In this document: positions 1 to 39,648 of the stretch, piece by piece
How positions within the stretch are numbered: the stretch's first letter is position 1
Layout: every line of letters begins with the position of its first letter
NCBI RefSeq assembly: GCF_001476815.1
Contig: NZ_LDSL01000144.1
Location: 1 to 39,648, forward strand
DNA: 39,648 bases
DNA from: Pseudacidovorax intermedius
Lineage (GTDB): Bacteria; Pseudomonadota; Gammaproteobacteria; Burkholderiales; Burkholderiaceae_C
Reading direction: 5' to 3'
Translations under genes and position numbers: made by a program
Notes under the pieces: model-generated
The model's database searches: none
Seen by the model: the letters and a program-made list of their open reading frames with translations, nothing else
Told to the model about the DNA's origin: nothing

Positions 1-386
1 TCCTGGGAGGCGGCGCCGGCGCCGGCGGACTGGTCCAGCGTGCGGCCCAGGTGGCTGACGATGTTGGCGAAGCGCCCGGACAGGGAGGCGATGGCGGCCT
101 CCATCTGGCCGCGCGAGGACTCGATCTGGCCGGACCACACCGGCGCCAGGTCGCCGCCGAAGGACTCGAAGCCGGCCAGCAGTTGTTCCAGCTGCGCCTG
201 GGCGCGCAGGCGGCGGCGGCGCTCGGCGCGCTCGCCCACGACGCCCGCCACCAGCAGCGCCGCGGCGCACACGCCACCGGCAATGCTGGCGCCCGACACG
301 GCCAGGCTGCACACGGCACCCAGCCCTCCCAGTGCCGCCAGGCCGGGGTTTGCCAGATCCGCGAGGCGATGCGTCGCTGCCTTCAT
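1..386 (-). CDS. Methyl-accepting chemotaxis-type membrane protein, N-terminal part only
   Basis: The gene runs off the left edge, so only the first 128 or so residues are visible. The ATG at 386 follows a good Shine-Dalgarno (GAGAGGAG). The protein begins MKAATHRLADLANPGL, has a hydrophobic stretch at about residues 14-50 (one or two membrane segments), then an RAERRRR basic stop-transfer, and enters a polar region with PVWSGQIESSRGQMEAAI. This last part resembles short Comamonadaceae methyl-accepting proteins whose signalling helices follow directly after the membrane anchor. The family is recalled from that motif, and the diagnostic signalling hairpin lies outside the window, so it could be another coiled-coil membrane protein. 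Confidence 0.55.
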   Translation of the reverse strand, partial: MKAATHRLADLANPGLAALGGLGAVCSLAVSGASIAGGVCAAALLVAGVVGERAERRRRLRAQAQLEQLLAGFESFGGDLAPVWSGQIESSRGQMEAAIASLSGRFANIVSHLGRTLDQSAGAGAASQ

Positions 387-647
387 GAACTCCTCTCGCC
401 CCGTGCGGGCACGTTCGTCGGTGGATGGACGCTGGCGGCAGGGCCGTCCGGCGTCGCGGAGCGCCGGGGTGGCACTGTGGACGGAACGTTAAGCGCGGGG
501 TCGCCGAAGCCGAGGGACTGGACTGACCGTCCGGCGTCCTCGAAAAGGACATAAACGTGAACAATTGTTTCAGATGCTTACAGTCTTGTGCGAGCAAGAA
601 GCTTTGGCCGTCCAATCGCACCAGGGCATTCAAAGAGGGAACAAGAC

Positions 648-1709
648 ATGGCAAGTTCGAAGCGTGATCTGGCCTGCCGGGACGAGCACCGGGCGGACCT
701 CGTTCCGGTGCTGCTCCGGCTGCTCACCGCCCAGGTAGGCAGCGAGGGGCATGGCGTGGCCGGCCTCCTGCGCGGATCGGGATTCGGGCCGGAGGACCTG
801 CTCACGCCCGGCTTCAACATTTCCTATCGGCAGTGCGTGGACGTGCTGCGCCGTGCCGGCGCGGGCGGCCGGCTGGCGCTGGAGGACGGCGTCCGCCTGG
901 GGGCGCGTCTGAACGTCGTCTCCCTCGGCAAGCTCGGCCTGGGCATGATGGCCAGTGCCGACACGGGCGATATGTTCCGCCTGCTGACGGCGTTCCACCG
1001 CGTCGGCGGCTTCCCGCTCGCGCTGCAGGAAGTGCGCACGGGCGGCCATGTCGACGTGGAGGTGCAGCCGTCGCTGAGCGACCCGGACATTCAGCCTTTC
1101 CTGGTCGGCTACACGGTGTCGGCGCTGCTGGGTCTGGCGCGGCAGGTGGCGGGCCCAGGCTTCCGGGTGCGCGGCGTGTGGCTGGCCCTGCCCCGGCCGG
1201 CGGACGTGCGATGGATGGAGCGCGCCCTCGACTGCCGCGTGGACTTCGAGGCCGGCAGCCACTGCCTGAGCCTGGCGCCGGCGCCGCTGCCCATCGCCAC
1301 GGCCGACCGCTGTGTGGCGCAGCGCATGCGGGAACTGCTTGCGCAGATCAGCCCGCGCGAGCCCCTGCTGGACCACGGCGCGGCCGTGGCACAGGTGATC
1401 CGCCGGCACGGCGCCGCGGTGCCGACGCTGGCCCAGATCGCCCAGGCCCTCAACATGACCGAGCGCACGCTGCGGCGCAAACTGGCCGACCAGGGCCTGA
1501 GCTACCGCAGCCTGCTGGCCGAGGAGCGCCGGCTGCGCACCCTGGCACTGGTGCGTGGCACCCATGCGGCCATGCACGACGTGGCCGAGCAGACCGGCTA
1601 CGGCAGCCCGCGCAGCCTGCGCCGGGCCGTGCAGCGCTGGACGGGCCATGGCCCAAGCGCCGAGCGCCGGGTGGCGGCCTCGCACGGGATGGCGGCGGGC
1701 TTCGCCTGA
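648..1709 (+). CDS. AraC family transcriptional regulator with arabinose-binding-like N-terminal domain
   Basis: This is a 353-aa DNA-binding regulator. The start at 648 follows a purine-rich AAAGAGGGA; an in-frame ATG at 588 has no such signal. The first 230 or so residues match the N-terminal ligand-sensing domain of OruR/ArgR-like AraC regulators. The C-terminus carries the double helix-turn-helix: LAQIAQALNMTERTLRRKL, then the second HTH ending in the typical GYGSPRSLRRAVQRWTG, where canonical members read GFSxxSxFxRAFKRWTG. Effector and targets cannot be told from sequence. The next gene on the same strand is an antiporter 87 bp downstream, so it is a possible but unproven target. Confidence 0.85.
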   Translation: MASSKRDLACRDEHRADLVPVLLRLLTAQVGSEGHGVAGLLRGSGFGPEDLLTPGFNISYRQCVDVLRRAGAGGRLALEDGVRLGARLNVVSLGKLGLGMMASADTGDMFRLLTAFHRVGGFPLALQEVRTGGHVDVEVQPSLSDPDIQPFLVGYTVSALLGLARQVAGPGFRVRGVWLALPRPADVRWMERALDCRVDFEAGSHCLSLAPAPLPIATADRCVAQRMRELLAQISPREPLLDHGAAVAQVIRRHGAAVPTLAQIAQALNMTERTLRRKLADQGLSYRSLLAEERRLRTLALVRGTHAAMHDVAEQTGYGSPRSLRRAVQRWTGHGPSAERRVAASHGMAAGFA

Positions 1710-1796
1710 CCGGGCGCGCGCGCCCGTGCCGATGCGGCCAGGTCAGGCAGGGGGCCCTGGCTATCATTCGCCGCCATTTTTTGGACCGGCCGCGCC

Positions 1797-2996
1797 ATGA
1801 CCACCACCGAGATCTTCCTGATCGCCATGGCGATCATCTTCACCGTGCCCTACCTGGTGTGGCGGCTGGGCCGCACGGACTATGTGGCACCGCTGGTGGT
1901 GGTGCAGATCATCATGGGGGTGGTGCTGGGCCCGGGCGTGCTGGGCCGCTTCTTCCCCGAGTACCACGCCTTCGTGTTCACCGCGCCCGTGGTGCAGTCG
2001 CTCAACGGGCTGGCGTGGTGGGCGGTGAGCCTGTTCGTCTTCATCGCCGGGCTGGAGCTGGACCTGGGCATGACCTGGCGCCACCGGCGGGAAACCTCGA
2101 TCACCGCGGCGCTGTCACTGGGCATGCCGCTGATCCTGGGCTGCGCGGTGGCCTTCGTGCTGATGACCATGGGCGGCTGGCTGGGACCGGCGGCGCAGCC
2201 CTGGCAGTTCGTGGCCGGCGTGGGCATGGGCTGCGCGGTGACGGCACTGCCGATCATCATCCTGCTGATGGAGAAGATGGACATCCTGCGCCAGCCGCTG
2301 GGCCAGCGCGTCCTGCGCTATGCCAGCCTGGACGACGTGGCGATCTGGGCCGTGCTGGCGGTGATCCTGATGGACTGGGCGCGAGTGGGCCGGCAGGTGG
2401 GCTTCCTGGCGCTCTTCGCGCTGGCCACCTGGGGCGTGCGCCGGCTGCTGGCGCGGCTGCCGGTGGCCGACCGCTGGTACGTGGGCATCGTGTGGCTGAT
2501 CCTGGTGGCGCTGGGGGCGGACTGGGCCGGCCTGCACTACATGGTCGGCGCCTTCCTGGCCGGCGCGGTGCTGGAAGCCCGTTGGTTCGGCCAGGCCCAG
2601 GTCGACCAGCTGCGCCACCACGTGCTGCTGGTGATGATGCCGGTGTTCTTCCTGTCCACCGGCCTGCGCACGCAATGGGACATCGGCGGCGCGGCGGTCT
2701 TTCTGGGAGCGGCGATGTTGCTGGCGGCCTCGGTCACTGGCAAGCTGCTGGCCGCCCGCATGGCCGGCCGCGTGCTGGGCTGGCCGCCGGGCGAGGCCAC
2801 CACCATCGGCTGGCTGCTGCAGACCAAGGGCCTGATCGAGATCATCTTTGCCAACATCCTGCTGGACAAGAAGATCATCACCCACGAGACCTTCACGGCG
2901 CTGCTGCTGATGGCGGTGTTCAGCACCATGCTGACGGTGCCCATCGTGTACCCGCGGCTGCAGAAGGCGCGCGAGCGGTTGAAGCGAGCGGGCTGA
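1797..2996 (+). CDS. Cation/proton antiporter (CPA2, Kef/NapA-type membrane domain)
   Basis: This 399-aa protein is almost entirely hydrophobic, with about 12 membrane segments from residue 3 onward. It would exchange Na+ or K+ for H+ across the inner membrane. Family marks are the early GLELDL motif after VSLFVFIAG (about residues 80-92) and the acidic pair in YASLDDVAIW (about residue 180), which corresponds to the ion-binding DD of CPA2 exchangers. No C-terminal RCK/TrkA-N domain is present, so it is an exchanger core rather than a full KefB/C channel. It converges on the DUF421 gene pair, leaving about 80 bp between stops. Confidence 0.85.
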   Translation: MTTTEIFLIAMAIIFTVPYLVWRLGRTDYVAPLVVVQIIMGVVLGPGVLGRFFPEYHAFVFTAPVVQSLNGLAWWAVSLFVFIAGLELDLGMTWRHRRETSITAALSLGMPLILGCAVAFVLMTMGGWLGPAAQPWQFVAGVGMGCAVTALPIIILLMEKMDILRQPLGQRVLRYASLDDVAIWAVLAVILMDWARVGRQVGFLALFALATWGVRRLLARLPVADRWYVGIVWLILVALGADWAGLHYMVGAFLAGAVLEARWFGQAQVDQLRHHVLLVMMPVFFLSTGLRTQWDIGGAAVFLGAAMLLAASVTGKLLAARMAGRVLGWPPGEATTIGWLLQTKGLIEIIFANILLDKKIITHETFTALLLMAVFSTMLTVPIVYPRLQKARERLKRAG

Positions 2997-3076
2997 GGGC
3001 GCCTGCCGCGGGCCGCTGTCGCGGCTCGGCGTCTGCGCGGCGTCTGCTCGGCGCACATCGAGGCGCCGCCGTGCGT

Positions 3077-3565
3077 TCAGCCGGCCGCCTGGTCGTCCTG
3101 CTGCCTGGCCGGGTCGCCCCGGCCGTCGTCGCGCTTGATGAAGCTGATCTTGCCGTTGGGCTCGAGCACCGCCCAGTCCACGTCGCGCATGCTGGCGATG
3201 CCGGCGAGCCGCATCTCGGATTCGATCTCGGACCGGGTGAGCCTGTCGCGCCGCAGGCTGTGCGCCAGCAGCCGGCCATGCTGGATGATGACGCGGGGCT
3301 CGCCCTCCAGCAGCCGGGCCGCCTTGGGCGACAGGTAGGAAGCCCAGCTCAGCACCAGGCCCCAGAAGGCGAAGGTGCAGATGGCCAGCGTGGCGCCGGT
3401 CAGGCTGAAGTCGTTCTGCGTGATGCCCTGCTGGATCAGGTCGCCGACGACGACCATGACGATGAACTCGAAGGGCGTCATCTGCCCCAGCTCGCGCTTG
3501 CCGAGCACCCGCACCAGCAGGTACACGACGGCGAACATGACGGTGGCGCGGACGACGACTTCCAT
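3077..3565 (-). CDS. DUF421 (YetF-like) membrane protein
   Basis: This is a 162-aa protein. The N-terminal half has two to three membrane segments and the hallmark RVLGKRELGQMTPFEFIVMVVVGDLIQ, which defines the DUF421/YetF family. The C-terminal half is a soluble domain (EPRVIIQHGRLL..., EIESEMRLAGIASMRDVDWAVLEPNGKISFI), the usual YetF C-terminal domain. The biochemical role of the family is not firmly established; Bacillus members are linked to spore and membrane-lipid functions. The ATG at 3565 overlaps the stop of the upstream gene by one base (TGATG), so the two are translationally coupled. Confidence 0.85.
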   Translation of the reverse strand: MEVVVRATVMFAVVYLLVRVLGKRELGQMTPFEFIVMVVVGDLIQQGITQNDFSLTGATLAICTFAFWGLVLSWASYLSPKAARLLEGEPRVIIQHGRLLAHSLRRDRLTRSEIESEMRLAGIASMRDVDWAVLEPNGKISFIKRDDGRGDPARQQDDQAAG

Positions 3566-4110
3566 CAGGGCAGCACCCGCATCTGGCGCGGGGCGCGCAG
3601 CAGCACCCGGTCGCCGTCCATGACTTCCAGCTCGCCCGATAAGGTGCCGTGCAGGCGCGGGTTGACCTGGGCCGAGATCTTGACCAGCCGTTCCTTGCCG
3701 GCGGCCAGCGGGCCGAAGTCGAGCTGGAACCGCTCGCCGTCGCTGCTCTCGGATTCGGGCTGCGGAACCATGGCGTTGATGGTCACCTCTCGCCACAGCG
3801 CGGCGGGCACGCCGATCCGCAGCGTGGCGATGTCGCTGCCGGCACGGACCCGCAGGCGCGTCTCGTAGAAGTCGCCCGTGCGGATGGTGGTGGGCATCTC
3901 GACGTCGAGGGAATGCGGGGGGCCGTCGGCACGGTAGGTGTCGCGCTGCATGCCTGCGTGGCCCAGCACGCCGGAGAGGCCGAGCGTCACGACGGTGCTG
4001 AGGATGAGCAGGGACAGCGGATTGGCATGGCGCGACAGTCCGCCGCGCGGCAGGGTGTGCGGGCGAAGGATGCCGTCCGGTGGGTGGTGGAAAGGGTCGG
4101 GCTCGGCCAT
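3565..4110 (-). CDS. Single-pass membrane protein of unknown function, coupled to DUF421 gene
   Basis: This 181-aa protein has a short cytoplasmic N-terminus, one membrane segment at about residues 30-50 (PLSLLILSTVVTLGLSGVLG) and a periplasmic remainder rich in beta-type sequence (MPTTIRTGDFYETRLRV..., VPAALWREVTINAM). The layout recalls FixH-like or immunoglobulin-like periplasmic domains, but no family could be named with confidence. The one-base stop/start overlap with the DUF421 gene suggests that the two act together at the membrane. Confidence 0.65.
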   Translation of the reverse strand: MAEPDPFHHPPDGILRPHTLPRGGLSRHANPLSLLILSTVVTLGLSGVLGHAGMQRDTYRADGPPHSLDVEMPTTIRTGDFYETRLRVRAGSDIATLRIGVPAALWREVTINAMVPQPESESSDGERFQLDFGPLAAGKERLVKISAQVNPRLHGTLSGELEVMDGDRVLLRAPRQMRVLP

Positions 4111-4221
4111 GGTCGCGATACGGTAGCTGCGTCACCATGGCGATGCATCGGCATAGCCGGCGTCAGTGGCGAACGCATTCGACTGCCGGTTGAGCAAGCG
4201 ACAAGTAACTGGAGTCGTTTA

Positions 4222-4305
4222 AAAATAAGTTAACGGCAAACTCAACCATCCACTACAAACTGCTTAGCACGTACGATGAGCTTCCTTCGGCCGTTAACTT
4301 ATTTT
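4222..4305. repeat. Perfect 16-bp inverted repeat before the recombinase
   Basis: AAAATAAGTTAACGGC at 4222-4237 is repeated exactly as its reverse complement at 4290-4305, with 52 bp between. Each arm contains the smaller palindrome GTTAAC. The pair brackets the likely promoter of the adjacent recombinase and ends 6 bp before its ATG at 4312. It could be an operator for autoregulation, a recombinase binding/crossover pair, or the ends of an invertible segment. The sequence alone does not decide which. Confidence 0.75.
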
Positions 4306-4311
4306 CTGCTG

Positions 4312-5352
4312 ATGCCCGACCAGCCCGTACCCTCGCCCGTCACTGCGCCTTCCAGCCGTCACTGGACCTCGTTCCGGCAGGCCTTCGATGCCTGGCTCGC
4401 CGACCAGCAGAACGCCGGCGTCCTGCGCCGGCCCGGCGCGCACGAGGTATACCAGGCCATGTGGGACAGTTTTGCCACGTGGTGCCTGTCCCAGTCGCCC
4501 CCGGTCACGATCCGGAACCTCCACCTGCAGGACCTGCAGGCCTTCCAGGCCGCCCGCTATGGCCGCAAGTCCTCGGACCAATCGCTGTCACCGCGCTACG
4601 CGCTGCGCCTGAGCCGGCTGATCGAGCGCGTGCTCGGCCACCATGCGAGCCGAACCGCCAGCCGCCCCAACCGCGCGCCCGGCGACTGGATCCGCGCCAA
4701 TCCCACGGTGCGCTATGCCGAGGCCGGCCGTGAAGATCCGCCGCCCGAAGTGCTGTCGCCGGCGGAGGCCCGCCAGCTGGTCGCCTACCTGTCCGAAGCC
4801 CGGCCACGGCCGGGCCGCGCGACCGCGGCGCTCGATGCCCTGCCCTGGCAGGACTTGCGCAACCGCACGTCCGTCGCGTTGCAGCTCGGTGCCGGACTGG
4901 CGCCCGGCGACGTGCGCGCCCTGACCCTGGCCTCGCCGGTCCGCAACGGCGTCGGCCCGCAGGCGCGGCCCTGGCTGCTGCGAGTGCCGGCCAACGGCAC
5001 GGTGCGGGCGCGCGAGACGCCCATCGCCCCCTGGGCGGCAGAGCTACTGCACCATTGGCTGGAGGTCCGCTCGGCGGCGCGCATCGCAGGCGACTTCCTC
5101 TTTCCCTCCACCCGCACCGGCAAGCCCTGGCTCGCGGACTCGCAGTACCAGTGTGCCCGCAAGGTGCTCGACGCCGCGGGCATCGGCCAGCGGCCGGGCG
5201 CCGGCGGCTCCTACCGCCTGCGCCATACCTTCGCCGTGCGGCAGCTGCGGCGGGGCACCTCGCCCGACCTGCTCGCGCGGTGGCTGGGCGTGGAGCCGGT
5301 GGAGATGAAGCGCTACGAGTCACCAGGCCCGGCGCCGGCCCCGGTGATCTGA
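4312..5352 (+). CDS. Degenerate tyrosine recombinase/integrase-like protein
   Basis: This is about 346 aa (358 if read from the ATG at 4276, which would place one repeat arm inside the gene). The fold is that of a tyrosine recombinase: a SAM-like N-terminal core-binding domain (WTSFRQAFDAWLADQ... AMWDSFATWC... LHLQDLQAF), then a catalytic domain. Counting from 4276, box I reads GAGLAPGDVRAL, so the usual arginine is Ala209. Box II reads YRLRHTFA, so the HxxR histidine is Tyr313 while Arg316 is kept. LGH is LGV (Val339). A candidate nucleophile Tyr347 (KRYESP) remains. Three of the conserved catalytic residues are thus changed. It may be a DNA-binding relic or a divergent enzyme. Confidence 0.75.
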   Translation: MPDQPVPSPVTAPSSRHWTSFRQAFDAWLADQQNAGVLRRPGAHEVYQAMWDSFATWCLSQSPPVTIRNLHLQDLQAFQAARYGRKSSDQSLSPRYALRLSRLIERVLGHHASRTASRPNRAPGDWIRANPTVRYAEAGREDPPPEVLSPAEARQLVAYLSEARPRPGRATAALDALPWQDLRNRTSVALQLGAGLAPGDVRALTLASPVRNGVGPQARPWLLRVPANGTVRARETPIAPWAAELLHHWLEVRSAARIAGDFLFPSTRTGKPWLADSQYQCARKVLDAAGIGQRPGAGGSYRLRHTFAVRQLRRGTSPDLLARWLGVEPVEMKRYESPGPAPAPVI

Positions 5353-5366
5353 CGCCGCCGCGCCGG

Positions 5367-6524
5367 TCAGGCCCACAGCGACACGCCCGCCCACGCCAGG
5401 CAGGCCATTCCCACCGCCACGGTCGCCAGCCAGCCCGTCCACTGCCAGCGTCGCGGCAGCACGAAGCGGCCCATCACCACCGGCGCCGAAGCTGCACGCA
5501 TGACGCCGGCCATGATCGGCACGGCCAGCACAGCATTGATGATGGCGGCCCACACCAGTGCATCCAGCGTCTCGATGCCCAGCGCGTTGAGTGCCATGCC
5601 GCTGCCCATGGCGGCGGCGAGCAGGGCGTAGAAGCCGGGCGCCTCGCGCAACCGATGGGCCAGACCGCGCCGCAGGCCGAGCAGGTCGGCGCAGGCATAA
5701 GCCGTGGAGCCGGCCTGCACCGGCAGCGCGAGGAGCCCGGTGCCCACGATGCCCAGGGCGAGCAGCGCGAAGGCACCCTGTCCCGCGACCGGCTTGAGGG
5801 CCTGCGCCGCCTCGGTGGTGCTCGTGATCTGTGTCTGTCCGCTGGCATGCAGCGTGGCAGCCGCCGCCAGCACCACCGACAGCGCGATGGCATTGGCGAA
5901 GGCCATGCCGATCCATGTGTCGGCGTGGAGCCGGGCCAGGGCCGACCCGGCCTGCCGCGGCGCCTGCGTCGGCAGCTGGCCACTGCGACGGCCGCCAAGT
6001 TCCTCCACCTCCTGCGCGGCCTGCCAGAAGAACAGCGACGGGCTGATGGTGGTGCCGAGGATGGCCACCAGCAGCCGCACGCCGTCTGCCCAGAGCGCCA
6101 ATGTCGGCACCACCAGCCCGCGCAGCGCCGCGGGCCAGTCGACCCCGGCCACCATGGCCACCGCCGCATAGGAGAACAGGGAGAGCGTCAGCCACTTCAG
6201 CACACTGGCATACCGCGCATAGGGCATCAGCACCTGCAGAAGCAGCGAACCCGTGCCGAAGAACGCGCCCCACAACCCGCGCGGCGCACCGACGGCCGTG
6301 TGCGCCACATCCGCCATCGCGCCGAGGTTGGCCGTGACATTGGCCGCATTGGCCGGCGTGGCCTCGGACGTCGCCGCCGTTCCCCCCGCATGACGACAGG
6401 CATGCCCGCGACGCGCTGACAGCGGTGTCCCGCTGTCGGCGGCAACCTCGTCGGCCTTTGTTTCCTCCGCCGTCGACGCGTGCCTTGCGGCCGCGCTGTC
6501 GCGGCGTTTCCGAAAGGTCGACAT
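5367..6524 (-). pseudogene. NRAMP-family metal transporter lacking its N-terminal membrane segments
   Basis: From about 6355 down to 5367 the reading frame is clearly NRAMP-like, of the subgroup with TTISPSLFFWQAAQEVE in TM6. Also visible are QVLMPYARYASVLKWLTL, DTWIGMAFANAIALSVV, GIVGTGLLALPVQAGSTAYA and a C-terminal pair of membrane segments. The family match begins at ANVTANLGAMADVA (TM3). The first 90-100 residues, with TM1-TM2 and the metal-binding DPxx motif, are absent. They are replaced by 55-60 polar residues (MSTFRKRRDSAAARHAS...) with no membrane segment. The ATG at 6524 lies on top of the divergent gcd start at 6523. Transport activity is unlikely, so this is probably a truncation relic. 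Confidence 0.7.
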
Positions 6525-9111
6525 GGCACGCGTCACCGGTGTCCTCTTCATCCTGCTGGGACTGGCTCTGGCCGCCGCGGGCGGCTGGCTGCTCTCGCTG
6601 GGCGGCAGCGTCTACTACCTCCTGGCGGGGCTGGCCATGGCAGCCACCGGCGCGCTGCTGCGGCGGCGTTCGGTGGCAGCGCTGTGGCTTTACGCCCTGC
6701 TGCTCCTGGTCTCGGCGGCCTGGGCCGTGTGGGAGGTGGGCGTGGACTGGTGGCCGCTCGCCGCGCGGCTGGACGTGCTGTTCGTGCTCGGCCTGTGGCT
6801 CGTGCTGCCGTGGATGCGGCGGGCGCTCGAGCAGCCGCGGGTCGGCACCCGCCCGTCGCTGACGCGGACGCGCACACCGGGCATGGCCCCGGCACGCGGG
6901 GCGCTCGGCTTCGTTCTCGCGGCCTCGGCCGTGCTGGCGGTCGCGTCCTGGTTCCGCAACCCGCAGGCCATCGACGGCAACCTGCAGGCCCGTGCGGCCG
7001 CCACACCGGCCGCCACCGACGCCCCCGCGCCGACCATTCCGCCCGGCGAGTGGCATGCCTACGGCCGCACCGGCGAAGGCCAGCGCTACTCGCCGCTGTC
7101 GCAGATCGCCGCCACCAACGTGGACGGCCTGAAGCTCGCCTGGGAATACCAGACAGGCGACGTCCGCGGCAAGCCCGGCGACCCCGAGGAGACGACCTTC
7201 GAGGTCACACCGCTGAAGATCGGCAACCGCCTGTTCCTGTGCACACCGCACCAATCCGTGATCGCGCTCGACGCCACCACCGGCAAGCAGGTGTGGCGTT
7301 TCGATCCGCAGATCGCCGGCGACCTCGCGCTGCAGCACCTGACCTGCCGCGGCCTGTCGTACCAGGCCGCCGCGGTGCCGGCAGCAAGCGGCAATGCGGC
7401 CACTGCCCAACCCCAGCCAGCGGTGGCCGCGGCAGCACCCGAGCCCGCGCGGCCCGGCGCCGGCACGGCCGCCAACCCGGCGCCGACGACCGCCCCCACG
7501 GACGCGGGCTCGACGCAGGACAACGCGAACGCGTCCGCCCTCCCCTTGCCCGTCGCCGCCCGGCAAGGACCGACGGCGCCCAGTTGTCCGGCCAAGCTGT
7601 TCATGCCCACGGCCGATGGGCGCGTCATTGCCCTCAATCCGGACAACGGCGCCGTCTGCGCCGACTTCGGCCGTGGCAGCGGACAGATCGACCTGTGGCG
7701 GCACATGCCCAACGTGCGCCCTGGCGCCTACTACTCGACCTCGCCCGTGGTGGTGACCGCGCGGCTCGTCATCGTGGGCGGCACGGTGCTGGACAACGCG
7801 TCCACCAAGGAACAGTCGGGCGTGATCCGTGCCTTCGACATCCGCACCGGCGACCTCGTGTGGAACTGGGATTCGGGCAACCCCGAAGACACTGCGCCGT
7901 TGCCGCCCGGCCGCACCTACACGCCCAACTCGCCCAACAGCTGGTCCATCTCGTCGGTGGACGAGACGCTGGGCCTGGTCTACATCCCCATGGGCAACCA
8001 GCCCCCGGACCAGTGGGGCGGCCGGCGCAGCGAGGCGGTGGAGCGCTATTCGTCGTCGGTGGTCGCACTCGACCTGGCCACCGGCCGCGTGCGCTGGCAT
8101 TTCCAGACCGTGCACCATGACCTGTGGGACTACGACGTGCCCGCCCAGCCCACGCTCGTCGACCTGGACATGGGTGGCCAGCGCGTGCCGGCCCTGGTGC
8201 AGCCGACCAAGCAGGGCGAGCTCTTCGTGCTGGACCGCCGCACGGGCCAGCCACTGCTGCCCGTGACCGAGGTGCCGGCGCCGCAGGGCGCGGCCGAAGG
8301 CGACCACACGGCGCCGACGCAGCCCCGGTCGGCCCTGTCCTTCGAGCCGGCGCCGCTTACCGAGCGCAGCATGTGGGGCGCGACGATGTTCGACCAGCTC
8401 GCCTGTCGCATCGCCTTCCACCGGCTGCGCTACGAGGGGCGCTTCACCCCGCCGTCGGAGCAGGGCTCGATCATCTATCCGGGCAACTTCGGCGTCTTCA
8501 ACTGGGGCGGCATCGCGGTCGATCCGCAACACGGCTGGGCCTTCACCACGCCGACCTACCTCGCCTTCGTGTCGAAGCTGGTGCGCCGCCATGACGAAAC
8601 CACGCTGATGGTGCAGGAGGGCGGCCCGCCCAAGGGCTCGCTGCCGGCCTTGAACGAGAACTTCGGCGCCCCGTTCGCGGCCTCGATGAAGCCGTTCATG
8701 TCGCCCGTCGGCCTGCCCTGCCAGGCGCCGCCCTGGGGCTACGTGGCCGGCGTGGATCTGCGCAGCGGCCAGGTGGTGTGGAAGCACCGCAACGGCACCG
8801 TGCGCGACCTGTCGCCGCTGCCGCTGCCCTTCAAGATGGGCGTGCCCGGCATCGGCGGGCCGATGATGACGGCCGGCGGCGTGGCCTTCTATTCCGGCGC
8901 GCTCGACAACTATGTGCGCGCCTACGACGTGCGCACCGGCCGCCAGCTCTGGCAGGACCGCCTGCCCGCGGGCGGCCAGGCGACGCCCATGACGTACACC
9001 GGCGAGGACGGCCGCCAGTATGTCCTGGTCGTGGCCGGTGGGCACGGCTCCACCGGCACCAAGCCCGGGGATTCGGTGCGCGCCTATGCCTTGCCGGCGG
9101 TGCCGCAGTGA
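6523..9111 (+). CDS. gcd: Membrane-bound PQQ-dependent glucose dehydrogenase
   Basis: This 862-aa quinoprotein oxidises glucose to gluconolactone in the periplasm and passes electrons to ubiquinone. Residues 1-145 hold about five membrane helices with the GCD hallmarks GGSVYYLLAG and WAVWEVGVDWWPL. The catalytic beta-propeller follows (EWHAYGRTGEGQRYSPLSQI, QHLTCRGLSYQ, YIPMGNQPPDQWGG, VHHDLWDYDVPAQPTL, QPTKQGELFVLDR), ending in a PQQ-propeller blade. About residues 283-352 form an Ala/Pro/Thr-rich insert where E. coli GCD has a short loop. RBS GAAAGG precedes ATG 6523. No pqq biosynthesis genes are in this window, so the cofactor must come from elsewhere. Confidence 0.93.
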   Translation: MARVTGVLFILLGLALAAAGGWLLSLGGSVYYLLAGLAMAATGALLRRRSVAALWLYALLLLVSAAWAVWEVGVDWWPLAARLDVLFVLGLWLVLPWMRRALEQPRVGTRPSLTRTRTPGMAPARGALGFVLAASAVLAVASWFRNPQAIDGNLQARAAATPAATDAPAPTIPPGEWHAYGRTGEGQRYSPLSQIAATNVDGLKLAWEYQTGDVRGKPGDPEETTFEVTPLKIGNRLFLCTPHQSVIALDATTGKQVWRFDPQIAGDLALQHLTCRGLSYQAAAVPAASGNAATAQPQPAVAAAAPEPARPGAGTAANPAPTTAPTDAGSTQDNANASALPLPVAARQGPTAPSCPAKLFMPTADGRVIALNPDNGAVCADFGRGSGQIDLWRHMPNVRPGAYYSTSPVVVTARLVIVGGTVLDNASTKEQSGVIRAFDIRTGDLVWNWDSGNPEDTAPLPPGRTYTPNSPNSWSISSVDETLGLVYIPMGNQPPDQWGGRRSEAVERYSSSVVALDLATGRVRWHFQTVHHDLWDYDVPAQPTLVDLDMGGQRVPALVQPTKQGELFVLDRRTGQPLLPVTEVPAPQGAAEGDHTAPTQPRSALSFEPAPLTERSMWGATMFDQLACRIAFHRLRYEGRFTPPSEQGSIIYPGNFGVFNWGGIAVDPQHGWAFTTPTYLAFVSKLVRRHDETTLMVQEGGPPKGSLPALNENFGAPFAASMKPFMSPVGLPCQAPPWGYVAGVDLRSGQVVWKHRNGTVRDLSPLPLPFKMGVPGIGGPMMTAGGVAFYSGALDNYVRAYDVRTGRQLWQDRLPAGGQATPMTYTGEDGRQYVLVVAGGHGSTGTKPGDSVRAYALPAVPQ

Positions 9112-9297
9112 GGGGAACGGCGCTGCCCCTGCCCAGCACCGGGCTGGGCTGCGGGGAGGCCATAGGCCGCGACGCCCGGCCAACGCGGCGTCCGACGGCA
9201 CGGGGTGAATCGTCCGACGGTGGCCGCCAGAGGCGGTCCTAGTCTGGGTGAAGCCGGTGCACTTGCAGGTGCCGGCCTCTGCCAACAAGGACCACCC

Positions 9298-9933
9298 ATG
9301 AACATCCAGAATCCGCTCCGCCACTCCCACCTGCGCTGGGCCGCCGCGCTCGCCATGGGCGCTGCCCTGCTGCAGCCCTGTGCCGCGCAAACGGCCCAGA
9401 CGGCGCCCACCGCTCCCGCCGCGCCGCAGCCGCCGGCACAAACCGCCACGGCCCAGCAGTCGCCGGGTGTCGCCACGGCCGACCAGCGCATGATGCGCGA
9501 CCTGGCCCAGGCCAACCTGGCCGAGATCGAGACCGGCCGCATGGCGCAGGAAAAGGCAGCCAGCGATCAGGTCAGGCAGTTCGGCGCCCAGATGGTGGAA
9601 GACCACCGGAAGGCGCTCACCGAGCTGCAGACCCTGGCGACGACGAAGAACGTGGAACTGCCGTCGGAGCCCGATGCCAAGCACAAGCTGATCGCCGCGG
9701 GCCTCAAGCCGCTCAGCGGCGACACCTTCGACAAGCAGTACATGCGCATGGTGGGCATCAACGACCACAAGCAGACGCTGGAGAAGCTGCAGCGCGTGCA
9801 GCGCGAAACCGGCGACAGCGACCTGCGTGCCTATGCCGCCAAGACCATTCCGGTCGTACAGAAGCACCTGGCACATGCGCAGGGCATCCATGGAGCGCAC
9901 GACAGCGGCAAGAAGCGCGGCAACGCGAAGTGA
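9298..9933 (+). CDS. DUF4142 periplasmic protein
   Basis: This 211-aa secreted protein has a basic and hydrophobic signal region (RHSHLRWAAALAMGAALLQPCAAQT, cleavage probably after CAA at about residue 31) and a Pro/Ala/Gln-rich linker. A helical DUF4142 domain follows from about residue 60: ADQRMMRDLAQANLAEIETGRMAQEKAASDQVRQFGAQMVEDHRKAL, then FDKQYMRMVGINDHKQTLEKL and TIPVVQKHLAHAQ. The domain is ferritin-like and of unknown function, and common in Proteobacteria as a stress-associated protein. The ATG at 9298 follows AAGGA; an in-frame start at 9205 would add a non-signal stretch. It lies 187 bp after gcd on the same strand and ends before a terminator. Confidence 0.85.
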   Translation: MNIQNPLRHSHLRWAAALAMGAALLQPCAAQTAQTAPTAPAAPQPPAQTATAQQSPGVATADQRMMRDLAQANLAEIETGRMAQEKAASDQVRQFGAQMVEDHRKALTELQTLATTKNVELPSEPDAKHKLIAAGLKPLSGDTFDKQYMRMVGINDHKQTLEKLQRVQRETGDSDLRAYAAKTIPVVQKHLAHAQGIHGAHDSGKKRGNAK

Positions 9934-10129
9934 TGCCTCGATCCTGCGGGGAGAACAGCGGTGCCCTCCCCGCTTGCTTCGTGAACGGCGCCACATGCCC
10001 ATCCTGATCGCGGCCCGTTGCCCCAACACCGTTCGGGCCGAGCCCGACGAAGCTTCGGCAAAAGCGCTCTGCGTCTTCGAAGAATTCAGGAAACGGCAAG
10101 CTTGAAGCGCAAAGGACACTGACTGGCAT

Positions 10130-10156
10130 CGGGCCCCGTGGCCCGTTGTCTTTTCC
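10130..10156 (+). terminator. Intrinsic terminator after the DUF4142 gene
   Basis: The stem CGGGCC/GGCCCG (10130-10135 with 10140-10145) has a CCGT loop and is followed by TTGTCTTTT. It is well placed to end transcription from the gcd and DUF4142 side before the convergent recombinase gene. Confidence 0.6.
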
Positions 10157-10175
10157 GGCCCGTCGCCCCAGAGGC

Positions 10176-12437
10176 TCACACCGCCGTTGCTGGATCTTGC
10201 CACCCGGCTGCCCCAGGCAGCCGCCGCGTCTGCCGAAGCCGGTCCGGCGACAGTGCGAGCAACGCCCGCCGGTCCTGCGCCGGAAGCCCGTGAGCACAAC
10301 ATGCCAGCAGCCGCTTGACCGCCTTGTAGACGCCACCGCGGCTCAAGCCGGCGGCCCGCGTGTCGGTCGGGTCGAACAGCAGCGGCAGGTGGGCGTTGGC
10401 GGGATCGCAGGGGTCGGCGGGCAAGCCGCAGCTTTGCAGCAGCATCGACAGGGCGGACACCAGAGGGGCGGGTACCGGCCGCGCCGCCAGGCGTTCGGCT
10501 TGCCGCGCCCTCGTGTTGAGTTGCCACTGCGTGCTGCCGCCGCCGGCCTGCGCTTCGGGTACGACCGACGCGCGGCGCCGAAGGTCGCCGCAACGGGCCA
10601 GTGCCAGTTCTCCAGGCCGCAAGCCGGTGGCCTGAAGCCATTCCGTGGCCCGCTGGGCACGGTGCAGGCCGCGACTTGCGGGCCTGCGCCCGGACAGGTG
10701 GCGGGCCAGTGCAGCTAGATCGGGGACACCGCTCGCATCGTCGCTGCTGCTCACAGCGTTGTTGGCCGCGACTTGTGGCTCCGCCGGCTCTGTCGCCCAG
10801 GCGCCTTCGCGGGCTTCTGTCGGCGCCGTGGCCCCGGGCGTCGCACTGGGTGGAGCCATCACCGCCGGATCGGGCGCGCTGCGATGGCCCGCAGACGTTT
10901 CCGTCGCCTGGCTTTCCTCTTCGGTGAGGCTCATAGCCTGCGCCGCTGCCGCCGATGCGAGCCCGGGCGAGGGATCGGCAGACAGATACCCCACTCGATG
11001 CAGGAAGCGGAACAGGCTGCGCAGCGCCGCGACGCAGCGTTGCAGCGAGGCGGGGCTCAGCGGACCCTCCAGGGGCCGCCAAAGGGGAGACCAGCGCTCC
11101 TGGTGACGCGGCCCGCACCATTCGGCCGGCGGGGTGCGCAGGAAGTCCACGAAGGCCGCACAGTCCCCGGCATCGACCGAGGACAGCGCCCTCCCCCGCT
11201 CCAGCACGGCCCAGAGCACGAGGCGTTCGGCCTCCTTCCGGTAGGCACGGCGCGTCTCCGCGGAGGCGCCATCGCCCCTGCGGCGGCCGCAGGCTGCCAG
11301 CCAGGCATCGATGGCGGCCAGATCGTCGGCCGCGGCGATCCGGCACTGCGCCGCCGGGGCACGGAACCGCCCCTCCGTGCCCCGCAGGGACGGCGGGATC
11401 ACGAGCTTGTCGAGCGGCCGCAGTGCCAGGGCAGGCGGCACCAGCGCCTCCAGCAAGGGCCGCGGCACCCGGGACATCGGGGAGAACACATGGGCGCCGA
11501 GCACCAGCCCCGTGTCCGCCTGGTGCACGCGCAGCCATTCGACGACACGCGCGGCCTTGGTCGGCCCCACGGCCGGCACCGCCCGCCACCAGCGCGCCCC
11601 GACCAGGTTGATGTGGACCGCCAGGTCCTGCAGGCTCGTGAAGCCCGCGGCCGCAATCCGTTCCGCCAGCAGAGGCCCCAGCCAGTCGCCCACCGGATCC
11701 GCAGGCCGCGGTGAGCGCGACGTCAGCCCTTCCAGCCAGGCCAGTGCTTCCAGCTGCCGCTCGATCAGCCGGCGGCGCTTGGACTGCCGCGCGGCGCCCT
11801 GCCCTCCTGCGCCGAAGGCTTCCTCATAAGCGGCGACCTGGTCCTCGATGGAGAAGTCCTCGAGCCCCCGTTCAGCGGCGAAGTCCTCGAGCGTCAGCGC
11901 GGCCGTCGCGGCCTCGTCCGAAGCGGCGCGGGCGTCCATGCGCACCAGCCGGGCCGTGCCGGGCCGCGCATGCCGGCGAGCGGCCGCGGCCAGCTCGTCG
12001 CGGTAGACCAGGATGGCGCGCCGGATGAGCCGGTCGTCGAGCCGGTCGTCCTCGCCCTGCATGTACCGCTTCCAGGCCTGGCGCTCGTCGATGCCCTGGA
12101 TGACCGCGCGCATGAAGGCGAAGTGGCCACGGTGCAGCGCACGGGAACGGCGCGTGTCCCTGCGGCGCGGCAGGGCAGCTACCGATGTTGCCGCAGGTCT
12201 GGGCACTGCGGACCCATGGCTCTCCAGGCGCCCCTCTCCCCCGCCCTCCCCCGCAAGTCGAGCAGGCGCCGAGTCGCGGGACTGGTTGCCCGCGTTCACC
12301 ACGTGCGCCGAATCGTCCGAGCCAGCATCGTCTACTGCCTTGCCAAGTCCACGCACACGCCCCGGCATTGCAGCCGTCGGCGCCTCGGAATGGGTGGGAT
12401 GAACGGTATGAACAGGCATGCCATGGTCTTTGCGCAT
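10176..12437 (-). CDS. Large DUF3701-type tyrosine integrase, truncated before the catalytic tyrosine
   Basis: This 753-aa protein is of the Burkholderiales phage-integrase type with an N-terminal DUF3701 domain (about residues 100-200: LHRGHFAFMRAVIQGIDERQAWKRYM, then RRHARPGTARLVRMD). A low-complexity N-terminus precedes it. A core-binding domain lies near residues 385-500 (ETRRAYRKEAERLVLWAV). Box I (ATGLRPGEL, Arg607) is intact. Box II is reached as LSPDRLRQTRR, so the histidine before it is Asp and the RHT histidine is Gln. The frame then stops within about 20 residues, and no LGH or tyrosine follows. Neither other frame restores the missing 50-60 residues. The upstream side is unusually AT-rich. 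Confidence 0.75.
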   Translation of the reverse strand: MRKDHGMPVHTVHPTHSEAPTAAMPGRVRGLGKAVDDAGSDDSAHVVNAGNQSRDSAPARLAGEGGGEGRLESHGSAVPRPAATSVAALPRRRDTRRSRALHRGHFAFMRAVIQGIDERQAWKRYMQGEDDRLDDRLIRRAILVYRDELAAAARRHARPGTARLVRMDARAASDEAATAALTLEDFAAERGLEDFSIEDQVAAYEEAFGAGGQGAARQSKRRRLIERQLEALAWLEGLTSRSPRPADPVGDWLGPLLAERIAAAGFTSLQDLAVHINLVGARWWRAVPAVGPTKAARVVEWLRVHQADTGLVLGAHVFSPMSRVPRPLLEALVPPALALRPLDKLVIPPSLRGTEGRFRAPAAQCRIAAADDLAAIDAWLAACGRRRGDGASAETRRAYRKEAERLVLWAVLERGRALSSVDAGDCAAFVDFLRTPPAEWCGPRHQERWSPLWRPLEGPLSPASLQRCVAALRSLFRFLHRVGYLSADPSPGLASAAAAQAMSLTEEESQATETSAGHRSAPDPAVMAPPSATPGATAPTEAREGAWATEPAEPQVAANNAVSSSDDASGVPDLAALARHLSGRRPASRGLHRAQRATEWLQATGLRPGELALARCGDLRRRASVVPEAQAGGGSTQWQLNTRARQAERLAARPVPAPLVSALSMLLQSCGLPADPCDPANAHLPLLFDPTDTRAAGLSRGGVYKAVKRLLACCAHGLPAQDRRALLALSPDRLRQTRRLPGAAGWQDPATAV

Positions 12438-13389
12438 AGTTTATTATCAATACATCATTATTTGTGCAGCTTCCTCGTATTTTCCTGCGCACACTTCGAG
12501 TAGGTGCCATAAGTGCTTGTCAGCAAAAGCAGTTTTGAAATCAGCAGCTGTCTGGGCACGCGGCGAATGCCTATGGGTGGCCCACGGCACCGCTGACCAC
12601 GATGGGCTTGGCGGCACGCACCAGAGGCTGGGCGTTGCCACTCAGCGGAGGCACCGGGCGCTAGGCGGCTGCGTCCGGCGATGTCCTTGCCAGCATCCGC
12701 CTCGACCGGCGGACGATGTCTTGGATCGCCACCGCCTCTGACGAAGTAGCGGATGGCAGCCAACAACATGGGAGCGGCCCTGCGTTTTGCTCGCCGAGTT
12801 GATACGTAGCGACATTCATTGGACGCTGGCCTGACGGATGCGGCAAAAGCGCTGTTTCCCCTATCCCCGAAGGACGAAGCGCAAGCAGATTAAGACGCAG
12901 TGACCATTGGCTTCCCGTTGTGCGTCCTGCGCCCGTCGGGCGTCAACGGATCCCGTTCACAAGAGGCGGCGCGTTCGGCGCTGCTTCTGATTGGGTGAGA
13001 CACCGCCGACCGGCTTCTACCGCTTCATACCTCTGAGCACGGGGCGCGTCCTCCCGGACGGAACTCTTCCCAGTCTGTTGGAGCGCCGAACCATCGCGCG
13101 GCCCTTGTGCTACCAACCTTCCCGGCGGTGGCTGGCAGATGCGTTCACGGGCGACCGCGATTGACTACGCCGGCAGAAGTGCGGCGCACGCTCTGCACCT
13201 TCCCCGCCCTCAAGGGCCATCGCCCTTGCTGCCCTTTGCGCTCCAAGTCGTCGCGTGCGCCCGCGTCGTGGCAACACGCCGCGCCGCGTCGTCGTCTACC
13301 AAGCCCCACGCTGGCCGGTCACACGGTCTCAGGGCCCGCCACACTGACGCGGAAGCTGCGGCACCCGCCAACCGTCACGGCCACACACG

Positions 13390-13433
13390 GAGGCTGGCTG
13401 GCAAAAGGGCTGGCTCGGCAGCCGGCCAGCCTC
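13390..13433. repeat. Long hairpin in gene-poor interval
   Basis: GAGGCTGGCTGGC at 13390-13402 can pair with GCCGGCCAGCCTC at 13421-13433 over 13 positions with one G-U pair, around an 18-nt loop (13403-13420) that begins AAAAGGG. No T-tract follows on the plus strand, so it is not a typical terminator. It could belong to a structured RNA or a single-strand DNA hairpin. Confidence 0.45.
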
Positions 13434-13695
13434 TCACTCAGTCACCGCCAATCCAGCCGACGCATCGATCGAACTTGCATTTCGTCGAGCTGCGCCGGAA
13501 TGGCCAATGATTGGCAGCCGCCATCGAGAGATCAGCACCCTCCCCTACTCGGCCTGAAGCGCGCTGACTCGACGTCAGCAACCCCGGAATAGCGCGCCAG
13601 ACAAGTGGCTCCGCAACAAGAACTCGGCACACCGAACAGTCGTCACTGTCGCCCGGGACGCCCCAACCTTCCGGCGCCTCATTTCAGACCAAAGA

Positions 13696-13724
13696 AATGC
13701 GGCCTGCTATGAGCAGGCCGCATT
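13696..13724 (-). terminator. Intrinsic terminator of the parAB operon
   Basis: This is a perfect 12-bp stem, AATGCGGCCTGC/GCAGGCCGCATT, with a 5-nt loop. On the minus strand it is followed by TTTCTTT. It lies about 45 bp beyond the parB stop and would end the parA-parB transcript. Confidence 0.7.
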
Positions 13725-13741
13725 GGCACGAGTTCATGGGC

Positions 13742-13756
13742 GTTGAACGGTTCAAC
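13742..13756. promoter_or_regulatory. Candidate parS site 1
   Basis: GTTGAACGGTTCAAC is a perfect 7-1-7 palindrome just downstream of the parB stop, between parB and its terminator. The same core occurs at 13930-13944 and 14886-14900. Flanks are also shared: read on the minus strand, this copy is GGGTGTTGAACC followed by GTTCAACGCCC. Confidence 0.7.
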
Positions 13757-13769
13757 ACCCCCAAGGGAC

Positions 13770-14852
13770 TCACTCAGAGTCCAGATGCCCCTGTAGCCAG
13801 GCAAGAAGGGCCGCCTGGCGCGCCTCGGTCAGAACGCCGGCATCGAAGCGCAAGGTGACACGGCCATCTGCCTCACCCGTCAGTACCGCGCCCTGCCCTG
13901 CCCTGCCGATGCGGCGCTCGGGCACGGGTGTTGAACGGTTCAACGGCTTCTGCGACTGCCCCAGCAGCACCTCCAGAACCTGCTTCGCGCTCAGCACCGC
14001 CTTTGCCGCCCGAAGCTCCTTTGCGCGGGCCACCAAACCTTCGGGATCGCGCTGCAGCACCTCACTGAGCGGCTGGGCCCAGCGGAACTGCACGTCCAGC
14101 GGAGACGGAAAAGCCTCGATCACCGAATCTGGCAGACGGGCGAGCGCAAGGCTTTTCGAGATCAGCGACAGGTCCACGCCCACCGACTCCGCCAGCTTGC
14201 GTTGCGACGCATACAGGCCGCTGTCCAGCGCCCGTCGGTACATCATTCCCTGCTCCCAGGCGCTCAGGTTCTTCCGGGCCCGGTTCTCGCGCTCCATGGC
14301 CTCGAACAGGCCCTTGTCGTCGATGTCGGCAATGATCGCCTGGACGGGCAACCCGAGTTCCAGGCAAGCGCGGTGCCGGCGGTGGCCGAAGACGAGTTCG
14401 TAGTCGGCATTGGCATCGGTGCCCGCCGCGAGGCCACGCACGCAGATGGGTTGGACGTTGGTACCACTCGCCGCGATGTCCGCACGCAACTCCTCATAGG
14501 CCTTGTCGGCCAGCGCGTCGGCATGGCGGTTGGCCCAGCGAGAGGCGCGGATCCGGCGGGGATCCAGCGCCTTCATCGGCACCGCACCGTCGAAGGCGCG
14601 CAGTTTGAGTCGCAGTTCTTCCGCCTCTTTCACGGCTGCTGACTGCGAGGCCATGAACACCGCCATCGATCCTGGCGCCGTCTTCGGGCGCGCTTCCGGC
14701 AATGCTGGTGCAACCGCCGAAGCCACCGCCGGTGCTGTCGCGGTTTCGGCGGGCGCCGACGTGACGGGTGACGGGCTGGACTCCGCGACAGGCACCGGCC
14801 GCACGGGCGGCAACTGGATCAGGCTGGCCTTGGCTGCGAGTTTTTTACTCAT
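13770..14852 (-). CDS. parB: ParB family DNA-binding partition protein
   Basis: This is a 360-aa centromere-binding protein of a type I partition system. The N-terminus (1-60) is flexible and Ala/Pro-rich. The CTPase/ParB-N domain follows (LDPRRIRASRWANR, then FGHRRHRACLELGL at about 155-168, the GxRRxRA motif). An HTH region spans about 212-240 (LYASQRKLAESVGVDLSLISKSLALARLPDSVIEAF), and a C-terminal dimerisation part ends in LLAWLQGHL. It would bind parS and, with ParA, segregate replicon copies. Its ATG overlaps the parA stop by 4 nt (ATGA). One of the three parS-like palindromes lies inside its coding sequence and another just after it. Confidence 0.95.
   Translation of the reverse strand: MSKKLAAKASLIQLPPVRPVPVAESSPSPVTSAPAETATAPAVASAVAPALPEARPKTAPGSMAVFMASQSAAVKEAEELRLKLRAFDGAVPMKALDPRRIRASRWANRHADALADKAYEELRADIAASGTNVQPICVRGLAAGTDANADYELVFGHRRHRACLELGLPVQAIIADIDDKGLFEAMERENRARKNLSAWEQGMMYRRALDSGLYASQRKLAESVGVDLSLISKSLALARLPDSVIEAFPSPLDVQFRWAQPLSEVLQRDPEGLVARAKELRAAKAVLSAKQVLEVLLGQSQKPLNRSTPVPERRIGRAGQGAVLTGEADGRVTLRFDAGVLTEARQAALLAWLQGHLDSE
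13930..13944. promoter_or_regulatory. Candidate parS site 2, inside parB
   Basis: GTTGAACGGTTCAAC, with the same left flank (CGGGT), lies within the 3' third of parB and encodes part of LNRSTPV. It is 188 bp from site 1. Siting within par coding sequence is common for ParB-bound centromeres. Confidence 0.7.
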
Positions 14853-16081
14853 CGGCGGGTCTCCTTAGTCGATGCCTGCACGGGTGTTGAACCGTTCAAC
14901 GCCCCCACCTGCCCGTTCCACACGGCGCGAATGGAACCTTCAATCTGGCCCACGAAGCTGTCGTAGGCATCACGGGCGCGCTTGAACGTCCGGGCGCTGC
15001 CGTCGTAGCGCGACACGTCGTACACGGTGCCGAATTCGGCACTGGCCACGCCGGTGACGGCTGTCTTGGGGATTTCCACGGGAAGCACCTTTTCGGCATA
15101 GGTCTGGCCGATCCACTGCCGGATGACCGTGCTGGCGGCGTCGGCCGAATCCACCCGAGCGAGCAGCACATGGATGAAGTCGAAGTGCTTGTCCAACCCG
15201 CGCTTGGTAAGCAACTCACCGGTGAGGTCCGAGAAGAGGCTCCAGAACTGCGAGGCAGAGGCAAAGTCCAGCGCGTTGGGCGGCAGCGGCATGATGATGC
15301 CGTTGGATGCCATGAAGGCATTGATCGTCGTGTACGACAGGGCAGGGGGGGTGTCGATGATGATGACGTCGTACTCGCTGCGCACGTCGTCGATGCCAAG
15401 GTCCAGCACCCGCCAGAACTCGAAGCCGGGTTCCTGGGTCTGCCGGGCCGGCAGCGCGAACTCTGCGCCGAACAGCACGGGTGCCGCGGCCACCAGGTCG
15501 ATGCCATCCCAGTAGGTTGAGCGGATCGCGTAGCGAATCGACGTCTCCGTCCCCATGGCCAGAGGGAGGATGGTGTCCTGCTCTTCCACCTCCGTGTCAG
15601 GAAGGATGCCGAACAGCGTGGTGAGCGAGCCCTGCGGATCGGTGTCGATGACCAGCACCCGATGGCCAAGCAACGACAGACCCTGAGCCAGGGTCACGGC
15701 GGTGGTGGTCTTGGAGACGCCGCCCTTGAAGTTGCCGATGGAAATGGTGATGGCCTCGCCACCCTCAGGGCGCAGCCGATCCTTGCGGTATTCGCGCACC
15801 CATTGCCGCGCTTCGGCCAATGTGAACTCACGGCGGCTGCCGGAAGGATTGAGCCGGCCGCTTGGAAGGTCTCCCTTGCCGAGCCGGTGCGAGATGGAGC
15901 CCTTCTCCATCTCGAGCAGGGCCGCCAGCTGGGAGAGGCTGAAGCCGGGAGCCTCCTTGCGTGCCGTCGGCGCAAGCATGGCCGAGCGGATTTGCTCCAT
16001 CATCGCCACGGCGCGTTCGGCCTGGGCGGCGATATCGGCGAGGCTGATGGGCCGAGGGGGGGGAAGAGGGGAAGATGCCAT
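14849..16081 (-). CDS. parA: ParA family partition ATPase with N-terminal HTH
   Basis: This 410-aa protein is a type Ia ParA. An N-terminal region with a helix-turn-helix (FSLSQLAALLEMEKGSISHRLGKGDLP, about 47-73) suggests autoregulation of the par promoter. The deviant Walker A box is GNFKGGVSKTTT (116-127), with signature Lys119 and P-loop Lys124. Walker A' is VIDTDPQGSLT and Walker B is VIIIDTPPAL. RBS AGGAG lies 7 nt before the ATG at 16081. It is divergent from rep across the candidate origin. Direct repeats CGGTAAACT/CCGTAAAGT just upstream of its start may be its operator. Confidence 0.95.
   Translation of the reverse strand: MASSPLPPPRPISLADIAAQAERAVAMMEQIRSAMLAPTARKEAPGFSLSQLAALLEMEKGSISHRLGKGDLPSGRLNPSGSRREFTLAEARQWVREYRKDRLRPEGGEAITISIGNFKGGVSKTTTAVTLAQGLSLLGHRVLVIDTDPQGSLTTLFGILPDTEVEEQDTILPLAMGTETSIRYAIRSTYWDGIDLVAAAPVLFGAEFALPARQTQEPGFEFWRVLDLGIDDVRSEYDVIIIDTPPALSYTTINAFMASNGIIMPLPPNALDFASASQFWSLFSDLTGELLTKRGLDKHFDFIHVLLARVDSADAASTVIRQWIGQTYAEKVLPVEIPKTAVTGVASAEFGTVYDVSRYDGSARTFKRARDAYDSFVGQIEGSIRAVWNGQVGALNGSTPVQASTKETRR
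14886..14900. promoter_or_regulatory. Candidate parS site 3, inside parA
   Basis: GTTGAACCGTTCAAC is the same 7-1-7 palindrome with C at the centre. It lies near the 3' end of parA, where it encodes part of LNGSTPV, with flanks CGGGT and GCCC matching site 1 read in reverse. Confidence 0.7.
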
Positions 16082-16352
16082 GTGAAACTCCTGAAGGCTG
16101 AAGTTTACCGAGGCACTTTACGGAAAAGCGTGTTTCGCTCGAGAAAACGTCAAGAAGCACACATTTGGTGGCTTTCTCTTCTTCTTGGGCTCAGTTGCCG
16201 TTTAGGAATAGTCTAGAACCCTTCAATTCCTTTAATACCTTTAGGGAGAGAAATCTTATTTAAAATCAAACACTTACTTCAACCTGCATGCAGGCACGCG
16301 GGACGCTTTGGAGAAGCGGCGGGAACGCCAGGCAGGGAAGACAGGAAACTCT

Positions 16353-16602
16353 GGAGAGTTTTCGGTAGCCGAGGTGAGTGCATTCGTGATTCTGTGAACT
16401 CCTCTGTGATGGCTTTCAGGTGAGGGTTTTCGGGAGCGCATCGTTGGGGTGAGCATGGTTGCGCGAGGACTGGAGGCGACAGGCGCGCATCGGCGCCCGA
16501 TCGCGGGCTGCCAGACTTGGTGGAAGGGGGCTTTTCCGCGTCAGCCTGTCCGATCCGGGGAAGCCGAGCCATGCGGCCCGGCCAAAATCCCGAAAACTCT
16601 CC
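16353..16602. repeat. 13-bp inverted repeat pair in the origin region
   Basis: GGAGAGTTTTCGG at 16353-16365 recurs exactly as its reverse complement CCGAAAACTCTCC at 16590-16602. The left copy also forms a local palindrome, AAACTCT-GG-AGAGTTT (16346-16361). These are candidate Rep binding sites (iterons or an inverted operator). Confidence 0.6.
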
Positions 16603-16681
16603 GTTTGGATTTGCCGCCCAAGGTGTGAGCCCCAGACTCACGTGAGACTTTTCAGGATCAGTGCCGAACGCTTTCAGGTGA
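16412..16681 (+). repeat. 12-bp direct repeat pair in the origin region
   Basis: GCTTTCAGGTGA occurs at 16412-16423 and again at 16670-16681, the latter 33 bp before the rep ATG. A partial copy, CTTTTCAGGATCA, lies at 16648-16660. These fit iteron-like or rep operator sites. Confidence 0.55.
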
Positions 16682-16714
16682 AAGCCGCTCTCACGTCTCG
16701 CTTACATTAGCGGG

Positions 16715-18112
16715 ATGGCTCGAACCCCCCGAACGTCCCCGCTCGCACGCGCCCGCGGTTTCGACGGCGGCGGCACCGACATGACGGCGGCCGATGACGT
16801 CCAGCTGCTGCGCAAGGCGGTCAACACGCTCGCCATCGTGCCCAAGTCCACCCGCATCACCACGCTGGGCCGCAAGAGCTACAACGTGCTGCTGTACCTC
16901 GCGCAGGAGCAGGGGATGGAAAAAGACGTCTTCCGCACGCCGCTCGACGCGGTGGTGCGCGGCCTGGATTTCGACAGCAACGACCACGCCCTCATCAAGA
17001 AGCACCTGCGGGCCATGGTGTCGACCACCGTGGAATGGCAGTCGCCGACGAGCGGGGAGGGCGCCGCCTGGAACGTCAGCGGCCTGCTCGCCCATGCGCG
17101 CCTGAGCAAGGAGCGCGGCCAGGTCTGGGTGGAATGGTCCTACGCCGTCAACCTCAAGCAGGAGCTGCTGGATCCGAGCGTGTTCGCGCGGCTGAGGCTG
17201 GAAGTGATCAGCCAGCTGCGCACCCATGCCGGCGTGGTGCTGTACGAGATCTGCACCCGCTACAAGGACATCGGCCGCACCGCCCGTCAGCCCTGGCGCT
17301 GGTGGTACCCGGTGCTCAGCGGCAATCCGCACACCGAGAAGACCGAGCGGCTCGAATACCGCATCTTCAAGCGCGACACGCTCAAGCCGGCCATTGCCGA
17401 GGTCAATGCCATCACCGACCTGGAAATCGAACTGGTGGAGCACAAGCAGGGCCGCTTCATCGACGAGATCCAGTTCCACATCGGCCGCAAGAAGCCGGCG
17501 ACCGCGCTGGGCCTTGCCCGGGCGCCGGCACCGGTGGACATGGGCCTGGTCGGCCGGGCCATGCAGCTGGGCGTGGGCGAGGAGGCCTTCGACGCGATGA
17601 CCGTGGGCTGCGGCGAGGCCACCGTGCGCTCGGCGCTGGACGTGCTGGAGCGGCGCGTCAACACCGCCTATCCGGAGCCGCTGCGCGACCCGGTGCGCTA
17701 CCTCAAGGCGCTGCTGCTGCAGGGCAGCGAACGCGCGGAGGCGGCCGCCGAGGCCGCCGCTGCCCATCCGGCGGCCGTTGCGCTGGCCGCCCGCGAGCAG
17801 CAGGCGCAGCGCCGCCAGCGCTGGCAGGCCGAGTGGATCCGCCGCGCCAACGACCGCTGCCTGGCCGCCATCGAGGCCCTGTCGGAAGAGACGCAGCACG
17901 CGCTGGAGCAGCAACTGCTGCAGGCCCTGCAGGCCCGCGGCGCCCATCCGTCGATCATCAAGCGGCTGGGCACCAGCGGTTGGCACCATCCCATGGTGCG
18001 CCAAGAGATGCTGCGCTTTTTCGGCGATGCGACCTTCGGGCCCGGATGGGACAAGCCGGGGGCCGAAGACCTGCTGGAGATCGCCACGGAGATGGGCGGG
18101 GAAGAGGGCTGA
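16715..18112 (+). CDS. rep: Rep_3 family plasmid/chromid replication initiator
   Basis: This 465-aa protein has the tandem winged-helix layout of Rep_3 (RepB/RepE-type) initiators. The first WH domain starts at about residue 31 (LLRKAVNTLAIVPKSTRITTLGRKSYNVLLYLAQ). The second runs through the typical LRTHAGVVLYEICTRYKDIGRT...WWYPVLSG and LKPAIAEVNAITDLEIELVEHKQGRFIDEIQFHI. A long helical C-terminal extension (about 300-465) is typical of Burkholderiales initiators. The start at 16715 has little Shine-Dalgarno; an alternative ATG is at 16781. It is transcribed away from parA across the repeat-rich gap, the classic rep/par layout of a large plasmid or second chromosome. Confidence 0.9.
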   Translation: MARTPRTSPLARARGFDGGGTDMTAADDVQLLRKAVNTLAIVPKSTRITTLGRKSYNVLLYLAQEQGMEKDVFRTPLDAVVRGLDFDSNDHALIKKHLRAMVSTTVEWQSPTSGEGAAWNVSGLLAHARLSKERGQVWVEWSYAVNLKQELLDPSVFARLRLEVISQLRTHAGVVLYEICTRYKDIGRTARQPWRWWYPVLSGNPHTEKTERLEYRIFKRDTLKPAIAEVNAITDLEIELVEHKQGRFIDEIQFHIGRKKPATALGLARAPAPVDMGLVGRAMQLGVGEEAFDAMTVGCGEATVRSALDVLERRVNTAYPEPLRDPVRYLKALLLQGSERAEAAAEAAAAHPAAVALAAREQQAQRRQRWQAEWIRRANDRCLAAIEALSEETQHALEQQLLQALQARGAHPSIIKRLGTSGWHHPMVRQEMLRFFGDATFGPGWDKPGAEDLLEIATEMGGEEG

Positions 18113-18151
18113 CGGACGGTGGCGCGGGGCAGGCGGCGTGCGAGCGCCGGA

Positions 18152-18168
18152 CCGGGGCTTCAGCCCGG
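18152..18168. terminator. Weak hairpin between rep and convergent LysR gene
   Basis: GGGC-TTCA-GCCC (18155-18166) can be extended by two more pairs across a bulged G. It spans the LysR stop codon and lies 40 bp after the rep stop. No T-tract follows on either strand, so terminator function is only possible. Confidence 0.3.
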
Positions 18169-19155
18169 CCGTGCGTCCGCGAAGGCCGCCAGCGTGGACG
18201 CGCCCGCGATCGCAGGCGTCTCGGCGGTGGCCTGGGCGGGGGCGCGCACCAGGTCCGGGCGCCGCGCGAATTCCGCCGCTGTCCAGTCCACGAAGGCCCG
18301 CACCTTGGCGCTCAGGTGCCGGTTGGGCGGGTACACGACGTGCATGGGCAGCGGTGGGCATTCCCAGTCCGGGAACAGCTCCACCAGCTCGCCGCTGGCC
18401 AGGTAGGGCGCGGCGACGAAGCGCACCATCTGCGCCACGCCGAAGCCGGCGAGCACCGCCTCGGTGTAGGCATTGCTGTCGTTCACCGCCAGCCGCGACG
18501 GGCCGACCACTTCCAGCACCTCGCCGTCCTTGTGGAACTCCAGCGGGTACACGCGCCGGGAGTTGTGCGAGAAGAAGTTGATGACGTGCTGGCGTCCACG
18601 TTCCAGGTCGTGCGGCGTGCGCGGCGTGCCGTACTTCTTCAGGTAGCCGGTCGAAGCCACGGTCACGAAGGGCAGGGTGCCGATGCGCCGTGCCACCAGC
18701 GACTGATCGCCGATCTCGCCGGCGCGGATCACCACGTCCACGTTGTCGCCGATCAGGTCCACCGGCCGGTCGCTCACGCCCAGGTCCACCTGGATGTCGG
18801 GGTACTGGTCGCAGAAGCTCTGCAGCCGCGGAATGATGATGAGCCGGGCCGTCGCCGTGCCCACGTCCACGCGCAGCCGGCCCGAAGGCGCGGCATTGCT
18901 GTTGGTCATGCTCGACTCGAGCTCGTCGAAGTCGTTGAGCAGCCGCGCCACGCGCTCGTAGTAGGCCGCGCCGTCGGGCGTGACCGTCACCCGCCGCGTG
19001 GTGCGGTTGAGCAGCTTCACGCGCAACCGCGACTCCAGCGACTGGATCTGCTTGGTCACGGTGGCCTTGGGCAGGCCGAGCGAATCGCCGGCGCGGGTGA
19101 AGTTGCCCGCCTCGACGACGCGCACGAACACCCGCATGGTCTGGATCTGGTCCAT
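18160..19155 (-). CDS. bpeT: LysR regulator of the adjacent RND efflux operon (BpeT/CeoR/MexT-like)
   Basis: This is about 331 aa from the ATG at 19155 (MDQIQTMRVFVRVVEAG, the usual LysR opening); an upstream ATG at 19182 adds nine residues. The N-terminal winged HTH (FTRAGDSLGLPKATVTKQIQSLESRL) is followed by a periplasmic-binding-like effector domain. It is divergent from the lipase-like gene that heads an RND operon. This is exactly the order of ceoR-llpE-ceoAB-opcM and bpeT-llpE-bpeEF-oprC in Burkholderia, where the LysR protein activates efflux in response to small aromatics such as salicylate. The name rests on synteny and family; the inducer here is unknown. Confidence 0.8.
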   Translation of the reverse strand: MDQIQTMRVFVRVVEAGNFTRAGDSLGLPKATVTKQIQSLESRLRVKLLNRTTRRVTVTPDGAAYYERVARLLNDFDELESSMTNSNAAPSGRLRVDVGTATARLIIIPRLQSFCDQYPDIQVDLGVSDRPVDLIGDNVDVVIRAGEIGDQSLVARRIGTLPFVTVASTGYLKKYGTPRTPHDLERGRQHVINFFSHNSRRVYPLEFHKDGEVLEVVGPSRLAVNDSNAYTEAVLAGFGVAQMVRFVAAPYLASGELVELFPDWECPPLPMHVVYPPNRHLSAKVRAFVDWTAAEFARRPDLVRAPAQATAETPAIAGASTLAAFADARPG

Positions 19156-19179
19156 GGATCGATGTGCGAAAAGGGCTGA

Positions 19180-19221
19180 CATCCCGCGCGCGCGGGATGC
19201 GTCACGCTGACGCGGTCAGCG
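19180..19221. promoter_or_regulatory. Two palindromes in the LysR/llpE intergenic region
   Basis: CATCCCGCGCGCGCGGGATG (19180-19199) is a perfect 20-bp palindrome, and CGCTGAC-GCG-GTCAGCG (19205-19221) is a 7-3-7 palindrome. Both lie just upstream of the LysR gene, in the gap shared with the efflux operon, so they are candidate regulator sites. The first is very GC-rich and overlaps the alternative LysR start. Confidence 0.45.
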
Positions 19222-19382
19222 CAGTGGTCAGGCTTCGCATTCTGTGCGCGGATGCCCGCTTCATTGTTGCTGCGCGAGAAACAGAGTAGGGCCACCGGCC
19301 GAGCGTATGTTGCGGCGGCGGTCCTTATAGTTCGTTCCACGCTCCGAAAACGAGAACCCCACGTCGTACCGAAAGGCCCGCC

Positions 19383-20267
19383 ATGAGCAGCACAGACCGC
19401 CACGCCCCACCGCCCACGGCCGCCGCCGTGGCCGCCTGTGCCGTGGCGGAGGAAGATCTGCTCATCGAACTGCCCGGCGAGGAGCCGGTGAAGGCCCGCC
19501 TGTACGGCGAGCGCCGCAAGGGCGCGAGCGCGACCCCGCTGGTGCTGCACTTCCACGGCGGCACCTTCGTCTGCGGCGACCTGGACAACGGCCGGAACGT
19601 GGGCCGCCTGCTGGCCTCGGCCGGGGCGCGCGTCGTGTCGCTGGCCTATCCGCTGGCGCCGCAGCATCCTTTTCCCAAGCCCATCGAAGTGGGCTTCGCG
19701 GCGCTCGAATGGCTGCACAAGCAGCGCGTCAAGCTGGCCGGCAAGGGCGCCCAGATCTTCCTGGCGGGTGAAGAAGCGGGCGGCAACCTGGCCGCCGCCG
19801 TGGCGCTGGTGGCGCGCGACCGCGGCCATCCGCCGCTGGCGGGACAGATCCTGCTGTCGCCCATGCTCGATCCGTGCGCGGGCACCGCCTCGCTGCGCGA
19901 GGCCTCGTGTGCCGACGCGGCCTGCAAATGGGCCACCGGCTGGCAGCAGTACCTGCGCCGGCCGATGGATGCGAGCCATCCGTACGCCGTTCCCGGCGCC
20001 GCGCTGCGGCTGACCGACGTGGCGCCCACGCTGGTGCTGGTCGGCCCTGACGACCCAATGCGCGACGAGGCCCTGGCCTATGCCAAGCGGCTGCAGGCGG
20101 CCGGCATCGACGTCGTTGCCGAAGTGCTGCCGTCCACGTCGCAGTGGCCCGAGGCGCTCTACCAGCCCGACGAGCCGGGTTGTCCGGCCTGCGGCGTCGC
20201 AGCGCGGCAGAAGTTCATCGCCTTCTTCGAAGCCCGCCGCGCCGCGGCGGCCACGCCGCCTAGCTGA
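19383..20267 (+). CDS. llpE: LlpE-like alpha/beta-hydrolase fold protein without catalytic serine
   Basis: This 294-aa protein has the hormone-sensitive-lipase-type fold. The oxyanion HGG is at 58-60 (LHFHGGTF). The nucleophile elbow reads GEEAGGNL (129-136) where active members have GDSAGGNL, so the serine is Glu131. The acid region GPDDPMRDEA (221-230) is present. The usual HGF-type histidine is not found: the segment reads LPSTSQWPEALY (249-260). It is therefore probably not a working esterase. In Burkholderia, llpE heads the ceo/bpe efflux operon and was reported as dispensable for drug efflux, so it may bind a ligand or be vestigial. The next operon gene starts 200 bp later. Confidence 0.8.
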   Translation: MSSTDRHAPPPTAAAVAACAVAEEDLLIELPGEEPVKARLYGERRKGASATPLVLHFHGGTFVCGDLDNGRNVGRLLASAGARVVSLAYPLAPQHPFPKPIEVGFAALEWLHKQRVKLAGKGAQIFLAGEEAGGNLAAAVALVARDRGHPPLAGQILLSPMLDPCAGTASLREASCADAACKWATGWQQYLRRPMDASHPYAVPGAALRLTDVAPTLVLVGPDDPMRDEALAYAKRLQAAGIDVVAEVLPSTSQWPEALYQPDEPGCPACGVAARQKFIAFFEARRAAAATPPS

Positions 20268-20469
20268 CGGCGCCCGTGCGCTGCGCCGCCGTGCGGCCTT
20301 GATCCACCCTGAACACTGACTGGCTTTCGCTGCGCCGACACGCAGCGTGGGCCGACCTGCGCTGCCGTCCTGCATACGGCGGCGCCACCCACCCCTATCC
20401 CTTCCGTCGCCTGCGCCACAAGCGCCGGGCAGGCGGCCTGCATTCTTCGACCCGAAAGAAAGACCTTCC

Positions 20470-21717
20470 ATGGCCCATCTCAACGACACCCCCGCCGCCA
20501 CACCGCCCGTTCGCCGCCGCCTGTGGCCGGCCATCACCAGCCTGACGGCCGTGCTTGCCATCGGCGCCGGCGTGCTGGGCATTCCCGGTCTCAACGCCAA
20601 GGCCAGCGACACGCCGGCGAGTGCCGCGCCGCCGGCCACGCCAGTGACGGTCGCCGCCGTCGAAGCGCGCCCCATCAATGCCTGGAACGAGTTCTCGGGC
20701 CGGCTCGAGGCGGTGGAACGTGTCGAGGTCCGCTCACGCGTGGCCGGGGCCGTGCAGTCCATCCATTTCCGTGAAGGTGCACTCGTCAAGCAGGGCGACC
20801 TGCTGCTGACCATCGACCCCGCGCCCTACCAGGCCGAGGTGCAGCGCGCCGAGGCGCAGGTGGCTTCCGCCCAGGCGCGCGCCGCCTACACCCGCAGCGA
20901 GCAGGAGCGGGCCCGGCGCCTGTACGGCGAGCAGGCCATCGCGCAACGCGAACTGGACGAGCGGCTCAATGCCGGCCAGGAGGCCGAGGCCAACCTGCGC
21001 GCCGCGCAGGCCGCGCTGCAGAGCGCCCGGCTGAACCTGTCGTACACCCAGGTGCGTGCGCCGGTGGCGGGCCGCATCGGCCGGGCCGAAGTCACCGTCG
21101 GCAACCTCGTGCCGGCCGGCCCGGGCGCGCCGGTGCTGACCACGCTGGTGTCCGTCAGCCCCATCTACGCCAGCTTCGATGCGGACGAGCAGATCGTGGC
21201 CCGCGCACTGAAGGACTTGCCCGGCGGCGCCGGTGCACGCACGCAGCTCGCCAGCATTCCGGTGCAGATGGGCACCGCCACCACCGATGGCACGCCCTAC
21301 GAGGGTCGCCTGCAGTTGATCGACAACCAGGTCGATGCGCGCAGCGGCACGGTGCGGGTGCGTGCCCGCTTCGACAACGCCGACGGCGTGCTCATCCCCG
21401 GCCAGTTCGCGCGCATCCGCATGGGCCAGGCAGGCGAGAGCCGTGCGCTGCTGGTCAGCGAGCGCGCCATCGGCACCGACCAGAACAAGAAGTTCGTGCT
21501 GGTCGTGGGCGAGGGCAACAAGGCCGAGTACCGCGAAGTGACGCTGGGTGCGCCCGTGCAGGGCCTGCGCGTGGTCAGCACCGGCCTCAAGGCCGGCGAG
21601 CGCGTCGTGGTCAATGGCACGCAGCATGTGCGGCCCGGCATGGTCGTGGCGCCGAGCGAGGTGCCCATGGCTGCGGCGAGCAGCGCGGGCACCGAGCGCG
21701 TCGCCTCACGCAGCTGA
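20470..21717 (+). CDS. bpeE: RND efflux periplasmic adaptor (membrane fusion protein, MexE/BpeE/CeoA-like)
   Basis: This 415-aa adaptor links the inner-membrane pump to the outer-membrane channel. The N-terminal membrane anchor is at about 19-42 (LWPAITSLTAVLAIGAGVLGIPGL). Then come a lipoyl/barrel-sandwich half (EVRSRVAGAVQSIHFREGALVKQGDLLLTIDP), an alpha-hairpin of two long Ala/Glu/Arg-rich helices, the second lipoyl half (LNLSYTQVRAPVAGRIGRAEVTVGNLV), a beta-barrel and a membrane-proximal domain. The start at 20470 follows a purine-rich GAAAGAAAGA. It is second in the llpE-led efflux operon and 128 bp before the pump gene. Confidence 0.9.
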   Translation: MAHLNDTPAATPPVRRRLWPAITSLTAVLAIGAGVLGIPGLNAKASDTPASAAPPATPVTVAAVEARPINAWNEFSGRLEAVERVEVRSRVAGAVQSIHFREGALVKQGDLLLTIDPAPYQAEVQRAEAQVASAQARAAYTRSEQERARRLYGEQAIAQRELDERLNAGQEAEANLRAAQAALQSARLNLSYTQVRAPVAGRIGRAEVTVGNLVPAGPGAPVLTTLVSVSPIYASFDADEQIVARALKDLPGGAGARTQLASIPVQMGTATTDGTPYEGRLQLIDNQVDARSGTVRVRARFDNADGVLIPGQFARIRMGQAGESRALLVSERAIGTDQNKKFVLVVGEGNKAEYREVTLGAPVQGLRVVSTGLKAGERVVVNGTQHVRPGMVVAPSEVPMAAASSAGTERVASRS

Positions 21718-21845
21718 GGCGCGCGCCCTGAACGCTGCTACTGCGGCGTTCCTCTTCACTTTCGCTTCCGTTCAAGTCGCCACCGTGCGCGCCCCCGGGG
21801 CTGCGCGCGGGGGCTGTCCTCACCCCGCCACCAGGAGTTGGCGCC

Positions 21846-24800
21846 ATGAATTTCTCCAAGTTCTTCATCGACCGGCCGATCTTTGCCGGCGTGCTGTCGC
21901 TGCTGATGCTGATCGCCGGGCTGATCGCATTGCGCGGCCTGCCGATTTCCGAATACCCCGAAGTCGCACCGCCGCAGATCGTGGTGCGCGCCCAGTACCC
22001 CGGCGCCAATCCCAAGGTCATCGCCGAAACGGTGGCCACGCCGCTCGAAGAGCAGATCAACGGCGTGGAAGGCATGCTCTACATGAGCAGCCAGGCCACC
22101 ACCGACGGCGTGATGACGCTCACCGTCACCTTCCGCCTCGGCACCGATCCCGACAAGGCCCAGCAGCTGGTGCAGAACCGCGTGGCGCAGGCCGAGCCTC
22201 GGCTGCCGGAAGAGGTGCGGCGCCTGGGCCTGGCCACCGTGAAGAGTTCGCCGGACATCACGATGGTGGTGCACCTGGTGTCGCCCAACAAGCGCTACGA
22301 CATCGACTATCTGCGCAACTACGCGGTGCTCAACGTCAAGGACCGGCTCGCGCGCATCGAGGGCGTGGGCCAGGTGCAGATCTGGGGCGGTGGCGAGTAC
22401 GCCATGCGCGTCTGGCTCGACCCGCAGAAGATGGCCCAGCGCGGCCTGTCGGCCAACGACGTGGTGGCCGCCATCCGCGGGCAGAACATCCAGGCCGCGG
22501 CCGGCGTGGTCGGCGCATCGCCGGGCCTCTCCGGCGTGGATCTGCAGCTGTCGGTGAACGCCCGCGGCCGCCTGGCCAATGAGGAGGAGTTCGGCGACAT
22601 CATCGTCAAGGGCGGTGCCGCCGGCGAGCCGTCGACGCAGGTGGTGCGCCTGCGCGACGTGGCGCGCATCCAGCTGGGCGCGGCCGACTACTCGCTGCGC
22701 TCGCTGCTGGACAACGACCCGGCCGTGGGCATCGGCGTCTTCCAGGCGCCGGGCTCCAACGCGCTGCAGATCTCCGAACAGGTGCGCCAGACCATGGCCG
22801 AGATCCAGAAGGCCATGCCCGAGGGCGTGGAATACCGCATCGCCTACGACCCGACGCAGTTCGTGCGCGCCTCTATCGCGTCGGTGATCCACACGCTGCT
22901 GGAGGCCGTGGCGCTGGTGGTGCTGGTCGTCATCCTGTTCCTGCAGACCTGGCGCGCGTCCATCATTCCGCTGCTGGCCGTGCCGGTGTCGGTGGTGGGC
23001 ACCTTCGCCGTGTTGCACCTGCTGGGCTTCTCGATCAATGCGCTGTCGCTCTTCGGCCTGGTGCTGGCCATCGGCATCGTGGTGGACGATGCCATCGTGG
23101 TGGTGGAGAACGTGGAGCGCAACATCGAGGCCGGCCTCACCCCGCGCGAGGCCACATACAGGGCCATGCGCGAGGTATCGGGCCCCATCGTCGCCATCGC
23201 GCTGGTGCTGGTGGCGGTGTTCGTGCCGCTGGCCTTCATCTCGGGCCTGACGGGCCAGTTCTACCGGCAGTTCGCCGTCACCATCGCCATCTCGACGGTG
23301 ATCTCGGCCATCAATTCGCTCACGCTGTCGCCGGCCCTGGCCGCGCTGCTGCTCAAGGGCCACGACGCGCCGCGTGATGCGCTCACGCGTGGCATGGATC
23401 GTCTGCTGGGTGGCTTCTTCCGCGGATTCAATCGGCTGTTCCACCGCGGCAGCGAGGGCTACGGCCGCGGCGTGCGCGGCGTGATCTCGCGCAAGACGCT
23501 GATGCTCGGCGTCTACTTGGCGCTGGTGGCGCTGACCTTCGGCCTGTTCAAGGCGGTGCCGGGCGGCTTCGTGCCCACGCAGGACAAGCAGTACCTGATC
23601 GGCTTCGCCCAGCTGCCCGACGGCGCCACGCTGGACCGCACCGACGACGTGATCCGCCGCATGGGCGACATCATGAAGAAGAACCCCAACGTGGAAGGCA
23701 CGCTGGCCTTCCCGGGCCTGTCGATCAACGGTTTCACCAACAGCTCCAACGCGGGCATCGTGTTCGCCATGCTCAAGCCTTTCGACCAGCGCCGCGCGCC
23801 GGAGCAGAGCGGTGCGGCCGTGGCCGGCCAGCTCAACCAGTCCTTCGCGGGCATCCAGGATGCGTTCATCGTGATGTTCCCGCCGCCGCCCGTGGCGGGC
23901 CTGGGCACCACCGGCGGCTTCAAGCTGCAGCTGGAAGATCGCACCTCGCTGGGCTACGAGGCCATGGACAAGGCGGTGCAGGCCTTCATGGCCAAGGCAC
24001 GCCAGACGCCCGAACTGGCGGGCATGTTCACCAGCTGGCAGGTCAACGTGCCGCAGCTCTTTGCCGACGTGGACCGCACCAAGGCGCGGCAGCTGGGCGT
24101 GCCGCTGACCGACATCTTCGACACGCTGCAGATCTACCTGGGCAGCCTGTATGCGAACGACTTCAACAAGTTCGGCCGCACCTACAGCGTGCGCGTGCAG
24201 GCCGACGCGCCCTACCGTGCGCGGGCCGAGGACATCGGCGCGCTCAAGGTGCGCTCGGCGTCGGGCGAGATGATTCCGCTGTCCGCGCTGATGAAGGTGG
24301 ATGCGAGCTTCGGCCCGGAGCGCGCCATGCGCTACAACGGCTACCTCACGGCCGACGTCAACGGCGGCGCCGCGCCCGGCTTCTCCTCGGGCCAGGCGCA
24401 GGCCGCCATCGCACGCATCGCGGCCGAGACGCTGCCCGCCGGCATCAGCTTTGAATGGACCGACCTGACCTACCAGGAGATCCTGGCCGGCAACTCGGCG
24501 TTCATCGTCTTCCCGCTGGCCATCCTGCTGGTCTTTCTGGTGCTGGCCGCGCAGTACGAAAGCCTGACGCTGCCGCTCGCCATCATCCTGATCGTGCCGA
24601 TGGGGCTGCTGGCGGCCATGACCGGCGTGTGGCTCTCGGCGGGGGACAACAACGTCTTCACGCAGATCGGCCTGATCGTGCTGGTGGGCCTGTCGGCGAA
24701 GAACGCGATCCTGATCGTGGAGTTCGCGCGCGAGCTGGAGTTTGCGGGCCGAACGCCGGTGCAGGCGGCCATCGAGGCCAGCCGGCTGCGGCTGCGGCCC

Positions 24801-25124
24801 ATCCTGATGACCTCGCTGGCCTTCATCATGGGCGTGCTGCCGCTGGTGCTGTCCTCCGGCGCGGGCGCGGAGATGCGCCATGCCATGGGCGTGGCCGTGT
24901 TCGCCGGGATGATCGGCGTGACCGCCTTCGGCCTCTTCCTCACGCCCGTCTTCTACGTGGCGCTTCGCCGCCTGGCGGGCAACCGGCCACTGCGACAGCA
25001 CGGGCAGGTGCCCACCCATGCCGACGACTTCGTGTCGGCCGAGCATCCCGCGGCGTCGGGACATCACGGTGGCGGCGGTGGCCTCACGTCTCTGCCCGCC
25101 GCGCCGCGCGGCGCCCACGAATGA
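21846..25124 (+). CDS. bpeF: RND multidrug efflux pump (HAE1 family, MexF/BpeF/CeoB-like)
   Basis: This 1092-aa inner-membrane proton/drug antiporter has 12 membrane helices and two large periplasmic loops. It closely follows MexF: MNFSKFFIDRPIFAGVLSLL at the start, then ISEYPEVAPPQIVVRAQYPGANP, VILFLQTWRASIIPL and FKAVPGGFVPTQDKQYL. The proton-relay residues Asp414 and Asp415 (GIVVDDAIVVVEN, TM4) and Lys952 (GLSAKNAIL, TM10) are present, so it should be functional. Substrates of MexF/BpeF relatives are chloramphenicol, trimethoprim and fluoroquinolones; that is family knowledge, not visible here. The C-terminal 40 residues are a His/Gly-rich tail. Confidence 0.93.
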   Translation: MNFSKFFIDRPIFAGVLSLLMLIAGLIALRGLPISEYPEVAPPQIVVRAQYPGANPKVIAETVATPLEEQINGVEGMLYMSSQATTDGVMTLTVTFRLGTDPDKAQQLVQNRVAQAEPRLPEEVRRLGLATVKSSPDITMVVHLVSPNKRYDIDYLRNYAVLNVKDRLARIEGVGQVQIWGGGEYAMRVWLDPQKMAQRGLSANDVVAAIRGQNIQAAAGVVGASPGLSGVDLQLSVNARGRLANEEEFGDIIVKGGAAGEPSTQVVRLRDVARIQLGAADYSLRSLLDNDPAVGIGVFQAPGSNALQISEQVRQTMAEIQKAMPEGVEYRIAYDPTQFVRASIASVIHTLLEAVALVVLVVILFLQTWRASIIPLLAVPVSVVGTFAVLHLLGFSINALSLFGLVLAIGIVVDDAIVVVENVERNIEAGLTPREATYRAMREVSGPIVAIALVLVAVFVPLAFISGLTGQFYRQFAVTIAISTVISAINSLTLSPALAALLLKGHDAPRDALTRGMDRLLGGFFRGFNRLFHRGSEGYGRGVRGVISRKTLMLGVYLALVALTFGLFKAVPGGFVPTQDKQYLIGFAQLPDGATLDRTDDVIRRMGDIMKKNPNVEGTLAFPGLSINGFTNSSNAGIVFAMLKPFDQRRAPEQSGAAVAGQLNQSFAGIQDAFIVMFPPPPVAGLGTTGGFKLQLEDRTSLGYEAMDKAVQAFMAKARQTPELAGMFTSWQVNVPQLFADVDRTKARQLGVPLTDIFDTLQIYLGSLYANDFNKFGRTYSVRVQADAPYRARAEDIGALKVRSASGEMIPLSALMKVDASFGPERAMRYNGYLTADVNGGAAPGFSSGQAQAAIARIAAETLPAGISFEWTDLTYQEILAGNSAFIVFPLAILLVFLVLAAQYESLTLPLAIILIVPMGLLAAMTGVWLSAGDNNVFTQIGLIVLVGLSAKNAILIVEFARELEFAGRTPVQAAIEASRLRLRPILMTSLAFIMGVLPLVLSSGAGAEMRHAMGVAVFAGMIGVTAFGLFLTPVFYVALRRLAGNRPLRQHGQVPTHADDFVSAEHPAASGHHGGGGGLTSLPAAPRGAHE

Positions 25125-25153
25125 CGCCTCCCTTGTTCACGAGGACACCGACC

Positions 25154-26767
25154 ATGACGAACACGAATGCGTACCCCACGACGGCGCCGTCGATCACGGA
25201 CACGCCCATGAACCGCACCGCGACGGCCCGCACCCCCTTCGATCGCCTCCAACCTTTCGCGCCGAGCCTGTCCAAGCGTCGTGCTTTGGCCCCTCTGCTG
25301 GCCGCCCTGGTGCTGGCTGGCTGCGCCACGGCCCCGGTGGAACTGCCCGCTGTGCCCACGCCTGCCCGCTTCAAGGAGGCACTGCCCGCATCGCAGACGG
25401 CCACCGAAGGCCGCTGGACCGAGGCGGCTGTCGCCGAGGCCCAGCCCCGCGGCGAATGGTGGAAGGCCTTCCAGGACCCGGTGCTCGATGCGCTCGTGGC
25501 CCAGGCTGGCGAAGCCAACACCAGCCTGCAACAGGCCGCCGCCCGCGTGCGGCAGGCGAGGGCGCTGCTGCGCAATGCCGAGGCCGACCGTTCGCCGCAG
25601 CTCGGTCTGGTTGGGGGCGCCACGCGTCAGCGCGGGCTGGACCGCAACCAGTCCACGCAGCCCTCCACCCTGCTCAATGCCGGCATCAGTGCGTCGTGGG
25701 AGCTGGATCTGTTCGGCCGCCTGTCGCGCCTGCAGGATGCCGCAGCGCTCGACGCCCAGGGCCGCGAGGCCCTGCTGCAGAGCACACGCCTGATGGTTCA
25801 GGCCGAAGTGGCCCAGACCTACCTGGCGCTGCGTGCCGCCGATGAGGAGCGCGCCCTGGTGCGCGACGGCGTGGCGGCCTACCGCGACACGCTGCGCCTG
25901 ACCCAGCGCCGCGAGCAGGCCGGCGACGTGGCCGCGCTCGATGTGGCACGCATGCAGGCCGAGGTGTCGGCCAACGAGTCCGAAGCGCTCGCCCTGGATC
26001 GGCAGCGCGCCGAACTCGAGCACGCGCTGGCCGTGCTGGTCGGCCGTGCGCCGGCGGACTTCGGCATCGGCGTCGATCGCTGGCAGACCGCACTGCCGGT
26101 GGTGCCGGCAGGCGTGCCGTCCACGGTGCTGCTGCGCCGGCCCGACGTGGCGGCCGCCCAGGCCGCCGTGCTGGCCGCGCAGGCGCGCGTGGGTGCGGCG
26201 CAGGCGGCCTACTTCCCGGACATTGCGCTGACCGCTGGCGGTGGCTTCGCCTCACCCGAACTGGGCGACCTGTTCAAGTGGTCGGTCCGATCCTGGGGTG
26301 TGGGTGCGCTGCTGTCGCTTCCGCTGCTGGACGGCGGTCGCCGCGCTGCGGGCGTGGCGCAGGCTGCCGGCGTGTTCGACGAAGCGGCGGCCGGCTATCG
26401 CGCGCAGTCGCTCATTGCCTTCCGCGAGGTCGAAGACCAGCTTTCGGGGCTCCGACTCCTGAAGGAACAGGCCAGTGCGCAGGCCACCGCCGTGGAGGCG
26501 GCGGCACGGGCCATGCAGCTGTCCGACACGCGCTACCGCAATGGCTACATCAGCCAGCTCGATCTTCTCGATGCGCGCCGTAGCGAGCTGCGCAATCGCC
26601 GGCAGGCGCTGCAGGTGCGGTCGGCGCAGTACCAGGCCACCGTGGCGCTGGTGCGGGCGCTGGGCGGAGGATGGGGTGGCTCGCCGGTGGCGGCCGCTCC
26701 GTCGTCGTCGACCACGGCTGCGACGGACATGGCCGCCGCTGCTTTGGTGAAGAAGGACGGCTCGTAG
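25154..26767 (+). CDS. oprC: Outer-membrane efflux lipoprotein (NodT/OprC/OpcM-like)
   Basis: This TolC-type channel completes the tripartite pump. The ATG at 25154 has GAGGA 8 nt upstream, but gives an unusually long n-region (lipobox Cys at residue 57). The ATG at 25208 would give a more usual signal (Cys39). The lipobox is LVLAGC. Mature features are WWKAFQDPVLDALVAQA, the two repeated coiled-coil/OEP domains (NTSLQQAAARVRQARALLRNAEADRSPQLGL and VGAAQAAYFPDIALTAGGG), LSLPLLDGGRR and a second SQLDLLDARRSEL helix pair. It starts 29 bp after the pump stop and is the last gene of the operon. Confidence 0.88.
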   Translation: MTNTNAYPTTAPSITDTPMNRTATARTPFDRLQPFAPSLSKRRALAPLLAALVLAGCATAPVELPAVPTPARFKEALPASQTATEGRWTEAAVAEAQPRGEWWKAFQDPVLDALVAQAGEANTSLQQAAARVRQARALLRNAEADRSPQLGLVGGATRQRGLDRNQSTQPSTLLNAGISASWELDLFGRLSRLQDAAALDAQGREALLQSTRLMVQAEVAQTYLALRAADEERALVRDGVAAYRDTLRLTQRREQAGDVAALDVARMQAEVSANESEALALDRQRAELEHALAVLVGRAPADFGIGVDRWQTALPVVPAGVPSTVLLRRPDVAAAQAAVLAAQARVGAAQAAYFPDIALTAGGGFASPELGDLFKWSVRSWGVGALLSLPLLDGGRRAAGVAQAAGVFDEAAAGYRAQSLIAFREVEDQLSGLRLLKEQASAQATAVEAAARAMQLSDTRYRNGYISQLDLLDARRSELRNRRQALQVRSAQYQATVALVRALGGGWGGSPVAAAPSSSTTAATDMAAAALVKKDGS

Positions 26768-26822
26768 CCGCTGAGTCGCGCCCGCGCCGAGTCACTGCCT
26801 GACTGACGGCGAGCGTCGTCGA

Positions 26823-27089
26823 TCAACGCACGGGGTCGGGCGCAGTCTCCGCTTCGAGTCGCGTGAGCCAGTGCATGGCTTCGAGCCGCGAGCTGCCGCA
26901 CATCTCGGCCGACGGTGCCAGGCCGCCGCAGCAGGCCGGCCGCTCGGGCTGGCCGAAGATGCGGCAGCGGTTGTCGGACGACAGCTGGATGCAGCGCACG
27001 CCCGCCGGCTTGCCGTGCAGCATGCCGGGAATGGGGCTGGAGATGGAGGGCGCGGTGCAGCAGGCACCGCAGTCGGGGCGGCAATCCAT
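26823..27089 (-). CDS. YkgJ-type cysteine-cluster protein
   Basis: This 88-aa protein has the spaced cysteines of the YkgJ/UPF0153 cluster: CRPDCGACC at residues 3-11, C33 (VRCIQL), C42 (NRCRIFG), CC at 53-54 and C64. The cluster is thought to bind zinc or an iron-sulfur centre, but no biochemical role is settled. It converges with the efflux operon and is followed on the same strand by the hipBA pair, with no clear functional link. Confidence 0.8.
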
Positions 27090-27154
27090 GGCGGGCACTG
27101 TAGTGGACGTGGCGAAGCGCCTGGCCATGGGGGGTCGAATGGCGCCGAGACCGT

Positions 27155-28510
27155 TCAGGCGACGGCCGACAACCTGCGCGCCGAGTCCGCCAGCCCGCCC
27201 AGGATGCGATCCGCCAGCGCGGCCGGAAAGCCCACCGGCAGTTCGCTGTGCACCGCGTCGACCACGCCCGGCGTCAGTAAGGCGGCGGCTTCGATCAAGG
27301 CCGCCACGCCGCGGCCGTCGGCCGCCATCACGCCATGGCGCTGGCCCAGCGCCACCCAATGACGCGGCAGGATCTCCCGCAGCTTCCAGTGCGCGTTGCG
27401 CCCCCGCACCGCCATGGCCATGCGCGCCTTGTGGTGCGAAATGGCACCTGGCCCTTCGCCGAGCACGGGCCAGGCGGACAGCACGTCGTACAGCGGCGTG
27501 AGCTGGTAGCGCCCGCCAGGCCGCAGGAAGAGGCTGAAGTTCTTGGCATGCCCATCGGTGGCGCCCAGCATCCAGAACAGCAATTGCGCCAGGAAGAAGG
27601 TGCGCCGGTCGTCCTCGCGCGCCGTCGAGCCGTCCAGCACCCGCATCACGCGGTCCATGCCCGGGCCGCCATCGGCCTCGTATTTGACATCGGGCGGCGT
27701 GCCGGTGGCCTGGCAGAAGTCTTCCTGCGGCAGGCGCAGCAGCCGCGGCCGGCCATCGGGTGCCGTCCACCAGCGGCGGTCGAAGCGTTCGACGGCCAGC
27801 ACCTTCATGTCCTCGAACTGCAGCGGATGGCATTGCGCCACCGGCAGGCCGAACGCACGCAGCACGCGGGCACACAGCCATTCGTTCTCCACCGAGTCGC
27901 GCATGTCGATCTTCATGCCGCCCACCAGGCCCAGCGGCAGCTTGAGGATGTGGGTGGTGGGCGTGCTGCCGTGCGGCAGGCACCAGCGGCCGTTGTGCAG
28001 CAGAAGGGCGGTCTTCTCCTGCGCGCCGGCGATGGAGATGCGCAGGTCGTCGTCCGCGCCGCGCAAGCCGAGCGGCGCAGAGGTGGTGGCGCTGCGCAGC
28101 AGTTGGGCCACCTCCGCCTCGTTCAGCGCCCGGGCCTGCACGGTGCCGGCGTCGTGGCCGGCTTCGCCGTCGGGCAGGATCTCCAGCGCACCCACGCAGT
28201 CGCGCCCGATGCGTGCGAGCAGTGCGAAGGCGTCGATGCCGACCGCGCCATGGCGGCGGGCGATGCGCTCGCGGATGTCGCGGCTGTCGGGCAGCAGATT
28301 CTCGAAGTACGCCCGGACGGCCGGGCCGCGGTGCGGCGCATTGCCTGGCGTGAAGGGCAGCGACAGCGACAGCGGTCGCCCTTCCGGCGACTGCACCCAG
28401 GCCGTGTCGTACTGGAGTGTGTCGGGCGTGTCCGGGGCCAGGCTCCAGGTGCCGACGAAGTCGCCGTTCATCCACAGGCCCAGCGCCTGGCGGTGCGTGC
28501 GGCGGCCCAT
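27155..28510 (-). CDS. hipA: HipA serine/threonine kinase toxin
   Basis: This is about 451 aa from the ATG at 28510; a GTG at 28516 would overlap the hipB stop and add two residues. It closely resembles E. coli HipA, the kinase that inactivates glutamyl-tRNA synthetase and causes growth arrest. Counting from the GTG, the phospho-regulated loop is [14 protein letters not shown] (Ser161, equivalent to Ser150). [32 protein letters not shown] and [10 protein letters not shown] match the family. The catalytic [10 protein letters not shown] contains Asp321, Lys325 and Asn326, and LYDVLS the metal-binding Asp. All catalytic motifs are intact, so an active toxin is expected. It is coupled to hipB upstream. 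Confidence 0.93.
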
Positions 28511-28512
28511 GG

Positions 28513-28788
28513 TCACCAGGCGGGCGAGTCGCGCTCGGCCGTGTGCAGCACGGTGGCGGAAGGCCCAGGCCGGCCTAGACGCATCTCGACGCCCAGCACA
28601 TTGAGCATCGACAGCAGCCGGGCCGCGCCGATGTTGGCGGCATTGCGCTCCAGTGCCGAATAGGTCTGCTGCGTGACGCCGAGGCGGCGGGCCAGCTCGC
28701 CCTGCGTGAGGCCCGTTTCCTTTCGAAAGGCACGCAGCAGGGCAGGGAGCTGATCGGGGGTGCGCACGGGGTAGGTGTCGAGGCTCAT
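28513..28788 (-). CDS. hipB: HipB antitoxin, Xre-type repressor
   Basis: This is a 91-aa protein from the ATG at 28788 ([17 protein letters not shown]); the longer frame from 28821 would run through the promoter. A single Cro/CI helix-turn-helix occupies about residues 13-65 ([32 protein letters not shown]), followed by the short HipB dimer strand ([15 protein letters not shown]). The C-terminal tail ends in W, as in E. coli HipB, whose C-terminal Trp contacts HipA. It neutralises HipA and represses its own operon. Its stop lies directly at the hipA start. Confidence 0.92.
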
Positions 28789-28839
28789 ACAGTTCAAATG
28801 CTGTAAATCGATTTTACGCATCTGGATTTGTTTTGTCGA
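28788..28839 (-). promoter_or_regulatory. hipBA promoter with HipB-type operator
   Basis: On the minus strand, -35 TCGACA (28834-28839) and -10 TAAAAT (28811-28816) are separated by exactly 17 bp. Downstream, TACAG-N8-CTGTA (28788-28805) has the same 5-8-5 geometry as the E. coli HipB operator (TATCC-N8-GGATA). It covers the expected start of transcription and touches the hipB ATG. A further inverted pair, GTAAATCGA/TCGATTTAC (28803-28811 and 28836-28844), flanks the promoter. Confidence 0.7.
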
Positions 28840-28840
28840 T

Positions 28841-29860
28841 TTACTGTACTTGGGCTGTTACCTTGCCTTTGGCGGGGCGGCGACGGCCACCGTCGTCTGC
28901 CGTGCGGGCGGGGGATGCCGGTGCCTGCGGCCCGCGCGCCTGATCGCGCGCCGATTCGATGCGCCCTACCGCGGCCTGCAGCGCACGCAAGGCCGCAGCC
29001 ACCGCGGGCCGGCCGCCGCTGCCGCGCGCATAGGCCGCCAGCACGCCGCGGCCCAGCGTCGGCGTGATCGGCCGCACGGCCAGGCGCGCATCGGCCCCCA
29101 GGTCGCACACGGCGAAGTAGGGCAGCACCGAGACGAAGCCGCCGCTGCGCACCAGCTCCAGCGTGGCCAGCAGGTTGCGGAAACTGCCTCGGACCCGCGG
29201 GGTGAAGCCGCAGTCGCTGCAGGCCGACATCAGCAACTGGTGGTAGGGCGCGGAGATCATGTTGCTCACCCAGCGTTCGTCGGCCAGGTCGGCCAGGCGC
29301 AGCGGTACGCGCCGCGACGCCAGGGGATGGCGGGCCGGCAGCACGGCATGGAAGGTGTCGCGGCACAAGGGCGTGAATTCGAGTGCCGCGCCCTGGGTTC
29401 CCGAAGGGGTCAGGTCGTCCACGATGGCGATGTCGACCTGCTTGGACGCCGCCGCACGCAGGCCGTCGCGCGTTTCCTCCTCGGTGGCGAACACGTCCAG
29501 CTCCGGGTGTTCCCGGGCCAGCCGGCCGAGCGCATCGGGCAGCAGCCCGTTGGCGGCCGAGCCGAAGGCGCACAGTCGCAACTGGCCACGCAACGCGGAG
29601 GTCTGCTCGCCCAGCTCGGCCTCGATGGCTTCGAGCAGGCCGAACACCTCGCCCGTGCGCGAGACCAGCCGTTCGCCGGTCGCCGTCAGCTTCACGCCGC
29701 GCCCGGAACGCTCGAACAGCACCGCGCCCGCTTCTTCTTCCAGCCTGGCCAGTTGCTGGGACACGGCGGGCCGCGTGAGGCCACGCGCCTCGGCCACGCG
29801 GCCGATGGTGCCGAGCACCGACAGGTCGCGCAGCAACTGCAGCCGGCGCAGATCGAGCAT
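28841..29860 (-). CDS. LysR family transcriptional regulator
   Basis: This is about 339 aa. The ATG at 29860 (MLDLRRLQLLRDLSVLG) has GGAGG 9 nt upstream. The HTH is IGRVAEARGLTRPAVSQQLARLEEEAGAVLFER. An effector-binding domain follows (LRLCAFGSAANGLLPDALGRL, then SKQVDIAIVDD). The last 40 or so residues are a basic, disordered tail. It is divergent from the SelA-like enzyme gene, so it is the likely regulator of that gene and of the ABC genes behind it. Its stop lies 2 bp beyond the hipBA -35 element, so its transcript would run into hipBA unless terminated. Confidence 0.85.
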   Translation of the reverse strand: MLDLRRLQLLRDLSVLGTIGRVAEARGLTRPAVSQQLARLEEEAGAVLFERSGRGVKLTATGERLVSRTGEVFGLLEAIEAELGEQTSALRGQLRLCAFGSAANGLLPDALGRLAREHPELDVFATEEETRDGLRAAASKQVDIAIVDDLTPSGTQGAALEFTPLCRDTFHAVLPARHPLASRRVPLRLADLADERWVSNMISAPYHQLLMSACSDCGFTPRVRGSFRNLLATLELVRSGGFVSVLPYFAVCDLGADARLAVRPITPTLGRGVLAAYARGSGGRPAVAAALRALQAAVGRIESARDQARGPQAPASPARTADDGGRRRPAKGKVTAQVQ

Positions 29861-29890
29861 GGATGACAGCCTCCCCAAAGCGAAAGAAAA

Positions 29891-29950
29891 GTTTACGGGA
29901 CGCGATAGAAGGGCTGGACTTTTTTTCCAGGAAGCGGCTTCGTAAAGTCC
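29891..29950. promoter_or_regulatory. Inverted repeats in LysR/PLP-enzyme gap
   Basis: GGACTTT (29916-29922) pairs with AAAGTCC (29944-29950). TTTACG (29892-29897) pairs with CGTAAA (29941-29946), so the two structures are mutually exclusive. Placed between divergent start codons, they may be LysR sites or a leader structure. Confidence 0.3.
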
Positions 29951-29955
29951 GCCGC

Positions 29956-31242
29956 ATGTTTTCCCAGCGACCCGCCCCCGCGGTGCACCACGACGCCTTC
30001 GGCCATGCCATCGATCCGACGGTGGGCTATGCCCGCGGCACCCTGCTGCGCGCGAGCGAGGACGAGTCGCGCCGGCTTGCGCATTGCGAGCGCCTGGCCA
30101 CGGTGCGGTGGCGCGCGCAGGGCGCCGCCGCCGTGCGCATCTTCACCGGCAACCGGCGCAACTATCCGGTGCAGGCGAGCGACCTGGGTTCCGTCTGCGA
30201 GGAATGGCTGGGGCCGGCGCTGGCCGCGGACGAATTCCGCAACGCGGCGCTCGCGCACCTGGGCGGTGGCGCCGCCCACGGCGTCGGGCTGCTCAACCGC
30301 ACGTCGGCCGGCCTGATCGCCGCCATCCATGCCTTGTGCGACGGTCGGCCCGTGGTGGCCCTGAGCCCGGCCGGCGGACGCGCCCACGCATCGGTCGCGC
30401 GCGGCGCCGCCCTGGCCGGCGTGCCGCTGGTGGAGGCCACGCAGGACGGGCCCTGGCAGGCGCAACTGCAAGGGGCGCGGCCCGCGCTGGTGCTGATGAC
30501 GCCCGTCACCAGCAACCTCGACCTGATCGACGATGCGACGTTGCAGCAGATGATCGACGGGGCCCACCGCGCCGGCGCCGTGGCCCTGGTGGACGATGCC
30601 TACGGTGCGCGGGTGCGGCCCGTGCTGCTGGACGGGACGCCTGCACTGCGCCTCGGCGCCGACCTCGTCATCACCAACGGCGACAAGGCCGGGCTGCACG
30701 GCCCGCGCGCGGGCCTGCTGGCGGGCCGGGACGCACTGGTGCGCCGCACGATGAGCCGCGCGTCGGAATGGGGCCTCGAAGCGCGCGCCCCCCTCTTCGC
30801 CGGCGTGCTGCGTGCCTTGCAGGCCTTCGCCCCCGAGCACCTGCGCAGCGAGGCCGCGCACGGCGCCGCCTTGCGCGCCGCATTGGTCGAGCGCCTGGGC
30901 GACCTGGCCGAGCCGTCGCTGCTCGGTCCCATCCTGCGCGAAGAAGCCGTGCTCGGGGAGCTGGCCGCCCGCGCCGGCCGCTGGCCGGCCATCGTGCCGT
31001 GCGAGGCGACGGCCGCCCTGTCCGTGCTGCTGCTGCGCGACCACGGCATCGTCACCGCCAACACCCATGGCCAGCCCGGCGCCAGTGCGGCGCTGCGCCT
31101 CAAGCCCGTCGGCACTGCTTTGGCCGATGCCGGCGGGCCGGGCGCCGTGGCGCAGGCGGTCGCCGATGCACTCGACCAGTTGAGCGCCTGGGTCGACCAG
31201 CCGCGGCTCATCGCCGGCCTGCTCTTCGGCGAGGCGGCATGA
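29956..31242 (+). CDS. SelA-like PLP-dependent enzyme (aminotransferase fold I)
   Basis: This 428-aa protein resembles the group of SelA, D-glucosaminate-6-phosphate ammonia-lyase and related fold-type I enzymes. A glycine-rich cofactor region (ALAHLGGGAAHGVGLLNRTSAGLIAAIHALC) comes first, then PALVLMTPVTSNLDLID and VALVDDAYGARVRP with the PLP-ring Asp. The Schiff-base lysine lies in TNGDKAGLHGPRAGLLAG (Lys244), which mirrors the SelA pattern GDKxxxGPQAG. It is not selenocysteine synthase by context, because amino-acid uptake genes follow. Beta-elimination or another conversion of the imported amino acid is the likeliest role, but the substrate is unknown. The in-frame region upstream of 29956 is the promoter gap. 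Confidence 0.7.
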   Translation: MFSQRPAPAVHHDAFGHAIDPTVGYARGTLLRASEDESRRLAHCERLATVRWRAQGAAAVRIFTGNRRNYPVQASDLGSVCEEWLGPALAADEFRNAALAHLGGGAAHGVGLLNRTSAGLIAAIHALCDGRPVVALSPAGGRAHASVARGAALAGVPLVEATQDGPWQAQLQGARPALVLMTPVTSNLDLIDDATLQQMIDGAHRAGAVALVDDAYGARVRPVLLDGTPALRLGADLVITNGDKAGLHGPRAGLLAGRDALVRRTMSRASEWGLEARAPLFAGVLRALQAFAPEHLRSEAAHGAALRAALVERLGDLAEPSLLGPILREEAVLGELAARAGRWPAIVPCEATAALSVLLLRDHGIVTANTHGQPGASAALRLKPVGTALADAGGPGAVAQAVADALDQLSAWVDQPRLIAGLLFGEAA

Positions 31243-31321
31243 TGCCGCAGTCCGGGCCCCGGCCGCGCACTCTCACAATCCCGTTCCTGCAACCGTTCCC
31301 CAGCCAACCCCGGAGTGATCC

Positions 31322-32080
31322 ATGTACCGTCGAAGACTTCTTCTCGCCTTCATCGCCGCCCTGGGCCCCCTGCTCGCCATGCCGGCCGCGCGCGCGGCCG
31401 ACAAGGAGCTGCTGGTCGCCATCGACGCCGCCTTCGTGCCCTTCGGCTTCAAGCAGGACGGCAAGTACGTCGGCTTCGACGTCGACCTGTGGGATGCCAT
31501 CGCGCGCGAACTGAAGGTCGGCTATCGGTTTCAGGTCATGAACTTCGTCGGCATCATTCCCGCGCTGCAGACGCGCAATGTGGATGTGGCGCTCGCAGGC
31601 ATGAGCATCAAGCCCGAGCGTGCCCGCGTCATCGACTTCTCCGATCCGTACTACGCCAGCGGCACCGCCATCATGGTCCGCTCGGACAACACCACCATCA
31701 AGTCGGCGGAGGACCTCAACGGCCGCGTCGTGGGCGCCAAGACCGGCACCGCCACGGCCGACTGGATCAAGGCCAACCTCAAGCCCAAGGAGCTGCGGCT
31801 GTTCCAGAACATCGACGACGCCTACCTCGACCTGCGCGCGGGCGGCCTGGATGCCGCCATGCACGACACGCCCAATGTCGAGTACTACGTCAAGACCGCC
31901 GGCGACGGCAAGGTCAAGGTCGCGATGGAACGCAAGACCGGCTCGCTCTACGGCATCGGCTTTCCGCAGGGCAGCGAATGGGTGCAGCCGGTGAATGCGG
32001 CCTTGAAGAAGATGCGCGCCGACGGCCGCTATGCCGCCATCTACCGCAAGTGGTTCGGCACCGAGCCGCCCGCCTTTTGA
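31322..32080 (+). CDS. Amino-acid ABC transporter substrate-binding protein (GlnH/FliY type)
   Basis: This 252-aa periplasmic protein has a signal peptide ending near residue 25 ([23 protein letters not shown]). The family-3 solute-binding fold is clear: [29 protein letters not shown], then [42 protein letters not shown] and [10 protein letters not shown]. GlnH-like sequence suggests a polar amino acid. RBS CGGAG precedes ATG 31322. It is followed 34 bp later by a matching permease. Confidence 0.9.
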
Positions 32081-32114
32081 ACGGCAGCGCGCACAAGCCG
32101 GGGAGCAACGGGAC

Positions 32115-32771
32115 ATGAACTTCGACTGGTCGGCCGTGGCCGATGCCCTGCCCAGCCTGCTGCAGGGTGCGCGGCTCACGCTGCTGATCGCCGCCATCGG
32201 CCTGGGCGGCGGCGTGCTGCTGGGCTTTGCCGTGGGCATCGGCCGTGCCTATGGCGGGCGGCTGCTGCGCGCGGTGGCGCTGTGCTACGTGGACCTGATC
32301 CGCGGCACGCCCATGGTGGTGCAGGCCATGTTCCTGTACTTCGCGATGCCCATCATCCTGCACACGCGCATCGAGGCGCTGCATGCGGCCATCATCACCA
32401 TCGCGCTCAACTCCGGCGCCTATCTCTCGGAGGTGGTGCGCAGCGCCTTCCTGTCCATCCAGCCGGGCCTGCGCAACGCGGGCCTGGCGCTGGGCATGCC
32501 CTTCCACCGGGTCGTCATCCACATCATCGGGCCGCTGGCCTTCCGGCGGCTCATCGCGCCGCTGGGCAACCAGTGCATGACCAGCCTGAAGGACACCTCC
32601 ATCTTCATCGTCATCGGCGTTGGCGAACTCACGCGTCAGGGGCAGGAGGTGATTGCCGGCAACTTCCGCTCGGTCGAGGTCTGGGCCTCGGTGGCGGTGT
32701 TCTACCTGATCATGACGGGCTGCATCGCGCTGGCGCTGCGCGTCATCGAGCGGCGGATGAAGATCCTTTGA
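32115..32771 (+). CDS. Amino-acid ABC transporter permease (GlnP/HisM type)
   Basis: This 218-aa inner-membrane permease has about five helices. The EAA loop ATPase-docking motif is LGMPFHRVVIHIIGPLAFRRLIAPLGNQ, and the HisM-type RGTPMVVQAMFLYF appears early. It would pair with the binding protein upstream. No polar-amino-acid ATPase follows; a convergent LysR gene overlaps its last 29 bases. The ATP-binding subunit must therefore be encoded elsewhere or shared. Confidence 0.9.
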   Translation: MNFDWSAVADALPSLLQGARLTLLIAAIGLGGGVLLGFAVGIGRAYGGRLLRAVALCYVDLIRGTPMVVQAMFLYFAMPIILHTRIEALHAAIITIALNSGAYLSEVVRSAFLSIQPGLRNAGLALGMPFHRVVIHIIGPLAFRRLIAPLGNQCMTSLKDTSIFIVIGVGELTRQGQEVIAGNFRSVEVWASVAVFYLIMTGCIALALRVIERRMKIL

Positions 32772-33681
32772 GCGGGCGTGCGGCGGCGTCGGGCGCCTGC
32801 CGCGCGTTGCCGGCCGCATAGGCCTCCTCGATCAGGCGCAGCAGCTCCAGCACCGCCGGTGCGGCCGTGCGCGTGGTGCGTCGTGCCATGCCGATGTCGC
32901 GGAAGAAGGTGTGCTCGCCCAGCGGCAGCGCGACCACGCCGCGTGGCCAGGCCCGGCGGCCGAAGGCCTCCGGCACCAGCGCGACGCCCACGCCGCACGC
33001 GACCATCTGGGCCATGGCGTCCAGCTCGTCGATCTCCACGCTGTCCTGCACCTGGAACTGCGCCTCGCGCAGGAAGCGCTCCACGAGCCTGCCGCCGAAG
33101 GAGGTGCGGTCGTAGCGGATGAAGGGCTGGCCGGCCAGCAGCGCGCGCCAGTCGTGCGGCCGGGGCAGCGCCGCGGGAACCAGCAGCCGGAAGGGCTCGT
33201 GCGACAGCGGCGTCCAGCCCAGGTCCGCCTGCAGCGCGAAGCCGGGGCGGATCATGATGGCCGCATCCACCTCGCCGGCATCCACCTGGTTGAGCAGGTG
33301 GAAGGACACGCCCGGCACCACCCGCACGTGCACGTCGGGATGCAGTGCGCGAAAGCGCGCGAGCACCGCGGGCAGCACGATGGCCTGCGCCGACGCGATG
33401 GCGCCCAACACCACGCGCCCGCCCAGCGGCCGGCGCCGCCGCTGCGCCGCCATTTCGTCGAACAGGCGGACCACCTCGCGCGCCTGCGCCAGCGCGTTCA
33501 GGCCCTCGGCATTGAGCTGCGCGGTGCGGCCGGCGCGGGCAAACAGCGCATGGCCCAACTGCTCCTCCAGCCGCTGCACCTGGGCGCTCACCGCCGCCTG
33601 CGTCAGGCCGATGCGCTGGCCGGCGCGGGCAAAGGTGCCGGCCTCGGCGATGGCGATGAAGGTCTTGAGTTCGCGGATCAT
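32743..33681 (-). CDS. LysR family transcriptional regulator
   Basis: This 312-aa protein has the classic N-terminal HTH ([32 protein letters not shown]) and an effector domain from about residue 90 ([23 protein letters not shown]). Its 3' end overlaps the convergent permease gene by 29 bp. Its start is directly next to a perfect 11-3-11 palindrome and it is divergent from a VOC-superfamily gene, so regulation of that gene and of itself is likely. Confidence 0.88.
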
Positions 33682-33706
33682 GACTGATCGATGTTATCGA
33701 TCAGTC
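33682..33706. promoter_or_regulatory. LysR-type operator, perfect 11-3-11 palindrome
   Basis: GACTGATCGAT, a GTT spacer, then ATCGATCAGTC lie immediately upstream of the LysR ATG (33681) in the gap with the VOC gene. The core ATCGATGTTATCGAT fits the T-N11-A LysR box. An AT-rich tract follows (33709-33731) and may hold the promoter. Confidence 0.7.
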
Positions 33707-33784
33707 GAAGAAAAATATATTGATTTTGTTTTTGGCGGGGCATTCCTAGACTGCTCGCCAGCTTTCAACGACCGCCCCACTGCC

Positions 33785-34228
33785 ATGCTCGACGTGACCA
33801 CCAACCCCACCCTGATGTCCCCCTTCCACCTGGCCTTCCCGGTGGACGACCTGGCCAAGGCGCGCAGCTTCTACGGCGAACTGCTGGGCTGCCCGGAGGG
33901 CCGCAGCTCGGAGGACTGGATCGACTTCAACTTCTACGGCCACCAGATCGTGGCGCACCTGGCGCCCAGCGAATGCGGCGCATCGCAGCGCAACGCCGTG
34001 GACGGCCACGGCGTGCCGGTACGCCACTTCGGCATCGTGCTGCCCATGGCCCAGTGGGAAGACATGGCGGGCCGGCTGCGCGCCGCGGGCGTCGAATTCG
34101 TCATCGAGCCCTACGTGCGCTTCAAGGGCGAGGTCGGCGAGCAGGCCACCATGTTCTTCATGGACCCGGCCGGCAATGCCATGGAAATCAAGGCTTTCAA
34201 GGACATCGCCCGGCTGTTCGCCAAATAA
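33785..34228 (+). CDS. VOC superfamily (glyoxalase/extradiol dioxygenase-like) protein
   Basis: This 147-aa protein has two paired beta-alpha-beta-beta-beta modules: [23 protein letters not shown], and [50 protein letters not shown] closes the second. Metal ligands can be placed at His15, His81 and Glu134. Reactions in the superfamily range from lyases to dioxygenases, and the substrate is not evident. An alternative ATG is at 33815, but it would sit only four residues before His15. It is controlled in all likelihood by the divergent LysR protein. Confidence 0.85.
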
Positions 34229-34291
34229 GCGCCGCCGGGCGGCGGTGGCGCAATGGGCGGCCCGCGGCGACGGGCCTGGCGTCACCGGCGC

Positions 34292-34981
34292 CTACCTGCC
34301 GCCGCCCAGCGTCCCGTCGCCCAGCTGCCGCGCATAGACGGCCAGCACGATGCGTTCGGAATGCACCAGGTAGTCGTTCAGCGCCGACGAGGCCCGGGCG
34401 AAGTCGCCGGCTTCGGTCAGCACCAGGATGCTCTGGTTCATGTCCACGTAGGGCGCATGCAGGAATTCCGGGTCGCGCAGCAGCCCGAAGGCCAGCCGCA
34501 GTTCGGCCAGCACCTGCGCGAAGAGCAGGTTCAGCCTTTCGCTGTCGGCCAGCTGGACGATGCCCATGTGGAAGGCCATGTTGGCCGTGCCCACGCCGAG
34601 CCAGTCGCCGGCTTCGCGGGCACGCAGCGCCGCCTCGACGGCCTCGCGCATGCGTTTCTTGGCGGGATGGCGCGGATAGGCCTGGGCCAGCGCCTGGCAT
34701 TCGATCAGGCGCCGCACGCGGTAGATGTCGATGATGGCCGCGATGCTGGGCACCGAGACGAAGACGCCGCGGTTGGGCTCGTGGCGCAGCAGACCGTCCT
34801 TGGTCAGCACGCGGAACACCTCGCGCAACGTGTTGCGCGAGATGCCCAGGTGATCGCTCAGCGCCTGTTCGGACAGCCGCTGGCCCGGCTGGAACTCGCC
34901 GGCGGTGATCTTCTGGCGCAGTTGTTCGGCCACGCGCTCGCTCAGCGGCGGGGCGGGCAGGTCGGCAGTGGAAGCAGTCAT
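34292..34981 (-). CDS. GntR family regulator with FCD effector domain
   Basis: This 229-aa protein starts at the ATG at 34981 (MTASTADLPAPPLSERVAEQLRQKI); the longer frame from 35056 runs into promoter DNA. The winged HTH (about 15-75: GEFQPGQRLSEQALSDHLGISRNTLREVFRVLTKDGLLRHEPNRGVFV) is followed by an all-helical FCD domain (IIDIYRVRRLIECQAL, then NMAFHMGIVQLADSERLNLLF and YVDMNQSILVL, which hold the usual metal/ligand-binding histidine region). It is divergent from the liv operon and is the obvious local regulator. Confidence 0.88.
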   Translation of the reverse strand: MTASTADLPAPPLSERVAEQLRQKITAGEFQPGQRLSEQALSDHLGISRNTLREVFRVLTKDGLLRHEPNRGVFVSVPSIAAIIDIYRVRRLIECQALAQAYPRHPAKKRMREAVEAALRAREAGDWLGVGTANMAFHMGIVQLADSERLNLLFAQVLAELRLAFGLLRDPEFLHAPYVDMNQSILVLTEAGDFARASSALNDYLVHSERIVLAVYARQLGDGTLGGGR

Positions 34982-35092
34982 GGGCGTCTCGTGTGGCCGG
35001 TTTGTAGCAGATAGCCCGACGCCCCCGCCGTGCACCACCGCGGCCTGCCCATGCACCCTGGCAGGGCAAACCCCGAAAAGTCATGCGCCAAT

Positions 35093-35145
35093 ATTGTTCA
35101 ACAATGCACCGTCAGTTGTTGATCCGAACGTTTGGTGTTGTTGAT
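35093..35145. promoter_or_regulatory. Probable GntR operator and direct repeats upstream of liv operon
   Basis: ATTGTTCAACAAT (35093-35105) is a perfect 6-1-6 palindrome of the size bound by FCD-type GntR dimers. GTTGTTGAT occurs at 35115-35123 and 35137-35145, exactly 22 bp apart (about two helical turns), right up to the sigma-54 element. Confidence 0.6.
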
Positions 35146-35148
35146 TCA

Positions 35149-35164
35149 TGGCACAGGTTTTGCA
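35149..35164 (+). promoter_or_regulatory. Sigma-54 (-24/-12) promoter of the liv operon
   Basis: TGGCACAGGTTTTGCA matches the consensus TGGCAC-N5-TTGCA, with GG (35150-35151) and GC (35162-35163) separated by the required 10 bp. It lies 79 bp before the first liv gene and implies dependence on RpoN and an enhancer-binding activator. No clear NtrC palindrome (TGCACY-N5-GGTGCA) was found upstream by eye. Confidence 0.75.
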
Positions 35165-35243
35165 TGATGGACAAGACCAACCATCGCCGCGCTGCGGCAC
35201 CGGCACCCTGATGCCGATCAACCTTTTTTTCGAGGAGTTGCTG

Positions 35244-36491
35244 ATGAACCGCAGAGAAATCCTGATGCAGATGGCCAGCCTGAGCGCCCTGGCGATGAAC
35301 ACCTCGCCCAGCTGGGCCGCCGACGACGACATCGTGGTCGGGGCCATCTACCCGATGAGCGGGCCCAATGCCCAGGTGGGCGTGGATGCGCGCCATGCCA
35401 TCGACACCGCCCTGCAGATCATCAACACGCCCACGCAGGTCGATCTGCCGGGCGCCGCCGGCGCCGGCATCGCCAGCCTGGGCGGTCGCAAGCTGCGCGT
35501 GGTCTATGCCGACCACCAGGCCGACCCGCAGAAGGGCCGCGCCGAGGCCGAGCGCCTGATCACGCAGGAGAAGGCCGTGGCCATCATCGGCTGCTTCCAT
35601 TCGTCGGTGGCCGCCACCGTCGGCACCACCTGCGAGCGCTACGGCGTGCCCTTCGTGTGCGCGGATTCGTCCTCGCCCAGCCTGCACCGCCGCAACCTCA
35701 AGTACTTCTTCCGTCCGGCCGCGCACGACGAGATGTTCTCCGAGGCCATGTTCGACTTCATGGACCTGCAGAAGAAGCAGGGCAAGAAGGTCGAGTCCGT
35801 GGCCCTGTTCTTCGAGGACACCATCTTCGGCACCGATTCCTCCACCGTGCAGCGCAAGCTGGCCGCCGAGCGCGGCTACAAGGTGGCAGCGGACGTCAAG
35901 TTCCGCGCCAATTCGCCCTCGCTGTCGGCCGAGGTGCAGCAGCTCAAGTCCGCCAATGCCGACGTGCTGCTGCCCTCCTGCTACACCACCGACGTCATCC
36001 TGCTGATGAACACCTGCGCGCAGCTGGGCTACAAGCCGCGCAACATCGTGGCGCAGGCCGCCGGCTTCGTCGAGAAGGCGGCGCTGGACGTGGTGGGCGA
36101 CAAGCTGCAGGGCATGATCACCCGCGCCAGCTTCGCGCTGGACACCGCGGGCAAGCGGCCTTCCATCGGCTTCGTCAACACCGCCTTCAAGGCCCGCGCC
36201 GGCCGCGACCTCAACGACGCCAGCTCGCGCCAGTTCATGGCCGCCATCGTGCTGGGCGACGCGTTGCAGCGCGCCGGTTCCACCGACGGCGAGAAGCTGC
36301 GCGCCGCGCTGGCCGCCACCGACATCCCGGGCGACAAGACCATCATGCCGTGGTCGCGCGTCAAGTTCGACGCCAGCGGCCAGAACACCTTCGCCAGCCC
36401 GGTGCTGCAGCAGTTCAAGGGCACGGGCTTCGTCACCATCTTCCCCACGGCGGTGGCCATGGCCCAGCCCGTGTGGCCGATGAACGGCTGA
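35244..36491 (+). CDS. livK: Branched-chain-type ABC transporter substrate-binding protein
   Basis: This is a 415-aa periplasmic family-5 solute-binding protein. The ATG at 35244 has GAGGAG 6 nt upstream. The signal peptide ends near residue 25 (TSPSWA/ADD). The Leu/Ile/Val-binding fold is clear: DIVVGAIYPMSGPNAQVGVDARHAIDTALQIIN, then LRVVYADHQADPQKGRAEAERLI, AIIGCFHSSVAATVGTTCERYGVPFV and VLLPSCYTTDVILLMN. Such proteins bind branched-chain amino acids, but also urea, amides or aromatic acids. The true ligand cannot be read from the sequence. It is the first gene of a five-gene operon. Confidence 0.92.
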   Translation: MNRREILMQMASLSALAMNTSPSWAADDDIVVGAIYPMSGPNAQVGVDARHAIDTALQIINTPTQVDLPGAAGAGIASLGGRKLRVVYADHQADPQKGRAEAERLITQEKAVAIIGCFHSSVAATVGTTCERYGVPFVCADSSSPSLHRRNLKYFFRPAAHDEMFSEAMFDFMDLQKKQGKKVESVALFFEDTIFGTDSSTVQRKLAAERGYKVAADVKFRANSPSLSAEVQQLKSANADVLLPSCYTTDVILLMNTCAQLGYKPRNIVAQAAGFVEKAALDVVGDKLQGMITRASFALDTAGKRPSIGFVNTAFKARAGRDLNDASSRQFMAAIVLGDALQRAGSTDGEKLRAALAATDIPGDKTIMPWSRVKFDASGQNTFASPVLQQFKGTGFVTIFPTAVAMAQPVWPMNG

Positions 36492-36505
36492 GCCGGGAAC
36501 CACGA

Positions 36506-37384
36506 ATGAACGCGCAAGCAATCGCGCAGGTGCTCGCCAGCGGCGTGCTGATGGGGCTCATGTATGCCCTCATCGCCGTCGGCCTGTCGCTCATCTTCGG
36601 GCTGATGGACGTCGTGAACTTCGCCCACGGCGAGTTCCTGATGATGGGCATGTACCTCACCTTCGGCCTGGCCGTGGGCCTGCACCTGGACCCGATCATC
36701 GGCATGCCGCTGGTGGGCGCGGTGCTGTTCATGGCCGGCGTGCTGGTCTACCTGCTGATCGTGCGCCATGCCATGCGGGCCAAGGCCAACGTGGGCATGG
36801 TGCAGATCTTCTCCACCTTCGGCCTGGGCACGCTCATGCAGGGCCTGGCCCAGTACTTCTTCACGCCCGACTACCGCCAGATCAGCGACAGCTGGCTGGC
36901 CAACAAGACGGTGGAGATCGGTGGCGTCTTCCTGCCCCAGCCGCAGATCGCCGGCGCGGTGGTCTCGCTGCTGGTCTTCGGCGGGCTGTACCTGCTGATG
37001 TCGCGCACCGACTTCGGCCGCGCGCTGGAAGCCACGCGCGAGGACCAGGGCGCCGTGGCGCTGGTGGGCATCGACCGCAACCGCGTCTTCGCCCTGGGCT
37101 GGGGCCTGGGCCTGGCGATGGTGGGCGTGGCCGGCGCCATGCTGGCCAACTTCTACTACATCCACCCGCAGGTGGGCGGCGCCTTCAGCGGCATCGCCTA
37201 CGTCGTGGTGGCCCTGGGCGGCTTCGGCAGCGTGTTCGGCGCCCTGGTGGGCGGCGTCATCGTGGGCCTGGTCGAGGCCATGACCACCCTGGTGCTGCCG
37301 GCCTCGCTCAAGACCGTGGGCGTGTATGCCCTGTACCTGCTGGTCGTGCTGCTGCGGCCCAGCGGCCTTTTCGGGAGACTCTGA
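36506..37384 (+). CDS. livH: Branched-chain-type ABC permease, LivH family
   Basis: This 292-aa inner-membrane permease has about eight helices. Family marks are the opening GLMYALIAVGLSLIFGLMDVVNFAHGEFLMMGMY and the docking loop region (FGRALEATREDQGAVALVGIDRNRVFALGWGLG). It starts 14 bp after livK and its stop overlaps the livM start by one base (TGATG), so the genes are coupled. Confidence 0.93.
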   Translation: MNAQAIAQVLASGVLMGLMYALIAVGLSLIFGLMDVVNFAHGEFLMMGMYLTFGLAVGLHLDPIIGMPLVGAVLFMAGVLVYLLIVRHAMRAKANVGMVQIFSTFGLGTLMQGLAQYFFTPDYRQISDSWLANKTVEIGGVFLPQPQIAGAVVSLLVFGGLYLLMSRTDFGRALEATREDQGAVALVGIDRNRVFALGWGLGLAMVGVAGAMLANFYYIHPQVGGAFSGIAYVVVALGGFGSVFGALVGGVIVGLVEAMTTLVLPASLKTVGVYALYLLVVLLRPSGLFGRL

Positions 37385-38418
37385 TGACCGACGCAGCGAT
37401 CGCTGTTCCCGCCGGCCGCGCGCCGGCCTCGGAAGCGCTGCAGGCCCATGCCGCGCAGCGGCGCCGCCAGCTGCTGGTGGGCGCCGTCGCGCTGGTGCTG
37501 ATGGCCGCCGTGCCGCTGCTGGTGGGCGATGCCTACCTGCGCAACATCCTGATCCTCACGCTGATGTACGCCGCGCTCGCGCAGGCCTGGAACATCCTGG
37601 GCGGCTACTGCGGCCAGATCTCGCTGGGCCATGCGCTGTACTTCGGTGCGGGCGCGTACACCACCAGCGTGCTGTTCGTGAACTTCGGGGTGCTGCCCTG
37701 GTTCGGCATGGTGGCCGGCGCGCTGCTCGCCGCCGTCATGGCCCTGCTGCTGGGCTGGCTGTGCTTCCGCCTCAAGGGCCACTACTTCGCCATCGCCACG
37801 CTGGTGATCGCCGAGATCGGCCTGCTGCTGGTGCACAACTGGGACTACGTGGGCGCCGCCATGGGCATCCAGTGGCCGCTCGGCCCTGACAGCTGGGCCA
37901 CGCTGCAGTTCGCGCGCAACAAGGCGCCGTACTTCTACTTCGTGCTCGGCCTGTTCGCGCTGACCTGGCTGATCACCTTCTGGGTCGAAGGCTCGCGCTG
38001 GGGCTACTGGTGGCGCGCCGTCAAGGACAACCCCGAGGCCAGCGAAAGTCTGGGCGTGACGGTGTTCCGCTCCAAGATGGCGGCCGCCGCCCTGTCGGCC
38101 AGCCTGACGGCCATCGGCGGCGGCTTCTACGCGGCCTTTGTCGCCTACATCGACCCGGACAGCGTCATGCACTTCCGCTTCTCGCTGCTGATGGTGCTGC
38201 CGGTGGTGCTCGGCGGCATCGGCACCCTGTGGGGGCCGCTGCTGGGTGCGGTGATCCTGATCCCGCTGACCGAGGCCATCCGCAGCTACATGGGCGGCTC
38301 GGGCACCGGCACCGACCTGATCGTCTACGGCGCACTCGTCATGGGCGTGGCCGTGCTCAAGCCCGAAGGCCTGATCGGCCTCTTCAGCGGCTGGCGCCGC
38401 AAGGCAGGTGCCGCATGA
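37384..38418 (+). CDS. livM: Branched-chain-type ABC permease, LivM family
   Basis: This 344-aa permease partners LivH. About 30 extra N-terminal cytoplasmic residues precede the first helix (LLVGAVALVLMAAVPLLVG). Typical LivM motifs follow: AQAWNILGGYCGQISLGHALYFGAGAYTT, CFRLKGHYFAIATLVIAEIG, the docking loop WWRAVKDNPEASESLGVTVFRSKM, and ALSASLTAIGGGFYAAFVAYIDPD. Its TGA overlaps the livG ATG by 4 nt. Confidence 0.93.
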   Translation: MTDAAIAVPAGRAPASEALQAHAAQRRRQLLVGAVALVLMAAVPLLVGDAYLRNILILTLMYAALAQAWNILGGYCGQISLGHALYFGAGAYTTSVLFVNFGVLPWFGMVAGALLAAVMALLLGWLCFRLKGHYFAIATLVIAEIGLLLVHNWDYVGAAMGIQWPLGPDSWATLQFARNKAPYFYFVLGLFALTWLITFWVEGSRWGYWWRAVKDNPEASESLGVTVFRSKMAAAALSASLTAIGGGFYAAFVAYIDPDSVMHFRFSLLMVLPVVLGGIGTLWGPLLGAVILIPLTEAIRSYMGGSGTGTDLIVYGALVMGVAVLKPEGLIGLFSGWRRKAGAA

Positions 38419-39177
38419 ACGCCGCCAACGATGCTCGCCCGGCCACGATGCCGGCAGCCGACCCGCCCATCCTGCAGCTGACCGACATCTGGCAGCGCTT
38501 CGGCGGCCTGGTGGCCAATGCCGAAGTGACCTTCGACGTGCCCCGCGGCCAGATCCTCGGCCTCATCGGGCCCAACGGCGCGGGCAAGTCCACGCTGTTC
38601 GGCATCATCGCCGGTGCCCGCGCGCCGGTGCAGGGCCAGGTGGTGTTCGAGGGCCGCGACGTCACCCGGCTGGACGCGCCGGCGCGCTGCGCCCTGGGCA
38701 TTGCCCGCACCTACCAGGTGCCGCGCTCCTTCGACAGCATGAGCGTGCTGGACAACGTGATGGTGGGCAGCTTCTCGCGCCACACCCGCGCCGCCGCGGC
38801 GCGCGAAGCGGCGCTGGAGGTGCTGGAGTTCACCGGCCTCATCGGCCGCGCCGGCGCCTCGGCCGGCAACCTCACGCCGCCCGAGAAGCGCCGGCTCGAA
38901 GTGGCCCGTGCCCTGGCCACCGAGCCGCGCCTGCTGCTGCTCGACGAGGTCATGACCGGCCTCACGCCCAGCGAGGCGCGCAAGGGCGTCGAGCTGATCC
39001 GCCGCATCCGCGACCGCGGCATCACCGTCATCATGGTCGAGCACGTGATGGAGATCGTCATGCCCCTGGTGGACCGGGCCATCGTGCTCAACCTCGGCCG
39101 CGTGCTCAGCCAGGGCGCGCCGCAGGAGGTGGTGCGCGATCCGGCCGTCGTGGCCGCCTACCTTGGAGACCGCCATC

Positions 39178-39188
<11 letters not shown>
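38415..39188 (+). CDS. livG: Branched-chain-type ABC ATPase, LivG family
   Basis: This 257-aa ATPase has Walker A GPNGAGKST (about 53-61), Q-loop region ARTYQVPRSFDSMSVLDNV, Walker B LLLLDEVMTGLTP and switch His in MVEHVMEIV. The ABC signature is unusual: where LivG proteins usually read LxYGxQRRLE, this has LTPPEKRRLE (about 151-160), without the glycine. Its 3' end overlaps livF by 11 bp. Confidence 0.92.

Positions 39189-39648
<460 letters not shown>

Follow-up and report, generated by a model that had tools for sequence, protein, structure and literature searches.

We analysed a window of 39,648 nucleotides of Pseudacidovorax intermedius (contig NZ_LDSL01000144.1, positions 1 to 39,648). 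It carries a par-rep module and three copies of a 15-bp palindrome, GTTGAACSGTTCAAC, that had been predicted from the sequence to be parS sites. The features are as follows.

Candidate parS site 1: 13742..13756 (extended, about 13739-13759), no strand; 15-bp core, exact match, 13 bp past the parB stop
parB: 13770..14852, minus strand; 360 aa, ParB_N and SopB-type HTH domains (Pfam PF02195, 6e-8; PF18090, 3.3e-7)
Candidate parS site 2: 13930..13944, no strand; exact match, parB codons 303-308, in the linker between the HTH and the C-terminal domain
parA: 14849..16081, minus strand; 410 aa, ParA/AAA_31 ATPase (PF13614, 1e-33, residues 112-286)
Candidate parS site 3: 14886..14900, no strand; exact match, parA codons 394-399, at the 3' end of parA
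Iteron-like 16-nt direct repeats GAGAGTTTTCGGTAGC: 16354..16659 (copies at 16354, 16422 and 16644), no strand; between parA and rep
rep: 16715..18112, plus strand; Rep_3 replication initiator, 465 aa (PF21205, 2.2e-10; PF01051, 4.5e-5)

The genes parA and parB overlap by ATGA. As in type I ParABS systems, a Walker-type ParA stands beside a ParB with ParB_N and HTH domains, and several cis sites lie at parAB, specific to the cognate ParB as judged by association and covariation. In the AlphaFold2 model of ParB the recognition helix comprises residues 228-238, and Foldseek with this model matched SopB-DNA (3mkz) with a TM-score of 0.83 normalised by target. Residues G156, H157, R158 and R159 are invariant across 30 aligned ParBs and fit GxRR, which we take to be the CTP-binding motif of ParB. 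ParA has about 110 extra residues N-terminal to its ATPase domain, where Pfam gave no HTH family. Polaromonas plasmid ParAs are described as having no N-terminal HTH in the part of PMC6015842 available to us, and one of those plasmids belongs to our set (L247). The iteron-like repeats are 75-100% identical to the reference copy, and their region is probably the origin region. Named relatives of the window's ParB at 78-80% identity are Pseudacidovorax proteins. Relatives carry the locus on contigs or plasmids that reach 0.3-0.7 Mb, among them a 293-kb one in Variovorax paradoxus VAI-C and a 709-kb one in Ideonella dechloratans.

An exact-match scan of the window recovered the palindrome after parB, in parB and in parA, as originally predicted. 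The window was also said to hold no other full copy, and it has no further match even at up to two mismatches. Shuffled windows contained a mean of 0.01 copies, with 0 of 100 shuffles reaching three. The whole genome (5,546,132 bases, 295 contigs) has GTTGAACSGTTCAAC at these three places only, and a backwards-read control pattern has no match in the 5.55 Mb. A spread of copies over the genome, which had been named as evidence against a parS role, was not seen: all copies lie in or beside parAB. The position of site 3 matches the ParA tails of eight relatives among the matches listed.

The two coding copies had been taken as a sign that the DNA rather than the protein is selected. Site 2 is retained in five Pseudacidovorax parB genes. 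Among these, the codon is identical in all five at 4 of the 5 conserved residues inside the site, as against 63 of the 252 conserved residues outside it. These five genes have just two identical runs of at least 14 nt, a 26-mer and exactly the 15-mer. Codons frozen inside the site and an identical run that equals the 15-mer support the claim. A sixth parB (L194) has lost the perfect match at site 2, with CTG in place of TTG. The linker residues at site 2 (302-308) have a pLDDT under 50 in the AlphaFold2 model.

The site, its ParB clade and a wider family of palindromes

Among 15 Pseudacidovorax genomes, seven, the window's included, carry GTTGAACSGTTCAAC in two to three copies each. These are exactly the seven with a ParB at least 67% identical to the window's; of the remaining eight, four have a ParB at up to 48% identity and four have none. 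In a family sample the palindrome was found in 23 of 399 genomes, and the backwards pattern in three of 399, once each. In 22 of the 23 motif-bearing genomes the site falls inside the gene of the ParB closest to the window's or no more than about 2 kb from it. The exception, G406, has a single motif and no such ParB, and we treated this motif as chance. With the site alone as query, blastn against 7.3 Gb of plasmids returned three records, two of them exact and one matching at 91% with an E of 4. They rank 1, 2 and 5 among the ParB matches of the same collection; the third record (L151) also holds two exact 15-bp copies. The clustering near parAB that was to be looked for in the genome and its relatives is thus present, and it accompanies one ParB clade.

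In viral contigs, 71 stretches contain the motif. One locus (L137) has three copies, or five if any centre base is allowed; the other 70 are single-copy and were treated as chance. One of the single-copy motifs (L142) also fits the flanks in five of six bases.

Around 131 sites beside 38 ParBs, with both sides counted, the flanking bases going outward are T (88%), G (88%) and G (81%), and the centre base is G or C in 130 of the 131 sites. These conserved outward bases indicate that the full site is about 21 bp, GGTGTTGAACSGTTCAACACC, which the window's copies fit imperfectly. The three copies do share flanking bases, as had been noted, but these bases are part of the palindrome itself, which is longer than 15 bp.

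Other ParBs of the same genomes carry other half-sites. When 39 such loci were scanned for spacers, 30 had at least two copies of one perfect palindrome with 7-base arms and a spacer of 1; a spacer of 0 or 2 occurred in none, a spacer of 4 in one, and shuffles gave 0. Spacers of 3, 5, 7 and 9 in the same scan (24, 19, 11 and 4 hits) are the same axis extended. By this criterion a half-site could be assigned in 93 of 112 ParBs of differing sequence. There are 28 distinct half-sites, with G at place 1 in 26, A at place 6 in 24 and C at place 7 in 26. The build common to the family palindromes is G-NNNN-A-C around one central base. Next to the 55 ParBs whose half-site is not GTTGAAC, the flanks are alike but less pronounced (T 66%, G 81%, G 71%); of 156 sites of such ParBs, 127 have G or C at the centre. 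Across the family the five outer bases occur in 35 versions; one sequence counted among them, CTCTCCC (L237/L274), is probably chance.

With 41 further loci, 124 of 153 have an odd axis (spacer 1, 3 or 5; 116 via spacer 1). An even-axis palindrome of the Bsr type was found in one of the 153 (L156); it is GC-rich and probably chance. Taking one ParB per 95%-identity group, repeated palindromes have an odd axis in 120 of 145 ParBs and an even axis in one, and 25 of the 145 have no repeated odd-axis palindrome by this criterion (29 of 153 loci before near-duplicates were removed). Of 78 sites inside parB, 27 lie near residues 140-144, 39 at 300-314 and 12 elsewhere, eight of these at the gene start. 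These positions are alike for GTTGAAC and other half-sites, so the place is often kept while the letters differ.

When the search was widened to the order, 12 of 399 genomes yielded relatives at E up to 1e-35, and 10 of these genomes belong to families other than the window's. In plasmid loci of Paraburkholderia sabiae (ParB match 28.7%) and Burkholderia aenigmatica (39.4% over a fifth of the query), a scan that allowed arms of 6 or 7 and spacers of 0-6 detected no palindrome in repeated copies. Because the window's ParB was the sole query, the set of scanned genome contigs leans to close relatives.

ParB residues and the variable bases of the site

Across 101 ParBs, base 2 covaries best with ParB residue 228, base 3 with 229, base 4 with 227 and base 5 with 230; these residues all lie at the start of recognition helix 228-238. 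Variable N-terminal columns also rank high, which indicates a background from shared ancestry. Residue 230 pairs with base 5 as Leu-A (35/35), Asn-T (18/18), Asp-G (20/20), Trp-A (9/9) and Ala-A (8/9), and residue 227 with base 4 as Asp-G (73/73), Gln-C (6/7), Asn-T (3/3) and Ser-A (11/14), the three Ser227 exceptions following Arg226. For base 3, residues 229 and 232 together give, for example, T with Ser-Ser (35/37), G with Ser-Gly (14/15) and A with Thr-Arg (6/6). Base 6 varies with residue 258 (His-C 9/9, Trp-A 87/89). There are further exceptions: His228 goes with T rather than G in base 2 when base 3 is G, ParBs with Lys226 (L303, L315, L316) have C in base 5, and L312 and L314 break the base 4 rule.

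ParBs share ancestry, and related sequences are hence not independent. For an independent-pair test we made a FastTree tree from which the recognition helix was left out; it shows at least 39 changes of the half-site and 16 of base 5. Supported branches gave, among the matches listed, three to five independent pairs per rule, none contrary and some without change; T in base 5 goes with Asn230 in 5/5 of the pairs listed, and T in base 4 with Asn227 in an average of 1.5/3. No rule listed reaches p 0.05 in this test, for which the supported pairs are too few.

Rules for bases 2, 3, 4 and 5 were drawn from the 101 ParBs and set before the loci of a first prediction test were fetched; the base 3 rule stood outside the scoring. 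From 48 loci, seven at 85% or more identity to a training ParB were dropped, and 23 of the remaining 41 had at least two perfect copies. These 23 new ParBs, which form 22 groups at 85% identity, gave 61 correct base calls out of 67: 22/23 for base 5, 20/22 for base 4 and 19/22 for base 2, where the nearest neighbour was right in 20, 19 and 17. When rule and nearest neighbour disagreed, the rule was right in 7 of 11 cases. The six misses are L303 at base 5, L312 and L314 at base 4, and L292, L293 and L312 at base 2; L292 and L293 have His228 with T instead of G, base 3 being G. At nine loci with a single frame-like palindrome, two of which had been seen in the training stage, calls were right in 8/9 (base 5), 8/9 (base 4) and 6/9 (base 2). 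Three loci (L274, L279, L313) are identical to training loci to which no site had been assigned; they are absent from the 23 scored, and two belong to the nine.

Tables made from the 101 ParBs only, with keys chosen after the first test had been seen, gave 20/20, 22/22, 19/21 and 22/23 for bases 2 to 5 on the first-test loci (unseen keys 3, 1, 2 and 0). For a second test the same tables, now frozen, were used on 20 additional loci. At the 15 with at least two copies, 52 of 52 calls were right (9/9, 15/15, 13/13 and 15/15 for bases 2 to 5; unseen keys 6, 0, 2 and 0), two of these ParBs (L370, L372) being 99-100% identical to earlier ones. For the 13 that are less than 70% identical to any earlier ParB, 44 of 44 calls were right; they form eight groups at 70% identity, and six of them are a single group from one genus of another family. 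In that group GTGGTAC was predicted in bases 3, 4 and 5 although the closest earlier ParBs are 41-46% identical and use GTTGAAC in five cases. The other five of the 20 loci have no repeated site, and L381 shows nothing resembling its prediction.

On this sequence evidence we consider it likely that the ParBs of a large family on Burkholderiales secondary replicons use about six residues at the start of the recognition helix (226-230 and 232) to specify the four variable bases of a 15-bp centromere with a fixed frame. The result would be some 35 types, up to ten per assembly without a repeat, and a compatibility predictable from the ParB sequence alone.

Probable centromere function and alternative readings

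We interpret the three palindromes as the ParB-bound parS centromere of a low-copy secondary replicon, with residues of the ParB helix predicted to read the variable bases, and we assign this interpretation a probability of about 0.93. It draws on the presence and uniqueness of the site, its association with a ParB clade, conservation of the DNA, covariation, and prediction of the sites of new ParBs. The original proposal of a parS had called for such evidence in part, and it gains support from the clade link, the plasmid search with the site alone and the covariation with the recognition helix.

A ParB dimer would grip the site by placing a helix-turn-helix on each 7-bp arm (GTTGAAC). The four variable bases would be read by residues 226-230 and 232, where the recognition helix begins, and the fixed bases (outer GGTG, inner AC) would serve as a frame that most of the ParB family has in common. 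Once loaded, ParB would form a partition complex that is moved by ParA; CTP-driven loading and segregation are known for ParABS systems in general and may be expected here. Differing variable bases on the replicons of one genome would keep their partition systems apart. In four multi-replicon assemblies, the 32 ParBs with assigned sites (10, 8, 7 and 7) have no half-site in common within an assembly, that is, 0 collisions vs 5.8 expected (p about 0.0001); nine fetched ParBs without an assigned site were left out of this count. For two of the 32 (L310, and L164, which has three near-copies as well) the assignment relies on a single perfect copy, and without them there are 0 collisions vs 5.3 expected (p 0.00075). 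Two of the assemblies have 6-8% estimated contamination; the other two alone give 0 vs 1.9 expected (p 0.09).

Two of the three copies are coding and both encode LN[R/G]ST, as might be seen if the palindromes were chance, a common genome word or a by-product of constraint on a repeated LNxSTPV peptide. The shuffle mean of 0.01, the restriction to three places in 5.5 Mb and the frozen synonymous bases refute this explanation, and relatives carry the same DNA at non-coding places too, so we give it practically no weight. The stretch of about 110 residues ahead of the ATPase domain of ParA raises another idea, that the palindromes are operators through which this N-terminal domain, and not ParB, acts in autorepression. 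ParA distance does correlate with the site overall (r 0.51-0.61), because the two proteins are inherited together. In 4950 pairs, drawn from 100 of the 101 ParBs, site distance correlates at 0.76 with the ParB HTH and at 0.51 with the ParA N-terminal domain. In the 3795 pairs whose ParBs are more than 50% different, the correlation is 0.64 for the ParB HTH, 0.46 for whole ParB, 0.32 for whole ParA and 0.12 for the ParA N-terminal domain. The site thus follows the helix-turn-helix of ParB and not the ParA N-terminal domain. On this comparison we reject ParA as the binding protein, individual bases are predicted by ParB helix residues, and a ParA operator is accordingly very improbable.

The palindromes could instead be bound by ParB and yet be mainly operators that tune parAB expression, with little or no role in partition. 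They do lie in and around parAB, and for c2 of B. cenocepacia the authors presumed that a silent change in the parS inside parB raises parB expression, according to the excerpt of PMC4948915 that we used. However, just 7 of the 131 GTTGAAC-type sites lie upstream of parA, the expected place of a promoter-operator (about 0.65 kb scanned), as against 51 on the downstream side of parB at distances of up to 1.5 kb (1.9 kb scanned there); 32 are in parA. Copies also form centromere-like arrays, with nine at L212 and 18 in tandem at the sister system L306. We find a mainly regulatory role unlikely.

For the centromere interpretation, the wider interest lies in how new centromere specificities and plasmid incompatibility groups originate, a process in which ParB and parS have to change in concert while the replicon is kept. 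The family offers a large natural set of ParB-site pairs that are few residues and bases apart, often at the same places in parB with other letters. If the code is true, the centromeres and compatibility of large plasmids and chromids would be predictable from sequence, the steps of a specificity switch would be testable, and orthogonal ParB-parS labels for imaging would become available.

Relation to known partition systems

The accessible text of PMC6015842 refers to a supplementary table for putative parS sites at its Polaromonas par loci, so some relatives may have sites that are already published. Our literature search found no paper with any of six 15-mers of the family, another search had only a 10-mer among the papers listed, and there was no paper joining ParB, parS, plasmid, Comamonadaceae and palindrom.

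The DNA-binding domain of the window's ParB is SopB-like (PF18090; Foldseek TM 0.83 by target), which relates it to SopB-sopC of the F plasmid (3mkz, 3mky); the repeat unit and spacing of sopC differ from the site here. KorB of IncP is also among the Foldseek matches (8qa9 and 1r71). Its operator OB is an odd palindrome with an S centre, whose half-site and frame differ from those of our site, and Pfam (E up to 0.001) gives ParB_N and SoPB_HTH only, which sets the window's ParB apart from the KorB operator family. Related ParBs, at about 28-43% identity over part of the length among the matches listed, occur as RepB of the repABC systems of Alphaproteobacteria. These systems likewise have several replicon-specific palindromes per cell; their gene order and site consensus differ from those here.

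Bsr sites were reportedly the subject of a study by Passot et al. 2012. As described in the part of PMC5450999 that we consulted, they are 16-bp even palindromes with a central CG on secondary chromosomes and plasmids of Burkholderiales. That part also documents the likeness to our system, namely ParABS on secondary replicons of the same order and short palindromes specific to each replicon. Compared by site build, the palindromes here differ in being odd, with a 15-bp core (about 21 bp in full), a one-base centre and the frame GGTG-NNNN-AC; 120 of 145 ParBs have the odd axis and one the even. The site had been set apart from Burkholderia secondary-chromosome sites at the outset, and the odd axis, as against the even 16-bp Bsr of that source, supports this distinction. 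Sites inside parB are reported for c2 and p1 of B. cenocepacia in the text at hand of PMC4948915, and an internal site is therefore not new.

A difference from chromosomal parS had likewise been claimed, and it holds: the window's site is GTTGAACSGTTCAAC, the chromosomal one TGTTTCACGTGAAACA. The 7-base half-site of chromosomal parS and Noc NBS, GTTTCAC, nevertheless fits the frame, with G first and A sixth. We count bases from the G of GTTTCAC, in what we take to be the NBS sequence. Both systems use a protein with ParB_N and an HTH, with specificity residues in and after the HTH, as far as the available parts of PMC7383237 and PMC5450999 describe them. Chromosomal parS has no spacer base and is one conserved site, whereas here there are dozens of variants with a one-base centre. 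According to the portion of PMC7383237 that we drew on, bases 1 and 6 of parS/NBS are specified by residues 173 and 201 of the Caulobacter ParB/Noc proteins. On our count of bases, the frame of that source seems common to both, with one base inserted at the centre here. Judging from an alignment with Spo0J and the conserved residues given in the same portion of PMC7383237, residues 227, 228 and 230 of the window's ParB would correspond to Caulobacter 172, 173 and 175. Residue 228, thus aligned with Caulobacter 173, covaries here with base 2 and not with base 1. We rate the system as a variant of the known ParABS kind, set off by its odd axis from the nearest described sites, Bsr and chromosomal parS, which have an even one.

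Surroundings of the window par locus

Two features flank the window parAB genes:
16354-16659, in the interval separating parA from the Rep_3 gene: three iteron-like 16-nt repeats, with further copies in inverted orientation
10176-12437, downstream of parB: a recombinase of 753 aa that includes a phage-integrase domain (DUF3701)

The repeats at 16354-16659 are probably a replication origin. Several related plasmids likewise have integrase-type genes close to their par loci.

Related par modules on other replicons

A plasmid filed under an alphaproteobacterium (L241; NZ_CP084759, Shinella sp. XGS7, marked UNVERIFIED_ORG) has a par locus of the same Burkholderiales type as that of the window. The host label of this plasmid may be wrong.

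At L023 (379-1158) and L033 (contig C32 of genome G007), the full parAB of the genome has two neighbours: a ParB-like fragment, and another ParA relative that is shorter (49% over residues 224-393). These two neighbours are perhaps the remnant of a second module.

The contig L137 (IMGVR_UViG_3300032242_002925) carries five copies of GGTGTTGAACNGTTCAACA at 2282-4232, one of which lies within an ORF and is encoded as VLNGSTA. A terminase-like ORF, called by eye, suggests that this contig is phage-like. No ParB was found on its 6.5 kb. L137 is perhaps a phage-plasmid; alternatively, it may be a phage using ParB borrowed from a host replicon.

Variant half-sites and a tandem array

Base 5 of the half-site is C at L315, L316 and L303, despite Leu at residue 230. 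The ParBs at these three loci have Lys226, pointing to a sub-code that is set by residue 226.

At locus L306 (3019-3683), GTGATGC-N5-GCATCAC is repeated 18 times in tandem with a period of 38 bp, close to a ParB of the family whose helix predicts GAnG. We liken this tandem array to sopC, the F plasmid centromere.
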